DNA of 64,000 bases from positions 2,940,501 to 3,004,500 of the forward strand of contig NZ_CP069338.1 of the NCBI RefSeq assembly GCF_016859125.1, written 5' to 3'. A program made the translations under genes and the position numbers. Source of the DNA: Archangium violaceum. Lineage in GTDB: Bacteria; Myxococcota; Myxococcia; Myxococcales; Myxococcaceae. A model generated the notes under the pieces. That model was not told the DNA's origin, made no database searches, and saw only the letters and a program-made list of their open reading frames with translations. Of this stretch, positions 1 through 64,000 are shown piece after piece (the stretch's first letter is position 1; every line of letters begins with the position of its first letter).

Positions 1-1066
1 TCAGCGCCTTCACCTCCGCGTCCGTCGCGCTGGGACCCAGGGGCAGCCAGTAGATGTCCGCCCGGCCCGAGGGCAGACCCGAAGCGGTGGTCTGGAACCA
101 CCGCGCCGCGTAGAGCTGGCCCTCGGACAGGTCCCCCGGCCGCTTCGCCACGAACATGTAGAAGCTGTCGTTGCTGCCGTCGTCGCTCAGGTAGACGGTC
201 TTTTCATCCGGCATCACATACGCGAGCTCGAGCGCGCGCCGGCCCGCCGCGTAGTGCTTCGTGACGGTGGTGGTGCCCGAGCCGTCGACCGCGACCTCGA
301 CCACGTAGCCATAGCGGTACGGGGAGAAGACCGCCTTCGCCTCGTCGATGGAGGCCGTGGCCGGATCCAGCCCCCAGTAGCGCAGCATGGAGCGCTCCGC
401 CGAGGTGAGGGCACTCACCGAGGCCGCGTTCTCATACACGCGCGCATCCGTCGGGTACTCCTCGCTGCTCAGGTTCGTGTTCCAGGGGGACACGCTGCCA
501 GCGCAGGGCGTCCAGTAGCCCTCCACTCCCGAGAAGTCGATGGGCCGGGTGTTGAGGACCGTGAGCTTGCCATTGGGCTCCTGGCGGAGCTCGGAGAGGT
601 ACATCGCCGCGGGCGTGGTCTCGAACTGGGTGAGCTCGAAGAGCTTGCCGCCCACTGGAAGGAGCGCCGAGAAGTCGTTGGACGGGGAGATGAATTCCGA
701 GCCGTCCGCGTTCTTCACCGGCTGGCCGTCCTTCTGGATCATCCGTCCGAAGATGTGCTCGCCGATGGGCTGGCCGGAGCGCAGCACGGTCTCGTACTGG
801 ATGGCGACCTCCTGGCCGTTCACGTTCGCCTTCGGGCTGGCGTAGACGGCCCGCTTCTCGTCCAGCGTGCGCGCGGCATTCACCGGCGTGAAGCTGAGTG
901 ACTTGCCACCGCCAACCGCCGGGCCCTGCGGACCCTGTGGGCCTTGTGGACCCTGGGCCCCAGGCGCTCCGTCTTCACCACTGCACGCGGAAAGCGCGAG
1001 CGCCGTCAGCGACGCCCACATCAAGCGCCCCGTGCGGCGCTTCCACCTCGAATGAACCAATCGCAT
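1..1066 (-). CDS. DUF839/PhoX-type phosphatase lipoprotein with collagen-like linker (3' end outside window)
   Basis: The visible 355 residues start with a basic stretch and a hydrophobic segment ending in a lipobox (LSAC, Cys28), so this should be a lipoprotein. Right after the Cys come six Gly-X-Y triplets (residues about 33-50, GAP/GAQ/GPQ), a collagen-like linker. The rest matches the DUF839/PhoX fold by eye: the stretch around 'YWTPCAGSVSPWNTNLSSEE' is typical of that family and is echoed in the second family member at 24686-25852. PhoX-type enzymes are calcium/iron alkaline phosphatases, but many DUF839 proteins are uncharacterised, so the activity is inferred. The ATG at 1066 has a GAGGGG ribosome site just upstream. 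The C-terminus is cut by the window edge. Confidence 0.75.
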   Translation of the reverse strand, partial: MRLVHSRWKRRTGRLMWASLTALALSACSGEDGAPGAQGPQGPQGPQGPAVGGGKSLSFTPVNAARTLDEKRAVYASPKANVNGQEVAIQYETVLRSGQPIGEHIFGRMIQKDGQPVKNADGSEFISPSNDFSALLPVGGKLFELTQFETTPAAMYLSELRQEPNGKLTVLNTRPIDFSGVEGYWTPCAGSVSPWNTNLSSEEYPTDARVYENAASVSALTSAERSMLRYWGLDPATASIDEAKAVFSPYRYGYVVEVAVDGSGTTTVTKHYAAGRRALELAYVMPDEKTVYLSDDGSNDSFYMFVAKRPGDLSEGQLYAARWFQTTASGLPSGRADIYWLPLGPSATDAEVKAL

Positions 1067-1336
1067 CCTGTCCCCTCGTCTTGAGATGCCCTCGGAGCCG
1101 CTGTCGCCAGGCCGGCTCCGAAGGCCCGCGGATGCTCCGGCGGCGGGTGACCTCTCCGCAAGAGGAGGCGTGACCTTCCCGTTACAAATGCATCCGCTCG
1201 CCCGGCTGCTCGCACTTGGAGTTCAGTCGCCCCATCCGTGCGGCTGTCCCATGACGCGGGGCGCAATCCATTGTAGCTCCCAGTTCCTTCCCCAGCCGGT
1301 GAGTGACACGCGCACCGGAGGGATCAGACAGGCGCC

Positions 1337-1510
1337 ATGAGCACGCCCGCCCCCGAGTTGGAGCTCCGCCCCTCGCACGTCATCACCGCTCGCCGCGGCA
1401 TCTCGCCGGTCATCCGCCACACCCCGCTCGAGCCCAACGCCACCCTCCCGAAGCTCGCGGGCGCCCCCGTGCTGCTCGAGCTGGAGAACCTCCAGGTCAC
1501 CGGCCGTAGC
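1337..1510 (+). pseudogene. N-terminal remnant of a threonine ammonia-lyase / threonine dehydratase
   Basis: From the ATG at 1337 about 55 residues read like the start of a fold-type II PLP threonine ammonia-lyase (ITARRGISPVIRHTPL..., then ...LELENLQVTG). In the family this is followed at once by S-F-K-x-R-G-A, where the Lys binds PLP. Here the family match stops after 'VTG' (about 1503), and the frame runs into low-complexity Gly/Cys sequence that is the antisense of the next gene's C-terminal Pro/Gln tail. The PLP lysine and over 80% of the enzyme are missing. I read it as a deletion remnant joined to the 3' end of the neighbour. The exact break point is uncertain by about 10 bases. A short expressed protein cannot be excluded but has no likely activity. 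Confidence 0.6.
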
Positions 1511-1512
1511 GG

Positions 1513-2346
1513 CTACGGCTGCGGTGGCTGGGGCTGCGGCTCCGCCTGGGGCGGCGGCTGCGGTTGCGGCTGCGCCCGGCGGTACTCCTCGTAGCCCTTG
1601 GAGTAGGTGCCGCCGAAGAGCTTGTCCAGGTAGGAGAAGAAACCGGCGTAGTTGCCGAAGAAACGCCGGTGGTGGAAGTCGTGGTAGACGGGCCCCTTGT
1701 AGAAGGGAACGAGCAGCGCCGGGTTCCACGGCACGTCGTAGCCCGAGTGCCCATCGGCCGCCTCGAGCTGCCGGAACACAATCCACGCCCACAGCGTCAC
1801 CACGTGCGCCCCCACCAGCGCGGGCCCCATCATCACCAGCGTCGAGGTCAGCATGAACTCGACCGCGTGCATGTAATTGCCGGTGAGCGCGAAGGGCGTG
1901 GTGATGCGGTGGTGCACCGAGTGGATGTGTTTGTAGAGCCAGCGCGTGTGCAGCGCCCGGTGCATCCAGTAATAGAGGAAATCGTCCAGGACGATGAAGA
2001 AGGCAATCTGCCCGACGATGACGTACCAGGGCGGCAGCTCGCCCGAGTGGATGCCCGACAGGCGCAGCAGCGGCCAGGAAACCAGCACGCTCATGAAGGA
2101 CACCAGGTTGTTGAAGGCGAACCGTTGCAGCGAGGGCACGAACCAGCGCCGCACCGGGAAGTCCCTGCCTTGTACCCGGTACTTCTTCAACGACTCGGGA
2201 TTCTTGTAGGCAACCCACGTCCAAGGCAGGGCGAACGCCAGGAACGCGGTGATGCTCAACAGCGTGGAGCAGACGGCGATGAAGAAGAAGCGCTCCTCCT
2301 GGTACATCGCCAGGATTGTGTGGAGCGTGGTGTTCGAGCCGTCCAT
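1513..2346 (-). CDS. Sterol desaturase / fatty acid hydroxylase superfamily protein
   Basis: A 277-residue integral membrane protein with the diiron histidine clusters of the fatty acid hydroxylase superfamily: HRALH (129-133), HSVHH (142-146), a later GHSGYD (199-204) and HDFHH (222-226). Hydrophobic segments lie near residues 20-45, 80-95, 108-125 and 165-190, placing the His boxes on the cytoplasmic side. Members hydroxylate or desaturate sterols, carotenoids or lipid chains; the substrate here cannot be read from sequence. The C-terminus ends in a Pro/Gln-rich tail (about 258-277) that is not part of the family core and lies at the junction with the truncated dehydratase remnant. It is transcribed alone, and no partner gene suggests a pathway. 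Confidence 0.85.
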   Translation of the reverse strand: MDGSNTTLHTILAMYQEERFFFIAVCSTLLSITAFLAFALPWTWVAYKNPESLKKYRVQGRDFPVRRWFVPSLQRFAFNNLVSFMSVLVSWPLLRLSGIHSGELPPWYVIVGQIAFFIVLDDFLYYWMHRALHTRWLYKHIHSVHHRITTPFALTGNYMHAVEFMLTSTLVMMGPALVGAHVVTLWAWIVFRQLEAADGHSGYDVPWNPALLVPFYKGPVYHDFHHRRFFGNYAGFFSYLDKLFGGTYSKGYEEYRRAQPQPQPPPQAEPQPQPPQP

Positions 2347-2483
2347 TCCGCCCTCCCGCGGTGACGCACACGGGAAGCGGGCAAACCAGACATGCCGTGA
2401 AGCCTCCCTGTCGAAGGCCCCAGCTTAGCGGGTGAACGGACGGTCGGCGAGACGGTGACTCCACCTCCCCTCGAAAAAAAGAC

Positions 2484-3356
2484 TCAACCGGCCGCGGAGC
2501 GCAGGGAGAAGCTCACCGGGATGACGAACTCGGCGGACTCCCGGGCAAGTTCAGGAGGCAGTGGGGAGAAGGGAGCGGCGGCCTTCACCATGCGCAGGGC
2601 CTCGGCATCCAGCACCCGGAAGCGAGAGGAGCCCTCCAGTCGAGGGGGCGCCGCCAGCGAGCCATCCCGGTTGATACGGACGCGGACCCGCGCGGTGCCC
2701 TCCATCCCGAGTCGCACCGCCTGCGCCGGGTAGCGCCGTTGCCGGGTGACGTGGCGAGAGAGCCACTCACGGTATGCCAGCAACTCCGAGTCCACCCCCG
2801 CCCCCGGCACGCCGCCTCCCGAGGAGAGGCCCACCCCGGAGGTACTCCCGCCTGGAGCGCCCTCGGAGGTCTCCGGCGAACCTCTCTCGGGCGTGCCCGC
2901 CTCGGACCCTCCCGGAGCCGCCAGGGCCGTGGCCTCTGGAGGTTCTCCGGCGGACGCGGCTCCCGGCTCCTCCACCCGGGCCTCGGTCGACGGTGGGGGC
3001 CGAGCCCGCTCCGCGCGGGAGGGCGTCGCGACCGTGCTCCTCCCGGGCGCCTTCTCCACCCGGCGCGACACACGCTCGGGCGGACGCACTGGCTCGAGGT
3101 CCTCCGGGGAGCGCCGCCCGGTCCCCTCGGCTCCGGCACTCCGCGCCGCCTCGCGCCAGACGAGCTCCACCTCGAGCGGCCCGCCCGCCCGGGAGCGCTC
3201 CGGCTCCGACGCATCGCGCCACAGGGCCGCCATGCCCAACACGTGCAACACCACCGAGGCCCCGAGGGCCAGGGAGACGCGAGACAGGGTGCCTCCAGGT
3301 CCGGCCCCTCGCGAGGCGACCCGCTGCGTGGCTCTGTCCGTGGCTCCCGGCGTCAT
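2484..3356 (-). CDS. TonB family protein (energy transducer-like)
   Basis: A 290-residue protein with one N-terminal transmembrane helix (about 25-46), a long Pro/Glu/Ser/Ala-rich periplasmic linker (50-190) and a TonB C-terminal domain (about 196-286) containing the usual 'RRYPAQA' start and 'GTARVRVRINRDGS' strand. TonB proteins couple the ExbB/ExbD proton-motive complex to outer-membrane receptors. No exbB, exbD or TonB-dependent receptor lies next to it, so its partners are elsewhere and it may be one of several paralogues. A start further inside is possible, but the helix needs at least the start near residue 20. Confidence 0.85.
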   Translation of the reverse strand: MTPGATDRATQRVASRGAGPGGTLSRVSLALGASVVLHVLGMAALWRDASEPERSRAGGPLEVELVWREAARSAGAEGTGRRSPEDLEPVRPPERVSRRVEKAPGRSTVATPSRAERARPPPSTEARVEEPGAASAGEPPEATALAAPGGSEAGTPERGSPETSEGAPGGSTSGVGLSSGGGVPGAGVDSELLAYREWLSRHVTRQRRYPAQAVRLGMEGTARVRVRINRDGSLAAPPRLEGSSRFRVLDAEALRMVKAAAPFSPLPPELARESAEFVIPVSFSLRSAAG

Positions 3357-3427
3357 CTCCCCGCAGCCTGTATGTCATGGCGCTCCGGCCAGCAACCGCC
3401 CCTGGAAGGAAGGGGGGCGGGCGGGCG

Positions 3428-4681
3428 TCAGAGGTACTTGCCGAAGAGCACCGTCACCCGCTCCGACAGCCGCTTGAAGAGGCCGCGCCGGCGCCACGAG
3501 TCCCAGCGAATCTCCACCGAGTGGCGCATGTCCTCCTCGAAGTCCTTGGCGAGCTGCGACGCCAGCGTCGCATCGTCCACCACCAGCGAGCCCTCCTCGG
3601 CGCTGAACGCCAGCGGGTCCAGGTTCGTCGAGCCCACCATCGACAGCCGGTCATCCACCAGCAGCGTCTTGGAGTGCATCATCGACACCTCGTACTCCCA
3701 GATGCGCACCCCGTTCTCCAGCAGCCGCGCGTAGGTGGCCCGCTGCCCCTCGTGCACCGGAGGGATGTCGTGGTGGCGCCCGGGCGTGAGCACCCGCACG
3801 TCCACCCCGGCCTTCGCCTTGGCGATGAGCATGTCCTGGATGGCGCCGGTGGGGATGAAGTACGAGTTGGCGATCCACAGCCGCTCCTTCGCCGAGGCGA
3901 TGGCGAGCAGCGTCATGCGCTCGGCGTTGGTGAGCACGGGCGCGGCCGTGTGGGTGACGAAGCCGGCGCGGGCCTCGCCCGAGGCGGGGATGGGGTCCGG
4001 GAAGGCGTCGTCCGGGAGCATGCCACCTCCGGCCTCCTGCCAGTTCTGCGCGAACGCGAGCTGGATGCCGCGCACCGCCGGCCCCTGCACCCAGATGTTG
4101 GCGTCGCGCCACTCGCCCGGCTTCTTCCCGTTGCCCTCCCAGCTCTTCCAGATGCCCCAGCCGCCGGTGAGCCCGGACACGCCATCCCGCACGGCGAGCT
4201 TGCGGTGCAGCCGCGACTGGAGGCGCTTGAGGTTGAAGGTGGCGATGGTGCCCCGTATCGGGCGGAACACGCGCACCTCGCAGCCAGCCGCCACGAGCTG
4301 GGGCCCCACATCCGCCTGGAAGCGCATGCTGCCCAGCGGGTCCACCAGGATGCGGCAGGCCACTCCGGGGTGACGCTCGCGCAGCGCCTTGATGAGCCGG
4401 TCCGACGGGTCTCCCGCGCGCCAGATGTAGACGAGGATGTGGATGCTGGAGCGGGCGGCGCGAATCTCCTGCTCGAGGATGTCGAAGACGTGGCCGTTGT
4501 GGACGAGCTGCACCTGGTTGCCCGGCTCCAGCTCCACGCCCACCGTCTGGTACCAGGCGAGCGACAGGCCCTCGTGCGTGTCGGGCACATCGTCGTGGAT
4601 GCGCAGGGCGAGCCGATGGTTCGGCAGGGGACAGCCCGCCAGCAGAAGGGCGAGCACCAGCAGCGGCCAACAGGTCTTCAC
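3428..4681 (-). CDS. Phospholipase D / cardiolipin synthase-type lipoprotein
   Basis: A 417-residue protein starting at a GTG, with a lipoprotein signal (LLAGC, Cys17). It carries two PLD catalytic motifs: H159-x-K161 with D166, and H336-x-K338 with D343 followed by GSTNLDPLAF. Two HKD motifs are the mark of cardiolipin synthases and phospholipase D enzymes, which work through a phospho-histidine intermediate. Unlike ClsA it has no N-terminal membrane helices. The lipid anchor suggests it acts in the periplasm or at the outer membrane, so it may transfer phosphatidyl groups or degrade phospholipids outside the cytoplasm. The substrate is not known. Confidence 0.88.
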   Translation of the reverse strand: MKTCWPLLVLALLLAGCPLPNHRLALRIHDDVPDTHEGLSLAWYQTVGVELEPGNQVQLVHNGHVFDILEQEIRAARSSIHILVYIWRAGDPSDRLIKALRERHPGVACRILVDPLGSMRFQADVGPQLVAAGCEVRVFRPIRGTIATFNLKRLQSRLHRKLAVRDGVSGLTGGWGIWKSWEGNGKKPGEWRDANIWVQGPAVRGIQLAFAQNWQEAGGGMLPDDAFPDPIPASGEARAGFVTHTAAPVLTNAERMTLLAIASAKERLWIANSYFIPTGAIQDMLIAKAKAGVDVRVLTPGRHHDIPPVHEGQRATYARLLENGVRIWEYEVSMMHSKTLLVDDRLSMVGSTNLDPLAFSAEEGSLVVDDATLASQLAKDFEEDMRHSVEIRWDSWRRRGLFKRLSERVTVLFGKYL

Positions 4682-4856
4682 GCACGCAAGCTAGTCACGT
4701 CCCCGGAGACTGCCTTCCAGCACGCACACGCCGTCCACCTGTCGACACGGCGAACCGTTCTCTGTCCGCTGGAACAGGGCCATCGGGGTGCGCGGGTGGA
4801 CGAAACGGGAGGGCGACCCCATCCCTGCGCGACACACGGGTCCGTTCTCGAGAACC

Positions 4857-5648
4857 ATGCGCCTGCCTGTCCGCCTGTCCTTCCATCTGCTCTCCCTCGT
4901 GCTCCTGGGAGCCCTGCTCGTGTCGCCGCCAGCGTCCGGCCGGCCCCTCACGGACGTCCATGAGGGGCTCCTGGCGGCGCGGGCCCGGGGAATCCCCGTG
5001 GCGCTCTCCCTGCTTCCGGACCAGGGGGTCGAGTCCACCCCCATCCCCGTCGTGGAGTCCGATTCATCTGCCGACGCCCCCCGGCACGAGCCGCCCCCGC
5101 GGAACACGAGCGCGCTGCCTCCGCGGCTGGTGGAGGATGCACCCGTCACGGCCGGAGCCTGGGTGGCCTATGGCACGTTCGCGCTGGTGCCGCTCGGGGG
5201 GGTGTATGGCGCGAGCCGCCTGGAGGGAGAACGTTTGTGGGTGACGGCGGCGGAGACGGCGGCCGGGGGCCTCACGGGCTCGTTGGTGGGAGGGCTGCTG
5301 TTCCTGCAGCCAGCGGAGGCGGGCGGGCGCTGGTCGGAGCTGGACGTGGCGGCCTTCGGCGCGGGCATGGCGCTGACCCCTCCCCTCGCGGCGCTGGGCA
5401 CCTGGGGGCTCGGCGAGCTGGCCTTCAATGGCAGCCGGGACCGGGGACAGGCCTTCCTGGGCGCACTGGGCGGGGCGGCCGTGGGCACGCTGCTCGGCGT
5501 CGTCGCGCACGGGGTGCTGGAAGAAGTCGTGGGCAACCGGGGCACGCTCGCGTGGTTCCGGAAGACGATCGCCCTGGGCTTCATCGGCTCGGGTGCCACC
5601 GTGGGCTACCAGTGGGCGGGCGGCGGCCCGCGCGGTCGCTCTCGTTGA
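4857..5648 (+). CDS. Hypothetical exported or membrane protein
   Basis: A 263-residue protein that I do not recognise. It starts with a clear signal peptide (MRLPVRLSFHLLSLVLLGALL, cleavage probably after the Ala/Ser near residue 30). A Pro/Glu-rich stretch follows, then from about residue 95 several Gly/Ala-rich hydrophobic segments (FALVPLGGVYGASR; AAGGLTGSLVGGLLFL; AFLGALGGAAVGTLLGVVAH). These suggest Gly-zipper membrane insertion or a small helical bundle. An upstream in-frame start at 4788 would add 23 residues but bury the signal peptide, so 4857 is preferred. It is followed closely by the FKBP lipoprotein gene, possibly in one transcript. Confidence 0.6.
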   Translation: MRLPVRLSFHLLSLVLLGALLVSPPASGRPLTDVHEGLLAARARGIPVALSLLPDQGVESTPIPVVESDSSADAPRHEPPPRNTSALPPRLVEDAPVTAGAWVAYGTFALVPLGGVYGASRLEGERLWVTAAETAAGGLTGSLVGGLLFLQPAEAGGRWSELDVAAFGAGMALTPPLAALGTWGLGELAFNGSRDRGQAFLGALGGAAVGTLLGVVAHGVLEEVVGNRGTLAWFRKTIALGFIGSGATVGYQWAGGGPRGRSR

Positions 5649-5686
5649 AACGCCAGGACGCGCGCCTCCACTGGTAGGCTCGCGCC

Positions 5687-6148
5687 ATGAACCGTCTGCT
5701 CCTGATCTTCTCCGCCAGCCTGCTCCTCCTCACGTCCGCGTGCGGCGACACGGGAGACCCCACGAAGGTGAAGTACGCGGCCTCGCTGGGCGTGGACCTC
5801 GACGCCATGAACCGCAGCGCCTCCGGGCTCTACACGCAGGACCTCGTGGTGGGCACCGGCACCGAGGCCACCCAGGGCCGCATCGTCAATGTGCACTACA
5901 CCGGCTGGCTCCCGGATGGGTCCATGTTCGACACCAGCCGTGACACCCCCGAGAAGCCCATCTCGTTCACGCTTGGCAAGGGCGAGGTCATCGATGGCTG
6001 GGACGAGGGCGTCGCCGGCATGAAGGTGGGAGGCCAGCGCCGGCTCGTCATCCCCTCCGAGCTCGGGTACGGCGAGGCGGGCTACCCCGGCGTCATTCCC
6101 GGGAACTCGGTGCTCGTCTTCGACGTGGAGCTGATCAGCGTCCGCTGA
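5687..6148 (+). CDS. FKBP-type peptidyl-prolyl cis-trans isomerase lipoprotein
   Basis: A 153-residue protein with a lipobox (LTSAC, Cys19), a short spacer, and one FKBP domain at about 47-153. Typical residues are visible: VHYTGWLPDGSMFDTS, the VIDGWDEGVAGMKVGG turn, and the LGYGEAGYPGVIPGNSVLVF core ending in VELISVR. It should catalyse proline isomerisation during protein folding in the periplasm or at the outer membrane. The 2OG oxygenase gene starts 15 bases downstream, so the two are probably co-transcribed, though no functional link is obvious. Confidence 0.92.
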   Translation: MNRLLLIFSASLLLLTSACGDTGDPTKVKYAASLGVDLDAMNRSASGLYTQDLVVGTGTEATQGRIVNVHYTGWLPDGSMFDTSRDTPEKPISFTLGKGEVIDGWDEGVAGMKVGGQRRLVIPSELGYGEAGYPGVIPGNSVLVFDVELISVR

Positions 6149-6162
6149 GGCACGACACCGCC

Positions 6163-6870
6163 ATGACCGACTTCATCGAGGTCCACGACGGCGTCCTGTC
6201 GCCCGCGCTGTGCCAGGAAATCATCCAGCTCTTCGAGAAGAGCCCCCACAAGCACCGGGGCCAGACCGGGGGCGGCGTCGACCTGTCCAAGAAGGACAGC
6301 CATGACCTGCTGCTCAACGCCCACCCCGAGTACCAGGACCTGCTGCGCCGCCTGCTGGACCACGCCTTCCCGCCGCTCCGGAGCTACCTGCGCAAGTACC
6401 TGTACGCGATGATCGGCGCCGTCTCGCTCGCGATGAAGCACCCGACGACGGGCCAGGTGGTGACGCTCACGCGGGAGAACTTCGCGGAGATCGGCGACCC
6501 GAACCTCGACCAGCTCATCGGCATGCTCTACCGCTACGGCAACCTCCAGGTGCAGAAGTACCTGAAGGGCACGGGCGGCTATCCGCACTGGCACTCGGAG
6601 GTGTTCCCGAAGGACGCCAGCTGCGAGCCGCTGCACCGGGTGCTCGCGTTCCAGTTCTACCTGAACGACGTGAGCCAGGGCGGCGAGACCGAGTTCTTCT
6701 ACCAGGAGAAGAAGGTCCAATCGAAGGCCGGCCGCATGCTCATCTTCCCCGCCGGCTTCACCCACACCCATCGCGGCAACCGGCCGGAGTCCAACGACAA
6801 GTACATCATCACCTCGTGGGTGATGTTCCACCGCGCCGAGACGATGTACGGCGGACGCCCCGCTCCGTGA
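6163..6870 (+). CDS. 2-oxoglutarate/Fe(II)-dependent oxygenase (prolyl 4-hydroxylase-like)
   Basis: A 235-residue protein with the jelly-roll oxygenase signature. H144-x-E146 (in WHSEVF) and H203 (in THTHRG) form the likely iron triad, with Glu in place of the more common Asp. K213 is a candidate 2-oxoglutarate ligand. The 'AFQFYLNDVSQGGETEF' strand is typical of the prolyl-4-hydroxylase alpha-subunit family. It lacks a signal peptide, so it acts in the cytoplasm. Bacterial members hydroxylate proteins such as EF-Tu or small molecules; the substrate here is unknown. It follows the FKBP gene by 15 bases and converges with the DUF2378 gene 3 bases beyond its stop. Confidence 0.85.
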   Translation: MTDFIEVHDGVLSPALCQEIIQLFEKSPHKHRGQTGGGVDLSKKDSHDLLLNAHPEYQDLLRRLLDHAFPPLRSYLRKYLYAMIGAVSLAMKHPTTGQVVTLTRENFAEIGDPNLDQLIGMLYRYGNLQVQKYLKGTGGYPHWHSEVFPKDASCEPLHRVLAFQFYLNDVSQGGETEFFYQEKKVQSKAGRMLIFPAGFTHTHRGNRPESNDKYIITSWVMFHRAETMYGGRPAP

Positions 6871-6873
6871 GGC

Positions 6874-7431
6874 TCAGTCCTTGTTCTTCCAGGAGGCGCG
6901 CAGGGTCATCCCCTTCGCGTCCTTCTGGAGGATCTCCGCCTGGGGCTCCGCCGCGCCGCCGGCGCGCATGCCGGCGATCACCAGGCCCACGGTGAAGTGG
7001 CGCAGCACGTCATCCGTCTCGTTGAACCACAGGTCCATCGCCGTGGGCGAGACTTCCGTGACACGCACCTCCGAGTAGTTGTTGCCGGTCCGGAAGTTCT
7101 TCTGGGCGCGTTGCAGCATCCGCCGCGGTCCGAGGATGCGCAGCATGGAGAACATGGCGCCGCCGATCATCGAGTCCTGGTAGCCGTCGATCATCCGCTC
7201 GCCCAGCTTGCGCCAGGCCACTTCGCGGCGCTCATGGGGGAAGACGAATGGGGCGCTGAGCTCGATGCAGCGCGCCCACGTCTGCACCGGGTAGGCGGGC
7301 AGCAGCGGCTTGCCCAGGTCCACTCCCACCGTGAGCAGCTTCGCCTTCAGTTCGGCGGGGACCCCCTCCGGGAAGGCGCGCGACAGCATCCCCTGGAGTG
7401 AGTGGTTGAAGATGAGCGGTGTGTCCGACAT
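6874..7431 (-). CDS. DUF2378 family protein (TIGR02265, myxobacterial paralogous family)
   Basis: A 185-residue soluble protein that matches the DUF2378/TIGR02265 family, which is expanded in Myxococcus and relatives and nearly confined to them. Supporting stretches are FPEGVPAELKAKLLTVGVDL near the N-terminus, YPVQTW in the middle and RRMLQRAQKNFRTGNNYSEVRV. Its function is not established. It is transcribed alone, back-to-back with the malic enzyme gene and tail-to-tail with the oxygenase. There is no signal peptide or membrane segment. Confidence 0.85.
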   Translation of the reverse strand: MSDTPLIFNHSLQGMLSRAFPEGVPAELKAKLLTVGVDLGKPLLPAYPVQTWARCIELSAPFVFPHERREVAWRKLGERMIDGYQDSMIGGAMFSMLRILGPRRMLQRAQKNFRTGNNYSEVRVTEVSPTAMDLWFNETDDVLRHFTVGLVIAGMRAGGAAEPQAEILQKDAKGMTLRASWKNKD

Positions 7432-7633
7432 GCGCCGTCACCCTAGCGCGATGACCTGGGGAGTGGGAGGGAATCGTAGGGGTTCTTGACGCGATGCGCT
7501 GGCACGCGGCGTCGTGGGCCGAATGCATGGGAGACCCGAGCCCCCTCTTATGCCCGCCTGGTGGGAGGCCTTGTTGAGGGGACGGGCAAGCCGTTAAGGG
7601 AGCGCCCCCCCAAACGAAGACGAAGTTTCTCCC

Positions 7634-9349
7634 ATGAAACAGTACGAGAAGAAGCTCGACGCGAACGGCCGCCCCTACCTGGAGACGAACCTCACGGGGC
7701 TCGTGCTCACCCGCCTGCCCCTGCTCAACAAGGGTCCCTCCTTCACGCTGGAGGAGCGGCGCGAGTTCGGGCTGATGGGCCTGCTCCCCCCGAAGGTGTC
7801 GTCCCTGGACGAGCAGATCGAGCGCTCCTACGCCAACTTCCGCTCCTTCCGCTCGGACCTGGAGAAGCACGTCTTCCTGCGCGCCCTGCAGGACCGCAGC
7901 GAGGTGCTCTTCTACGCGCTGCTCAACCGGCACATCGAGGAGATGATGCCCATCATCTACACCCCCACGGTGGCGCAGGCGGTGGAGCAGTTCAGCCGCA
8001 TCTACCGCTACCCCCGCGGGCTGGTGGTGAGCCCGGAGAACATCGGCGACATCGACGCGATGCTGGAGAACACGCCCTTCCCGGACGTGCAGCTGATCGT
8101 GGCCACGGACAACGAGGGGATTCTGGGCATCGGCGACCAGGGCTTCGGCGGCCTGGCCATCTGCATCGGCAAGCTGTCCCTGTACACGGCCGCGGCGGGC
8201 ATCGACCCGGCGGTGACGCTGCCGGTGGAGCTGGACGTGGGCACCCACCGCAAGGAGCTGCTCGATGATCCGCTCTACCTGGGCGTGAAGCGCCCGCGCA
8301 TGGAGGGCAAGGAGTACGACGACTTCATCCACACCTTCGTGATGGCGCTCAAGAAGCGCTTCCCCAACGTGCTGGTGCAGTGGGAGGACTTCAGCAAGCA
8401 GAAGGCCTTCGACGTGCTGGACCGGTACCGGGACGTGCTGCCCTCGCTCAACGACGACGTGCAGGGCACGGGCGCGGTGGTGCTGGCGGGCCTGCTGTCG
8501 GCCACGCGGCGCAGCCAGACGACGCTCGGGCAGCAGGTGTACGTGGTGCACGGCGCGGGCGCGGGCGGCGTGGGCGTGGCGCGGCAGATCGTCCGCGGCA
8601 TGGAGCGCGAGGGCCTGAGCACGAAGGAGGCGCGCGAGCGCATCTTCCTCATCGACTCCAAGGGCCTCATCCTGAAGGACCGCAAGGGGCTGGAGCCCTA
8701 CAAGCTGGAGTTCGCGCACGAGCCGTCGCGCGTGGCGGGCTGGAAGCTGAAGGGCGCGATTCCCAGCCTGCTGGAGACGGCGCGGGAGGCGAAGGTGACG
8801 GTGCTGCTGGGCCTGAGTGGCCAGCGCGCGGCGTTCGGCGAGGACGTGGTGAAGGCGGTGGCGGCCAACACGCCCTACCCGGTGGTGTTCGCGCTGAGCA
8901 ACCCCACGGCGAACAGCGAGGCGGTGCCGGAGGACATCTACCGGTGGACGCAGGGCAAGGCGCTGGTGGCCACGGGCAGCCCCTTCGAGGACGTGGAGTG
9001 GGACGGGGCGCCGCACCCGGTGGGCCAGGGCAACAACGCCTTCATCTTCCCGGGCCTGGGGCTGGGCGTGCTGCTGACGCGCTCGAAGCGGGTGACGGAC
9101 GGCATGCTGACGGCGGCGTCGCTGGCGCTGGCGGACTACACGGACGGCGCCCGGCTGGCGCAGGGCGCGCTCTACCCGCGCATGGACAGGCTGCGCGCGG
9201 CGAGCCGGCAGGTGGCCATCGCCGTGATGCGCCAGGCGGTGAAGGAGGAGGTGGCCACGCGCGAGCTGCCCGAGGACCTCGAGGGCCTGCTCGAGGCCGA
9301 GATGTGGCGGCCCGAGTTCCTCCCCCTGCGGCGCGCGCCGGGGCAGTGA
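7634..9349 (+). CDS. NAD-dependent malic enzyme
   Basis: A 571-residue protein collinear with the large malic enzymes (MaeA/SfcA type, about 565 residues). The N-terminal malic domain carries LNKGPSFTLEER, the catalytic-Tyr region IIYTPTVAQAVE and the GILGIGDQGFGGLAI loop. The NAD-binding domain carries GAGAGGVGVARQ, then FALSNPTANSEA and the TGSPF turn. It oxidatively decarboxylates malate to pyruvate and CO2, linking the TCA cycle to gluconeogenic or acetyl-CoA supply. The ribosome site before the ATG is weak. Length and motifs favour NAD over NADP, but cofactor choice is not certain. An inverted repeat just after the stop may end transcription. Confidence 0.93.
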   Translation: MKQYEKKLDANGRPYLETNLTGLVLTRLPLLNKGPSFTLEERREFGLMGLLPPKVSSLDEQIERSYANFRSFRSDLEKHVFLRALQDRSEVLFYALLNRHIEEMMPIIYTPTVAQAVEQFSRIYRYPRGLVVSPENIGDIDAMLENTPFPDVQLIVATDNEGILGIGDQGFGGLAICIGKLSLYTAAAGIDPAVTLPVELDVGTHRKELLDDPLYLGVKRPRMEGKEYDDFIHTFVMALKKRFPNVLVQWEDFSKQKAFDVLDRYRDVLPSLNDDVQGTGAVVLAGLLSATRRSQTTLGQQVYVVHGAGAGGVGVARQIVRGMEREGLSTKEARERIFLIDSKGLILKDRKGLEPYKLEFAHEPSRVAGWKLKGAIPSLLETAREAKVTVLLGLSGQRAAFGEDVVKAVAANTPYPVVFALSNPTANSEAVPEDIYRWTQGKALVATGSPFEDVEWDGAPHPVGQGNNAFIFPGLGLGVLLTRSKRVTDGMLTAASLALADYTDGARLAQGALYPRMDRLRAASRQVAIAVMRQAVKEEVATRELPEDLEGLLEAEMWRPEFLPLRRAPGQ

Positions 9350-9378
9350 GGCACCGGGTCGGCCCGAGTGGCTCCGCG

Positions 9379-9404
9379 CTCCAGCCCCGCGTCAGCGGCT
9401 GGAG
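9379..9404. terminator. Hairpin between convergent genes
   Basis: CTCCAGCC (9379-9386) and GGCTGGAG (9397-9404) form a perfect 8-bp stem with a 10-base loop. It lies between the malic enzyme and the convergent histidine kinase and overlaps the kinase stop codon. No T-tract follows on either strand, so it is only a possible bidirectional terminator. Confidence 0.35.
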
Positions 9405-12268
9405 CCGGGCCCGGTCCCTCGGGGCACGCGCACGGTGAAGGTGGTGCCCGCCTCGCCGGTGCTCACCTCCACCCGCCCGCCGTGCCCCTCCACCACCTGG
9501 CGCACGATGTACAGCCCCAACCCCAGGCTCCCCGCCGGCCGGAACTTCGACATGCCCCGGCGGAACGGCTCGAAGAGCACCGGCAACAGCTCCTGAGGAA
9601 TGGGCGCTCCCTCGTTGGAGACCGACAACTCCACCTCTCCCCTCCGCGAGTGCACCTTCACGCGCACCGCCGTCCCCTCCCTCGCGTGCCTGAGCGCGTT
9701 GGACAGCAGGTTGGAGAGCACCTGCCTCATGCGCGGGCCGTCCCACTGCCCCTCGCAATGGGGGTCTCCCTCCAGGCGGATGTCGCTGCTCGGGTGCGTC
9801 ACGGAGAACTCGTCGATGACCTCGTGGCACAGCCGCACCAGGTCGTTCGCCGTGCGCTCCAGGGGAATGCCTCCGCCCAGCCGCCCCCGCGTGAAGTCGA
9901 GCAGGTCCGAAATCATCCGCCCCATGTTGTCCGCGCTGTTCGCGATGCGCCCCGACGTGCGCATCAGCGCTTCCGGCGTGGGCCGCTCCATCCGCTGCAG
10001 CGTGCGCGCCCCCAGGGAAATGGCCTGCAAGGGATTGCGCAGATCATGGCTCACCACCCCGAGGAACTGCTGCTCCAGCTCCGACCGCTGCCGCGCCTCT
10101 TCGTAGAGCCGCGCCCGTTCCAGGGCCTGGGCCCCCAGCTGACAGAGCGACTCCAGGTTCGCCTCCTCCTGGGGACTGATGCGGCGCTGCGAGAGGAAGC
10201 TCAACCCCAGCACGCCCACCACCCGCTCGCCGTCCTTCAGCGGCATGACCCCCCAGGAGCGGCGCGAGCTCCCACTCAACCGCCGGGCGACGTCGGGCCA
10301 GCCCCGCTCGAAGGCATCACGGGATTCGATCCACACCGCGCGTCCCGTGCGCACCGCCTCCGCGAGGGGGGTGGGATCGGTGATCGACATGGACTGGTAC
10401 GCGCGAAGCAATTCCTCCGGGTAGCCAACCGCCCCGAGCACGACCAACGCCCCGCCCACCCTCACGCAGACGGAGCCCGCACAGGCCTCCAACGATTTCA
10501 GCCCGTGCTCCACCAGCGCATCGGCCACCTGCTTCGGGGTGAGCGCGTGCGCGAAGGCGGCCGTGGTGGCCTGGAGGGCCGCGGCATGCTGCTCGGCCAG
10601 CTTGCGCTCGGTGATGTCCAGCACGGTGCCCAGCATGTGGACCCGTCCATTCGCGTCGGAGTGCACCCGGCCCCGCGAGGCCACCCACCGGAGCACTCCG
10701 TCCTGGAGCCCCAGCGTCCGGTACTCGGCCTCATGGATGCCTCCGTCCTGGCCGGACAACGCGCGCTCGAAGCGCTCCTCCACCCGCGCGCGGTCATCCG
10801 GGTGCACGCCCTCCATCCACCTGTCGTACGTCACGCGCGCATCGGGCGGCAGCCCGAACAACTCCCGGGTACGCGCGTCCCACTCCAGCTCCCGCGTGCC
10901 CGGCGTGTAGCTCCAGACTCCGAGCGCGGCGGACTCCATCGCCAGGCGCAACCGCTCCTCGCTCCTCCGCAGCGACCCCTGGGTGGCCTTCTGCTCGGTG
11001 ATGTCCTCCACCGTCAGCACGCTGGCGACGATGGTGCCCTCCGCGTCGCGCACGGGCGCGGCGCACGTCCGGGTGAGCCGGGTCGAGCCATCCTCGTGGC
11101 GGATGGCGAGCTCCTCCGCCACCGTCTCCCCCTCGCGCAGCGAGCGCACCAGCGGCAACTCCTCCATCCGGTAGGGCCGCCCATCCAGGTGCAGGAGGCG
11201 CTGCGCGCGGTACTCCGCCGACATCTGCCGCACGGGCGACCCCACGAAGGAGACCAGCCGCTCATTGGTCAGCAGCGTCCGGCCCGAGGGGGCCTCGGCG
11301 ATGAGGACGCCCGTGGGCATCTGCTGCAACACGGCGTTGAGCAGCCGCTCCTTGGACTCCAATTCGGCCATGAGCTGATTCAGCTGGCGCTCGGCCTGCC
11401 GGCGCGCGGTGATGTCCACCACCACCGTCACGCCCCGGCGCGACTCGCCCTCGAACAGCGCGGAGCCGCGAATCACGTCCACCCGCGTGCCGTCCTTGCG
11501 CAGGTACTGCTTCTCCATCAGCTCGGACACGCCCGTCTCGAGCAGTGCCTGGACGCTGCGGTGGTCCTGCTCCCGCCACTCGGGGGGCGACATCTTCCGC
11601 CAGTTGAGCAGGCCCTGCTCCAGCTCCTCGCGCGTGGCGCCCACCATCTCCAGGAAGGTGTCGTTGGCATCGAGGATGGTGCCATCCAGATCCCAATAGT
11701 AGGTGCCCACCACGCCGGACTCGGTGAGCCGCCGCGCGCGCGCCTCGGACCTCTCCAGCTCGCGCTGCAGCCGCTGCTGTTCGGCCAGGGCCTCCTCGTG
11801 CTCGCGCTTGCGGGCCAGCTCTCCCCGACGCATGCGCACCAGGGCCCACGTCTGCGCCACCAGGTGCTTGGGCTCGATGGGTTGGGGGATGTAGCCGTCC
11901 GCCCCATCCTCGAAGAGCCGCGCCTCCAGCTCCTCGTCCCGCAGCAACGAGGAGACATAGAGCACGGGGATGGCGGCGGTGGTGGGGTCCTCCTTGAGCC
12001 GGCGACAGACGTCGAAGCCGCTCATGTCCGGCAGACGCACGTCCAGCACCACCACGTCCGGCCGGAGCGCCGCCGCCGTCAGGGCCTCCTGGCCATTGGC
12101 CGCCTCCAGCACTTCCATGCCCGCCCGGCGCAGCGCCTTGACGATGACGTACCGCTTGGCCTCCGTGTCATCCACCACCAGCACCCGCCCTTCCATCCGG
12201 GGGGTGGAGGCCTGCTCCCCTCGCGACGCCCACCGCGGAGAAGGCTCGGGGTTACTGCTGCTCGACAA
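9392..12268 (-). CDS. Hybrid sensor histidine kinase (REC-PAS-PAS-PAS-GAF-HisKA-HATPase)
   Basis: About 958 residues from a TTG start at 12268. The TTG is chosen because AGGAG sits 8 bases upstream and the downstream paralogue has the same TTG-TCG-AGC-AGC start. Domains in order: receiver (about 27-142, phospho-Asp D76 in VVVLDVRLPD), a short coiled coil rich in Glu/Arg, three PAS domains (about 180-290, 308-428, 440-560), GAF (about 572-715), HisKA with phospho-His741 (VSHDLRNP), and HATPase with the N box (SNLLSNALRHA) and GLGLYIV. No membrane helix, so it is a soluble sensor whose receiver is probably an input. Its gene pairs with the paralogue at 12371-14902; the middle PAS is the main difference. 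Confidence 0.92.
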   Translation of the reverse strand: MSSSSNPEPSPRWASRGEQASTPRMEGRVLVVDDTEAKRYVIVKALRRAGMEVLEAANGQEALTAAALRPDVVVLDVRLPDMSGFDVCRRLKEDPTTAAIPVLYVSSLLRDEELEARLFEDGADGYIPQPIEPKHLVAQTWALVRMRRGELARKREHEEALAEQQRLQRELERSEARARRLTESGVVGTYYWDLDGTILDANDTFLEMVGATREELEQGLLNWRKMSPPEWREQDHRSVQALLETGVSELMEKQYLRKDGTRVDVIRGSALFEGESRRGVTVVVDITARRQAERQLNQLMAELESKERLLNAVLQQMPTGVLIAEAPSGRTLLTNERLVSFVGSPVRQMSAEYRAQRLLHLDGRPYRMEELPLVRSLREGETVAEELAIRHEDGSTRLTRTCAAPVRDAEGTIVASVLTVEDITEQKATQGSLRRSEERLRLAMESAALGVWSYTPGTRELEWDARTRELFGLPPDARVTYDRWMEGVHPDDRARVEERFERALSGQDGGIHEAEYRTLGLQDGVLRWVASRGRVHSDANGRVHMLGTVLDITERKLAEQHAAALQATTAAFAHALTPKQVADALVEHGLKSLEACAGSVCVRVGGALVVLGAVGYPEELLRAYQSMSITDPTPLAEAVRTGRAVWIESRDAFERGWPDVARRLSGSSRRSWGVMPLKDGERVVGVLGLSFLSQRRISPQEEANLESLCQLGAQALERARLYEEARQRSELEQQFLGVVSHDLRNPLQAISLGARTLQRMERPTPEALMRTSGRIANSADNMGRMISDLLDFTRGRLGGGIPLERTANDLVRLCHEVIDEFSVTHPSSDIRLEGDPHCEGQWDGPRMRQVLSNLLSNALRHAREGTAVRVKVHSRRGEVELSVSNEGAPIPQELLPVLFEPFRRGMSKFRPAGSLGLGLYIVRQVVEGHGGRVEVSTGEAGTTFTVRVPRGTGPGSSR

Positions 12269-12370
12269 GATGTGGACTCCTGTTCGCCTGGGGGGCAGGC
12301 GTGTACGAAAAAGTTCTGCCACGGAACACCTCGACGAGTCCCGAGAGTCCGCTCGAGGCTGTCCACCACC

Positions 12371-14902
12371 TTACGGGCCAGGCCTGGAGTCTTCCCCTCG
12401 CCTGGGAGGTGGCTCCGCCGTCTGGGATACCCGTACGGTGAAGGTGGTGCCCGCCTCGCCGGTGCTCACCTCCACCCGCCCGCCGTGCCCCTCCACCACC
12501 TGGCGCACGATGTACAGCCCCAGCCCCAGGCTCCCCGACGGCCGGAACTTCGACATGCCCCGGCGGAACGGCTCGAAGAGCACTGGCAATAATTCCTCCG
12601 GAATGGGCGCGCCCTCGTTGAACACCGATAGCTCCACCTCCCCCTCCCGCGCGAGCACCCTCACGCACACCGCCGACCCCTCCCTCGCGTGCCTGAGCGC
12701 GTTGGACAGCAGGTTGGAGAGCACCTGCCTCATGCGCGGGCCGTCCCACTGCCCCTCGCACAACGCATCGCCCTCCAGGCGGATGTCCCGGTCCGGGTGC
12801 GTCACGGAGAACTCGTCGATGACCTCCCGGCACAGCCGCACCATCTCGTTCCTCTCGCGCTCCAGGGGGATGCCTCCACCCAGCCGCCCCCGCGTGAAGT
12901 CGAGCAGGTCCGAAATCATCCGCCCCATCGTGTCCGCGCTGTTCGCGATGCGCCCCGCCGTGCGCAACAGGGCCTCCGGCGCGGGCTTCTCCATGCGCTG
13001 CAGCGTGCGAGCGCCCAGCGAGATGGCCATCAGCGGGTTGCGCAGATCATGGCTCACCACCCCGAGGAACTGCTGCTCCAGCTCGGCGCGCTGCCGCGCC
13101 TCCTCCTTCGCCCGACGCTCCTCCTCGTAGAGCCAGGCGCGCGCCAGGGCCTGGGCACACAGCGCGCAGAGCGACTCCAGGTGCGCCATGTCCTGAGGAC
13201 TGAAGCGGCGCAGCGAGGAGAAGCTCAACCCCAGCACGCCCACCACCCGCTCGCCATCCTTCAGCGGAATGCTCAGCCAGGTGCGGCTGCGGCTCCCCTG
13301 GAGGATCTTGAAGAACTCGGGCCACTCCCGCTCCAGGGACTCGGTGGCCTGGAGCCAGACGGTCCGCCCCTCGAGCGCCGCCAGGCAGGAAGGGGCGCGG
13401 ATGTCGAGCGGGAAGTCGCCATGTTTCTGGAGAATGTGGCTGGGGTAGCCGAAGTGGCTGATCATCCGCAGCTGCCCGTCCTCCACCTGGCTGACGGAGC
13501 CCGCGTAGGCATCCAGCGACTTCAACCCATGCTCCACCAGGGCCTCGGCCACCTGCCGCGGGGTGAGCGCATTGGCGAAGGCGGCCGTGGTGGCCTGGAG
13601 CGCCGCGGAGCGCTGCTCGTTCAACTTGCGCTCGGTGATGTCCAGCCAGATGCCCGAGAAGCTGAGCGCCCGCCCCGCCTCGTCGAAGAGCACCCGGCCC
13701 CGCGCGGACACCCACCGCAGCATTCCGTCTTGCAGCCCCACCACGCGGAACTCGGTCCCGAAGAAGCCCCCGTTTCCGCCCGACAGCGCGCGCTCGACCG
13801 CCGCCGTCACCTGCTCCAAATCCTCCGGGTGCACCCCCGTCCGCCACACCTCGGGCCGCACGGAGGCCTGCGGCGGCAGACCGAACATCTCCTTGGCGCG
13901 CGCGTCCCAGCGCACCTCCCCGGTGGGGATGTCGTAGCTCCACGTGCCGAGCTCGGCGGCATCGAGCGCCATCCGCAACCGCGACCGGCTGGACTCCAGC
14001 TCCAACATGAGCTGCTTCAGCCGGCGCTCGGCCTCGCGGCGCTCCGTGAGGTCCACCACCATCGTCACGCCCCGGTCGGCCTCGCCCTCGAGCGAGGCGA
14101 CCCCCAGCATCACATCCACCCGCGTGCCGTCCTTGCGCAGGTACTGCTTCTCGTACAGCACGCTGACGCCCTGGGCCTGGAGCTCCCCGAACGCCCGGGC
14201 ATCCGCCGCCTCCCATTCGGGGGGCGTCATCTTCCGCCAGTCGAGCAGACCCCGCGCCAGGTCCTCGCGCGTGTAGCCCACCAGCGACAGGAAGGTGTCG
14301 TTGGCATCGAGGATGGTGCCATCCAGGTCCCAATAGACGATGCCCACCATGCCGGACTCGGTGAGCCGCCGCGCCCGCGCCTGGGACCTCTCCAGCTCGC
14401 GCTGCAGCCGCTGCCGCTCGGCCTCGGCCTCCTCGCGCTCGCGCTGACGGGCCAGCTCCGCCCGCCGCATGCGCACCAGGGCCCACGTCTGCGCCACCAG
14501 GTGCTTGGACTCGATGGGCTGGGGAATGTAGCCGTCCGCCCCGTCCACGAAGAGCCGCTCCTCCAACTCCTCGTCCCGAAGCAGGGCGGAGATGTAGAGC
14601 ACGGGAATGGCGGCGGTGACGGGATTCTGCTTGAGCCGGCGGCAGACATCGAAGCCGTTCATGTCCGACAGGCGCACATCCAACACCACCACGTCCGGCT
14701 GCGTGGCCACCGCCGCGAGCGCCTCGCCTCCGCTGGACGCCTCCAGCACCTCCATGCCCGCCAGGCGCAGCGTCTGCGCGATGAGGTAGCGCTTGGCCTC
14801 CGTGTCATCGACGACCAGCACCCGCCCTTCCAATCGGGGGGCGGAGACCAGCTTCGCGGGCGACCCCCATCTCGAGGAGGAGGCGTGGTTGCTGCTCGAC
14901 AA
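12371..14902 (-). CDS. Hybrid sensor histidine kinase (REC-PAS-PAS-GAF-HisKA-HATPase), paralogue of the next gene
   Basis: 843 residues from a TTG start with GAGGAG upstream. Domains: receiver (about 27-142, D75), Glu/Arg coiled coil, two PAS domains (about 180-290 and 310-425), GAF (about 445-590), HisKA with phospho-His618 (VSHDLRNPL), and HATPase (SNLLSNALRHA, GLGLYIV). It is a tandem paralogue of 9392-12268. The receiver, first PAS and kinase core are near identical, the GAF domains have diverged more, and the middle PAS of the neighbour is absent. The kinase gene ends are almost identical at DNA level (for example around 9440-9510 and 12450-12520). Cytoplasmic; signal and output unknown. 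The two genes lie about 100 bases apart in the same direction, so this one is probably upstream in a shared transcript. Confidence 0.92.
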   Translation of the reverse strand: MSSSNHASSSRWGSPAKLVSAPRLEGRVLVVDDTEAKRYLIAQTLRLAGMEVLEASSGGEALAAVATQPDVVVLDVRLSDMNGFDVCRRLKQNPVTAAIPVLYISALLRDEELEERLFVDGADGYIPQPIESKHLVAQTWALVRMRRAELARQREREEAEAERQRLQRELERSQARARRLTESGMVGIVYWDLDGTILDANDTFLSLVGYTREDLARGLLDWRKMTPPEWEAADARAFGELQAQGVSVLYEKQYLRKDGTRVDVMLGVASLEGEADRGVTMVVDLTERREAERRLKQLMLELESSRSRLRMALDAAELGTWSYDIPTGEVRWDARAKEMFGLPPQASVRPEVWRTGVHPEDLEQVTAAVERALSGGNGGFFGTEFRVVGLQDGMLRWVSARGRVLFDEAGRALSFSGIWLDITERKLNEQRSAALQATTAAFANALTPRQVAEALVEHGLKSLDAYAGSVSQVEDGQLRMISHFGYPSHILQKHGDFPLDIRAPSCLAALEGRTVWLQATESLEREWPEFFKILQGSRSRTWLSIPLKDGERVVGVLGLSFSSLRRFSPQDMAHLESLCALCAQALARAWLYEEERRAKEEARQRAELEQQFLGVVSHDLRNPLMAISLGARTLQRMEKPAPEALLRTAGRIANSADTMGRMISDLLDFTRGRLGGGIPLERERNEMVRLCREVIDEFSVTHPDRDIRLEGDALCEGQWDGPRMRQVLSNLLSNALRHAREGSAVCVRVLAREGEVELSVFNEGAPIPEELLPVLFEPFRRGMSKFRPSGSLGLGLYIVRQVVEGHGGRVEVSTGEAGTTFTVRVSQTAEPPPRRGEDSRPGP

Positions 14903-15076
14903 AACGGGGGCTCCTCATCAACTGGGGGAGGCAGGCATCGGCGGATGGATTTCTGCCATGACCCGCCCGGCCCAGTCCCGAACACACCGGCCTGGAGGAA
15001 AACAGGTGTCGACCACCTTACGCGTCCCAAGGCCGCCCTCCCGCCCTCCAGGGAGGCGAGCACGAGGAGGAACACC

Positions 15077-16396
15077 TCACCCCGAGTGCCGCGAGGAGCC
15101 TCCGGGTGTGTCCTCTCCCAGGCCGGGCAGCTCCATCTGTGTCCGGGAGCGAGGCGCGCGCCGCCAGCCGGGACGCCCCGAGGGCCTGCGAGGCGGAGCA
15201 TCGGTGGGCAGCAACTCGGTTGCATCCCTCCAACCGGCCTGAACGAGCTCCTCGAAGGAAGGGCCGGTGGCCACGGACTCGAGCCGGCGCGCCTGCCGGT
15301 CCAGCTCGCGCAGGGCCTGGAGCTTCTCGTCATTGCCGAGCCTCGCCGCGTCCACCGCCGCGCGCAACACGCGCAGGGTCTCGTCGTAGACGTCGAGCCG
15401 CACCGGGAAGGGCTGCCGGTCCTTGCCGCCCTGGGCGAAGGCGAAGCGCGCCGGGTCCGTGAAGCGCGCGGGCGAGCCATGGAGCACCTCGGCGACGGTG
15501 GCCAGCGCCGCCACCGTGCGCGCGCCCACGCCGGGGGTGAGGAGCAGCTCGGAGAAGTCCTTGGGGCCCTGCTCGGCCGCGGCGGCGAGCGTGCCGTGGA
15601 GCCGGCGCAGCAGCACATCGCCGGGCGCCACCTCCTCGTGCTCGGGCATCTGCAGGTGGGGCAGCGGCGGGGTGTAGGGTACGGGCTCGGGCTGGGGACG
15701 CAGCTTGCGCAACGCGCCCAGCACCACGTCCGGCCCCTGGGACACGAGCTCCACCTGCGCGGCGCGGGCCATGGCGGCGCGCTTGTCCGTGAGGTTGAGG
15801 ATGACGCCCTGGTTGGGCCCGTGGATGGCGGCGTGGGGCGAGTCCACGAAGCTGCCGAGCCCCTCGGACAGCCAGTGGTAGCGCCGGGCCTGCCGGGCCT
15901 CCGGGTTCATCCCCTGCTGCACCACGGCCCACGCGTTGTCGTCCGAGAGGATGAGGCTGTGGGCATACAGCTCGAAGCCGTCCTGCACGGCGGCGCTGTC
16001 CACCCTGGCCGCCAGACGGCTGGCGCGGATGAGCGCGTCGGCGTCGATGCCCACCCGGTCGCCGATGATGCGCAGCTCGTCGGGGGTGCGGCGCGCCTGC
16101 ACGCCCTTGCCCCCCACCACGTACAGTCCGAGCTGACGGCCACCCGGGGTGAGCCCGCGCTTGAGTGCGCCGAGCACGGTGGTGGTGACGCCCGAGGAGT
16201 GCCAGTCCATGCCCATGACGGCGCCGAGCGACTGGAACCAGAAGGGGTGCGCGAGCCGGCGCAGCACCTCGTGACGGCCGTAGTGGAGGACGAGCGCCTC
16301 CACCAGCACGCGGCTCATGCGCGCCATGCGCTCGGCGAGCCAGTCCGGCACGCGGCCGGAATGGAGGGGAAGGTCTGCACTGCCCGTACGGTCCAT
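15077..16396 (-). CDS. DUF763 domain-containing protein
   Basis: A 439-residue soluble protein matching DUF763, a family of unknown function found in archaea and scattered bacteria. Characteristic stretches are the N-terminal TGSADLPLHSGRVPDWL, the WFQSLGAVMGMDWHSSGVTTTVLGALK segment, GVQARRTPDEL and YHWLSEGLGSFVDSPHAAI. A helix-hairpin-helix-like 'LLTPGVGARTVAALA' near residue 285 hints at nucleic-acid contact, which is an inference. The C-terminal tail is Arg/Ser-rich. The ATG at 16396 has GGAG five bases upstream, and a palindrome covers the leader. Confidence 0.85.
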   Translation of the reverse strand: MDRTGSADLPLHSGRVPDWLAERMARMSRVLVEALVLHYGRHEVLRRLAHPFWFQSLGAVMGMDWHSSGVTTTVLGALKRGLTPGGRQLGLYVVGGKGVQARRTPDELRIIGDRVGIDADALIRASRLAARVDSAAVQDGFELYAHSLILSDDNAWAVVQQGMNPEARQARRYHWLSEGLGSFVDSPHAAIHGPNQGVILNLTDKRAAMARAAQVELVSQGPDVVLGALRKLRPQPEPVPYTPPLPHLQMPEHEEVAPGDVLLRRLHGTLAAAAEQGPKDFSELLLTPGVGARTVAALATVAEVLHGSPARFTDPARFAFAQGGKDRQPFPVRLDVYDETLRVLRAAVDAARLGNDEKLQALRELDRQARRLESVATGPSFEELVQAGWRDATELLPTDAPPRRPSGRPGWRRAPRSRTQMELPGLGEDTPGGSSRHSG

Positions 16397-16400
16397 GGTG

Positions 16401-16437
16401 ACTCCGGAGGTAACCTCCAGGAGTCAACCTCCGGACT
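16401..16437. promoter_or_regulatory. Nested inverted repeats in the DUF763/GT4 divergent leader
   Basis: ACTCCGGAGGT (16401-16411) and ACCTCCGGACT (16427-16437) are inverted copies with one mismatch. Inside lies a perfect GGAGGT-A-ACCTCC palindrome (16406-16418). The element is 4 bases before the DUF763 start codon and includes its ribosome-binding region. It could be an operator or an RNA hairpin that controls translation. Which one cannot be told from sequence. Confidence 0.35.
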
Positions 16438-16547
16438 CGGGTGCTTCTTCACGTGCGGGCCCACGTCGGCGCGGGGCTGGCCGAGGGGCGAGCGGGCACA
16501 CGGCTCGGATGACGGGAGGGTTCATCTGGAGTAGAGACACCGGCGCC

Positions 16548-17549
16548 ATGCCGCTCGTCGTCCATCCGCACTTCCACCGTCGCCGCACCGGAGTCACGGC
16601 GCATACCGAGCTCATCGTCCCCGAGCTGGCGCGCCTGATGGAGACGAGGGCACTGGGCAAGCACCTGGCGGCGGACGTGCCGAGGATTCCGTGGGGCGAG
16701 CTGTGGAGGCGCCTGCGCGAGGAGCCGGTGGTGTGGCACGCGCACCGCAACAACGAGCTGCTCTTCGGTTTCCTGTTGCGGATGCTGGGGAGGCAGGTGC
16801 GGCTGGTGTACACGCGCCACGGCCCCTACCGGCCGAGCTGGTTCACCCGCTTCATCGCGCGCCATGCCGAGCAGCTCGTCACGCTCAACCCGCAGGGCGC
16901 CGAGTGGATGGGAATTCCCTCGCGAATCGTGACGCACGGGGTGGACCTGGAGCGCTTCGTGCCTCCGGCGGACCGGGCGGCGGCGTGGAGCGCGTTGGGG
17001 CTGGGCGGGCGCTACGGCGTGGGAGTGGTGGGCCGGGTGCGCCCCAACAAGGGCCAGGGCGACTTCGTGGAGGCCATCCGCCCGCTGCTCTCCGAGTTCC
17101 CCGAGTGGAAGCCGGTGCTGGTGGGGCTGGCGAAGGGCAAGGACGCGGCGTGGGCCGGGAAGCTGCGCGAGTCCACGGGCGGGGAGCTGGTGCTGGCGGG
17201 CGAGCACAAGAACGTGGTGCCCTGGTACCAGGGGATGAGCCTCCTGGTGCACCCCTCGTACGGCGAGGCCTTCTCCATGGTGTTGGTGGAGGCGATGGCG
17301 TGCGGATGCTGTCCGGTGGTGACGCGGCTGCCGCACGTGCCGGCGGTCATCGAGCACGGACGCACGGGCTTCATGTACGAGCCCGGGGACGTGGCCACGC
17401 TGCGAGAGCTGCTGCGGATGCTCTTCCGCGAGCCCGAGCGCGTGCGGCAGGTGGGGCTCAACGCGGCCGAGGAGGCCCGCGCGCGCTTCGGCGTGGCGCA
17501 CGAGGCGCGAGCGCTGGCCGGGGTGTACCAGGCGGCGCTCGGGGATTGA
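16548..17549 (+). CDS. Glycosyltransferase family 4 protein
   Basis: A 333-residue GT-B fold glycosyltransferase. The N-terminal half has the acceptor-side 'HFHRRRTGVTAHTE' and 'HAHRNNELLF' segments. The C-terminal GT4 donor-binding half has VGRVRPNKGQGDFVEAI, the VHPSYGEAFSMVLVEAMACG motif with the E-x7-E glutamates, and PGDVATLRELL. It uses a nucleotide sugar in the cytoplasm, probably for glycan or lipid glycosylation. ATG 16548 is chosen because the domain begins there; an in-frame ATG at 16509 is possible. It stands alone, 20 kb or more from the exopolysaccharide locus, so its pathway is unclear. Confidence 0.85.
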   Translation: MPLVVHPHFHRRRTGVTAHTELIVPELARLMETRALGKHLAADVPRIPWGELWRRLREEPVVWHAHRNNELLFGFLLRMLGRQVRLVYTRHGPYRPSWFTRFIARHAEQLVTLNPQGAEWMGIPSRIVTHGVDLERFVPPADRAAAWSALGLGGRYGVGVVGRVRPNKGQGDFVEAIRPLLSEFPEWKPVLVGLAKGKDAAWAGKLRESTGGELVLAGEHKNVVPWYQGMSLLVHPSYGEAFSMVLVEAMACGCCPVVTRLPHVPAVIEHGRTGFMYEPGDVATLRELLRMLFREPERVRQVGLNAAEEARARFGVAHEARALAGVYQAALGD

Positions 17550-17563
17550 GCCGGGCCTCGCGC

Positions 17564-17926
17564 CTACTTCTTCGAGCGCGACGAGCTGCCCGACTTGCCG
17601 CGCGAGCGCGACGAGCTGCCCGACTTCTTCGAGCGCGACGGGCTGCTCGACTTGCGCCCCGTCCGGCCACTCGCCGAGGTACGGCCTCGGGACTTGCTGC
17701 CCGCACTGCCGCTCGAGCTACGGGCCGGCTTCGCCCGGCGCGACGTGCTCTTCGACGCGCTCTTCGACGCGCTCCTGGTCTCACCGGCCTTCCGGCGCTG
17801 CTTGTTCACGACACGAGCCGCGAGCTCCTCGGCGCGCCCCTCGCTCGCCCCACGCTTGCGCGCGGACTGTTTGATTTTCGCGTACTGGCGCTGGCGCTTC
17901 GGGTTCTTCACTCCACGGGGTGGCAT
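17564..17926 (-). CDS. Small basic protein, plasmid-stabilisation-protein-like, with Ser/Arg/Lys tail
   Basis: 120 residues from an ATG preceded by GGAGGA. The first 55 residues (KRQRQYAKIKQSARKRG...AEELAARVVNKQR) resemble small proteins often labelled 'plasmid stabilization protein', whose role is unproven. The rest is a low-complexity tail made of Ser, Arg and Lys with repeated SGSSSRS and SKSASKS units and almost no acidic residues. Such a tail should bind nucleic acid, as in histone-H1-like bacterial proteins; that is an inference from composition. It has no toxin-like partner. The repetitive tail gives the local DNA an internal-repeat character. Confidence 0.65.
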   Translation of the reverse strand: MPPRGVKNPKRQRQYAKIKQSARKRGASEGRAEELAARVVNKQRRKAGETRSASKSASKSTSRRAKPARSSSGSAGSKSRGRTSASGRTGRKSSSPSRSKKSGSSSRSRGKSGSSSRSKK

Positions 17927-18064
17927 TCGTTCCTCCTCCATGTGTCGGCTGGCTTGCGCCAACATCATGGGGATGCCCGCTTCCCGACGCTGGGGGCGTG
18001 CGAAATTTCACCAGGCCGAGCGTTGAACATCGTGCGCTCGAGAAGCCCTTGCCTCGCGCCAGTG

Positions 18065-19759
18065 TCAGGCGGCCGACTGCTCGGAGGAGCTGGAGCCCTC
18101 GGCGACGAGCAGGGTGATGAAGAAGCTCGTGCCCCGGCCCTTCTCGCTCTCCACGCGGATGTCCCCACCGAGCGAGGTGATGATCTGATGGCACACCGAC
18201 AGGCCCAGCCCCGTCCCCACGCCGATGGGCTTGGTGGTGAAGAACGGGTCGAAGATGCGCCGCAGGTGCTCGGGAGGGATTCCGGAACCGGTGTCGCGCA
18301 CCTCCACGGTGACCTTGCCGGGGGCGGAGACCCGGGCCAGCACGCGAATCTCGTTCTCGTCCACCCGGCCCGGCGCGATGGCGTGCGCCGCGTTGATGAA
18401 CAGGTTGAGGAACACCTGACCCAGGCGCGCCGCGTTGGCCTTCACCGGAGGCACTCCGCCGCAGTCCTCCACCAGGTTCGCACGGTCGCGAAGCTCGTGC
18501 CGGGCCATCTTGGCCGAGCCCCGCACCACCGCCGCCAGGTCCACGGGGCCGAGCGCCACGTCATCCGGCCGAGACAGCGCCTTGAGGTCCTGCACGATGA
18601 GGCGCACGCGATCGGCGCCCTCGCTGGCCTCGGAGAGCGCCGCCAGCATCTCCTGCCGGGCCTCCTCCGACGGGGGACCGCTCGCGTCTCCCAACTCCTG
18701 CTGGACGTAGCGCAGGTTGCTGAGGATGTAGGCGAGCGGGTTGTTGATTTCGTGTCCCACGCCCGCGGCGAGCCTTCCCACGGACGCGAGCCGATCCGCG
18801 AAGAGCAGCTGCTCCTGGGCGGCCTGGAGCTGATAGAGGCTGTCCTTCAAGCGGTCATTGGTCTCCGCGAGCTCGACGGTGCGCGCGAGCACCGTCTTCT
18901 CCAGCAGGGACTGATAGCGGAGGGCCTCACGCTCGGAGGCCTCGGCCTCGGCCTTGATGAGCCGCTGCTTCTCCTCCAGCAGGTCGCGCAGCTCACGCGC
19001 CATGCGGTCGAAGGCGTGCGCCAGCATGCTCAGCTCGTCGAGCCCCGTGGCGGAGGTGCGGATGTCGAAGTCGCCCCGGCCGATGCGCTCCGCCACGGAG
19101 GAGAGCTCCTTGAGCGAGCGCTGCATGGGGGTGACGATGGCGAAGGCGAGCGCCAGCACGAGCACGAGGCACAGGAGGGGGAAGAACATCGCCAGCAGCT
19201 GGCCGAACCTCACGCTCTCGTCCCACCGGCTCCGCAGCCCCTGGAGCTCGCCCTGCTCCGCCCGCAGCAGGTCCTCGATGAGCGGGCCCACGCTCTGCTC
19301 GAATCGAGTGTACAGCAACCACTCCACCGTGGAGCCCACCGACGTGCCCTCGGGGAGGGCGCGCACGCGCGACTCCGCCCACGCCGCCCAGGCCAGCAGG
19401 GCATCGCGCAGCGCCTGGTATTCCAGGCGCTCGGTCTCGACGGTCCGATCATCCACCCACCGGTACTGCCGGGACAGGCTGTCCTCGAGCCGGACAATCT
19501 CCAGCTCCACCCGCCGCGCCAGCTCGCTGCGCACGAGCGCGGTGTCCGCCCGCGTCAGCCGCGCCTGGGCCAGCTGGTTCAGGTAGGGCCAGGCGAGCGC
19601 GTGCAACCGGTTGTAGCTGTCGAGCTGCTCCTGGATGGTCGTCACCTGCTCGCGCATCAACTGGCTCTGGTGGGCGCCGGTGAAGAGATGGAGCCCCATG
19701 AGACAGACGAGGACGACCGCCATCAATGCGAACAGAAACACCTTGGCGCGAATCGTCAT
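18065..19759 (-). CDS. Membrane-bound sensor histidine kinase with HAMP domain
   Basis: 564 residues from ATG 19759; the longer frame upstream lacks support. A transmembrane helix at about 4-24 and another near 165-190 ([19 protein letters not shown]) flank a helical periplasmic sensor region of about 140 residues with no known fold. HAMP follows (about 190-240), then a coiled coil with Leu/Glu heptads, HisKA with phospho-His336 ([13 protein letters not shown]), and an HATPase with [20 protein letters not shown] and GTGLGLSV. The 'GHEINNPL' type is common in NtrB-like kinases. No response regulator gene is adjacent, so it is an orphan kinase, as is frequent in myxobacteria. Confidence 0.9.
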
Positions 19760-19901
19760 GGCCCGGCCCCGGGTCGACCCAACAGCACCCGCGCATGCTC
19801 TCACGGCCGCCCGCCCCGGCGCGAGGGGCAGGGGCTTTGACGGGCCCCACGCCGCTTCGGCCTGCCAGGACGGAAGCCCTCCGGGTATCCTCCCCACCCG
19901 T

Positions 19902-20363
19902 ATGCGGTGCGACCTTTGCTACCAGTCCGAGCCGACGGCCTATGTCGAGCTCCATCACAACGTGGGGATGCTCTTCCTGCGCCGGGAGTACACGACGCAG
20001 GGCGAGCTGTGCCGCGGCTGTCTGAGCCGGGCCTTCTGGCACCACACCCTGCGCAACCTGACGCTCGGTTGGTGGGGGACCATCTCCTTCTTCATGACGT
20101 GGTATTTCCTCGCCTCGAACCTCGTCACGTACGTCCAGGCGCGTGGCGAGCTGGCGAAGGCGGCGCCCCGGCGCGCCGCGCCGAAGCCGGTGGCCTCGGG
20201 AGAGGAGGCCCGGCGCATCCTCGAGCCGTTCGAGCACAACGTGCGCATGCGGCTGCGCGACGGAGAGGCATCCGAGGCGGTCGCCCAGGATCTCGCCCGC
20301 TACCATGGTGTCGAGCTGGCCTCCGCCCAGCGCTTCGTGGAGCAGCTGCGCGAAGCCGCCTGA
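19902..20363 (+). CDS. Hypothetical zinc-ribbon membrane protein
   Basis: A 153-residue protein with two N-terminal cysteine pairs (CDLC at residues 3-6 and CRGC near 38-41) that would form a zinc ribbon. One hydrophobic segment follows (TLGWWGTISFFMTWYFLASNLV, about 52-74), then an Ala/Pro linker and a soluble helical C-terminus (GEEARRILEPFEHNVRMRLRDG). It probably sits in the inner membrane with the zinc ribbon in the cytoplasm. I do not recognise a named family. It is divergent from the histidine kinase and converges with the exonuclease-like gene. Confidence 0.65.
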   Translation: MRCDLCYQSEPTAYVELHHNVGMLFLRREYTTQGELCRGCLSRAFWHHTLRNLTLGWWGTISFFMTWYFLASNLVTYVQARGELAKAAPRRAAPKPVASGEEARRILEPFEHNVRMRLRDGEASEAVAQDLARYHGVELASAQRFVEQLREAA

Positions 20364-20372
20364 GCCGTCCGG

Positions 20373-21038
20373 TCAGGGCTCTCGAGGCCTGGGCTCCCGG
20401 CGTGAGATGCGCCCCTGCAGGCGCTTGTAGATGTCGAGCACGAGCCGCAGCTCGTCCGCGGTCCGCTGCTCGATGGCGCCGTAATCACGGCCCTCGTAGC
20501 CATCCCAGACGCTCCTGCTGGAGCCCTTGCGCTCGCGCAATCCCAGACGTCCGGCCATCTCCCGGGTCGTCTTGGGATAGAGCACGGGCTCCTCGGGGAA
20601 CAGGAAGCTGGCCTCGTTGGCGAGATCGATGGGGCGCGCCTTGAAGAAGACCTCGAAGAGCTCGGCCGGGCTGGCGATCTCGTTGAAGAGGGAGCGGCAG
20701 TAGAGCGCCGGGAGATCGAACTTGGCGATCCCCGCGCCACAGACGACGAGATCCACCGCCGGCTTGCCGAGGATCCGGACGTTCTCCTCGCGCTGCCGCC
20801 GCCACTCCTCCTCGAAGCGCGCCTTGATGGCCGAGAGCAGGGCGGCCTCGGAGCCGAAGTTCCAGAGCCACAGCCCCTCGAGCTCCGGCGCCTCCGGGAG
20901 CGGGTCCTCGAAGCGCTTGCTGAAGAAACACCCTCCCAGCAGCACGTGCCCTGGCCGAGCGGGATTGACGATGAGCGAGCTCAGGCTCGCGGTCCGATCG
21001 TCCGGGGGAGCATAGGCTTCCAGGTCGAGGAACAGCAT
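20373..21038 (-). CDS. Predicted 3'-5' exonuclease (DEDD/RNase H-like fold)
   Basis: A 221-residue protein that begins MLFLDLEAY, matching the D-x-E ExoI motif of DEDD exonucleases (D5, E7). A second motif-like region (VVCGAGIAKFDLPAL, about 97-111) fits ExoII (F-D), and the C-terminal ADELRLVLDIYKRL could give the last acidic residue. The arrangement resembles PolB-type 3'-5' exonuclease domain proteins. The match is by motif only and the third motif is weak, so nuclease activity is a moderate inference. Upstream in-frame codons exist to 21143, but the domain starts right at 21038. It has no neighbour that suggests a repair pathway. Confidence 0.55.
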   Translation of the reverse strand: MLFLDLEAYAPPDDRTASLSSLIVNPARPGHVLLGGCFFSKRFEDPLPEAPELEGLWLWNFGSEAALLSAIKARFEEEWRRQREENVRILGKPAVDLVVCGAGIAKFDLPALYCRSLFNEIASPAELFEVFFKARPIDLANEASFLFPEEPVLYPKTTREMAGRLGLRERKGSSRSVWDGYEGRDYGAIEQRTADELRLVLDIYKRLQGRISRREPRPREP

Positions 21039-21105
21039 GAGTCCGGAGGCTACCACCACCCCCGGGGTGCCGCCGTACGACGGACGACACTCGAGGCGGT
21101 GGAGT

Positions 21106-21134
21106 GCCCGACATGGACACTCCCCCTGTCGGGC
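21106..21134. promoter_or_regulatory. Inverted repeat in divergent intergenic region
   Basis: GCCCGACA (21106-21113) and TGTCGGGC (21127-21134) are perfect 8-base inverted copies, 13 bases apart, between the exonuclease-like gene and the secreted protein gene. The size and spacing suit a dimeric regulator site, but it could be chance in GC-rich DNA. Confidence 0.3.
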
Positions 21135-21223
21135 ATGCGGCACCCGCGCCTGGAGCCCCGATCGCGCGGTCCGCGAGGTGCTTGGATGGCCTCACCCGGA
21201 ACCGCGTTCCCAGGAGGACTCCC

Positions 21224-22069
21224 GTGCCGACCCGCAAGCAGATGATTCATGCCGCTCTGGCGGCGGGGTGTCTCCTCGGCACCACACCGGCCGAGGCCCG
21301 CTTCGGCAAGTCGAGAGGCTCCGGCGGTTCCGGCGCCTCGCGCCCTCGGGTGCATGACGCCACGCCGGTGGGCCAGGACTCCCACGATGGCGACGCTCCG
21401 AACCCTGGAGGTGGACGTCCGGACAAGGGCCCCCGGCGGCCCGTCATCGCTCCGGCCCCCGCGTGGATCTCCATCGACGGAACCTACGTCCCCTACTACC
21501 GCCGTTACCGCCCGCATCCGGTGGCGACCCAGGAACCGGACGAGCCGAGCCATCCCATCATGGTGCGGATGGGCGTGGAGGGAAACGTTCTGCGGGACGG
21601 GAACTCGGTGGGCATCAACCTGGGCTTCGAGGAGCGGCACTGGGGCGTGTCCACCCGCTTCACCGGGCTGACGCTGAACGCGGATGACGGCACGGTAGGA
21701 CAGGACGCCATCCACCTGGCGGAGGCGCACGTGACGTTCGCTCCGGTCGTGGGCGAACGAGGCCGGCTGCGGATGGAGGGAGGCGTGGCCGCGGCGCGCG
21801 CACCGGACGTCACCTTCATCGGACCGAGCATGGCCTTGTCCTTCGAGCGCTGCCTGCTGGGGCCCCTGGACCTGGAAGGCCGGCTCCAGTGGGTGCCATT
21901 GCCGCACCTGCAATTGGACGGGCAGGCGGGCCTGGCGGTGCACCTGGGCGTGCTGACGCTGCGCGCCGGTTGGCGCGGGCTGCTGCTGGATGACCGGGGC
22001 CATGTGGACGGCGTGGTGCACCGGGACATGATGGGCGGACCGTTCGCGGGCCTCGGCCTGAGCTTCTGA
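21224..22069 (+). CDS. Hypothetical exported protein, possible outer-membrane beta-structure
   Basis: 281 residues from a GTG start with a perfect AGGAGG (21212-21217) six bases upstream. A signal peptide (about 1-26, ending AEA) is followed by a Gly/Ser/Pro-rich low-complexity stretch (27-75). From about 110 to the end there are alternating beta-like segments (VGINLGFEERHWGVSTRFTGLTL; LQLDGQAGLAVHLGVLTLRAGW) ending in '...GLGLSF', whose terminal Phe is typical of outer-membrane barrels. I do not recognise a family. Outer-membrane location is an inference from the C-terminal pattern. Confidence 0.6.
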   Translation: MPTRKQMIHAALAAGCLLGTTPAEARFGKSRGSGGSGASRPRVHDATPVGQDSHDGDAPNPGGGRPDKGPRRPVIAPAPAWISIDGTYVPYYRRYRPHPVATQEPDEPSHPIMVRMGVEGNVLRDGNSVGINLGFEERHWGVSTRFTGLTLNADDGTVGQDAIHLAEAHVTFAPVVGERGRLRMEGGVAAARAPDVTFIGPSMALSFERCLLGPLDLEGRLQWVPLPHLQLDGQAGLAVHLGVLTLRAGWRGLLLDDRGHVDGVVHRDMMGGPFAGLGLSF

Positions 22070-22093
22070 CGACGCCGTCCAGGGTGCCCGGGG

Positions 22094-23191
22094 TCACTTC
22101 CTGGGAGGCGGCGGGTGATGCGGCAGGCGTACCGTAAAGGTCGTGCCCTGCGCCTCGGAGGAGTCGACTCCGACGGTGCCCCCATGGGCGAGGACAATCT
22201 GCTGCACGATGTAGAGACCGAGCCCGAGTCCCTGGGTCTTCGTGGAGCGACCCGCCCCGGCGCCGCGCTTCATGGGCTCGAACAGGCGGGGCATCATGTC
22301 GGGTGGAATGGGCGTCCCCCGGTTGTGGACCGCGATCACCACGGAGTGAGGCCCGTCGTGGACGCTCAGCCGCACCGGCGCGTCTTCCAAGCCATGGAGC
22401 AGGGCATTGTTCAGCAGGTTCGTGAGTAGCTGGGCGAGCCGATCCGGGTCCCACTCTCCCTGCACGTCTCCGACAAACTCGAATTGAATCTCGCGCTCTG
22501 GATACGCCACCCGCATCTCCTCCACCACCAGGCCCGCGAAATCGCGCAGGTCCACGGGAGCGTACTGGAGGACGAATCCCCCGCCGACACGCGCCTGGGT
22601 GAAGTCGAGCAAGCTGGCGATGAGTCGTTGGGCACGCTCGGCGGAGGAGAGGATCCGACCGAGCGTTGCGACATGATGCATGCCGAGGTCCTGGCTTCGC
22701 AGCAGCAACGCGGTAGCAAGGCTGATGGCGGAGAGTGGAGTCCGCAGGTCATGGCTGACGATGCCGATGAGCTGCTGCTCGAACTCCGCCCGCTTGCTCA
22801 ACTCGTCCTCGACGCGCTTGCGCGCGCTGATGTCCCGGGTGATTTTCACGAACCCCCTGTGGACGCCCCCCTTGTCGGAGAGGGCTCGCAGCGTCACCTC
22901 CGCGTCGAAGGGCACGCCCCCCTTGCGCACCCGGATGCCCTCGCCCTGGTAGACCCCCTTCTCCATGGCCTGCCGCATCTCGAACTCAGGCTTTCCCGCC
23001 TGCCTGTCCTCCTGGGTGAAGAGCATGGCGAACGGCTGTCCGATAACCTCCTCGGCCTTGTAGCCCTTGATGCGCTCAGCGCCCGCGTTCCAACTGGCGA
23101 TACGGCCCTCGGTATCCACCCGGAAGATGGCGTAGTCCTTGATGTCCTCCAGGTTCAGATGGAACCGTTCGTCTCGCTCTCGCTCGGGCAT
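22094..23191 (-). CDS. PAS-domain sensor histidine kinase
   Basis: 365 residues: one PAS domain (about 14-125, YAIFRVDTEGRIASWNAGAERIKGY, followed by a PAC segment), HisKA with phospho-His147 (IVSHDLRTPLSAI), and HATPase (LLTNLLNNALLHG, VHNRGTPIPP, GLGLGLYIV). It has no membrane helix. The PAS sequence is of the type that often binds haem or flavin, but no ligand residue can be named safely. No response regulator is adjacent. The start has GAGGGGGGT upstream. It is divergent from the cysteine-synthase-like gene. Confidence 0.92.
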   Translation of the reverse strand: MPERERDERFHLNLEDIKDYAIFRVDTEGRIASWNAGAERIKGYKAEEVIGQPFAMLFTQEDRQAGKPEFEMRQAMEKGVYQGEGIRVRKGGVPFDAEVTLRALSDKGGVHRGFVKITRDISARKRVEDELSKRAEFEQQLIGIVSHDLRTPLSAISLATALLLRSQDLGMHHVATLGRILSSAERAQRLIASLLDFTQARVGGGFVLQYAPVDLRDFAGLVVEEMRVAYPEREIQFEFVGDVQGEWDPDRLAQLLTNLLNNALLHGLEDAPVRLSVHDGPHSVVIAVHNRGTPIPPDMMPRLFEPMKRGAGAGRSTKTQGLGLGLYIVQQIVLAHGGTVGVDSSEAQGTTFTVRLPHHPPPPRK

Positions 23192-23458
23192 ACCCCCCTC
23201 GGGCCCCGTTTCTGATGGGGCTTTCTTGTCCTGCCAGGAAGATAAGTCTCCAGAGCAGGCGACAGCGCTGGCCAGGGACAGGAACGGACCCCCGTGCCTC
23301 CTTGCATCCCCCCGGGACAGGCAGGCTCGCGCGATTCCTCCAGCTCGACGGCTTCATGGTTCGTCGGCCGCTTGCTGACGCCCTCGACCCGTCCACGGAC
23401 GGAGCTCTCCCGGAGCGGGGGCTTTCGCGATATGGGGGGCGGACCTCTGGAGTCCGCC

Positions 23459-24415
23459 ATGACGACCCACCGCCCCCCCTGTCACCCGCTCCCAGCCGAT
23501 GGCCGCTTCATCCAGGCGATCGGCCCCACGCCGCTGGTCCCCGTCCGCCTGGAGGCGGAAGGCCCGACCATCTGGTGCAAGCTGGAGTTCCTCAACCCGA
23601 GCGGCTCCACGAAGGACCGTATCGCGCGCTACATGCTGGAGAAGGCGTGGCGGTTGGGAGAGCTGTGCCCGGGTGGCGAGGTGGTGGAGGCCTCCAGCGG
23701 CTCGACGAGCATCGCGCTGGCGCTGGCCTCGGCGCAGATGGGCCTGAAGTTCACCGCGGTCATGCCCGAGGGCGTCACGGGCGAGCGCGTGCTCACCATC
23801 CGCGCCTATGGCGGGAGCGTGGAGCTGGTGCCGCGCGAAACGGGCATCCGGGGAGCCATCGCGCGGGCGGAGGAGATCGCCCGCGAGCGCAAGGCCTTCG
23901 CGCCGCGCCAGTTCGAGAACCCGGACAACGCGGAGGCGCACCGGGTGTGGACGGGGCAGGAGATCCTCTCCCAGGTACCGGGCGGCCTGGTGCACGCGGT
24001 GGTGAGTGGGGTGGGCACGGGCGGCACGGTGGTGGGGCTGTACCAGGCCTTCGCGGAGGCGGGCTGCCCGGTGAGCCCCTTCGTGGCGCGGCCCATCTCG
24101 GGACTGGGCAGTGACATGGAGTGCTGCAGCTTCAGCTCGCGCGTGCCGGGCGTGGTGGACGGCCTGTCGAAGCTGTACCGCGAGGCGGACCTGCCGGGGC
24201 TGGTGGAGCTGGACATCTCGGACGAGGTGGCGATGCGCACCGCGCGGGCGCTCCTCCGCCGGGGCTTCCCGGTGGGCCCCTCGTCGGGACTCAACTACGC
24301 GGCGGCGGTGGAGGCGGCGAAGCGGCTGGGTCCGCAGGCGCAGGTGGTGACGCTCTTCCCGGACCGGATGGAGCGCTACTTCTCCACCGAGCTCCTCCAA
24401 CCCAAGAGCACCTGA
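23459..24415 (+). CDS. Cysteine synthase family PLP-dependent enzyme
   Basis: A 318-residue fold-type II PLP enzyme. The PLP lysine is K52 in PSGSTKDR, the phosphate-binding loop is GTGGT (in VSGVGTGGTVVGL), and SSGSTSIALALA forms the substrate loop. The order is that of O-acetylserine sulfhydrylase/cystathionine beta-synthase-type enzymes, but the 'GSTKDR' and 'ASSGSTSI' variants differ from standard CysK (GSVKDR, TSGNTGI). The substrate could therefore be another amino-acid precursor. ATG 23459 is chosen for its GGAG at 8 bases; an in-frame ATG at 23423-23435 is less likely. No cysE or sulfur gene is nearby. Confidence 0.82.
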   Translation: MTTHRPPCHPLPADGRFIQAIGPTPLVPVRLEAEGPTIWCKLEFLNPSGSTKDRIARYMLEKAWRLGELCPGGEVVEASSGSTSIALALASAQMGLKFTAVMPEGVTGERVLTIRAYGGSVELVPRETGIRGAIARAEEIARERKAFAPRQFENPDNAEAHRVWTGQEILSQVPGGLVHAVVSGVGTGGTVVGLYQAFAEAGCPVSPFVARPISGLGSDMECCSFSSRVPGVVDGLSKLYREADLPGLVELDISDEVAMRTARALLRRGFPVGPSSGLNYAAAVEAAKRLGPQAQVVTLFPDRMERYFSTELLQPKST

Positions 24416-24642
24416 GCGCGGCGCTGGCGGCCCTGCCGCTCCGGTGCGCGCACGGTGTCTCGCGCGCACGCGGTGCAGGGGCAGGAGGATCACCGTCACC
24501 CGCTTCGTCATTGCTGACCTCATCGAAAACACGGTGAGGTGCATTGCGATACGCGTGCCACCCGGGCCCGCCTCGGGAGGAAGAGGCCCCGCGGGACTTT
24601 CGAGGCATTCCGCCACGCAGGCGGGTGTGGCGTTCCGGGAAG

Positions 24643-24661
24643 CTGTGGCGATACGCCACAG
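24643..24661. promoter_or_regulatory. Perfect 8-bp palindrome downstream of the PhoX-type gene
   Basis: CTGTGGCG (24643-24650), ATA, CGCCACAG (24654-24661) form a perfect inverted repeat in the 270-base gap (24416-24685) between two convergent genes. It is about 25 bases past the stop of the PhoX-type gene and could be its terminator hairpin, though no T-run follows. The rest of the gap shows no gene. Confidence 0.3.
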
Positions 24662-24685
24662 TCCCCCGGAGCAGGCCTGCCTGCC

Positions 24686-25852
24686 CTACGTGCGGAACGG
24701 CCCGGTCACCTCGAAGGTGATGCCGCCGCTGCTGGAGCCGGAGGTGCCGCGCTGCGAGCTGAAATACAGCCGCTTCCCATCCGGGCTGAACGCGGGGCCG
24801 GTGATCTCCGAGCGGTTGTGGCCCACGAGCTGGAGGAGCGGGGCCACCACGCGGCTCGGGGTGATGATGCAGATTTGAAGATCACCACCGTCCTCGGCCA
24901 CGAAGATGTCGCCGGAGGAGGAGACGGTCACGTTGTCCACGCCCGTGAGGGGCGAGCTCGGATAGAGGTTGTCGTCGTAGATGATCTCCAGGCGCGAGGA
25001 GGCCGGGGTGTAGGCCCAGACGCGGTTGTCGCCCTTGGTGGTGAAGTAGACGGTGCCGCGGTCGTACCAGCAGCCCTCGCCGCCGTTGAAGACGGTGGTC
25101 TGCGAGGCATTGGACTGCTGGGAAGCGGGCTTGGAGGCGGACACGGGCACCCACGTCACGGTGGCGCCGGTCAGCGGATTGCCGGAGACGCGGGCGGCCT
25201 CGAGCGTGCCCGAGGCGAGCGAGGGATAGGAGGACGGGGTGAAGCGGTAGAAGCGGCCGCTGGTGCTGTCCTCGGTGAGGTAGAGACGGTAGTCATCCGA
25301 GTCCACCGCGACGGCCTCGTGGGCGAAGGTGCCGAGCGCGGAGCGCACCACGCCCTGCGAGGCCTTCGTGGGGTCGCACTCCCAGACGCGACCACCGGAG
25401 TACTCCTCGCAGGAGAGCCAGGTGCCCCAGGGGGTGGGGCCACCGGCGCAGTTGGAGGTGGTGTTGGAGAGGATGCGGTACGCGCCGACGATGGTGCCGC
25501 CGGCGTCGAACTTGATGGCCGAGACGCCGCCGGTGCCCAGGGACTTCTCGGAGTTGGAGGTGTAGATCCACCCGCCGCCCGAGACGGGGAAGCAGGCCCC
25601 ACCATCCGGCGCGCCGTGCCAGGTGTAGCCGGTGTTGGCCACCTTGGAGCCGGAGCGGGCGATGATGCGCGAGGAGAAGCCGGCGGGCAGCCGCACGCCA
25701 TTGGCATCGGCGGAGCCGGAGATGGCGCCGTAGGGGCTGGGGCCGGGCTGAGCGGGAGCGGAATAGGCGTTGCGCCAGAAGGCGGGACCCAGGGCGAGCG
25801 CCGTTCCGCTGACGGCGGAGAGACGCAGGAAGTTGCGGCGATTGAACGACAT
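24686..25852 (-). CDS. PhoX/DUF839 family phosphatase, Tat-exported
   Basis: 388 residues with a twin-arginine signal (RRNFLRL at 5-11, hydrophobic part to about 25, A-x-A site near 32). The mature part shows the DUF839/PhoX pattern: WHGAPDGGACFP, TPWGTWLSCEEY, FAHEAVAVDSDDYRLYLTED, GEGCWYDRGTVYFTTKGDNRVWAY and VTVSSSGDIFVAEDGG. In PhoX this family is a Tat-exported, Ca/Fe-dependent alkaline phosphatase. Here the exact phosphatase activity is inferred. It is a more complete homologue of the lipoprotein at the window start. Convergent with the cysteine-synthase-like gene, divergent from the APH-type gene. Confidence 0.82.
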   Translation of the reverse strand: MSFNRRNFLRLSAVSGTALALGPAFWRNAYSAPAQPGPSPYGAISGSADANGVRLPAGFSSRIIARSGSKVANTGYTWHGAPDGGACFPVSGGGWIYTSNSEKSLGTGGVSAIKFDAGGTIVGAYRILSNTTSNCAGGPTPWGTWLSCEEYSGGRVWECDPTKASQGVVRSALGTFAHEAVAVDSDDYRLYLTEDSTSGRFYRFTPSSYPSLASGTLEAARVSGNPLTGATVTWVPVSASKPASQQSNASQTTVFNGGEGCWYDRGTVYFTTKGDNRVWAYTPASSRLEIIYDDNLYPSSPLTGVDNVTVSSSGDIFVAEDGGDLQICIITPSRVVAPLLQLVGHNRSEITGPAFSPDGKRLYFSSQRGTSGSSSGGITFEVTGPFRT

Positions 25853-25972
25853 ACGTGCCTCCGTTGAAGAGGACGCGCACTCTCACACGAGCCGGGAGGA
25901 AGCTCGGGTCAACTCTCCGCAAGCAATGGCTGACGGGAGCGTCACGAGGACACACGGCCGAAAGGAAGAGCC

Positions 25973-26914
25973 ATGCCACCTGTATGGGAAGCGGACATCA
26001 CCCTGACACGAGAGGACGCCGCCCGGCTCGTGGAGCGGCAGTTTCCGCAGCTGGCGCCAGCGCGGCTGAAGCCCCTGGGGACGGGCTGGGACAACGCGGC
26101 CTACACGGTGAACGGACGCTGGGTGTTCCGCTTCCCACGCCGGAAGGTCGCCGTGGGGCTGCTGGAGAACGAGTCACGGCTCCTGCCCCAGCTGGCGGCG
26201 CACCTCCCCCTGCGCATCCCGGAGCCGGTGTGGCTCGGCCGTCCCGAGGAGGACTACCCCTACCCCTTCGCCGGGTACGCGCTGCTGCCTGGAGTCACCG
26301 CGTGCGCGGTGACGTGGACGCCCGAGGAGCGCCTGCGCAACGCCGCGACGCTCGGGAGGTTCCTGGCGGCGCTGCACGGCATCCCGGTGGATGACGAGAC
26401 GCTGGCGCGAGGCCCGGGAGACGAGCTCGACCGCGCGAACCTGCGCAAACGCGCGCCGATGATTCTCGAGAGACTCGCGAAGCTGGAGGCGGACGGCGCG
26501 GAGGTGGAAGGAGCGGCGGTGCGCGCCTGGATGTCGCGACTGGTGGACACGCCACCGTGGAAGCGGCGTGCCTGCTGGGTGCACGGAGACCTCTATGCGA
26601 GGCACCTGCTCGTGGACGAGCACCACAGGGTGACGGGGGTGCTCGACTGGGGAGACATGCACCTGGGGGATCCGGCGATCGATCTGACGATCGCCTTCAC
26701 CTTCCTGCCGCCGGAGGCGCGAGGAGCGTTCCGCGAGGCCTACGGAGACATCGACGAGGCCACATGGGACCGGGCGCGCTTCCGGGCCTTCCACTACGGG
26801 GTAGCGCTGGTGCTGTACGGGAGGAGCGAGGGAGACGAAGCCATCACGAGGGTAGGCCACGACGCGCTCCGTTACGGAGCCACCCCCTCTCCCTCCGGGA
26901 GAGGGCCGGGGTGA
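25973..26914 (+). CDS. Phosphotransferase enzyme family protein (APH/choline kinase-like)
   Basis: A 313-residue protein of the APH fold. The catalytic loop is H204-G-D206 (WVHGDLYARHLLVD), and the metal-binding motif is D225-W-G-D228 in LDWGDMHLGDPAIDLT. The N-terminal lobe has GTGWDNAAYTVNG, and the Lys in RFPRRK probably binds ATP phosphates. Members phosphorylate aminoglycosides, choline, homoserine, hydroxylated amino acids or sugars; the substrate is not readable and no resistance claim is made. An AGGAAGAG ribosome site precedes the ATG. The last codons run into a palindromic repeat, so the final ten residues (PSPSGRGPG) come from that element. Confidence 0.85.
   Translation: MPPVWEADITLTREDAARLVERQFPQLAPARLKPLGTGWDNAAYTVNGRWVFRFPRRKVAVGLLENESRLLPQLAAHLPLRIPEPVWLGRPEEDYPYPFAGYALLPGVTACAVTWTPEERLRNAATLGRFLAALHGIPVDDETLARGPGDELDRANLRKRAPMILERLAKLEADGAEVEGAAVRAWMSRLVDTPPWKRRACWVHGDLYARHLLVDEHHRVTGVLDWGDMHLGDPAIDLTIAFTFLPPEARGAFREAYGDIDEATWDRARFRAFHYGVALVLYGRSEGDEAITRVGHDALRYGATPSPSGRGPG
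26885..26905 (+). repeat. REP-like palindrome (copy 1)
   Basis: CCCTCTCCC (26885-26893), TCC loop, GGGAGAGGG (26897-26905): a perfect 9-bp stem, flanked by CCGGGG on the right. It sits inside the last codons of the APH-type gene. A similar palindrome occurs at 29849-29869, so it looks like a small dispersed repeat; such CCCTCTCC/GGAGAGGG elements are widespread in high-GC genomes. It may also end transcription. Confidence 0.6.
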
Positions 26915-26956
26915 GGGTATCGAGGAACCCGAGCCCCCACCGTGCCCCACCGTGCC

Positions 26957-28594
<1,638 letters not shown>

Positions 28595-28705
28595 CGGTAC
28601 GTCCCCCTGGTGCGTGTAGGGGGAGGATGCTAGCGAGTCCGCTCACCGGAGCGCACGAGGGGAAGTGGCCATGCGTGAGCATGGCGCACCGAGTCAACAC
28701 GTCGC

Positions 28706-29680
28706 CTACGCCTGCCGAACGCGCAGCACGACCTTGCCGGTGGCCTTGCGCGAGTCCAGCGCACGCAGCGCCTGCCCGGCCTGTTCCAGGGGAAACACCT
28801 GGCCCACGAGCGGCTCCACGAAGCCCTTGTCGGCCAGGGCCGCCAGGTCCTTGGCGATCTCCGCGGTGAGCTGGGGCTCCTGCATCACGAACGCGCCCCA
28901 CGCCACGCCCACCACGTCCACGTTCTTGAGCAGCAGCCGGTTCACCTTCACCTCGGGGATGCGCCCGCCGGCGAAGCCCACCACCAGCAACCGGCCCTCG
29001 GGAGCGAGACACTTGAGGCTCAGGTCGAAGATGTCCCCGCCCACCGGGTCCATCACCACGTCCACGCCCCGCCCTCCGGTGGCGTCCTTCACCTGCGACA
29101 CCCAGTCCCCCGTGGACAGGAACGCCTTGTCCGCGCCCGCGCTGCGAGCCACCTCCGCCTTCTCCTCGCTGCTCACCACCGCGAGCACCCGCGCGCCCGC
29201 GCCGCGCGCCACCTGGATGGTCGCCGTGCCCACGCCTCCCGCGGCGCCGTGCACCAGCACCGTCTCGCCCTCCTCGAGCTGGCCCCGGCGGTGCAGCGCG
29301 AAGTGCGCGGTGTGGTAGTTCATCACCGTCCCCGCGGCGGCCTCGAAGCTCCAGCCCTCGGGCACGCGGAACGTCATCCCCGGGGGCGCCGCCACCACGT
29401 CCGCCCAGCCCCCGAACATGGTGAAGGCCATGACCCGGTCTCCCGCCTTCACCGCCGCGCCCTCCGGAGCGCTGCGCACCACGCCGGCCACCTCCACGCC
29501 CGGCACGAAGGGCAGCGGCGGCTTCATCTGGTACTGCCCCTTCGTCAGCAGCAGGTCCGGAAAGCTGACTCCGGCCGCCATGACGTCGATGAGCACCGCG
29601 TCTCCGGCCTCGGGCTCTGGCATGTCCACCAGCTTGAGACCCTCGGGACCCTCCAACCGCTCGAGCTGCAAAGCGCGCAT
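28706..29680 (-). CDS. NADPH:quinone oxidoreductase / zinc-independent MDR family protein
   Basis: 324 residues of the medium-chain dehydrogenase/reductase superfamily. The N-terminal GroES-like domain has the quinone-oxidoreductase type 'GVSFPDLLLTKGQYQ' and lacks the zinc-ligand cysteines. The NADPH fold has HGAAGGVGTATIQVARGAGARVLAVVSS, then GGDIFDLSLKCLAPEGRLLVVGFAGG and the C-terminal QAGQALRALDSRKATGKVVLRV. It should reduce quinones or enones with NADPH. A GAGGAG ribosome site precedes ATG 29680. It heads a possible two-gene unit with the acyl-CoA synthetase, which hints at lipid metabolism. Confidence 0.88.
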   Translation of the reverse strand: MRALQLERLEGPEGLKLVDMPEPEAGDAVLIDVMAAGVSFPDLLLTKGQYQMKPPLPFVPGVEVAGVVRSAPEGAAVKAGDRVMAFTMFGGWADVVAAPPGMTFRVPEGWSFEAAAGTVMNYHTAHFALHRRGQLEEGETVLVHGAAGGVGTATIQVARGAGARVLAVVSSEEKAEVARSAGADKAFLSTGDWVSQVKDATGGRGVDVVMDPVGGDIFDLSLKCLAPEGRLLVVGFAGGRIPEVKVNRLLLKNVDVVGVAWGAFVMQEPQLTAEIAKDLAALADKGFVEPLVGQVFPLEQAGQALRALDSRKATGKVVLRVRQA

Positions 29681-29848
29681 GGTGATTCTCCTCGGCCCAC
29701 CGACTCACGGGGCGCCTGGGTGTGGACTGAAGACGCTACACGGCACTGCGTTCGCGCAGAACTGCGCAGAGCATCCTTCCACTGTCATCCAGCCAACGTC
29801 CCACCCGTCACGGAGGCCTCCTCGTGCATAGAGAAGAGGCCTGCCCTG

Positions 29849-29869
29849 CCCTCTCTCCGGGGGAGAGGG
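29849..29869 (-). repeat. REP-like palindrome (copy 2)
   Basis: CCCTCTCTCC followed by GGGGGAGAGGG, an imperfect stem of about 9 bp, similar to the one at 26885-26905. It lies in the 211-base region between the quinone oxidoreductase and the MFS gene, just before the MFS start. Strand is arbitrary. Confidence 0.5.
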
Positions 29870-29891
29870 GCTCACAGGGGGACCCGCACGG

Positions 29892-31628
29892 ATGGCACCG
29901 CCCACCCACGCCCACGAGCTCACCCGGGCCCAGAAGGCCGTCACGATGACGGGCGTGCTGCTCGCCCTGCTGCTCGCGGCGCTCGACCAGACCATCGTCG
30001 CCACCGCGGGCCCCGCCATGCAGGCGGACCTCCACATCGACGCGGCCCATTACCCGTGGCTCGCCACCTCGTACATGGTGGCCTCCACGGTGATGCTCCC
30101 CATCTATGGCAAGCTGTCCGACATCTTCGGCCGCAAGCCCATCCTCATCGTCGGCATCCTCATCTTCGTCCTCGGCAGCGTGCTGTGCGGGCTGTCGCGC
30201 ACCAGCCTCCAGGTCATCCTCGCCCGCGTGGTGCAGGGCCTGGGCAGTGCCTCGCTCTTCACCTCGGCCTTCACCGTCGTGGCGGACCTGTTCCCCCCCT
30301 CCGTGCGAGGCAAGTACCAGGGCCTCATCGGCGGTGTCTTCGCCCTCTCCAGCGTGGTGGGGCCGCTCCTCGGGGGCTTCCTCACCGACGCGTTCAGCTG
30401 GCACTGGGTCTTCTTCATCAACCTCCCGGTCGGCGTGGTGGCGCTCGTCTTCATCCTCCTCAAGATGCCCTCGCTGCGGCAGGCCACGGGAGGGACCCGC
30501 GCCCGGCTGGATCTGCCCGGCGCCTTCGTGCTGGTGCTCGCCGTGGTGCCACTGCTGGTCGCGCTCAGCCTCGGACGGGGCGGCTCCGCACCCGCGAGTG
30601 GGGGCGGCTACCCCTGGGGCTCCGCGCGCATCCTCGGACTGTTCGCGCTGTCGGCCACGGGCTTCGTGCTCTTCGTCCTCCTCGAGCGCCGGGTCAGGAG
30701 CCCGCTGCTCGACCTCGGCCTGTTCCGCAACCGCATCTTCGCCGTGGGCAACGCCACCGTGTGCATCCTCGGGGCGGGCTTCCTCTCGGCGATCGTCTTC
30801 CTGCCGCTCTTCATGGTGAACGTGGTGGGCCTGTCCGCCACGCGCTCGGGGCTCACGCTCACCCCGCTCACCCTGGGCGTGGTGGCGGGCAACGTGATGG
30901 CGGGCCAGCTCGTCTCGCGCATCGGCCGCTACCGGATGCTGATGCTCGGCTCACTGGTGCTGCTCACCGCGGGCTACGCCATCATGGGCTTCACCCTCAC
31001 GCCCGAGTCCACACAGGCCGAGGTCACGGTGAAGATGGTGCTGGTGGGCCTGGGGATGGGGCCCTCGCTGCCGCTCTACACGCTGGCCATCCAGAACGCG
31101 GTGCCGCCGGCGCAGGTGGGCGTGGCCACCTCGGCCGTCACCTTCTTCCGGCAGATGGGGTCCACCATCGGAGTGGCGCTGCTGGGCACGGTGTTCGCCG
31201 CGACCCTGGCCTCGTCGATGACCGGGCTCGGGGACACCACGGCCCGGCTTCCCCCCGAGGTGCGCGAGCGCCTCCAGCCCGCCGGCACCGGAGGGAGCGG
31301 AGGCGAGGGAATGGAAGCCGGACAGGCCTTTCCGGCGAAGCAGCTCGAAGCGGATTTGCGGAAGGACTTCGCGGCGCGAGAGCGCGAGGTGGAAGCGAGG
31401 CTCGAGGGCTCCGCGAGGACCGAGGCGCTCTCCCGGCTCCAGGAGGAAGAGGCGCGAGCGGTCTCGGCGGTGGGCGAGGTGGAGCGGACGCTGAAGGAGG
31501 GCTTCACCGAGGCCATCTCGGCCATCTACCGCATCGCCATCCTCATCTCGGTGCTGGGCTTCCTCCTGACACTGTTCCTGCCGGAGCGGCCCCTGCGCCG
31601 CACCAACGCGCCCCTGCCCTCGGAGTAG
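29892..31628 (+). CDS. MFS transporter, DHA2 (14-TM drug:H+ antiporter) family
   Basis: 578 residues. Motif C-like and DHA2 features are present: 'LDQTIVATAGPAM' in TM1, 'GKLSDIFGRKP' between TM2 and TM3, 'GLGSASLFTSAFTVVADLFPPSVRG', and 'LGGFLTDAFSWHWVFFINLPVG' in TM5. About 14 hydrophobic helices are predicted. A large soluble loop before the last helix (about 442-545) is Glu/Arg/Ala-rich and looks coiled-coil, which is unusual. It probably exports a hydrophobic compound with proton antiport. The start has only a weak GGGGGA upstream, and a REP-like palindrome sits just before it. Confidence 0.9.
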   Translation: MAPPTHAHELTRAQKAVTMTGVLLALLLAALDQTIVATAGPAMQADLHIDAAHYPWLATSYMVASTVMLPIYGKLSDIFGRKPILIVGILIFVLGSVLCGLSRTSLQVILARVVQGLGSASLFTSAFTVVADLFPPSVRGKYQGLIGGVFALSSVVGPLLGGFLTDAFSWHWVFFINLPVGVVALVFILLKMPSLRQATGGTRARLDLPGAFVLVLAVVPLLVALSLGRGGSAPASGGGYPWGSARILGLFALSATGFVLFVLLERRVRSPLLDLGLFRNRIFAVGNATVCILGAGFLSAIVFLPLFMVNVVGLSATRSGLTLTPLTLGVVAGNVMAGQLVSRIGRYRMLMLGSLVLLTAGYAIMGFTLTPESTQAEVTVKMVLVGLGMGPSLPLYTLAIQNAVPPAQVGVATSAVTFFRQMGSTIGVALLGTVFAATLASSMTGLGDTTARLPPEVRERLQPAGTGGSGGEGMEAGQAFPAKQLEADLRKDFAAREREVEARLEGSARTEALSRLQEEEARAVSAVGEVERTLKEGFTEAISAIYRIAILISVLGFLLTLFLPERPLRRTNAPLPSE

Positions 31629-31754
31629 CCCTCCTCGGACAGGCAGTCAGGCGATCGGGAAGACGCAAGCAGTGGAAAGGTGCGCATCCCGGCCCTGGAA
31701 GAAGCACATCTTCAGGTCTATCCGCGGACCATCCGGATGACCATCAGGGTGACC

Positions 31755-31925
31755 ATGAGGCCGCTCCACATCCCAGAGGACCTCCTGCCAATCGCCGATT
31801 TCAAGGCCCGTGCATCCGAGGTCGTCCGCCGCCTGCGGGAACACCGGAGGCCGGTGGTCATCACCCAGAGCGGCAACCCCGCCGCCGTGCTCCTCTCGCC
31901 GGAAGAGTTCGACCGGCTCACCTAA
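31755..31925 (+). pseudogene. Truncated Phd/YefM-family antitoxin
   Basis: 56 residues (MRPLHIPEDLLPIADF...RPVVITQSGNPAAVLLSPEEFDRLT) match the N-terminal DNA-binding half of a Phd/YefM antitoxin. The frame stops right after 'FDRLT', where the family normally continues with the helix that neutralises the toxin. The next bases carry the C-terminal part of a ParE-type toxin in another frame. This suggests a deletion that removed the end of the antitoxin and the start of the toxin. An upstream in-frame ATG at 31680 would add 25 residues that do not look like family sequence. Confidence 0.6.
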
Positions 31926-31927
31926 GT

Positions 31928-32145
31928 GGGTCGAGCGCCTGAGGCAGCGAGCGCAGGAGGCAGCCTCTATACCCAGGGCAGGACGCCGGGTGCCCGAGGT
32001 CGACAGGGAGCACATCCGCGAGGTTCTCCTTCGCTCGTATCGCATCGTGCACCGGGTGGTCCGGGATGACATCGAAGTGCTGACGATCTTCGAGGGGCAT
32101 CGGCTCCCACCGGGTGGCGCCGTACCAGAGGATGACGAGAGCTGA
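31928..32145 (+). pseudogene. ParE/RelE-type toxin C-terminal fragment
   Basis: In a frame different from the antitoxin, the sequence reads WVERLRQRAQEAASIPRAGRRVPEVDREHIREVLLRSYRIVHRVV..., then DDIEVLTIFEGHRL and ends PEDDES. This is the C-terminal three-quarters of a ParE/RelE toxin. The family N-terminus (start codon and first strand and helix) is missing and no start codon with a ribosome site precedes it, so it is probably not made as a toxin. It supports the reading of a decayed toxin-antitoxin locus. Confidence 0.6.
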
Positions 32146-32157
32146 TGGCTGAAGAGC

Positions 32158-32613
32158 TCACAGCGCCACGCGCTTCTTGCCGCGCACGAGCACGTCCCAC
32201 CACTTGAAGGTCATGGCGAGGAGACAGTCCAGCTCGCGCGTCTCGTTCGAGGGCGTGAGCGTCTTCGCGCCGGGCAGGCAGTAGGCCGCGATGGGAGACG
32301 CGGAGAGGATGTGCAGGATCCCCTGCGAGAAGCCGTCCCCCGCATAGGAGATGCAGACGGGAATCCGCATGCTCTCCAGGTCCTGCAGGGCGAAGGGAAT
32401 CTTCTCGTCCACGGAGCCGACGCTGCCCTGGTACTTGCACTCGATGGCGAGCGCGGTGCGCGTGGCGGGCTCGAGCACGAAGATGTCGACGCGCCGCCCC
32501 CGTCCCGTGAGTGTCTTGCCGACATGCACCTCGCGGTACACCTTCACCCCGCGCGAGGCGTAGTTCCTCACGATGTATCTGGCCACCAGGTCCGCGTATT
32601 CGTGTCCAGTCAT
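32158..32613 (-). CDS. PD-(D/E)XK nuclease-like protein, candidate restriction endonuclease
   Basis: 151 residues from ATG 32613 (GGGAGG five bases upstream); a longer GTG start at 32640 would overlap the stop of the methyltransferase. The catalytic core of the PD-(D/E)XK fold is visible: D43 (GRRVDIF), E58-x-K60 (LAIECKYQ), with Q62 just after and an N-terminal helix carrying E5. It has no other domain. It directly follows the methyltransferase gene on the same strand (start 24 bases past its stop), the layout of a type II restriction-modification operon. It could also be an unrelated VRR/RecB-like nuclease; recognition sequence and activity are unknown. Confidence 0.6.
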   Translation of the reverse strand: MTGHEYADLVARYIVRNYASRGVKVYREVHVGKTLTGRGRRVDIFVLEPATRTALAIECKYQGSVGSVDEKIPFALQDLESMRIPVCISYAGDGFSQGILHILSASPIAAYCLPGAKTLTPSNETRELDCLLAMTFKWWDVLVRGKKRVAL

Positions 32614-32636
32614 CCGTGCCTCCCACGGCAGGCCGC

Positions 32637-33362
32637 TCACCCGCTCCGGGCCAGGAGCACCTCTCGCGTCTCCACCGTCTCCTCGGGCACCGCGCCCTCT
32701 TCACGCAGTCGCGCCTCGGAGACAGCCAGCGCCTCGTCACAGATGTCGGTGCCCCGGAAGTCGCGCCCGAGCCGCACCGCCGCCACGCCCACCGAGCCCG
32801 AGCCCAGGAAGGGATCCACCACCACGTCTCCGGGCGCGCTGCTCTGCCGGATGAGCACCTCGCTCACGCCGGTGGGCTTCTCCGCCGGGTAACCCCGGTA
32901 GACGCGTGGCACCGGGAGCACGTCCGCCACGCCCAGGTCGCTCAACCGCCGCCGGCCCTTCTCGAAGAAGAGGATGAGCTCGTAGCGGGAGCGGTAGTGG
33001 TAGCCCATCCCGATGTGCAGCTTGTCCCAGATGATGGGCTTCCAGAATCGGAAGCCCGCCGCCTCCGCGAGCGGCTTGGCGATGAACATCGTCTCCGGGT
33101 CGCAGAAGAGGTAGAAGTGCGAGTCGCGCTTGAGCACCCGCCAGACCTGCTCGAACAGCTCGGGGAAGCGCGCGTTGGGGAAGATGCGGAACCAGTGGTT
33201 GCTGGATGCCTTGCTGTGCTTGAGGCGCGTGGTGGTGCCGATGGCGCGGTGCTTCTCGAGCGACTCATAGGCGGGGTCGGTGATGATGAGATCCACCGAG
33301 GCGTCCGGAAGGCTCCGGAGCCACTCGACGGCATCGCTCTGCGAAAGGCGGTAGCGGGGCAT
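32637..33362 (-). CDS. DNA methyltransferase (N4/N6, beta-class order)
   Basis: 241 residues. Motif IV is DPAY (29-32, in LIITDPAYESL), a variant of (D/N)PP(Y/F). Motif I (D183-PFLGSGSV-G) lies downstream of it, the order of beta-class amino-methyltransferases. The S-adenosylmethionine pocket also has 'EKPTGVSEVLI' (161-171). It probably methylates adenine N6 or cytosine N4 in a short target. The missing second proline (DPAY rather than DPPY) occurs in some active enzymes. The nuclease gene follows at once, suggesting a restriction-modification pair; it could also be an orphan regulator of DNA. Confidence 0.85.
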   Translation of the reverse strand: MPRYRLSQSDAVEWLRSLPDASVDLIITDPAYESLEKHRAIGTTTRLKHSKASSNHWFRIFPNARFPELFEQVWRVLKRDSHFYLFCDPETMFIAKPLAEAAGFRFWKPIIWDKLHIGMGYHYRSRYELILFFEKGRRRLSDLGVADVLPVPRVYRGYPAEKPTGVSEVLIRQSSAPGDVVVDPFLGSGSVGVAAVRLGRDFRGTDICDEALAVSEARLREEGAVPEETVETREVLLARSG

Positions 33363-33508
33363 GAGGGTGTGGCCAACCTACCCCGGCATTCTGACGCCCG
33401 CCGCGCCCGCCCGCCCCAGCGGGTCGGACGAGATATCCAGGAACGAGCAGATGGGCGGCCCGGCCGCCCCGTGCGCGAACCCGGAGCATACGGGCCCCGG
33501 AAAAGGGA

Positions 33509-33550
33509 AACGCCCCGAGCGGACGGCGAACGAGCGCCGCTCGAGGCGTT
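33509..33550 (-). terminator. Rho-independent terminator of the protease gene
   Basis: AACGCCCCGAGCGG (33509-33522) pairs with CCGCTCGAGGCGTT (33537-33550) with one mismatch. On the minus strand the stem is followed by TTTCCCTTTT. It lies 29 bases past the stop of the trypsin-like protease gene (33579) and has the stem plus T-run of an intrinsic terminator. Confidence 0.7.
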
Positions 33551-33578
33551 CAACTCCTGGAACGACGGGGAAACGCGC

Positions 33579-34742
33579 TCAGTAGGTGGTCGCGCGCACC
33601 GTCAGGCCGGAGAAGGCGGAGTAGCCGCGGACCGAGACGTACCAGGTCCCCGCCGCCGGGCTGGGGAGGCTGCAGGACTCGTTGTTGCCACCCGCGTACG
33701 GCCGGCAGGTGTAGCTGCTCGTCGTCGGCTCGGCGCCCTGGCGGACGTAGAGGTCGGCGTCACCGGTGCCGCCGGAGATGTGCACGTTGAGCGCCGTGGT
33801 GCCGGAGGGCACGCTCACCGTGTAGTGCTTCCAGGCGCCCTTGCTGGCCGACTGGCTGGTCGAGCTCAAGCGCGTGGTGGGCGACTTGCTCAGGAAGGAG
33901 GAGATCCACGGCTGGAAGGAAGAGACGCGCGCGTACAGGCCGGGGTAGTTGGGCTCCGCGCACCCCTGGCCCCAACTCACCACGCCCGCGAGGATCTTGC
34001 CGCTGCCCTTGCTCACCACGAGCGGGCCGCCGCTGTCACCCTGGCACGAGTCCTTGCCACCCACGCCCATGACGCCCGCGGCGAGCTGATCCGCGGTGAT
34101 GGTCTGCCCGTACGCCGAGGTGGCGTCCGCGTTGGAGACGATGGGCACGTCCACGGTCTGCAGCGTGTCCGGCGACGAACCACCGGAGGAGAGCGAGCCC
34201 CAGCCCGTCACGGTGGAGGTGATGCCCGCGTTCGTCAGGCCCGCCGCCTCATCGGCCGAGGTCGCCAGCGTGATGGCCGCCACGTTGCCGTTGAGGGTGA
34301 GCGGCGTGGACAGGTGCAGCAGCGCCACGTCCTTGCCCAGGGTCGCGTCGCTGTAACCCGGGAAGGGGATGATGTCATCGACCGCGCGGATCTGCCCCGA
34401 GCTGCTCATGGTGCTCAGCTTGGAGCTGCCCGCGGCGATGCGCACGGTGACCGGGGAGCTGGTGGCGTAGGCGGCCGACTCGGCCACGCAGTGCTGGGCG
34501 GTGAGGATCCAGTTCGCGTTCAGGATGGAGCCACCACAGAAGTGGAAGCCCGTCGTATCCTGGAAGGAGATCTGCCAGGGATAGGTGGAGATGTTGGCGT
34601 TGGTACCGCCGACGATCTCCTGGGTCTCCGCGCCGAGCTGCTGCTCGGGGGCGGCGGCCTCCTCGGGACCACAGCCAGCGAGCAGGGCCGTGCTGGCGGT
34701 GCCGAGAAGGAAGAACTTCCGAACGAAGTGACGCTGCGACAT
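33579..34742 (-). CDS. Trypsin-like serine protease lipoprotein with C-terminal PPC domain
   Basis: 387 residues from ATG 34742 (AGGAG upstream). Signal peptide with lipobox (LLAGC, Cys24), a propeptide, and the IVGG activation site near 43. The S1 family triad is H84 (TAQHC), D138 (DVALL) and S237 (GDSGGP), with D231 before CQGDSGG suggesting trypsin-like specificity (Lys/Arg). After about 300 comes a bacterial pre-peptidase C-terminal (PPC) domain, which often aids secretion or substrate binding and is normally removed. As a lipoprotein or secreted enzyme it fits predatory myxobacterial protein digestion. An in-frame start at 34853 would place 37 extra residues before the signal. Confidence 0.9.
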   Translation of the reverse strand: MSQRHFVRKFFLLGTASTALLAGCGPEEAAAPEQQLGAETQEIVGGTNANISTYPWQISFQDTTGFHFCGGSILNANWILTAQHCVAESAAYATSSPVTVRIAAGSSKLSTMSSSGQIRAVDDIIPFPGYSDATLGKDVALLHLSTPLTLNGNVAAITLATSADEAAGLTNAGITSTVTGWGSLSSGGSSPDTLQTVDVPIVSNADATSAYGQTITADQLAAGVMGVGGKDSCQGDSGGPLVVSKGSGKILAGVVSWGQGCAEPNYPGLYARVSSFQPWISSFLSKSPTTRLSSTSQSASKGAWKHYTVSVPSGTTALNVHISGGTGDADLYVRQGAEPTTSSYTCRPYAGGNNESCSLPSPAAGTWYVSVRGYSAFSGLTVRATTY

Positions 34743-35067
34743 GGGGGACTCTCCTCTCACGGGGGTGAGCATCCGGGTGGGTTCGCCCGGTCGAAACGTG
34801 CTCCTCGCGGAGCACGAACGGATTCGCGAGAGAAATGCCGACCCCGCCGGCACCTTCGCCGGTTGGTGACTGCTCGAACCATTTCAGGGGTCCCGCCTCG
34901 AGTCGCAACCCACCATGCAACTCTTTCTCTCGGACAGGAACGGGAAACAGATAAACGTTTCCCTTTCAGGTTGTCAAGCAAGTCTCCGCCAGCCACGCTC
35001 CCATATCTTCAGTATCCCCGAAGCTGATGCAGTCCAGTTGCAACAAAACACTACAGGAGCTCACGAC
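34743..35067. promoter_or_regulatory. Intergenic divergent region with GGGAAAC/GTTTCCC inverted repeat
   Basis: 325 bases without a gene separate the protease and the YbaY-type lipoprotein, transcribed away from each other. A locally AT-richer stretch contains GGGAAAC (34942-34948) and GTTTCCC (34957-34963), perfect 7-base inverted copies eight bases apart, a good candidate operator. Both promoters should be here. I could not assign clear -35/-10 boxes. Confidence 0.4.
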
Positions 35068-35574
35068 ATGACCCGTCCCCTCACCCTGTTGGTCGGATGC
35101 CTGACCGCGCTCACCCTGGCCGCGTGCGCCACGACCCAGCGGGTCGCCCAGGAGGACACGCCCACGGACCCCGCCGAGGCACCCGCCGAGGCACCCACCG
35201 GGGCTCCCGCGACCCCCCCCGCCGAAACGCCCGCCGAGGCCCCCGCCGAGACCCAGGTCACGGGAAGCGTGACCTATCGCGAGCGTATCGCCCTCACCCC
35301 GGACGCCGTCGTCCAGGTCGAGGTGGTGGAGTCCTCGCCGGGAGAGGGCTCCGAGACCGTGGTCGGAGAGCAGACCCTCCAGAGCCCCGGGCAGGTGCCC
35401 ATCCGCTTCTCGGTGACGGTGCCCTCCGAGCGCATCCGCCCCGGCGCCACCTATGTCGTCCGAGCGCGCATCACGGATGCCGGCCGCGTCTACACCACGC
35501 CCACACCCGTCCCCGTGCTCACCCAGGGCCATTCGAGCCAGGACGTGACGGTGCGCGTGCGCGTGGGCGGTTGA
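35068..35574 (+). CDS. YbaY/YscW-family lipoprotein
   Basis: 168 residues from ATG 35068 with CAGGAG upstream. Lipobox LAAC (Cys20), then a low-complexity Ala/Glu/Pro/Thr linker (PAEAPAE, about 35-65), and one beta-rich domain (about 68-168: TGSVTYRERIALTPDAVVQVEVVES..., IRFSVTVPSERIRPGATYVVRARITD). The domain fits the YbaY (DUF306-adjacent YscW/HslJ-type) lipoprotein family, whose members are small outer-membrane-associated lipoproteins of unclear role. No nearby secretion system suggests a specific chaperone job. Confidence 0.7.
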   Translation: MTRPLTLLVGCLTALTLAACATTQRVAQEDTPTDPAEAPAEAPTGAPATPPAETPAEAPAETQVTGSVTYRERIALTPDAVVQVEVVESSPGEGSETVVGEQTLQSPGQVPIRFSVTVPSERIRPGATYVVRARITDAGRVYTTPTPVPVLTQGHSSQDVTVRVRVGG

Positions 35575-35886
35575 TGCGCCCCGCCCTCGGGAGTCCGGGG
35601 CCCGGAGTGCTCACCCGCCAACACGTCCGAGGGTGACACATGACCCGCTGGGTCCGCGTGCACTCCACCTCCATTGACCGAAAGTGGCCCGATTTGACGG
35701 TTGGGCCCACTCGTCCCTACCCAAGAAGTGAGTCTCTGCCGGTAGCTTTTCACTCTCACTGCTACGGCCAATGGCTTGCATTGAAATGCGAGCGGCAACA
35801 CCCATTCCGCTCAGGACAAGACGGATAACGTCGATTATCTTGTCAGAACCGTGCACCCAGGCGATCCATCCGAGGAAGGAACCCCT
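35575..35886. promoter_or_regulatory. P450 upstream region with candidate promoter and palindrome
   Basis: 312 bases without a gene. A possible sigma-70 promoter is TTGACG (35694-35699) with TACCCA (35718-35723), spacing 18. Closer to the P450 start, 35815-35844 holds GACAAG...TTATCTTGTC, a 10-bp stem with a 4-base bulge around an inner GATAA/TTATC inverted repeat. It is an AT-rich palindrome that contrasts with the GC-rich surroundings and is a good candidate operator. The region from 35575 to 35690 shows nothing clear. Confidence 0.45.
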
Positions 35887-37122
35887 ATGGCGAGCGCAGC
35901 CCGCACGCTCCAACTCAATCCCGTCGCTCCCGAGAATCTCCTCGATCCGGTACCGCTCTACAGGGAGCTGAGGAGCAATGACCCGGTGCACTGGTCGGAA
36001 GCGGTGCAATCCTGGCTCATCACCCGACATGACGACGTGGTGAATTGCTTTCGGGATCCCCGCCTGAGCGCCAACCGGGTGAGGTTCTACGAGGACCAGC
36101 TCCGGGGGCTGGGCCCCGACCTCATCAAGGACTTCCTGAAGGGGCTCAACGACCAGATGAGCCAGCGGGACGGCCGCGAGCACATCCAGATGCGTCGGCA
36201 GGCCGCTGCGGGCTTCTCGCCCCAGGCGCTCGACAGGTGGCGTCCGGCCATCCGCCGCACCGCGGAGCAGTTGGTGGAGCAGGTGCGGGGCCAGGGCCAC
36301 ATGAACGCGGTGGAGTCCCTGGCGAGCCAGCTCCCTCCGCGCGTCATCGCCGAGGTGCTCGGCATCCCCGTGCAGGACCGGGAGCAGTTCCTGGAGTGGG
36401 CCAGGCCCATCGCCGACTTCAACGCGCCCGCGGCCGGCACGGACGTGGTGGACCTGGCGCGCCGCACCAACACGGCGACCCGCGAGCTCTTCGCGTACCT
36501 GCGCCGCATCATCGAGGAGCGCAGCCACTCCCCGGGCGAGGACCTGCTCAGCCAGATGCTCCAATCCCAGCAGGCGGGGCAGATGACGTTGGATCAGCTG
36601 GTGTCCAACGCAAGCCTCATCCTCTTCGCCGGACACACCACCACCACGGATCAGATCAGCAACGGCCTGCATGATCTGCTGTCGCACCGCGACCAGTTCC
36701 ACAAGCTCCAGGAGGACCGCACGCTGGTGCGCTCGGCCGTGGAGGAGATGCTGCGCTACAACCCCGCGGTGCCCTTCATGCACCGCATCGCCGCGGAGAC
36801 CTTCCAGCTGCGCGGGAAGACGATTCGCAAGGGGGATGTGGTGTTCATGGGCCTGGCCGCCGCCAACCGCGACCCGGAGGCCTTCCCCGACCCGGACCGC
36901 TTCGACATCACCCGCGACAGCAACCACCAGAAGCACATGAGCTTCACCTTCGGGCCGCATCACTGCCTGGGGGCGGGTCTGGCGCGCCGCATGCTGGAGA
37001 TCACCTTCGAGGTGCTGCTGGAGCGTCTGCCCGAGCTGCACCTGGATCCGAAGCAGCTGCCGCAGCTCAAGTGTCACAGCCTCATGTTCCGCGGCTACGA
37101 CTCACTCACCGTCCGGTGGTGA
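35887..37122 (+). CDS. Cytochrome P450
   Basis: 411 residues from ATG 35887 (GAAGGA upstream). The I-helix oxygen motif is FAGHTTT (247-253), the ExxR motif is E287-R290 (EEMLRYNP), and the haem loop is FGPHHC with Cys360, followed by LGAGLARRM. No membrane anchor, so it is a soluble class I enzyme needing ferredoxin and a reductase encoded elsewhere. Family membership resembles the CYP107/CYP109-like bacterial group by eye, which acts on lipids, steroids or macrolides; the substrate is not known. It is not in an obvious biosynthetic cluster. It converges with the GH65 gene, with an inverted repeat (CGGGCCCG, 37131-37138 and 37153-37160) between them. Confidence 0.93.
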   Translation: MASAARTLQLNPVAPENLLDPVPLYRELRSNDPVHWSEAVQSWLITRHDDVVNCFRDPRLSANRVRFYEDQLRGLGPDLIKDFLKGLNDQMSQRDGREHIQMRRQAAAGFSPQALDRWRPAIRRTAEQLVEQVRGQGHMNAVESLASQLPPRVIAEVLGIPVQDREQFLEWARPIADFNAPAAGTDVVDLARRTNTATRELFAYLRRIIEERSHSPGEDLLSQMLQSQQAGQMTLDQLVSNASLILFAGHTTTTDQISNGLHDLLSHRDQFHKLQEDRTLVRSAVEEMLRYNPAVPFMHRIAAETFQLRGKTIRKGDVVFMGLAAANRDPEAFPDPDRFDITRDSNHQKHMSFTFGPHHCLGAGLARRMLEITFEVLLERLPELHLDPKQLPQLKCHSLMFRGYDSLTVRW

Positions 37123-37130
37123 CACGGGCG

Positions 37131-37160
37131 CGGGCCCGCCAGCACGAGCTCACGGGCCCG
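37131..37160. terminator. Inverted repeat between convergent P450 and GH65 genes
   Basis: CGGGCCCG occurs at 37131-37138 and 37153-37160 and is its own reverse complement, so the two copies can pair around a 14-base loop. The element overlaps the stop of the GH65 gene. No T-run follows, so termination is a guess. Confidence 0.3.
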
Positions 37161-39603
37161 AACTGTCCAATGTTCCCTCCGTCGTCACCTCCCGCCTCGC
37201 GAGGGGGAACTCCCGCGTCTCGCAGGGCTGGAGCAGGTGACGCTCACCCCGCAGCTCGAACTCCAGCGGTGTCGTGGAGCGCCACCGGCTGTTGAGCACC
37301 AGCTTGTCCTGGGTGATTTCCACCTCCACCAGGCTCTTGCGGTAGCGCAGCGAGAACTTCAGCCGCTTCATCCCCTCGGGCAGGTTCGGGTTGAAGTGCA
37401 GCACGTCCCCGCGCACCTCGATGCCCGTGTACGCCCGCTGCATCAGGTCCACCGTCCCCGACATGGCGCCCAGGTGGATGCCCTCCGGCGTCGTCCCGCC
37501 CTGCACGTCCGCGATGTCGCTCCTCAACGCCTCGGTGAACAGCTTCCACGAGCGGGGCCGGTCACTGCGCGCCAGCACCCACGAGTGCACCACCCCGCTC
37601 AGCGTCGAGCCGTGCGAGGTGCGCTGCAGGTAGTACTCCACCGTCCTCGGAATCATCCCCGCGTCGAACGGGTAGCCCAGCCGCTCGAAGAGATCCCGCA
37701 GCTCCTCCGCCGAGAACAGGTAGAAGAGCATCAGCACATCCGCCTGCTTCGACAGCTTGTAGCGGTTGGGCGTGTCCCCTTCCGCCTCGAGGATCCGATC
37801 CAACCGGTGGATGTCCGCGTAGCGCTTGCGGTACACCTCCCAGTCGAACTCCTGGAGCTGCTCGTAGCCCTCGAACTGGCTCAGCACGCCGTCCTGGTGG
37901 AACACCAGCCGCGTCTTCCGGCTGATATCGTCCCAGTGCGCCAGCTCCGCCGGGCTCACCGCCAGCGTCTCGAGCAGCTCGTCGCGGCGCTCACCGGGCA
38001 GCAGATTCAGCACCTCCAACCCCTTGCACAACACCCACACCGCCATGAGGTTCGTGTAGGAATTGTTGTCCAGCCCCGGCTCGGCGCGGTCCGGGTACCC
38101 CGTGTGGTACTCGTCCGGCCCCATCACCCCCTTGATTTCGTAGCGCCGCAGCGACGGGTTCCACCGGGCCATGCTCGCCCAGAAGCGGGCCAGCTCCAGC
38201 AACATCTCCGCCCCGTAGAAATACATGAACTCCGAGTCCGCCGTGGCCTGGTAGTACTGCCAGACGTTGTAGGCGACGGCCGCGTTGATATGTCTTTGCA
38301 GCCACGTCACGTCCGGGACCCACCGTCCGGAGCGGGGGTTGAGGTGCAGCCGCTGGCTCTCCTCGCGCCCATCGCTGCCGCTCTGCCAGGGGAACATCGC
38401 CCCGCGGAAGCCCTCCGCCCGGGCCGCCTCGCGCGCGCGCCGCAGCCGCCGGTAGCGGTAGCGCAGCAGCGCCCTCGTCAGGGCAGGCAACCGCAGGTTG
38501 AGGAAGGGGAAGACGAACAGCTCGTCCCAGAAGATGTGGCCCCGGTACGCCTCGCCGTGCCACCCGCGAGCCGGCACGCCCACGTCCTGATCGATGGTGT
38601 GCGGCGACACCGTCTGTAGCAGGTGGAAGATGTGCAGCCGCAGGGCCGTTTGGATGTGGTCCGGCTCGGCCAGCTCCAGGTCCAGGTCGCTGCGGCGCCA
38701 CAACTGGGACCAGGCCTGCACGTGGGTGGCCACCAGCTCGTCGAAGCGCGCGGGCGCCTCCTCCACCGCGTGCCGGGCCTCCATCGCGGCCTCCGATACC
38801 GCGTGGTCCCTCGACGAGTACAGAGCCACCACCTTCTCCACCGCCAGCCGTTGCCCTTCGCGGAGCTCCACCTCGAACTCGTGGGAGAGGTAGCCCTCCT
38901 CCACGGTGAGTCCTCGCCGCACCCGGGCGGGCTGCCCGTCCACGTACAGCCGCGTGCGCGCCGCCTCCGCCACCTCCAGGCGCGACTGCACCGTCTCCAC
39001 CTCCAACAGCAGCGTCTCCGCGTCCACCTCCTCCGCCACCAGGGTGCGCAGGTGCTTGCAGTTGAGCTGCCGGTAGCGCGGCACGCCTCCATTCACGACC
39101 CGCCCGTCCAGCGCCGAGCGCACGTGCACCCGTCCGCTCCAGTTCTCCGGCACCAGCACCAGCTCCTGTCCCGCCAGGTGCTTGTCGCGCATGTGCACGA
39201 AGCGCCGCTGCTCCACCCGCGTGCGCCGTCCCCGCCGATCCTCGAAGCGCACCGTGCGCAGCAGCAGCCCCCTCGCCATGTCCAGCACCTGCCGGTACTC
39301 CAGCAGCACCGCCGCGCGCGGGTTGAACCAGTCGCCGCCCTCGAGCCGGAAGCCGAGCGGCAACCAGTTGGGCATGTTGACCAGGTCCTCGTTCTCCACC
39401 ACGCGTCCGGCCAGGTCCGTCTTCAGCCGGTTGTACCCGCCCGCCAGATACGTCCCCGGGTAGTGCGTGTCGTCCGCCTCGGACTCCGGCGCCGCCCCGC
39501 GCGTGGCGAAGTAGCCGTTGCCGAGCGTGCAGAGCGCCTCGCGTAGGCCCTCCTTCGCTGGCTCGAAGCCCTCGTAGGTGAAGAGCCAGAGCTCCGGCCT
39601 CAT
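37150..39603 (-). CDS. Glycoside hydrolase family 65 protein (maltose/trehalose/kojibiose phosphorylase-like)
   Basis: 817 residues with the GH65 layout: N-terminal beta-sandwich (about 1-280), helical linker, (alpha/alpha)6 barrel (about 310-700) and a small C-terminal beta domain. Visible signatures are GNGYFATRG at the start, FWDELFVFP (359-367), and the catalytic acid E498 in GVMGPDEYH. GH65 phosphorylases cut an alpha-glucobiose with phosphate to beta-glucose-1-phosphate plus glucose. Which disaccharide (trehalose, maltose, kojibiose, nigerose) is used cannot be told. Operon context with beta-phosphoglucomutase and trehalose-phosphatase genes favours trehalose or a trehalose-like substrate. 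It overlaps the phosphatase gene by four bases. Confidence 0.9.
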   Translation of the reverse strand: MRPELWLFTYEGFEPAKEGLREALCTLGNGYFATRGAAPESEADDTHYPGTYLAGGYNRLKTDLAGRVVENEDLVNMPNWLPLGFRLEGGDWFNPRAAVLLEYRQVLDMARGLLLRTVRFEDRRGRRTRVEQRRFVHMRDKHLAGQELVLVPENWSGRVHVRSALDGRVVNGGVPRYRQLNCKHLRTLVAEEVDAETLLLEVETVQSRLEVAEAARTRLYVDGQPARVRRGLTVEEGYLSHEFEVELREGQRLAVEKVVALYSSRDHAVSEAAMEARHAVEEAPARFDELVATHVQAWSQLWRRSDLDLELAEPDHIQTALRLHIFHLLQTVSPHTIDQDVGVPARGWHGEAYRGHIFWDELFVFPFLNLRLPALTRALLRYRYRRLRRAREAARAEGFRGAMFPWQSGSDGREESQRLHLNPRSGRWVPDVTWLQRHINAAVAYNVWQYYQATADSEFMYFYGAEMLLELARFWASMARWNPSLRRYEIKGVMGPDEYHTGYPDRAEPGLDNNSYTNLMAVWVLCKGLEVLNLLPGERRDELLETLAVSPAELAHWDDISRKTRLVFHQDGVLSQFEGYEQLQEFDWEVYRKRYADIHRLDRILEAEGDTPNRYKLSKQADVLMLFYLFSAEELRDLFERLGYPFDAGMIPRTVEYYLQRTSHGSTLSGVVHSWVLARSDRPRSWKLFTEALRSDIADVQGGTTPEGIHLGAMSGTVDLMQRAYTGIEVRGDVLHFNPNLPEGMKRLKFSLRYRKSLVEVEITQDKLVLNSRWRSTTPLEFELRGERHLLQPCETREFPLARREVTTEGTLDSSGP

Positions 39604-40412
39604 CGGGTCGTCCCCCTGGCGCGGTCGATGAGCAGCTCCAGGAACCGGCGCACCTCCTCCACGTCCGTCAGCGCGTAGTCCGCCTCCGTGGGCCGCTCCA
39701 CCTCGCCCCGCACCACCAGACTCAAACCCCGTCCCTTCAGTGTCTGGAAGGCGTCCTCGTCCGTGAGGTCATCCCCCAGGTACACCGGCAGCACGTCCTC
39801 GCGCGCCAGCCCCAGGGCATTCAACACCCACTCCACCGCCCGGCCCTTGTGCCAGTCGAGGGCCGGCTGGCATTCGAACACCTTCTTCCCGCCTCCCTTG
39901 CGCAACCGCGGATGGCGCGCCAGCACCGCGTCCACCAGGTGCTCCACCTCCGGCCCACGAGCCTCCTCCACGTGCCTCCAGTGCACCGCCACGCTGAAGC
40001 GCTTGCGCTCCAGCCGGGTGCCCGGAATCCCCGCGAGCCCCACCGACAGCTCCCGCTCCGCCGCGTCCAGCTCGGGCAGCAGCGCCTTGCCCTCCTCCAG
40101 CTGGAAGCCACGCCCGTCTGGCCCTTCGATGTCGAAGCCGTGGCTGCCCGCGTACGACACGCCCTCCAGCCGTACGAAGCCCTTGAGCACGGGCAAGTCC
40201 CGCCCGCTCACGATGGCCACCGGATAGCGCCGGGCCAGCTCCAGGAGCGTGGTCCGCATGGCGTCCGACAGACGCGCTTCGTCCGGATTGGGCACGATGG
40301 GCGACAGCGTGCCGTCATAATCCAGGAAGATGGCCACCTGCCGGCCCTCCATCCGCCGCGACAGCGACTCCCACTCACCCAGCGCCAGGGGCACGTCCCG
40401 CATCGACCGCAT
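39600..40412 (-). CDS. otsB: Trehalose-6-phosphate phosphatase
   Basis: 270 residues of the HAD superfamily, IIB cap type. Motif I is [11 protein letters not shown] with D31 (nucleophile) and D33. Family-typical [12 protein letters not shown], then [14 protein letters not shown] and [12 protein letters not shown] with the metal-binding Asp pair follow. It removes phosphate from trehalose-6-phosphate in the cytoplasm. A GGAG ribosome site overlaps the preceding gene's end (TGAATG junction). No otsA is in view, so the trehalose-6-phosphate source lies elsewhere. Between the beta-phosphoglucomutase-type gene and the GH65 gene it suggests a unit that can both make and phosphorolyse trehalose. Confidence 0.9.
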
Positions 40413-41195
40413 TCAAGACACTCCTTCCTCCACCTGGATGGTGGACAGGTCCGTCACCTCCACGTCCGCGCCGGCCCGTACCAGCGCCCCCACCGGCCCC
40501 GCGCGACGCACGCCGATGATGTACCCGAAATGCCCTCGCCTGCCCGCCTGCACTCCAGCCTGCGCGTCTTCCAGCACCACCGCGCGCTCCGGCGGCACAC
40601 CCACCCGCCGCCCCGCTTCCAGGAACGTGTCCGGGGCCGGCTTGCCCGGCAACCCGAACCTCCCCGACTCCACTCCATCCACCCGAGCGTCGAACAGATG
40701 CTCCAGCCCGGCCGCCCGCAGCACCGCCACGCAATTGCGACTGGCCGAGACCACCGCCGTGCGGAAGCCCGCTGCCCGCAGACGCTCCAACAATTCCACC
40801 GCGTGCTCGAAGACCGCCACCCCCCGCTGCGCGAGCGTCTCGAGGAAGTACTCATTCTTGCGCTTGCCCAGCCCCTGCACCGTCTCCGCTTCCGGGCCAT
40901 CCCCGGGCGAGCCCTCGGGCAACACGAGGCCCCGGCTCTCCAGGAAGCAGCGGATGCCATCGAAGCGCGGCCGGCCATCCACGTACCGCTGGTAGTCCTC
41001 CGCCGTGAAGGGCTGGAAGGGCTCGCCCGTCTGTCGCGCGCGCGCCTCCAGGTACGTGTCGAACAGGCGCTTCCACGCGGCGGCATGTACCTCCGCCGTC
41101 CGCGTCACCACGCCGTCCAGATCGAACAGGACCGCGTCGAAGTCGCGGCGGGACAGCACGAGCGCGGTGGACCCGGGGGGCTGGAGCGAGGGCAT
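40413..41195 (-). CDS. Beta-phosphoglucomutase family HAD hydrolase
   Basis: 260 residues from ATG 41195 with GGGAG upstream. Motif I is FDLDGVVT (nucleophile D25, general acid D27), followed by the TAEVHAAAW helix of the beta-PGM cap, AVVSASRN (motif II) and the motif III/IV end KPAPDTFLEA...VVLEDAQAGVQAG. Beta-phosphoglucomutase converts beta-glucose-1-phosphate, the product of GH65 phosphorylases, into glucose-6-phosphate, so it completes the route encoded by the operon. It is the first gene of three, and its stop touches the start of the trehalose-phosphatase gene. Confidence 0.88.
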   Translation of the reverse strand: MPSLQPPGSTALVLSRRDFDAVLFDLDGVVTRTAEVHAAAWKRLFDTYLEARARQTGEPFQPFTAEDYQRYVDGRPRFDGIRCFLESRGLVLPEGSPGDGPEAETVQGLGKRKNEYFLETLAQRGVAVFEHAVELLERLRAAGFRTAVVSASRNCVAVLRAAGLEHLFDARVDGVESGRFGLPGKPAPDTFLEAGRRVGVPPERAVVLEDAQAGVQAGRRGHFGYIIGVRRAGPVGALVRAGADVEVTDLSTIQVEEGVS

Positions 41196-41314
41196 GGCGG
41201 TGACTCCCGTGGAGGACCCAATACGTCCCTCCTCGCGCCTTGCACACGCCATGCCCCTACAGAGGCAGCGGGTGTGCGCCTGAACTCCGGGGCCAACCCG
41301 TGTCAACTGGTGCT

Positions 41315-41374
41315 TACACTGGAAGTGTAGAAATTCACGGAAGGTTGACGGATTTCAGGACAACCCTCTACGCT
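41315..41374 (+). promoter_or_regulatory. Candidate promoter of the exopolysaccharide locus
   Basis: TTGACG (41345-41350) and TACGCT (41369-41374), spaced 18 bases, form a plausible sigma-70 type promoter; the -10 box is weak. Upstream lies a palindrome, TACACT-GGA-AGTGTA (41315-41329), a possible regulator site. Downstream, TGTCGAATCAGGG occurs twice (41381-41393 and 41472-41484), the second next to the ribosome site of the first gene. Confidence 0.45.
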
Positions 41375-41493
41375 GCACACTGTCGAATCAGGGGGATACG
41401 CCATCTGAACAGTTGGCCATCCCTGGCTTCATGCCGGCGTAAGGGTTCCCCTATCATGAGGGTCTGACGGATGTCGAATCAGGGAGGGTCCGC

Positions 41494-43068
41494 ATGCGGC
41501 CCGCATCTCAAGTAGACGTGACATCCAGCGAGCCACCCGCCACCGCATCTCAGACGCGTGCGGACACCCCACCCAACGGGTTGGCTCCCGCCGAGACACC
41601 ACCTCCCATCCTGTCGGCGGGCGCGCTGGCGGCCACGGAGAAGCCGCTGGCGGTGGTGAGCCCCAAGGCGCCCGGGGCGCCGGTTTCGCGCTTCGCCCCG
41701 GGGTTCGCCGCGAAGATGAACATGGTGGCGGACCTGGCGCTGGTGGTGGCCGCGCTGCTCATCTCCACGACGATGATGGGGCACGATCTCCACCTGGAGC
41801 GCACGGACGTCTGGGTGTTGCTGGGCGTGGGCGTGGTGTCGTGGCTGGTGGTGGGTACGGCGCTGTGCCTCTATGACGTGCGCTTCGCGGACCGCGAGCG
41901 GCTGGATGACCTGGCGCTCATCTCCATCCAGGTGATGGTCGTCACGGTGGTGCTCTTCCTCACGCGTCTGGTGATGGGCACCGAGTCGTGGATCGTCGCG
42001 CTCAGTCTCTTTCCTCCGCTGTTGTGGCCCTCGGTGGCGATGCTGCGCCTGAGCTTCTTCCGGAAGCTGTCGGTGCAGGAGCAGCCGCTGGACGAGGTGC
42101 TCATCATCGGCGTGGGGGCCATGGGCCGGCTGACGGGCGAGGACCTGGGCACCAGGAACCGTCGCAAGGTCATCGGTTACCTGGGCTTCAGCAACGAGCC
42201 GGCCTCGGCGACGCCGCCGGCGCCCGTGCTGGGGAGCGTGAAGGACCTGGAGCACATCCTGTGCACGGTGCCGGTGGACGAGGTCTACATCGCCGGCAAC
42301 ATGCTGAAGCACTCGGCGGAGATGCAGGCCGCGGTGAAGCTGTGTGAGAACTTCGGCATCCCCTTCGCGCTGCCGGCGTACCACTTCCGGTTCGATCGGG
42401 CGCGGCCGGTGGATGACCACGCGGTCTCGGACGGCTACCTGCACTTCGTGACGCACGCCTTCCAGCCACACCAGATGGCGCTCAAGCGGCTCTTCGACAT
42501 CGTGAGCTCGGCGGCGGCGCTGGCGGTGCTCTCTCCGCTGCTGGTCGGAGTGGCGTTGGCGGTGAAGTTCACCAGCCGCGGGCCCATCTTCTTCAAACAG
42601 AAGCGCGTGGGCCTGCACGGCAAGCCCTTCCACATGCTCAAGTTCCGCTCCATGGTGATCAACGCCGAGGAGCTGAAGGCGAAGCTGGAGGCGCTGAACG
42701 AGCAGACGGGTCCGGTCTTCAAGATGAAGAACGATCCGCGCATCACCCGGGTGGGGCGCTTCATCCGCAAGTACTCCATCGACGAGCTGCCGCAGCTCAT
42801 CAACGTGCTGCGCGGGGAGATGAGCGTGGTGGGGCCGCGGCCGCCGATTCCCAGCGAGGTGGAGAAGTACGCCGCCTGGCAGCGCCGCCGGCTGTCGGTG
42901 CGTCCGGGCCTCACCTGCATCTGGCAGGTCTCCGGCCGCAACCAGATTTCGTTCGAGGAGTGGATGTACCTGGACATGCAGTACATCGACCACTGGAGCC
43001 TCAAGAACGACATCAACCTCATCCTCAAGACGGTGCCGGTGGTGATTACCGGCAGCGGCGCGAGCTGA
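41494..43068 (+). CDS. epsZ: Polyprenyl-phosphate glycosylphosphotransferase that starts exopolysaccharide synthesis (EpsZ-like)
   Basis: 524 residues from ATG 41494 (AGGGAGG ribosome site). Four membrane segments (about 70-90, 105-128, 145-165, 170-190), a soluble nucleotide-binding-like domain (about 200-330), a fifth membrane hairpin (KRLFDIVSSAAALAVLSPLL) and the bacterial sugar transferase domain to the end (FFKQKRVG, FHMLKFRSM, DELPQL, VRPGLTCIWQVSGR). It transfers a sugar phosphate from a nucleotide sugar to undecaprenyl phosphate, the first step of Wzx/Wzy polysaccharide assembly. It heads the locus and is followed by an oppositely oriented two-gene cassette before the flippase. The name EpsZ follows the M. 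xanthus eps layout from memory; the sugar is unknown. Confidence 0.88.
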   Translation: MRPASQVDVTSSEPPATASQTRADTPPNGLAPAETPPPILSAGALAATEKPLAVVSPKAPGAPVSRFAPGFAAKMNMVADLALVVAALLISTTMMGHDLHLERTDVWVLLGVGVVSWLVVGTALCLYDVRFADRERLDDLALISIQVMVVTVVLFLTRLVMGTESWIVALSLFPPLLWPSVAMLRLSFFRKLSVQEQPLDEVLIIGVGAMGRLTGEDLGTRNRRKVIGYLGFSNEPASATPPAPVLGSVKDLEHILCTVPVDEVYIAGNMLKHSAEMQAAVKLCENFGIPFALPAYHFRFDRARPVDDHAVSDGYLHFVTHAFQPHQMALKRLFDIVSSAAALAVLSPLLVGVALAVKFTSRGPIFFKQKRVGLHGKPFHMLKFRSMVINAEELKAKLEALNEQTGPVFKMKNDPRITRVGRFIRKYSIDELPQLINVLRGEMSVVGPRPPIPSEVEKYAAWQRRRLSVRPGLTCIWQVSGRNQISFEEWMYLDMQYIDHWSLKNDINLILKTVPVVITGSGAS

Positions 43069-43101
43069 CGCGAGCCAGGAACTGGGCCCCATGCTGGGGG
43101 C

Positions 43102-43824
43102 TCATCGCACGGGCAGCTCGCGCAGGGAGAACTCCTCGAAGTCGAGCCGGCGCAGCGTGTCCGCGAAGCGCTCGCTGATCACGATGACACCGTCGCGGCT
43201 GCGCAGTCGGAAGATGTCCAGGTGCTCCGGCAGCGAGGCCCCGTCGAGCACCGGCTGCTTCGGCACATCGTAGTCATAGCCTCCGCACGTCGCACACGGC
43301 TCGGTGTTGCCAGAGGGCAGACAGTCCGGGTGGAACGAGCCGTGCGGCTCCATTTCCAGTTCCATCAGCTCCGGTGCGTTCTTCTGCCGGAAGCGCAGCC
43401 CGGTGCGGCACCCCTTCAATCCCCGTAGACCCTCCGCCAGGAGTTGCTCCAGCGCATCACGCCGGATGATCACCCTCCAGGAGTACAGCAGGTAGAGCTG
43501 GGCGAAGTTGCCACGAGCCGAGCCCACGAGTGGCCCGAAGCCGGTGCCGGGTGTCAGCCGTGCCCAGGAGGGAACCAGAGGCCGCACCATCGCGCGCAGA
43601 CGCTCGAACTTCGCGAAGTCCTCTTCGAGCCAGGCCTTCTCGAGTTGCTTCGCCCCGGGCACTCCCGACAGGTCCACGCTCGGGTAGGCCTCTGAGATAC
43701 CAGCCCAGCTCGCGTCACACGTGGGGCAATGCAGGCCGGGCAAACCCCATGGGCGTTCCGCGTTGTACTCGCCCGTGTAGCGCATGCTGTCAGCCGGGAC
43801 GGAATCCAGCTCGTAGAACCTCAT
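43102..43824 (-). CDS. Double-CXXCG motif protein (TIGR02264), candidate immunity protein
   Basis: 240 residues without signal peptide or membrane helix. Two cysteine pairs, C33-P-T-C36 and C177-A-T-C180-GG, match the double-CXXCG (Gmx_para_CXXCG) family known mainly from Myxococcus, Stigmatella and relatives, and probably form a zinc ribbon. It begins MRFYELDSV, also typical. The gene follows the DUF2380 lipoprotein gene by 7 bases on the same strand. In such two-gene units the downstream protein is a plausible immunity partner for the upstream nuclease-like one; this is an inference. A GCCCC/GGGGC hairpin (43086-43101) lies between it and the convergent sugar transferase. Confidence 0.8.
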   Translation of the reverse strand: MRFYELDSVPADSMRYTGEYNAERPWGLPGLHCPTCDASWAGISEAYPSVDLSGVPGAKQLEKAWLEEDFAKFERLRAMVRPLVPSWARLTPGTGFGPLVGSARGNFAQLYLLYSWRVIIRRDALEQLLAEGLRGLKGCRTGLRFRQKNAPELMELEMEPHGSFHPDCLPSGNTEPCATCGGYDYDVPKQPVLDGASLPEHLDIFRLRSRDGVIVISERFADTLRRLDFEEFSLRELPVR

Positions 43825-43831
43825 CTTCTCC

Positions 43832-44575
43832 TCAGAACCCGATGGGGGGCGGCTGCCTCGTTCGACCGTAGTACGGCTGCAATGGAGCCATCAGGCCGAA
43901 GCGCACGCACAGCTCCCCGGCGTACTTCCAGATTTCTTCCTTCGTCACCCGCTTCCCTTCCTTCTCTTGCGTGAACTGCCTCCACGCAGCGTTCCAGGCA
44001 CCACCTCTCGGCCCGCGATGGATGCTTCGGTGCAGGCCCGTTTCGATGAACATCGTCCATTGATGGATGTCGATGCCATTGCGCGCGAACCAGGCCCGGA
44101 ACTCCTGCGGGAAGAGGTGGTGCTTCTCGTGAGGCCGGCGCATCCGCAGCTCGGCCTCCTGGAGGAGCTGCTTCTGACTGGGCAGCAGGTTGCGCAGGTG
44201 GTGGTTCTTCCAGGGGATGACGAAGATGGGCTCGCGGTCCCCCGGTAGCCGCAGCGGCCAGCCCCGGTAACGCATGGGCGTGACAGGAGAGGGCAGGCGG
44301 ATGCCCACCGTTCCCGTGCGCGCCAGCACCACGCTCCCGGACTCGCCCTCCGCCTCATCTGCGTCCTCGCTCGCGGCCACCGCCGCCGACATGTCCTCGC
44401 AGCGGAAGAAGCCGCACGCGTCCTCGTCGCACAGGAGGGTGAGGCACGAGCCGGTCTCTTCCCGCTCCATGCAGGCTGCGTCGGGTGTCCCCTCTTCACG
44501 CTGCGAAGGGCCCGAGGCCGCGCACCCGGACAGCACCACTCCGAGCAACAGCCCCCAGAGTTTCCACGTCTTCAT
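43832..44575 (-). CDS. TIGR02269/DUF2380 family lipoprotein with HNH/EndoVII-like C-terminus
   Basis: 247 residues from ATG 44575 (a start at 44584 is equally possible). Signal peptide and lipobox (LSGC, Cys18). The N-terminal half is Cys/Glu-rich (four Cys between 35 and 60). The C-terminal half carries the family pattern H152-H153-LFPQ...GID (167-169)...H182-RSIH186...GG-x-WN-x-x-W (191-198). The His-His start, the GID turn and the later H-x3-H look like HNH/EndoVII-fold nuclease toxins (AHH type). Nuclease activity is an inference. The lipoprotein signal would place it at the envelope. The double-CXXCG gene is next, so the pair looks like a toxin-immunity or contact-dependent unit. Confidence 0.7.
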   Translation of the reverse strand: MKTWKLWGLLLGVVLSGCAASGPSQREEGTPDAACMEREETGSCLTLLCDEDACGFFRCEDMSAAVAASEDADEAEGESGSVVLARTGTVGIRLPSPVTPMRYRGWPLRLPGDREPIFVIPWKNHHLRNLLPSQKQLLQEAELRMRRPHEKHHLFPQEFRAWFARNGIDIHQWTMFIETGLHRSIHRGPRGGAWNAAWRQFTQEKEGKRVTKEEIWKYAGELCVRFGLMAPLQPYYGRTRQPPPIGF

Positions 44576-44686
44576 GAGGCACATCCCCCCTCCCCAGCCT
44601 TCGGCTGGAGGCTCTCCGAGCAAACCGCGCTTTGCCCGAAGAATAGGAGGCACGCCCGGCCGCCCTACAGCCCTGTAGCCGTTTGT

Positions 44687-46318
44687 TTGACGGGGAAGCA
44701 CCGCTGTCGTTCACTGCACGTCGCCCAACCAGTCGAGGACTCCGTCATCGAAACGCCCCACACGAGCGAGGCGTCACCGCGGGCCGAGCCCGCCCAGGTG
44801 GACGCCCACACCTCCCTGCGCAACGCCCTCAAGCTGGGCGGGTCGCTGATGGTGACGTACGGCATCGCGCTCGCCATGCGCGTGGTGTTGCCGCGCTACC
44901 TGGGACCGGAGAGCTTCGGCCGCTACAACTGGGCGGATGGCTTCTCCGGCGCGTTCTTCGTCCTGAGCGCGATGGGCCTGGACGTCTACATCCGCAAGGA
45001 GGTGGCCGTCCGGCGCGAGCACGCCAGTGAGTTCTTCGGCGGCACGCTGCTCCTCCAGGTGGGACTGGCGCTGGGGCTGACCGGCGCGATGCTGTGGGTG
45101 ATGCGCGCCGGGGGCGAGCCGCCCGAGGTACAGACCCTGGCGCTGCTGATGGGCGGCTACCAGTTCTTCTTCCGCCTCAACGCCATCCTCGCCGCGGTGC
45201 TGCACGCGCGCGAGAAGGTGGACGGCCTGTCGGTGGCGCACGTCGTCATGAAGTGCATCTGGGGCGGCGGGCTGGTGCTGGTGCTGCTGTCGAGAGCGCC
45301 GCTGCCGTGGCTGGCCGCGCCCTTCATCGGCGCCGAGGTCTTCAAGGCCGCGTTCCTCTTCCACCTCACGCGCAAGCACGCCGGTCTGAAGATGCGGCTG
45401 GACGTGCGCTCCACCGTCACGGCGCTGCTGGCCGCCCTGCCCTTCTTCATCAACGAGGCGGCGCTGGCCACCAATGGCCGCGTGGACGTGAGCATCCTCG
45501 GCCTGGTCGCCAACAAGACGGAGGTGGGCTACTACGGCGCCGTCTGGGGCATCGCCGGCATGACGATGCTGCTCTCGCCCATCCTCGGCTGGGTGCTGCT
45601 GCCGATGATGTCGCGCGCGGCGGCCAGCTCGCAGGAGGAGTTCACCCGCATCCTCCGCCGGGGACTCGAGGGCGTCGTCTCCGTCTCCATCCCCGTGACG
45701 CTCGCGATGGCGCTCGGGGCGGAGACGTGGGTGAAGCTGCTCATTGGCGAGGCCTACCTGCCGGCCGCGCCGGTGCTGCGGCTGCTCGCGCCCATCTTCG
45801 TGCTCACCTACGTGGCCACCGTGTGTGGCAGCTGGCTGATGGCCGCCGACCGTACCTGGACGGTGACTCGCACCTCGCTGCTCGCCGCGGTGCTCAACCC
45901 GGCGCTCAACCTGTTGCTCATCCCGCCCTTCCTGCGCTGGCTGGGTCCCGCGGGCGGCGCGAGCGCCACCGCCATCTCCCTGGCCACCTGCGAGGTCCTC
46001 GTCACCGTCATCCTCGTCTCCGCCATCGGCTCGCGCGCCTGGGATGCGCGGGGGCTCGCCGTGCTGGGCAAGACGCTCGGCACGTGTGCCGCCGTCACCG
46101 CCCTCCACCTGCTGCTGGGCCGGCTGGGGCTGGACTCGCGCGACCTGGTGCGCGGGCTCGCCCGCCTGGTGGTGGATGGCGCCGTCTACCTCGCCCTCAT
46201 CCTCCTCACCGGCGCGGTGCGCAAGGACGAGGTGCTCGGGCTGGTGCGCATGGTGCGCAACCGCCGCAAGCCCCAGGCCTCCACCGCGACGCCTCCCTCC
46301 GAGGCCCGCGCCGCATGA
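44687..46318 (+). CDS. Oligosaccharide flippase (Wzx-like)
   Basis: Up to 543 residues; the region from about residue 45 to 495 holds 12-14 membrane helices of the MATE/MOP polysaccharide flippase family (LGGSLMVTYGIALAMRVVLPRYLGPESFGRYN start, VEVGYYGAVWGIAGMTMLL in the middle). It should flip the undecaprenyl-linked repeat unit to the periplasm. The start is unresolved: a TTG at 44687 without ribosome site, a GTG at 44801 without ribosome site, or a codon between. The first 40 residues look unstructured. Its stop overlaps the next start (ATGA, 46315-46318), so translation is coupled to the OPX gene. Confidence 0.85.
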   Translation: MTGKHRCRSLHVAQPVEDSVIETPHTSEASPRAEPAQVDAHTSLRNALKLGGSLMVTYGIALAMRVVLPRYLGPESFGRYNWADGFSGAFFVLSAMGLDVYIRKEVAVRREHASEFFGGTLLLQVGLALGLTGAMLWVMRAGGEPPEVQTLALLMGGYQFFFRLNAILAAVLHAREKVDGLSVAHVVMKCIWGGGLVLVLLSRAPLPWLAAPFIGAEVFKAAFLFHLTRKHAGLKMRLDVRSTVTALLAALPFFINEAALATNGRVDVSILGLVANKTEVGYYGAVWGIAGMTMLLSPILGWVLLPMMSRAAASSQEEFTRILRRGLEGVVSVSIPVTLAMALGAETWVKLLIGEAYLPAAPVLRLLAPIFVLTYVATVCGSWLMAADRTWTVTRTSLLAAVLNPALNLLLIPPFLRWLGPAGGASATAISLATCEVLVTVILVSAIGSRAWDARGLAVLGKTLGTCAAVTALHLLLGRLGLDSRDLVRGLARLVVDGAVYLALILLTGAVRKDEVLGLVRMVRNRRKPQASTATPPSEARAA

Positions 46319-46962
46319 AGCACGCCCTGTCCGCCATGAGCCGAAACACCCTCCGCTCCCGCTCCCCGCTCCGCTGGCCCCTGCTGGCCACGCTCCTGCT
46401 GCTGTCCGCCTGCTACAAGCCGGGCCGCTTCGTCTGGGTGGACGACTACCGCGAGCCCCAGGCGCAGGGCGATGAGGGCTACCTCATCCGCAAGGGCGAC
46501 ATCCTCAACGTCAACGTGTGGAACCAGCGCGACATCTCCTCGCGCATCCGCGTGCGCGACGATGGCCGCATCAGCCTGCCGCTCCTCAACGACGTGGACG
46601 CCGCCGGGCAGACGCCGGCCGCGCTCGCCCGCGCCATGGAGCAGAAGCTCAAGGACCTGGTGGCCAACCCCGTCGTCACCGTCATGGTGGACGAGGCCCA
46701 GCCCATCAAGGTCGCCGTGCTGGGCGAGGTGCGCAACCCGGGCAAGAAGCTGCTCGACCCGGGCGCCGGGCTGCTGCAAGCGCTGTCGGAGGCCGGCGGC
46801 TTCACCGACTACGCCCGCGACGACGCCCTCTACGTGCTGCGCAAGGAGCCCGGCTACCAGACCCCGGCGCGCATCCGCTTCACCTGGGAGGCGCTCACCC
46901 GCAACGAGGGCACGGCCTCCTCCTTCCGTCTGAAGACGGGCGACGTCGTGGTGGTGGAGTAG
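46315..46962 (+). CDS. epsY: Outer-membrane polysaccharide export (OPX/Wza) lipoprotein (EpsY/WzaX-like)
   Basis: 215 residues. Signal peptide with lipobox (LLSAC, Cys35), then the polysaccharide export (PES) domain: YLIRKGDILNVNVWNQRDISSRIRVRDDGRISLPLLNDVDAAGQTP, and a SLBB-type second domain (VAVLGEVRNPGKKLL...SEAGGFTDYA). At this length it has the two periplasmic domains but lacks the C-terminal amphipathic helix that forms the outer-membrane pore in E. coli Wza. Such short OPX proteins are known to need a separate beta-barrel partner, which fits the next gene. It overlaps the flippase gene by four bases and ends 4 bases before the barrel gene. Confidence 0.88.
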   Translation: MKHALSAMSRNTLRSRSPLRWPLLATLLLLSACYKPGRFVWVDDYREPQAQGDEGYLIRKGDILNVNVWNQRDISSRIRVRDDGRISLPLLNDVDAAGQTPAALARAMEQKLKDLVANPVVTVMVDEAQPIKVAVLGEVRNPGKKLLDPGAGLLQALSEAGGFTDYARDDALYVLRKEPGYQTPARIRFTWEALTRNEGTASSFRLKTGDVVVVE

Positions 46963-46966
46963 CCGC

Positions 46967-48208
46967 ATGGCGCTGCCCGCACTGGCCCTCGGCTGGCTGC
47001 TGGTGGCCTCCGCACCAGCCGTCAAATACAAGGCCTCGGCTCGCATCGAGGCGGTCACCCGCTCGAAGCTGCTCACCGAGGAGGTCTTCCCCAAGACGAC
47101 CAGGGTGCTCAACGACATCATCCTCGCGCCGCGCCTGGAGAGCACCCTCTACACCAACCTGCTCGAGGTGAAGTTCGTCTACGAGTCGCAGCTCCTCCTG
47201 CGTCAGGTGACCAAGGAGAACCGCGCGCTCGAGGCCCAGCAGTCCGTCTACGCCCGCACCGACTACAAGATCCGCCGCGACCTCACCCTGCTGGCCGTCC
47301 ACACCACCACCTTCGGCAAGTTCCCCTTCGAGACCTACGGTGGCGCGGCGGAGGTCGGCCTCCCCGTGAATCAGCCGACCACCAACGCCAATGCGTTCAG
47401 CTCGGGCAGCGCCTACATCTACACGGAGACCGCGGCGGGCTTCCTGACCTCGCTCGGCATCAAGCGCCTGACCCTCGTCGGGACGCTCGGTTGGATCGTC
47501 AACGGTCTGTTGGATCCCCCGGTGCGCCCGCTGCCACGCGGCAGCGCGGCCTACCCCCAGCAGCGCTACCCCGAGCTGCGCTTCCAGACCATCTACGGCG
47601 CCACGCGTCGCGACTACCTCTCCTTGTCGGTGTACGGCAAGGACGTGTCCTTCTCCACCGGCAACCGCGACGCCTACCTCCAGCTCGCACCGGGCCTCCA
47701 GCACCAGTTCTCCCCCCTGGTGGACCTGACCGTCGAGTCCGGTATCGCCCTGGGTAGGGTCTACCCCAGACGACCGGACGAGTTGCCGGAAGACCGGGTG
47801 ATGCCAACCCTGGAAACCACGCTCAATACGCCAGTTCCGATCGGCCACCACTGGCCGGTGAAGGCCAAGGTACGCGCGCGTTACCTGCCCTATATGGATC
47901 CGCTCTCGACACAACTCATCCCCCGGGCCGATGTCGGCCTGGAGCTCGAGTGGAAGGGCCGGCGCGAGGCCAAGATTCTCGGAAAGCTCCGCTATGCCCA
48001 TCCGCTCACCTCGGGCCTCCACCGGGATGACGCGGAGACCAAGATGGAAGTCGAGGCGCTCTACCCGCTGCCGCTCTCCCGCTACCTCTTCGTGCAGGGG
48101 AAGGGGACGTACACCTGGCTCAATCACGCGGTCGTCGGCACGGAACCTGTCGTCCAGTGGTACACAAGCGTCGGATTGGTGGTGCGATATGATCGTGGTA
48201 GGCTTTAG
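46967..48208 (+). CDS. epsX: Outer-membrane beta-barrel protein of the exopolysaccharide locus (EpsX/WzpX-like)
   Basis: 413 residues. Short N-terminal signal (MALPALALGWLLVASAPA). The rest is made of amphipathic strands separated by turns: RLESTLYTNLLEVKFVYESQLLL, DLTLLAVHTTTF, AYIYTETAAGFLTSLGIKRLTLVGTLGWIV, DYLSLSVYGKDVSFSTG, up to a C-terminal YTSVGLVVRYDRGRL. This is the pattern of a large beta-barrel (about 16-18 strands) with a periplasmic N-terminus. Position right after the short OPX gene matches the M. xanthus EpsX/WzpX barrel that completes the export path. Barrel count is by eye. Confidence 0.75.
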   Translation: MALPALALGWLLVASAPAVKYKASARIEAVTRSKLLTEEVFPKTTRVLNDIILAPRLESTLYTNLLEVKFVYESQLLLRQVTKENRALEAQQSVYARTDYKIRRDLTLLAVHTTTFGKFPFETYGGAAEVGLPVNQPTTNANAFSSGSAYIYTETAAGFLTSLGIKRLTLVGTLGWIVNGLLDPPVRPLPRGSAAYPQQRYPELRFQTIYGATRRDYLSLSVYGKDVSFSTGNRDAYLQLAPGLQHQFSPLVDLTVESGIALGRVYPRRPDELPEDRVMPTLETTLNTPVPIGHHWPVKAKVRARYLPYMDPLSTQLIPRADVGLELEWKGRREAKILGKLRYAHPLTSGLHRDDAETKMEVEALYPLPLSRYLFVQGKGTYTWLNHAVVGTEPVVQWYTSVGLVVRYDRGRL

Positions 48209-48220
48209 GCGTACCATGCC

Positions 48221-48394
48221 ATGAAGAAGTTCATCCTGATGTCGGTACTGTACGCCGTCATCGTGTTGCCCATCCTGGCGGCGCGAGAGCGCAACGCGGT
48301 CCGAGGCGTAAAACGGGCGGTGGCGATGTTCGTGGCATACAACTTCCTCTATGCCTTCCTCGTCCTGGTGGTCTGGACGTCGATGGAAGACTGA
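48221..48394 (+). CDS. Small two-helix membrane protein of the exopolysaccharide locus
   Basis: 57 residues (MKKFILMSVLYAVIVLPILAARERNAVRGVKRAVAMFVAYNFLYAFLVLVVWTSMED), short enough to be missed by length filters. Two hydrophobic segments (about 5-20 and 33-53) flank a basic loop, so it is probably a membrane hairpin with the loop in the cytoplasm. It sits 12 bases after the barrel gene and 20 before the response regulator gene, in the position of an unnamed small ORF of the M. xanthus eps locus. It could scaffold the envelope complex. A second ATG five bases upstream is out of frame. Confidence 0.65.
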   Translation: MKKFILMSVLYAVIVLPILAARERNAVRGVKRAVAMFVAYNFLYAFLVLVVWTSMED

Positions 48395-48414
48395 GAAAAG
48401 GCCTGAGAGATTCT

Positions 48415-48813
48415 ATGGCGCAGCAACAGGGAACCGTCCTCATCGTCGAGGACTCGCCCATGTTCCGCAGGATGTTGAGTGACATGCTCCAGATGCTGGG
48501 CTTCACGAACATCCAGGAGGCCTCCAGCGGGCAGGCGGCCCTGGAGCGACTGAGGGAGCAGCCACCGGTTCTCGTGTGCCTGGACCTGACGCTGCCGGAC
48601 ATCTCCGGCTACGAGGTGTGCGAGCACATCCGCGCCACGGAGGCCCTCCGGGACGTGCCGGTGCTGATGATCTCCGCGCGCACGCAGACGATGGACCGGG
48701 CGCAGGCCGAGGAGGCTGGCGCGAGCGGGTACCTCATCAAGCCCTTCACCCCCGAGGAGCTCCGCCAGCAGGTGGAGCGGGTGATGGCGGCACGTCCCCG
48801 GAAGGAGGCCTAG
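48415..48813 (+). CDS. epsW: Single-domain response regulator (EpsW-like)
   Basis: 132 residues, one CheY-type receiver domain. The acidic pocket is E12-D13, the phospho-acceptor is D57 (VCLDLTLPD), Thr/Ser is in the MISART segment, and the conserved Lys is in the GYLIKPF loop. With no output domain it must act by protein contact, for example on a kinase phosphorelay or a polysaccharide machine component. It lies within the export genes and matches the EpsW position of M. xanthus. The next gene starts 4 bases after its stop. Confidence 0.88.
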   Translation: MAQQQGTVLIVEDSPMFRRMLSDMLQMLGFTNIQEASSGQAALERLREQPPVLVCLDLTLPDISGYEVCEHIRATEALRDVPVLMISARTQTMDRAQAEEAGASGYLIKPFTPEELRQQVERVMAARPRKEA

Positions 48814-48817
48814 GCGC

Positions 48818-50326
48818 ATGGCTCCGCCCCGTGACGAACTGCCCGAGGTCGAGCGGGCGCAGGCGAACATCTTCGACTGGGAAGCCCTGCGCGACTACGT
48901 CGGCTACGTGAAGAACGCGATCCTCCGGCACAAGCTGCTGGCGCTGGCCACCTTCGTGGTGACGGCGGCGATGGGGCTGGCGCTCGCCAAGTTCCTGCCG
49001 CGCAGCTATTACGCGGAGGCCACGCTGCTGCCCAGGCGCGCCTCCACCATCGCCGCGCTGGTCAACCCGGACCGCATCGCCGCGTTGGATCCGGATCCCC
49101 CCAACCCGCTGCGCCCGCCCGGAGAGGTGGACTCGGTGACGCGCGCGGCCGCCCAGTCGGTGATGCGGCGCGAGAACCTGGTGGCCCTCATCAAGCGGGT
49201 GAACCTGCTGGACCGCTGGGACGCCACGCGCGCCCCGCTGCTGCGCCTGAAGGATCAGGTGATGCACCTCATCTCCGGGCGCCCCACCGAGGACATCAAG
49301 CTGGACGCCATGGTGGGCATGCTGGAGAAGGCGCTCAGCGTGAACACCGATGACGGCAAGGTGGTCGTGGGCGTCATCTGGCCCGACCCGCAGCTGGCCT
49401 ACGAGCTGGTGGATGCCGCGCAGCAGGGCTTCCTCGAGGCGCGCCAGAAGGAGGACCTCTCCAGCATCAACGACGCGCTCACCATCCTCGAGCAGCACGA
49501 GCAGCTCGCCGCGGAGAACTACAAGAAGGCCTTCGTGGACTTCGAGAAGGTCTTCTCGGAGATCATGCTCGAACGCCGGCGCGCGGTGGGAGACCCGAGG
49601 GTGGGCGGCTTCAACACGGATCAGCACCTGGCGCAGCTGCGCTTCCTCATCCGCGCCAAGCGGCGCGCCATCTCGGACTCCGAGGAGCAGCACAACCGGC
49701 GCCTGGAGCAGATGAACGCGGAGCTGGTGGCGCTGCGCAAGGTGTACGGGGAGAGCCACCCGGCCATCGTCGAGCTGCAGCAGCGCATCGCGGGACTGCG
49801 GGCGCAGGGCTCGCCGCAGACGAAGGTGCTGCAGGGCGAGGAGAAGGAGCTGAACAGGGAGTACGAGCGCTACGGCGGCCAGTCGGTGCCCTTCCCCGAC
49901 GAGCCGATGCCGGACCCGTACGGCCTGGAGCGCGTGCTGATGGGCATCCTCCCGGCGGTGTCGGAGAACCCCAAGGCGGCGGTGTCCCTGGACGAGGTGC
50001 GCTCGAGGACCATCATCATGCAGCAGCTGCGCAGGCGCATCGACGCGGCGAAGCTGGAGCGCGACATCGCCCAGGCCTCCTTCAAGTACCGCTACACCCT
50101 GCTCACCCCGGCCGAGTTCCCCCGCAGTCCGGTGAAGCCCAACGCGAAGGTGATCGCCCTCGGAGGCATCGTCGCGGGGCTCATCCTGGGCGTCTTCGCG
50201 GCGCTCGCGCGCGACGTGCTCAGCGGCCGGTTCCTGCAGGCCTGGCAGGTCAAGCGGGGCCTGGGACTGCCCGTGCTGGCGGAGTTGGAGACGCCGCCTG
50301 CACAGCTGGAGACGCAATCGCAGTAG
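48818..50326 (+). CDS. epsV: Chain-length determinant / Wzc-like protein without kinase domain (EpsV-like)
   Basis: 502 residues of the polysaccharide co-polymerase (PCP) type. An N-terminal membrane helix (about 32-53, LLALATFVVTAAMGLALAKF) and a C-terminal one (about 445-467, VIALGGIVAGLILGVFAAL) bracket a large periplasmic region with coiled-coil stretches (ASINDALTILEQHEQLAAENYKKAF and KRRAISDSEEQHNRRLEQMNAEL). The C-terminus ends soon after the second helix, so the BY-kinase domain found in E. coli Wzc is missing. In split systems the kinase is a separate protein; the protein at 53114-53863 resembles a degenerate one. It controls polymer length and links to the OPX export path. Confidence 0.88.
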   Translation: MAPPRDELPEVERAQANIFDWEALRDYVGYVKNAILRHKLLALATFVVTAAMGLALAKFLPRSYYAEATLLPRRASTIAALVNPDRIAALDPDPPNPLRPPGEVDSVTRAAAQSVMRRENLVALIKRVNLLDRWDATRAPLLRLKDQVMHLISGRPTEDIKLDAMVGMLEKALSVNTDDGKVVVGVIWPDPQLAYELVDAAQQGFLEARQKEDLSSINDALTILEQHEQLAAENYKKAFVDFEKVFSEIMLERRRAVGDPRVGGFNTDQHLAQLRFLIRAKRRAISDSEEQHNRRLEQMNAELVALRKVYGESHPAIVELQQRIAGLRAQGSPQTKVLQGEEKELNREYERYGGQSVPFPDEPMPDPYGLERVLMGILPAVSENPKAAVSLDEVRSRTIIMQQLRRRIDAAKLERDIAQASFKYRYTLLTPAEFPRSPVKPNAKVIALGGIVAGLILGVFAALARDVLSGRFLQAWQVKRGLGLPVLAELETPPAQLETQSQ

Positions 50327-50362
50327 CGCGGAGCCCCCGCGTCACCCCCGGAGTCCCAAGCC

Positions 50363-51556
50363 GTGATGCTGCTCGACCTGATGCTCGTCCTCCTGGCCCT
50401 GCCGGTGCTCGTCGCCGCGGGCTACCTGCTGCTGCTCACGCTCCTGTCGGGGGAGAAGGCGGCACCGCCCCAGGTGTCACCGCGGCTCAAGTTCGACATC
50501 ATCATCCCGGCCCACAACGAGGAGGCGGGCATCGCCCGCACGGTGACCAACCTGTCGCGGGTGGACTGGCCGGTGGAGCTGCGGCGCATCGTCGTGGTGG
50601 CGGACAACTGCGCGGACAGCACGGCGGAGCGGGCGCGCGAGGCCGGAGCCACGGTGCTGGTGCGCGACAACAAGGAGCTGCGCGGCAAGGGCTACGCCCT
50701 GCAGTATGCCTTCGAGTGGAGCCTGGCGGACGGCTTCGCCGACGCGGTGGTGGTGGTGGACGCGGACACGGAGGTGACGTCCAACCTGCTGCACGCCTTC
50801 GCGCTGCGGCTGGAGGCGGGCGCCCACGCGGTACAGGCGCACTACGGCGTGCTCAACCCGCATGCCTCGTGGCGCACGAAGCTGATGGCCGTCTCCATGG
50901 CGCTCTTCCACAAGGTGCGCTCGCTGGGCCGTGAGCGGCTGGGCGTGTCGTGCGGCCTGCGCGGCAACGGCATGTGCTTCACCCACGCCCTCATCCGCCA
51001 GGTGCCGCACGACTCCTTCTCCATCGTGGAGGACCTGGAGTACGGCATCCGCCTGGGACAGGCCGGCCACCGCGTGCACTACGCCTGGGAGGCCGAGGCG
51101 CTGGGCGAGATGGTGTCCAGCGAGAAGGCCTCGCGCTCGCAGCGCCGCCGCTGGGAGGGGGGGCGCATGGCGATGATGCGGAGGTTCGGCGCGCCGCTGC
51201 TCGCCGAGGGCCTGCGCAAGGGCGACAAGGTGCTGGTGGACCTGGCCATGGACCTGCTGGTGCCGCCGCTGAGCTGGGTGGTGCTGGGCGCGGGCGGGGT
51301 GACGCTGGCCGCGGTGGCGCTGTCGCTGTGGCGGGGACAGGTGGCGCTGCCCGCGTACCTGGGCGCGGCGAGCGTGCTGGCGCTGGTGCTCTACGTGATG
51401 CGCGGCTGGTGGGTGTCCGGCATGGGCCTGGGTGGGCTGATGGCCCTGGCGCGGGCGCCTTTCTATGTGGCGTGGAAGATCTGGCTCATGATGAGCCGCC
51501 CCGAGGAGAAGAAGGGCGAGTGGGTGCGCACCGCGCGCGAAACCCAGAAGCCCTGA
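50363..51556 (+). CDS. Glycosyltransferase family 2, membrane type
   Basis: 397 residues starting GTG-ATG (either codon usable; GGAG is upstream). N-terminal membrane helix, then a GT-A domain: IIIPAHNEEAGI, VVVVDADTE (DxD), EDLEYGIRL (acceptor Asp/Glu motif), and QRRRW, the Q/RxxRW type seen in processive transferases such as cellulose and hyaluronan synthases. Two or more C-terminal helices (VPPLSWVVLGAGGVTLAAVAL; ALVLYVMRGWWVSGMGLGG) make an export or membrane face. It probably adds a sugar to the lipid-linked repeat; a role in chain synthesis is possible. The M. xanthus EpsU position fits. Confidence 0.87.
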   Translation: MMLLDLMLVLLALPVLVAAGYLLLLTLLSGEKAAPPQVSPRLKFDIIIPAHNEEAGIARTVTNLSRVDWPVELRRIVVVADNCADSTAERAREAGATVLVRDNKELRGKGYALQYAFEWSLADGFADAVVVVDADTEVTSNLLHAFALRLEAGAHAVQAHYGVLNPHASWRTKLMAVSMALFHKVRSLGRERLGVSCGLRGNGMCFTHALIRQVPHDSFSIVEDLEYGIRLGQAGHRVHYAWEAEALGEMVSSEKASRSQRRRWEGGRMAMMRRFGAPLLAEGLRKGDKVLVDLAMDLLVPPLSWVVLGAGGVTLAAVALSLWRGQVALPAYLGAASVLALVLYVMRGWWVSGMGLGGLMALARAPFYVAWKIWLMMSRPEEKKGEWVRTARETQKP

Positions 51557-51587
51557 GTTGTTGGCGTAGGAGCGCCCGTCCCGGACG

Positions 51588-53117
51588 ATGATTCAGGCCT
51601 TCCTGTCGCGTACGCCCGTCTTCATGTCGTTGCTGGCCCTGGTGGTGCTGGCGACGGTGGGGCTCATCATCTTCGCCCCGGCGCTCGCGATCCTCCCGGT
51701 GGGGGGCGCCGTCTTCCTGTGGTGGGTGTGCCGTCAACCGCTGCGCACGTTGACGCTGGCTGTCTTCGCCGCGGCCATCACGGTGGACCTCGTCCCAGAG
51801 GTCCCCTACGAGGGCGAGTGGAAGTCGCCGCTGTACTTCCCCGGCAAGCTGCTCTTCACCGTGCCCGGCATGAGCCTGCCCCTGCTGGACCTCGCCGTGA
51901 TCGGGCTGATCGGCTTGATGATCTACCGGCGCGCCATGGGCATCAAGATAGACCCGCCCCCGCTTCCGATGCCCAGGCCGTTGGTCATCGCGCTGATGGT
52001 ACTGCCGGCCACCATCCTCTGGATGCAGGTGTGGGGCATCGTCATCAACGGCGGCGTCGCGCGCGTGGCCAAGGTGCAGTGGCACCAGATGCTGGTGATC
52101 CCCCTGATGGTGATGCTCTTCAACGCCGCCTTGCGCGGCCCCAAGGACTTCCTCGCCCTGGGGCGCATCATCGTCGTGGCCTGCTGCACCAAGGCCTTCC
52201 TGGGCGCCTGGTTCATCGTGATGATCGCCCGGCCCCGGGGCCTGTACCACGAGTACGCCACCACGCACGCGGACTCGATGCTGTACGTGACCGGCCTGGC
52301 CTGCGTCATCTGGGCCTGGATGGAGGAGCCCACCCGGAAGCACTTCTGGAGGATGCTCTGCGTGTGCGCCATCATCTTCATGGGCATGCACTACAACGAC
52401 CGGCGCATCGCCTACGCCAGCTTCCAGCTGGTGCTCATCTTCGGATACTTCGTCAGCCCGTGGAGCGGGATGAAGCGCAAGCTCACCCGCATCGCCCTGA
52501 TCCTGTTGCCCATCTTCCCCATCTACGTGGCCGTGGGATGGAAGAACCCCTCGGGCATCTTCGGGCCGGTGGGCACCATCAAGTCCATGTTGGTGGGCGA
52601 GAACCTCGCCAAGGGGCAGATGGACTACCGCGACATCGAGAACTTCGATGTCGTCCACACGTGGAACCGCAACCCCATCCTCGGCACCGGCTGGGGGCAC
52701 ACCTTCGACGAAATCCTCATGCTGCCCGACATCTCCCACGCCTTCCCGGACTACCTCTACCACCCGCACAACTCGGTGCTGGGCCTGTTCGCCTTCGGCG
52801 GCGTGGTGGGCTTCTCCGGGCTGTGGATATGGATAGCCGTTGGCGTCTTCATGGCCGTGCGCGCCTACCACCGCGCCCACGAGCCGATGCAACGTGCGGG
52901 CGGATTGGTGGCGCTGTCGGTGTTTGTGGTCTATACCCAGCAGTGCTTTGGCGACATGGCCAGCATCAGCTGGATGGGGAGCCTGCTATCGGCGATGGCG
53001 GTCACCTGTGCCAGCAAGCTGGCCGTCGTCACCAACGCCTGGCCGTCCGCTCTGGAAACGAGGAAAGAATTCTCGGCTCCTGAGAATTCGAGCAGCCCGG
53101 TAGGAAATCTGGTATGA
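51588..53117 (+). CDS. O-antigen ligase/polymerase-like membrane protein (Wzy-like)
   Basis: 509 residues, about 10-12 membrane helices (the first at 13-37, FMSLLALVVLATVGLIIFAPALAIL). A long periplasmic loop near residues 300-380 carries 'WNRNPILGTGWGHTF' and 'YLYHPHNSVLGLFAFGG', the O-antigen polymerase/ligase family signature (Wzy_C-like). It should polymerise the flipped repeat units at the periplasmic face, after the flippase upstream. Its stop overlaps the next start (ATGA, 53114-53117), so the pair is translationally coupled. Confidence 0.82.
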   Translation: MIQAFLSRTPVFMSLLALVVLATVGLIIFAPALAILPVGGAVFLWWVCRQPLRTLTLAVFAAAITVDLVPEVPYEGEWKSPLYFPGKLLFTVPGMSLPLLDLAVIGLIGLMIYRRAMGIKIDPPPLPMPRPLVIALMVLPATILWMQVWGIVINGGVARVAKVQWHQMLVIPLMVMLFNAALRGPKDFLALGRIIVVACCTKAFLGAWFIVMIARPRGLYHEYATTHADSMLYVTGLACVIWAWMEEPTRKHFWRMLCVCAIIFMGMHYNDRRIAYASFQLVLIFGYFVSPWSGMKRKLTRIALILLPIFPIYVAVGWKNPSGIFGPVGTIKSMLVGENLAKGQMDYRDIENFDVVHTWNRNPILGTGWGHTFDEILMLPDISHAFPDYLYHPHNSVLGLFAFGGVVGFSGLWIWIAVGVFMAVRAYHRAHEPMQRAGGLVALSVFVVYTQQCFGDMASISWMGSLLSAMAVTCASKLAVVTNAWPSALETRKEFSAPENSSSPVGNLV

Positions 53118-53863
53118 TACCGCACCGCAAACCGAAGAGGCCACGGAAATTTGACACCAGGGGCCCTATTCCGGCCTCTTCGGTGGTGCCAAACGCTCCG
53201 CGACGCGGTAACATGGGCTTGCCCATGTTCGAGCCTCAAGACAAGAAGACGAAGGGTGGCTCGCGGAACGGAGGTCCGAATCCACCGGATCAGCGGCGCG
53301 TCGTGCAGCCGCTCTCGGTGATTCGTGGCAACCGGCCGCAACCCACGCCTCCGTCTCCTCCCGGTCCACCGCCCCCCACGGGTGACGGTGCCGAGGGCGT
53401 CGAACAGGCCAGGCCCGTCACCGCTCCCTCCAGCACGCTGCTGCACCTGTGGGCGATGCTCAACCAGCGCGGCCGTTGGTCGTCGCTGGTGGTGGTGCCC
53501 TCGCACGAGGGTGGCTCGGGACTCCAGGCGGCGCAGGCCATCCTCGAGGTGGCCAGCAGGCAGGGCAGCACGCCCGTGCACTTCCTGGATGCCGAGGGGC
53601 TGGAGCTGGGCGCGGCGCAGCACGTGGTGAACGAGATGATGGCGTACGTGGAGCAGGGGGACCGGGTGGTGGTCCTCATCGACTCCGTCGTCGCCAACCC
53701 CGTGGGCCTGGAAGTGGCGCTGGCGGCCGAGCGGGCGCTGCTCACCGTGGCGCTCGGCACCTCGGATTACACCTCGGCGCGTCGTACGCTGGACCTGATT
53801 GGGAAGGAGCGCTTCCTCGGAAGCGTTACCCTCCAGCCCACGTCCGGAGCCCCGAAGAAATGA
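53114..53863 (+). CDS. BY-kinase/ParA-like protein with degenerate P-loop
   Basis: 249 residues from ATG 53114, overlapping the polymerase stop (ATGA). Residues 1-100 are Pro/Arg-rich and unstructured; an internal start at 53225 would drop 37 of them. Residues about 110-245 resemble a bacterial tyrosine kinase or MinD/ParA-type domain in order and hydrophobic pattern: LVVVPSHEGGSG where Walker A (GxxxxGKS) would lie, VHFLDAEG where Walker A' lies, and DRVVVLIDS (Walker B-like) then ALLTVALGTSDYTSARRTLDLIG. The Lys and Ser/Thr of the P-loop are missing, so ATP hydrolysis or kinase activity is unlikely. It may be a pseudokinase partner of the kinase-less chain-length protein. Family assignment is by pattern only. 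Confidence 0.5.
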   Translation: MIPHRKPKRPRKFDTRGPIPASSVVPNAPRRGNMGLPMFEPQDKKTKGGSRNGGPNPPDQRRVVQPLSVIRGNRPQPTPPSPPGPPPPTGDGAEGVEQARPVTAPSSTLLHLWAMLNQRGRWSSLVVVPSHEGGSGLQAAQAILEVASRQGSTPVHFLDAEGLELGAAQHVVNEMMAYVEQGDRVVVLIDSVVANPVGLEVALAAERALLTVALGTSDYTSARRTLDLIGKERFLGSVTLQPTSGAPKK

Positions 53864-55461
53864 GCGCAGCCCCCGGCGCCCCTGGCGCCGTCGTTCCTCC
53901 TCGGCCCGTGGCTTCGCGCCCGAGGCTGAGCGTCGTCGTTGCCACCTACAACCGCACGGACCTCATCCAGCGCCTGCTCGAGCAGCTCGCCCGGCAGACG
54001 CTGTCGGCCTCGGACTTCGAGGTGGTGGTGGTGGATGACGGCTCGCGCGAGCCGGTGGCGCCCCACCTGGAGAAGCTGAAGCTGCCCTTCACCCTGCGCG
54101 TGGAGACGCAGGCCAACGCCGGCGCGGCGGCGGCCCGTCACCGCGGCGTGCTCGCGGCGCGCGGCGACGTGGTGCTCATCACCGACGACGACATGCAGGT
54201 GGCCGAGGACTTCCTCGCGAAGCACCTGGAGCGCCACCCGCCCGGCTCGCGCAACGTCGTCATCGGCAGCATCCGCCCGGACCCGGCCATCTCCGACATG
54301 CCGCTCTTCGAGCGGTGGTACGCGTGGTTCAACAACCGCATCGCTGCGAGCATGAGCGGCCCCAAGCGGCGTGCGCGCGGCTGGCAGCTCTTCACCGGCA
54401 ACGTCTCCTTCCGGCGCGAGGACTACGTGTCCGCCGGCGGCTTCGACAAGAGCCTCGGCCAGTCCGAGGACATCGAGCTGGGCGTGCGCCTGGAGAAGGC
54501 CGGCTGCCGCTTCGAGTTCTGCACCGCGGCGTACGTGCTGCACGGCTCGGATCACACCAGCTTCGAGAAGTGGCTGAAGCGGGCGCACCGCTACGGCATC
54601 TTCGACTCGCGCGTGGCGGCCCTGCACCCGGACGTGCCGCAGGTGGACCCCTGGCGCTTCCTCTTCGTGATGAACCCGCTGGCCCGGCCGCTGCTGGCCG
54701 CCGCGGTGGTGGCGCCCGAGGCGACCCGCCCGGTGACGGAAGCGGTGATGGGCGCGGCGAAGCTGGCGGACAAGGCGGGCCTGACGAAGGCGGCCTTCGC
54801 GGGCACCTCGGTGGCCTACGTCATGGAGTACCTGCGCGGGGCGCGCGCCGAGGCGGGCTCGCTGCCCAAGGTGGCCCGGCACGTGGCCCGCTTCGCCCTC
54901 ACCGGAGGCAAGCCCGGCGAGGTGCTGAAGCTGGCGAAGGCGCTGAAGGAGGACGCCGTGCAGGTGGCGCGCTCCGAGTATGGCCAGTCCGGCTTGAAGG
55001 CCGTGGCCGCCATGGTGCTCACCTCGGACGGCTACCGGGTGCTGGCGCTGCAGCGGCTGCGCGAGGCGGCGCGCGGGCTGGGCATTCCGCTCGGCAACCA
55101 CGCGCTGCGCGTGGCCCAGACGGCGGTGCTCGGCGTGGAGATTGGCAAGGACGTGGAGCTGGGCAGCGGCGTCTACTTCGTCCACAGCCTGGGCACCGTG
55201 GTGGGCGGCGACGCGAAGGTCGGCAACCGCGTGCGCTTCTACGGCAACAACACCGTGGGCACCGCCCGGGACGACGGCTACCCCGTCATCGAGGATGACG
55301 TGTGGGTGGGCGCTGGCGCGCGCATCCTCGGCCCCATCACCATCGGCGCCCGCTCGCGCATCGGCGCCAACGCGGTGGTGCTCAAGGACGTGCCCCCCGA
55401 CAGCGTGGCCGTGGGAATCCCCGCGCGCATCATCCCGCGCAAGGACGTGGACGGCGAGTGA
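53860..55461 (+). CDS. Fusion of GT2 glycosyltransferase and hexapeptide (serine acetyltransferase-like) domain
   Basis: 533 residues from ATG 53860 (overlaps the previous stop, ATGA). The N-terminal GT2 domain (about 20-270) has VVVATYNRTDL, VVVDDGS, LITDDDMQVAEDF and GQSEDIELGVRLEK. A helical linker (about 270-390) follows. The C-terminus (about 420-530) is a left-handed beta-helix of hexapeptide repeats (IGKDVELGSGVYFVHSLGTVV, VGNRVRFYGNNTVG, IEDDVWVGAGARILGPITIG, SRIGANAVVLKDVPPDSVAVGIPARII). Such domains transfer acetyl or similar groups. In M. xanthus the eps locus has separate GT and serine-acetyltransferase-like genes; here they appear fused, so one protein may add and acetylate a sugar. 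The acyl donor and target are unknown. Confidence 0.8.
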   Translation: MSAAPGAPGAVVPPRPVASRPRLSVVVATYNRTDLIQRLLEQLARQTLSASDFEVVVVDDGSREPVAPHLEKLKLPFTLRVETQANAGAAAARHRGVLAARGDVVLITDDDMQVAEDFLAKHLERHPPGSRNVVIGSIRPDPAISDMPLFERWYAWFNNRIAASMSGPKRRARGWQLFTGNVSFRREDYVSAGGFDKSLGQSEDIELGVRLEKAGCRFEFCTAAYVLHGSDHTSFEKWLKRAHRYGIFDSRVAALHPDVPQVDPWRFLFVMNPLARPLLAAAVVAPEATRPVTEAVMGAAKLADKAGLTKAAFAGTSVAYVMEYLRGARAEAGSLPKVARHVARFALTGGKPGEVLKLAKALKEDAVQVARSEYGQSGLKAVAAMVLTSDGYRVLALQRLREAARGLGIPLGNHALRVAQTAVLGVEIGKDVELGSGVYFVHSLGTVVGGDAKVGNRVRFYGNNTVGTARDDGYPVIEDDVWVGAGARILGPITIGARSRIGANAVVLKDVPPDSVAVGIPARIIPRKDVDGE

Positions 55462-58220
55462 TGCGCCAGGCCGTCGGGAGCGGCGCACCGTGGCGCGGCA
55501 GGAGGACCCGGACGGTCCTGCTGGTCGGCGTGTGCCTGGGCGTGCCCCTCGTGGGTGTGTCCCTCCTGGGGTCCTGCAGGCAGAGCACCTCCCGGGCGGC
55601 CACCACCACGCAGCCCTCCTCACCCTCGGGCGTCTACAACATCCCCCCGCTCACCGAGACGGCCTATGCCGGCACCCTCCAGCCGGGTTGGAACGACGAG
55701 GGTTGGTCCGAGCGTGAGTTGAAGGACCCGGGCCCCGCGAAGCTGCGCATGGCCAACATGGGCGGGTGGATGCTGCACAAGACGGGCATCCAGGGAGAGT
55801 TCGGCGGGCTCGCGCTGCGCTACCGCGCGCCTTCCGGCTTCGGCGACTTCCTCGAGGTGCGGCTGGACTCCGAGGGCGAGACGCTCTTCCCCCGCGTGCG
55901 CGTGGACGCGAGCCACGTGGCGCGCCGCGAGGGTGACTGGGTACAGCTCTTCGTCCCCCTCGAGCAACTCAACCCGGAGAAGGTGCCCTTCACCCGCATC
56001 GTCATCCGCGCGTACAAGAAGGTGTCCAACGACTGGGTGGAGCTGGACCAGGTGGGCCTCACCGCCCCCGGCGGCATGACGCCCGCCGAGGGCACCAGCC
56101 TGGTGCAGCAATCGCCGCAGCCGGGCACGGCGGCCAGGGTCATCGTCGAGCCCATGGAGCTGGCCTATGACAACGGCCTGCAGGAGGGCTGGGAGGACCA
56201 CGGCTGGTCCGAGCGCGAGCTGAAGGGGCCCACGCCCGCGAAGCTGCGCATGGGCAACATGGGCGGCTGGATGCTGCGCAAGACGGGCCTGCAGGGTGAA
56301 TACGGCGGGCTGACGCTGCGCTACCGCGCGCCCTCGGACTTCGGGGACTTCCTCGAGGTGCGCCTGGACTCCGAGAGCGAGACGCTCTTTCCCCGCGTTC
56401 GTCTGTCGGACACGTACGTCACCGCGCGCGACGGAGACTGGACGCAGGTGTTCGTCCCCATGGACGAGCTCAACCCCGAGAAGAAGGCCTTCACCCAGCT
56501 CGTCCTGCGCGCGTACAAGAAGGTGGGCAACGAGCAGGTCGAGCTGAACCAGGTGGGCCTGGCCCGGCTCGTCACCCCCGCCGCCGTGATGCAGCAGCAG
56601 GCGCCCCCGGACGCGGCCTCCGTGGGCGGTGGCCGCGTGGCCTTCGGGGACGCCAAGGCGACCAAGGTGGTGGTGGACTGCGCCGCCTCCAGCCACCCCA
56701 TCAGCCCGCTCATCTACGGCATCGCCTTCAACAACCTGCGCGAGCTGAAGGACAGCCACCAGTGGGAGCTCGGCGCCACCGCGCGCCGCTGGGGCGGCAA
56801 CCCCACCACCCGCTACAACTGGAAGCTGGGCAACGTCTGGAATACGGCCAACGACTACTTCTTCCGCAACATCGTCCTCGGCACCAGCCCCCAGTACACC
56901 TACGACACCTTCCTCCAGTCCAACCTCCAGCGCGGGATGCAGTCCGCGCTCACCGTCCCCATCATCGGCTGGGTGGCCAAGGACTCCACGTCCGTGAGCT
57001 TCCCCAAGTCCCTCTTCGGCGTGCAGCAGAAGATGGATCCGGACGTGACGGAGGCCGGCAACGGCATCTCCCCCTCGGGTGACGCCCTCACGCCGCCCCT
57101 GCCCACCCAGACGAGCGTCGAGGCCCCGCCCGCGTTCATCCACGAGTGGGTGCGCACCATCCGCGAGAAGGACAAGACGCGCGGGCGCAGCGTGCACATG
57201 TACATCCTCGACAACGAGCCGATGCTCTGGAACACCACGCACCGGGACGTGCACCCGGAGCCGGCCACCTACGACGAGCTGCTCGAGCGCACCATCGCCT
57301 ACGGCACCGCCGTGCGCCAGGCGGACCCGGACGCCGTCATCGCCGGCCCCGCCGAGTGGGGCTGGACGAACTACTACAACTCGGCGGCGGACCTGGCCCC
57401 GGGCGGAAACAAGAAGGACCGCAAGGCCCACGGCAACATGCCGCTGCTGGCCTGGTACCTGAAGAAGCTCCACGAGCACGAGAAGCAGACCGGCACCCGC
57501 CTGCTCGACGTGGTGGACGTGCACTTCTATCCGCAGGGCGAGGGCATCGGCTTCGAGGAGCGGGGCGCCACGGATCCGGACACCTCCGCGCGGCGCATCC
57601 GCTCCACGCGCGCGCTGTGGGATCCGAAGTACAAGGACGAGTCCTGGATCGACGACAAGATCGAGCTGATTCCCCGCATCAAGCGGTGGATCGCCGAGAA
57701 CTACCCGGGCCGGGGCCTGTCCATCGGCGAGTACAACTTCGGCGCCACCGGCCACATGAGCGGCGGCCTCGCGCAGGCCGAGGCGCTGGGACGCTTCGCC
57801 GAGCAGAACCTCACCTCGGCCTTCCTCTTCACCTACCCGCCCTACCGCAGCCCCGCCTTCTGGGCGTTCCGCGCCTACCGCAACTTCGACGGCAAGGGCG
57901 GACGCTTCCAGGACAACTTCGTGCCCTCGAAGTTCGACAAGGAGTCGGACACCCAGGGCATGTCGCTGTTCGCCTCGCGCAGTGACGACGGCAAGCGCCT
58001 GGTGGCCATCGCGCTCAACCTGGAGCCGGACTCGGCTCGCAACGCCCAGGTGGAGCTGCGCGGCTGTGGCAACGTGGCCAACGCCCGGGTGCTGGGCTAC
58101 GCGGGAGAGCCCTCGGGCTTCTCCGAGCGCAAGTCCTTCCTCCAGTCCGGAAGCAACGTCCAGGTGATGCTCCCCCCCTGGTCCATCACCGTCCTGGACC
58201 TCACGCTCACCCGGCGGTGA
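55461..58220 (+). CDS. GH44 family glycoside hydrolase lipoprotein with duplicated N-terminal module (EpsB-like)
   Basis: 919 residues, start overlapping the prior stop by one base (TGATG). Signal and lipobox (LLGSC, Cys39). Two copies of a beta-sandwich-like module at about 68-202 and 234-369 (GWNDEGWSERELK and GWEDHGWSERELK, both ending near ELDQVGL/ELNQVGL) look like carbohydrate-binding modules. The catalytic GH44 domain follows from about 405: GNPTTRYNWKLGN, DNE with E586 (general acid), and GEYNFG with E757 (nucleophile). GH44 enzymes cleave beta-1,4-glucans such as xyloglucan and cellulose. As the last gene of the polysaccharide locus it may trim or release the polymer; in M. xanthus an EpsB glycosidase exists. 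A role in polysaccharide turnover is inferred. Confidence 0.85.
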   Translation: MRQAVGSGAPWRGRRTRTVLLVGVCLGVPLVGVSLLGSCRQSTSRAATTTQPSSPSGVYNIPPLTETAYAGTLQPGWNDEGWSERELKDPGPAKLRMANMGGWMLHKTGIQGEFGGLALRYRAPSGFGDFLEVRLDSEGETLFPRVRVDASHVARREGDWVQLFVPLEQLNPEKVPFTRIVIRAYKKVSNDWVELDQVGLTAPGGMTPAEGTSLVQQSPQPGTAARVIVEPMELAYDNGLQEGWEDHGWSERELKGPTPAKLRMGNMGGWMLRKTGLQGEYGGLTLRYRAPSDFGDFLEVRLDSESETLFPRVRLSDTYVTARDGDWTQVFVPMDELNPEKKAFTQLVLRAYKKVGNEQVELNQVGLARLVTPAAVMQQQAPPDAASVGGGRVAFGDAKATKVVVDCAASSHPISPLIYGIAFNNLRELKDSHQWELGATARRWGGNPTTRYNWKLGNVWNTANDYFFRNIVLGTSPQYTYDTFLQSNLQRGMQSALTVPIIGWVAKDSTSVSFPKSLFGVQQKMDPDVTEAGNGISPSGDALTPPLPTQTSVEAPPAFIHEWVRTIREKDKTRGRSVHMYILDNEPMLWNTTHRDVHPEPATYDELLERTIAYGTAVRQADPDAVIAGPAEWGWTNYYNSAADLAPGGNKKDRKAHGNMPLLAWYLKKLHEHEKQTGTRLLDVVDVHFYPQGEGIGFEERGATDPDTSARRIRSTRALWDPKYKDESWIDDKIELIPRIKRWIAENYPGRGLSIGEYNFGATGHMSGGLAQAEALGRFAEQNLTSAFLFTYPPYRSPAFWAFRAYRNFDGKGGRFQDNFVPSKFDKESDTQGMSLFASRSDDGKRLVAIALNLEPDSARNAQVELRGCGNVANARVLGYAGEPSGFSERKSFLQSGSNVQVMLPPWSITVLDLTLTRR

Positions 58221-58294
58221 GGGCGTCCGACAGGGGGCGTTCGGGAGGGGTTTGAGCCCCTTCCCGGCGCGACAGGTGCTATCACTCCAGCGCC

Positions 58295-61200
58295 ATGTCC
58301 CAGCCCCCCTCCCCCTTGTTCGCCACGGTCCCCAACGAGATCGACTTCCCGGCTGACGAGCGCCGCACCCTCGCCTTCTGGAAGGAGCGCCGCATCTTCG
58401 AGCAGACGCTCCAGGGCCGGGACGACGCTCCCGTCTTCGTCTTCTACGAGGGCCCGCCCACCGCCAACGGCCTGCCCCACAACGGCCACGTCCTCACCCG
58501 CGTCATCAAGGACCTCTTCCCCCGCTACAAGACGATGCGCGGCTACCGCGTCCCCCGCAAGGCGGGCTGGGACACCCACGGCCTCCCCGTCGAGGTCGAG
58601 GTCGAGAAGGAGCTGCGCATCCACGGCAAGGCGGAAATCGAGCGCTACGGCGTGGAGCCCTTCACCGAGCGCTGCATCGAGTCCGTCTTCCGCTACACCA
58701 ACGAGTGGGAGCGGCTCACCGAGCGCATCGGCTTCTGGGTGGACCTCCCCGACGCCTACGTCACCTACCACCGCAGCTACGTGGAGAGCGTCTGGTGGGC
58801 GCTCGCCGAGCTGTTCCGCAAGGGCCTGCTCTACCGCGGCCATAAAATCGTCTGGTGGTGGCCCCAGGGCGGCACCGCGCTCAGCTCCGGCGAGGTGGGC
58901 ATGGGCTACCGCACCGTGGACGACCCCAGCGCCTACGTGGCCTTCCCGCTGCGCGACTCGCCCGACACCGCGCTCCTCATCTGGACCACCACGCCCTGGA
59001 CGCTCCCGTCCAACATGTACGCCGCCGTCAACCCCGCGGTGGACTACGTCACCGTGGACGCCGGCGAGCGCAAGCTCATCGTCGCCGCCGCCCTGCGCGA
59101 GGAGCTGAGCAAGAAGCTCAAGAAGGAGCTGCCCGTCCTGGAGACGCTCAAGGGCAGCTCGCTCGTGGGCCGGCGCTACTCCCCGCCCTATGACGTGTAC
59201 TTCCAGCGCGCGGGCAACACGGAGCTGCCGCTCGCCAACGGGGGCACGGACTCACCCGCCTGGCGCGTCATCGGCGCGGACTTCGTCACCCTCTCCAGCG
59301 GCACGGGCATCGTCCACATCGCCCCGGCCTTCGGCGAGGACGACTACGAGGCCTTCCGCCACGAGCGCACCCGCTTCGCCCGGCCCGAGGCCCTGGAGAT
59401 GTTCTGCGCCATCCGCCCGGACGGCACCTTCTCCGAGGACTTCCCCCACCTCACCGGCCGCTTCGTCAAGGACGCGGACAAGGAAATCCAACGCGAGCTC
59501 AAGGAGCGCGGGCGGCTCGTGCTCATCGAGCAGTACCGCCACGAGTACCCCTTCTGCTGGCGCGCCGATGACGACCCGCTCATCCAGTTCGCCCGCCCCG
59601 CCTGGTACATCCGCACCACCTCGGTGAAGGACCGGGCCATCGCCAACAACCGCGCGGTGAACTGGGTCCCCGAGCACATCAAGGAGGGCCGCTTCGGCGA
59701 CTTCCTCGCCAACAACGTGGACTGGGCCCTCTCCCGCGAGCGCTACTGGGGCACGCCCCTGCCCCTCTGGGTGCACTCGGAGACGGGCGAGGTGGAGGCC
59801 ATCTCCTCGCTCGAGGCCCTGCGCGACAAGCCCGGCAGCAACCTGGCCGCCGTGGAGGCCGAGCTCAAGGCCTTCCTCGCCACCCGCCCCTCCGGCGCCA
59901 CCAGCACCGAGCACCTCATCGTCCACAAGCCTTGGATTGACAAGGTCACCTTCGAGAAGCCCGGCACCCCCGGCCGCTTCGTGCGCGTGCCCGAGGTGGT
60001 GGACGTGTGGTTCGACTCGGGGTGCATGCCCTTCGCGCAGTGGGGCTACCCGCACGCGGCCGGCTCCCGCGAGAAGTTCGCCCAGGCCTTCCCCGCCGAC
60101 TTCATCTCCGAGGCCATCGACCAGACGCGCGGCTGGTTCTACTCGCTGCTGATGGTCAGCACGCTCGTCTTCGACGAGGACACGCAGAAGCGCGAGGGCC
60201 TGTCTCCCACGCGCGGCTGGCCCATGCCCTACAAGAGCTGCATCGTGCTCGGCCACGTGTCCGACAAGGAGGGCAAGAAGGAGTCCAAGTCCAAGGGCAA
60301 CTACACCCCGCCCGAAATCATCCTCGACGAGGTCCGCATGGACTTCGCCGTGCTCGATGACAAGACGGCGGGTGTCCCGGGCGTGGCCGGAGAAGCGCTC
60401 ATCGCCCGCGAGGACCTCGAGGGCCTGGACCTGCAGGAGGGCGCCAAGGTGCGCGTCTTCCGCTCGGACGCGCCGGACAAGGCCGTCACCCTCACGGTGA
60501 AGGCACACAAGAAGCTCAAGCGGCGCGTGGTGCTGCTCTCGAAGAAGGAGCTGGAGGCGCTCGGCGTGGCGCCCTCGGCGCGCGGCGCGGACGTGATGCC
60601 GGTGGAGGTGCCCCGGCTGGCCCCCACCGAGCGCGTGGTGCTGCAGGACCCGTCCACCCGCTCGCCGGGCGCGGATGCGTTCCGCTGGTTCTTCTTCGCG
60701 GCCAGCCCCACCTGGTCCAACACGCGCCACTCGCTGAGCAACGTGCGGCTCCTGCAGAAGGACTTCCAGGTCAAGCTGCGCAACGTCTACTCGTTCTTCA
60801 CCATCTACGCGAACATCGACGGCTTCTCCCCGGCCCGCGGCAACGCGGACGCCACCGAGGTGCCCTGGCTCGCCATCCGCCGCAGCACCGGCTGGCGTGA
60901 GCCCAAGCAGCGCACGGTGCTGGACCGGTGGATACTGTCCGAGGTGCAGCTCGCGGTGCGCGACGTGACGCGGGCGCTGGACACCTACCAGGTGTACGAG
61001 GCCGCCCAGCGGCTGGTGGTGCTGGTGGACGCGCTCTCCAACTGGTACCTGCGCCGCAGCCGCGAGCGCTTCTGGGGACCGGGCCTGGAGCAGGACAAGC
61101 TGGACGCGTACTTCACCCTGTACGAGGCGCTCACCAGCATCGCCGCGCTGTCGGCCCCCTTCATCCCCTTCTTCGCCGAGGAGATGTGGGGCAACCTGGT

Positions 61201-62038
61201 GGTCCGTCCCTGGCCCACGTCGCAGCCGGCGAGCGTCCACCTGGGCCGCTTCCCCGAGGCGGACATGCGCCTGGTGGACGAGGCGCTGTCCACGGAGATG
61301 GGCGCGGTGCGCGAGCTGGTGTCGCTGGGCCTCAAGGTGCGCACGGACAACAAGCTCAAGGTGCGCCAGCCGCTGTCGCACGCGGACGTCATCCTCGCGC
61401 GCCGCGAGCTGCAGGAGCGCGTGGCCGTCTACCAGGAGCTCATCGCGGACGAGCTGAACGTCCACGAGGTGCGCTTCCTCGAGGAGGGCCGGGAGGCGGA
61501 CGTGGTGCGCTACAAGGTGCGGCCCAACCTGCGCGCGATGGGCAGCCGCCTGGGCCCCAAGCTGGCCCCGGTGCGCAAGGCGTTCGACGCCGCCGACAGC
61601 CGGCTGCTCCAGCGGGAGCTGACACGTGAGGGCAAGGTGGCGCTCACCGTCGACGGTGAGGCCATGGTGTTCCCCGCCGAGGAGTTGGAGGTGCTGGTGG
61701 AGGCAAACCCCGGCTACGCGGCGGCGGGCGCGGGAGTGGGCGTGGTGGTGCTCCACACCGAGCTGACCGAGGCGCTCGTGGACGAGGGCCTGGTGCGTGA
61801 GCTGCTCGCCCGGGTGCAGGCGGCGCGCAAGGACATGGCGCTCGGCTACACGGACCGCATCCGCCTGTGGGTGGACGGGGATGCACGGGTGCGCAAGGTG
61901 ACGCAGGAGGCGCGCGAGTCCATCTCGCGCGAGACGCTCGCCTCGGAGCTGAACGTGGGTCCCGAGGGCCTCACCGGCCAGGAGGAGGAGCTCAGCCTCA
62001 ACGGCCTGCCCGCGCGAATCCGCGTCGAGCGCGCCTGA
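58295..62038 (+). CDS. ileS: Isoleucyl-tRNA synthetase with a large insertion
   Basis: 1247 residues, longer than the usual 930-1050. HIGH is PHNGH (61-65). The KMSKS loop is KESKSKGN (about 663-670). Directly after it, between 'EIILDEVR' and 'GADAFRWFFF', about 110 residues (about 678-790) interrupt the normally continuous family sequence, giving an inserted domain (FAVLDDKTAGVPGVAGEALI, VTLTVKAHKKLKRRVVLLSKKEL). The anticodon-binding domain follows (NLVVRPWPTSQP). The core is of the eukaryotic-like (IleRS2) type by 'PTANGLPHNGH' and 'KESKSKGN'. It charges tRNA-Ile in the cytoplasm. No T-box leader is visible. Confidence 0.93.
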   Translation: MSQPPSPLFATVPNEIDFPADERRTLAFWKERRIFEQTLQGRDDAPVFVFYEGPPTANGLPHNGHVLTRVIKDLFPRYKTMRGYRVPRKAGWDTHGLPVEVEVEKELRIHGKAEIERYGVEPFTERCIESVFRYTNEWERLTERIGFWVDLPDAYVTYHRSYVESVWWALAELFRKGLLYRGHKIVWWWPQGGTALSSGEVGMGYRTVDDPSAYVAFPLRDSPDTALLIWTTTPWTLPSNMYAAVNPAVDYVTVDAGERKLIVAAALREELSKKLKKELPVLETLKGSSLVGRRYSPPYDVYFQRAGNTELPLANGGTDSPAWRVIGADFVTLSSGTGIVHIAPAFGEDDYEAFRHERTRFARPEALEMFCAIRPDGTFSEDFPHLTGRFVKDADKEIQRELKERGRLVLIEQYRHEYPFCWRADDDPLIQFARPAWYIRTTSVKDRAIANNRAVNWVPEHIKEGRFGDFLANNVDWALSRERYWGTPLPLWVHSETGEVEAISSLEALRDKPGSNLAAVEAELKAFLATRPSGATSTEHLIVHKPWIDKVTFEKPGTPGRFVRVPEVVDVWFDSGCMPFAQWGYPHAAGSREKFAQAFPADFISEAIDQTRGWFYSLLMVSTLVFDEDTQKREGLSPTRGWPMPYKSCIVLGHVSDKEGKKESKSKGNYTPPEIILDEVRMDFAVLDDKTAGVPGVAGEALIAREDLEGLDLQEGAKVRVFRSDAPDKAVTLTVKAHKKLKRRVVLLSKKELEALGVAPSARGADVMPVEVPRLAPTERVVLQDPSTRSPGADAFRWFFFAASPTWSNTRHSLSNVRLLQKDFQVKLRNVYSFFTIYANIDGFSPARGNADATEVPWLAIRRSTGWREPKQRTVLDRWILSEVQLAVRDVTRALDTYQVYEAAQRLVVLVDALSNWYLRRSRERFWGPGLEQDKLDAYFTLYEALTSIAALSAPFIPFFAEEMWGNLVVRPWPTSQPASVHLGRFPEADMRLVDEALSTEMGAVRELVSLGLKVRTDNKLKVRQPLSHADVILARRELQERVAVYQELIADELNVHEVRFLEEGREADVVRYKVRPNLRAMGSRLGPKLAPVRKAFDAADSRLLQRELTREGKVALTVDGEAMVFPAEELEVLVEANPGYAAAGAGVGVVVLHTELTEALVDEGLVRELLARVQAARKDMALGYTDRIRLWVDGDARVRKVTQEARESISRETLASELNVGPEGLTGQEEELSLNGLPARIRVERA

Positions 62039-62118
62039 CGGGAAAAGGGGAAGGGGGCACTCCAGGATTGGACGATGCCTCCTTCCCACCGGCTAAAGAG
62101 CGGACATTTCGGGCCAGC

Positions 62119-63107
<989 letters not shown>

Positions 63108-64000
63108 ATGTCGCGCCTCCTACTTCTCCGGTCTACCCTGCTGCTCATGCTCGTGGCGCCCGTTGCAGCGGCCAGGGGCGCAGAGCCCGCCGAGCGCAAC
63201 ATCTACCTCTCGGACCACCCGGGGATGGAGCCCCCTCTGCTGTATGTCGCCGGCCGCATCGTGACGGTCCTCCGCTTCGAGCAGCCTTGTGACCCGACAC
63301 GAACGAAGATGCTGGGCTGGGAAGGCCGCTTCGAGCCCGTGGTCTGTACCGGAACGTCGGTACTCCTGGTGCCGCTCCATGACCTCAAGCCCGAAGACCG
63401 GTTCCTCCTGCTGGTGACGCTCGCGGACGGGACGGAGCTTCCCTTCACGGTGACGTCTCGAAAGGGGCGCGACGGCGACCGGTCGGTGGATCAACAGGTC
63501 AACGTCTTCAGGGACCACACGGCCCCGCATGCGGTACTTGCATCCCTTCGCGATTCACTCGAGCGGGAGCAGAAGCTCCGGGAGGAGAACGAGCGCTACC
63601 GCAGGGAAGACTCGGTGAACCACGCACTCGCGGCGCTCCTGGCGAAGGGCGCTGAGAAACTGACGCCATTACAACTGCGGCAGAAGTGGTTGTTGAAGAG
63701 CCATGATGATGTGGAGATCCAGGTCTCCGTGCTCACGAGCAGGGACCAGGCCAAGGCAGCCGTGGTTTTCAACGTGCGCAACAACAGCACCGACAGGTCC
63801 TGGCAGTTGATGGAGGCTCGACTGTGGACCGAGTCTCGTGAGGAGCCAAGGCCGTTCGCGCTCCGCTCCAGCCGGGAGCAGTGGGGGCCAGGAGGAGAGA
63901 ACGGGAAGATCGCCGTCGTCATGGACATGAGCGCCTTCGACTCGAAGACGGGTCCCGAGCGGCTCGTCCTCGAACTGTTCCGAGGAGACGGTCTACAGCA
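63108..64000 (+). CDS. DUF2381 (TIGR02268) family protein, 3' end outside window
   Basis: The reading frame is open from ATG 63108 (an in-frame ATG 12 bases earlier is also possible) to the window end, 297 residues visible. A signal peptide (MSRLLLLRSTLLLMLVAPVAAARGAE) leads a beta-rich domain: NIYLSDHPGMEPPLLYVAGRIVTVLRFEQPCD, LLLVTLADGTELPFTVTSR, then a coiled-coil-like LRDSLEREQKLREENERYRRE and another beta domain. This matches the DUF2381/TIGR02268 family known mainly from myxobacteria, secreted to the periplasm, of unknown function. The C-terminus is not in the window. Confidence 0.75.
   Translation, partial: MSRLLLLRSTLLLMLVAPVAAARGAEPAERNIYLSDHPGMEPPLLYVAGRIVTVLRFEQPCDPTRTKMLGWEGRFEPVVCTGTSVLLVPLHDLKPEDRFLLLVTLADGTELPFTVTSRKGRDGDRSVDQQVNVFRDHTAPHAVLASLRDSLEREQKLREENERYRREDSVNHALAALLAKGAEKLTPLQLRQKWLLKSHDDVEIQVSVLTSRDQAKAAVVFNVRNNSTDRSWQLMEARLWTESREEPRPFALRSSREQWGPGGENGKIAVVMDMSAFDSKTGPERLVLELFRGDGLQ

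Follow-up and report, generated by a model that had tools for sequence, protein, structure and literature searches.

The stretch of DNA analysed here (64,000 nt, called the window, with all positions counted from its first letter) comes from a 12.68 Mb genome (G000) of a soil myxobacterium of the genus Archangium and contains two histidine kinase genes, A and B, in head-to-tail orientation on the minus strand. They are flanked upstream by a DUF763 gene (15077..16396, minus strand) and downstream by a malic enzyme gene (7634..9349, plus strand), both of which served as synteny anchors. B is transcribed first and A follows after 102 nt, the gene at the lower coordinates (A) being the second in transcription. 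Kinase B (12371..14902, minus strand) consists of 843 aa with the domain order REC-PAS1-PAS3-GAF-HisKA-HATPase, and kinase A (9392..12268, minus strand) of 958 aa with the order REC-PAS1-PAS2-PAS3-GAF-HisKA-HATPase. All five domain types were above the Pfam cut-off in both proteins, which are hybrid histidine kinases with an N-terminal receiver, as each combines a REC domain, a HisKA domain with an H-box and a HATPase domain. The additional PAS2 of A is a unit of 130 residues (residues 306-435; 10964..11353, minus strand, carried in the ORF 9392-12322) without a counterpart in B. An AlphaFold2 model of A, which was obtained from 11 sequences (mean pLDDT 73.7 and pTM 0.32, with values under 50 for much of the DHp) and used for the domain count and the linker helices only, showed REC, three PAS domains, GAF and the kinase connected by helices, with the PAS2 unit ending inside two predicted linker helices. 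No membrane segment was found in B by a simple hydropathy scan, and the highest hydropathy window in A (1.91) corresponds to modelled GAF strands. Of 96 family genomes, only 12 have the DUF763 gene (window:15077-16396), and one of these 12 carries it in two pieces.

Searching 59 relatives at the DNA level, with five candidates scored per genome, we obtained long matches in the five other genomes of the genus (G001 to G005) and in an outgroup from another genus (G015), and no further full-length protein match above 37% was found in 96 family genomes with nine candidates scored each. Three genomes of the outgroup's genus (G032, G080 and G081) carry DUF763, and the kinase matches listed for them either align along the full length at about 30% or are limited to the kinase part, at 53% or less. 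The first-pass annotation had proposed a pair of tandem paralogues and would have been contradicted by relatives with unrelated versions only; in G002 and G004, the same pair of B and A occurs at the same position, and in the same order, as in G000. The other genomes differ in their state of the locus, with two three-PAS copies (X and Y) in G003, one three-PAS copy in G005, a single copy lacking the PAS1 core in G001 and a single copy with one PAS in the outgroup. Two copies are therefore present in four of the six genomes of the genus, and in three of these six as B plus A. Changes in PAS number among the relatives are thus established by sequence comparison, and with one outgroup, the states with one, two or three PAS domains could represent either gains or losses.

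Both kinase genes start with TTG at a homologous position, 8 nt after a GGAG motif; the A start at 12268 yields 958 aa, compared to 976 aa for the longest ORF. Among the 11 aligned genes, TTG is used in A, B, G003_Y and the outgroup gene of G015, and GTG in the other seven, two of which (G003_X and G005_S) contain a TTG directly after the GTG start. The TTG common to A and B is probably ancestral. We also considered it as a trace of conversion and rejected this, because the first part of REC leans to orthology and TTG is also found in G003_Y and G015. The 102-nt leader of A (12269..12370, minus strand) and the leader of B (aligned stretch 14903..15050, minus strand) contain short stretches which can be aligned with each other, with the relatives and with the outgroup; therefore, the duplicated unit may have included the leader or promoter.

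Over 827 aligned codons, A and B are identical at 79.7% of the DNA positions, and this identity is very unevenly distributed. By domain, it amounts to 0.90 in HATPase and HisKA, 0.89 in the linker, 0.85 in REC, 0.81 in PAS1 and 0.70 in both PAS3 and GAF, and the lowest 40-codon window (0.47) lies within GAF. At fourfold sites, where 0.47 is the random expectation from base composition, the values from the N-terminus onwards are 0.74 in the first part of REC, 0.93 in the stretch comprising the REC end, the linker and the PAS1 start (11648..11992 in A, 14285..14629 in B, both minus strand), 0.79 in the rest of PAS1, 0.66 in PAS3, 0.87 at the start of GAF, 0.62 in the diverged GAF core (10253..10477 in A and, with coordinates taken from the A/B alignment, 13277..13501 in B, both minus strand), 0.95 at the end of GAF, 0.82 in HisKA and 0.87 in HATPase. 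The longest identical runs of A and B (88 and 84 nt) are both located in the ATPase domain, compared to 53 nt as the longest run in five ortholog comparisons. The first-pass annotation had described a receiver, first PAS and kinase core common to both genes, near-identical DNA at the kinase ends, diverged GAF domains, a PAS present only in A and the same TTG context, and all of this was confirmed by the domain matches and by these values; a uniform identity along the genes, which would have spoken against its proposal, was not observed.

The HATPase value of 0.87 has to be read against the orthologs, which reach only 0.73-0.76 for A (G002, G004 and G003_Y) and 0.69 and 0.75 for B (G002 and G004) at the same class of sites. 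Because of these low ortholog values, codon constraint does not explain the similarity of A and B in this domain, with the reservation that G000_B and G001_S are 0.82 identical, which is closer to 0.87 than any other ortholog comparison and counts against conversion. The neighbouring genes form an unequal yardstick for G000 and G002, with fourfold identities of 0.77 for DUF763 and 0.86 for the malic enzyme gene, which also counts against it.

To compare the histories of the gene parts, we sorted the sites of A/B quartets from two genomes into those following orthology, those shared within a genome and those showing a noise pattern; the sensor set comprised the rest of PAS1, PAS3 and the GAF core, leaving out REC, the start and end of GAF and PAS2. 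With G000 and G002, the sensor gave 73 orthology, 17 within-genome and 13 noise sites, whereas the kinase gave 7, 37 and 4, respectively (Fisher test against the sensor, 4.5e-13), and with G000 and G004 the respective numbers were 77, 21 and 17 for the sensor and 11, 28 and 2 for the kinase (p 7.6e-8). The kinase halves of A (HisKA and HATPase, 9425..10102, minus strand) and B (12428..13105, minus strand) accordingly group with each other within G000, most clearly in HATPase, where within-genome sites outnumber orthology sites by 25 to 5 with G002 and by 21 to 5 with G004 when both parts of the domain are counted. HisKA alone gave 12 to 2 with G002 and an undecided 7 to 6 with G004, and its tree does not join G000_A with G000_B, which counts against conversion there. 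The REC end and linker form a second, weaker homogenised stretch in both genes, with 11 to 7 (G002) and 18 to 8 (G004) in favour of within-genome sites; the comparison of G002 with G004 gave 10 within-genome and 16 orthology sites in this stretch, and G000_A and G000_B stay apart in its tree, both of which count against conversion. In the first part of REC, orthology sites outnumber within-genome sites by 7 to 3 with G002 and by 10 to 3 with G004.

Trees of single segments had been calculated with 100 bootstraps, leaving out the last segment, and were replaced by an AU analysis, which was performed together with the final trees on nine genes, leaving out G001_S and G005_S. In the sensor parts, A genes group with A genes and B genes with B genes across the species, whereas the kinase halves group by genome. 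The AU test rejected the A/B orthology tree for the kinase (p 8.7e-5) and the within-genome tree for the sensor (p 1.0e-4); the support for the grouping of A and B of G000 was 82 in HATPase_a and 84 in the whole kinase, which we count as a limit. Because the sensor and kinase trees are opposite and each alternative is rejected by the AU test, the aligned genes clearly indicate that the duplication is older than the split of G000 from G002 and G004, and that segment-limited conversion occurred after it. Paralogues are closer than orthologues in HATPase and the reverse holds in PAS3 and the GAF core, a clear opposition in which the signal of conversion is plainest for HATPase and less plain for HisKA and for the stretch of REC end and linker. 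The proposal that the pair arose by duplication with gain or loss of a PAS domain and conversion at the kinase ends was thus borne out by quartets, trees and AU test, including the phylogeny of the segments, with HATPase giving the strongest case and HisKA staying undecided against G004.

We further polarised the 17 HATPase sites which are common to A and B within each pair and differ between G000 and G002/G004. With G003 as outgroup, 10 of them are derived in G000, 6 in G002/G004 and 1 is unpolarised; with G015, 5 are derived in G000, 9 in G002/G004 and 3 are unpolarised. Because derived sites occur in each, both lineages have undergone conversion in HATPase, the share of G000 being uncertain. 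The kinases of G002 and G004 compared with each other group by orthology (49 to 2 over three segments), and conversion there is therefore not recent. At sites diagnostic for A or B in G002/G004, the G000 copies lean to B in 906-966 (8/10 and 7/10) and are mixed in 831-905.

The single gene of G001 (G001_S) switches from B-type to A-type near A codon 924, with 35 A-like and 173 B-like sites before and 11 A-like and 1 B-like sites after the breakpoint (0 of 300 shuffles). When 11 sites of the tail were polarised with G000 as outgroup, 7 showed derived and 1 ancestral A states, 3 were unpolarised and none was B-like; with G003, the result was weaker (4 derived A, 3 ancestral A, 5 unpolarised). 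The order of upstream-copy states followed by derived downstream-copy states is that of a chimera formed by unequal recombination, and a B::A chimera is the best reading for this gene, well supported by the site patterns of this one genome. The loss of the PAS1 core in G001 is a change separate from the fusion. The match downstream of the gene end (149 nt at 90.6% to G002_A, compared to 64-83 nt for B copies) was not used as proof, because the stretches were cut at the stop codons and the C-terminus of B is longer, which favours A by construction. No malic enzyme gene was found in G001 within 8.4 kb after the kinase gene (L038:10622-19001), and the collapse may therefore be tied to a wider rearrangement.

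The two copies of G003 form a mosaic like that of the G000 pair. X and Y agree at 0.96 in the REC end and PAS1, where the values to G005_S are 0.89-0.92, and at only 0.74-0.78 in PAS2, PAS3 and the GAF core, where X shows 0.90-0.92 to G005_S; perfect runs between X and Y extend up to 128 nt. In the sensor tree, both copies group with the A genes (support 98), so that G003 has probably lost B or had it overwritten. Just 26 nt separate X and Y (L040:9397-9422), without the longer leader that precedes A elsewhere. The single gene of G005 also shows a breakpoint (69 Y-like and 279 X-like sites before, 32 and 13 after; 0 of 300 shuffles), and we considered it as a second chimera. This was rejected because most of the Y-like states in the tail are ancestral: among the 40 sites polarised there (855-968, with G000 as outgroup), 17 are Y-like and ancestral and 2 Y-like and derived, the others being X-like and ancestral (7), X-like and derived (0) or unpolarised (14). 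A change in G003_X accounts for the breakpoint better than a chimera.

Within the genome of the window, 150 of 274 HisKA candidates were scored, among which we found 16 cases of same-strand neighbours less than 5 kb apart, 4 of them apparently in one frame, as judged from equal frame lengths. Among these 16, only the A/B pair contains long between-gene repeats at 79-83% (1564 nt at 78.8% and 955 nt at 82.5%). Weaker between-gene repeats were found at two other loci (L169, 731 nt at 66.5%; L172, 638 nt at 64.9%), and the repeats at 72-78% of L170 and L176 are of a different kind, lying close together and not pairing one HisKA match with the other. A tandem unit of 276 nt with about 75-78% identity is located near another kinase (L176:770-2717), probably inside a frame of 1813 residues. 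As a donor of PAS2 from the same genome, the best other match shows 50% identity over query residues 1-128 and is too distant to be named.

We consider it probable that the locus originates from an old tandem duplication, followed by divergence of the sensors, a difference in PAS content, later segment-limited conversion and, in G001, collapse into a hybrid. The duplication would have given rise to two histidine kinases that begin with a receiver and have no evident membrane segment; their PAS3 and GAF parts would then have diverged, with one PAS inserted or excised between linker helices. After the species split, homologous recombination at the segments still similar would have copied sequence between A and B. 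Such copying is clear for the ATPase domain, probable for HisKA and weakly indicated for the REC end and linker, and the diverged PAS3/GAF core would have been spared. The same homology could collapse a pair into a single hybrid gene as in G001.

A reading which overlaps with this history and differs on function only, and to which we give somewhat less than an even chance, takes conversion as a by-product of similarity without selective meaning, in that diverged sensors stop recombining while similar kinases continue. It agrees with the location of the homogenised stretches at the highest identity, with their long perfect runs, and with the single-copy states of G001 and G005, which show that loss of the pair is possible; the persistence of two copies in four of six genomes, and of B plus A in three, speaks against it as weak evidence for use. 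Independent recent duplications in each lineage with later replacement of the sensor parts from elsewhere, as the kinase tree taken alone would suggest, are very improbable in view of the A-type and B-type sensors and the gene order common to G000, G002 and G004. Least probable, by a slight degree, is a stronger constraint on protein or codon usage in the kinase half without any conversion, which agrees with this half being better conserved than PAS3 and the GAF core wherever they were compared, but by itself cannot bring paralogues closer than orthologues and conflicts with the grouping of the kinase tree by genome and with HATPase fourfold identities of 0.69-0.76 in five ortholog comparisons against 0.87 within the genome (G000_B/G001_S 0.82).

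The H-box SHDLRNP is present in all 11 genes. The receiver pocket is described as containing an acidic pair, the phosphorylated Asp and a conserved Lys (PMC4395418, in the part consulted). The acidic DD pair and the Asp are retained in the receivers of all 11 genes, and Gln occupies the position of the conserved Lys in all 11 (GYIPQP; window:11858-12190 and 14492-14821), so that A and B lack the conserved Lys of a canonical phosphorylatable receiver. In the best REC matches, available for 61 of 80 loci, this position is occupied by E (31), K (20), H (6), F (2), Q (1) and L (1), the only Q belonging to the G001 gene itself; with 41 of 61 matches lacking the Lys, its absence is frequent in such receivers. 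Receiver phosphorylation may be altered in A and B. Because the DHp stretches of A and B are identical in 64 of 70 residues, common partners and mixed A/B dimers are plausible, while the divergence in PAS3 and the GAF core likely concerns the input parts. We infer that both kinases are active and report different signals to one partner. The retention of two inputs on one output would be our favoured interpretation, and a neutral reading fits the sequence data equally well. More tentatively, and rather doubtfully at present, the locus might act as a natural module-swapping device, in which conversion ties both kinases to a common output, PAS units are gained or excised at helix seams and an occasional collapse creates hybrids; if so, sensing could change quickly while the partner is not rewired.

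The diversification of histidine kinases is attributed to duplication and to changes in their sensors, and the steps are usually too old to be seen. At this one locus, six genomes of one genus and an outgroup display duplication, segment-limited conversion, variation in the number of PAS domains and a probable fusion. Since sensor and kinase halves of these genes record opposite histories, a tree calculated from whole genes can be misleading for tandem kinases. The pair also represents a natural test of partner sharing by paralogues with converted kinase halves.

A receiver preceding the histidine kinase is also found in AsgA of Myxococcus xanthus, and in the rhs genes, whose proteins are unrelated to A and B, one part is kept and another part varies. 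For the latter, C-terminal displacement has been described (PMC2935791, as far as consulted). We found no description of this kinase pair in the literature searched, which was covered partially by titles and the openings of abstracts. The parts consulted of a survey of myxobacterial receiver-transmitter ('RT') hybrid kinases report duplications and size changes mainly in the N-terminal regions of the kinases, explain a TRTTRT protein by tandem duplication and fusion, and name gene conversion as a process possibly promoted by many paralogues (PMC4603909). A and B resemble these RT kinases in having the receiver before the transmitter, and whereas those passages of the survey (PMC4603909) contain no worked case of conversion, the conversion in A/B is resolved by segment with the help of relatives. 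For the ntrX gene of Ehrlichia ruminantium, the part of the report consulted describes gene conversion from a partial inverted duplicate (PMC9937504). Both cases involve conversion between copies of a two-component gene; according to the same part of that report, an inverted partial copy inactivates the regulator in ntrX (PMC9937504), whereas A and B are both intact tandem kinases that have been homogenised in one half. Conversion between paralogues is already known, and the A/B pair is a well-resolved new case of it, not a new type of system.
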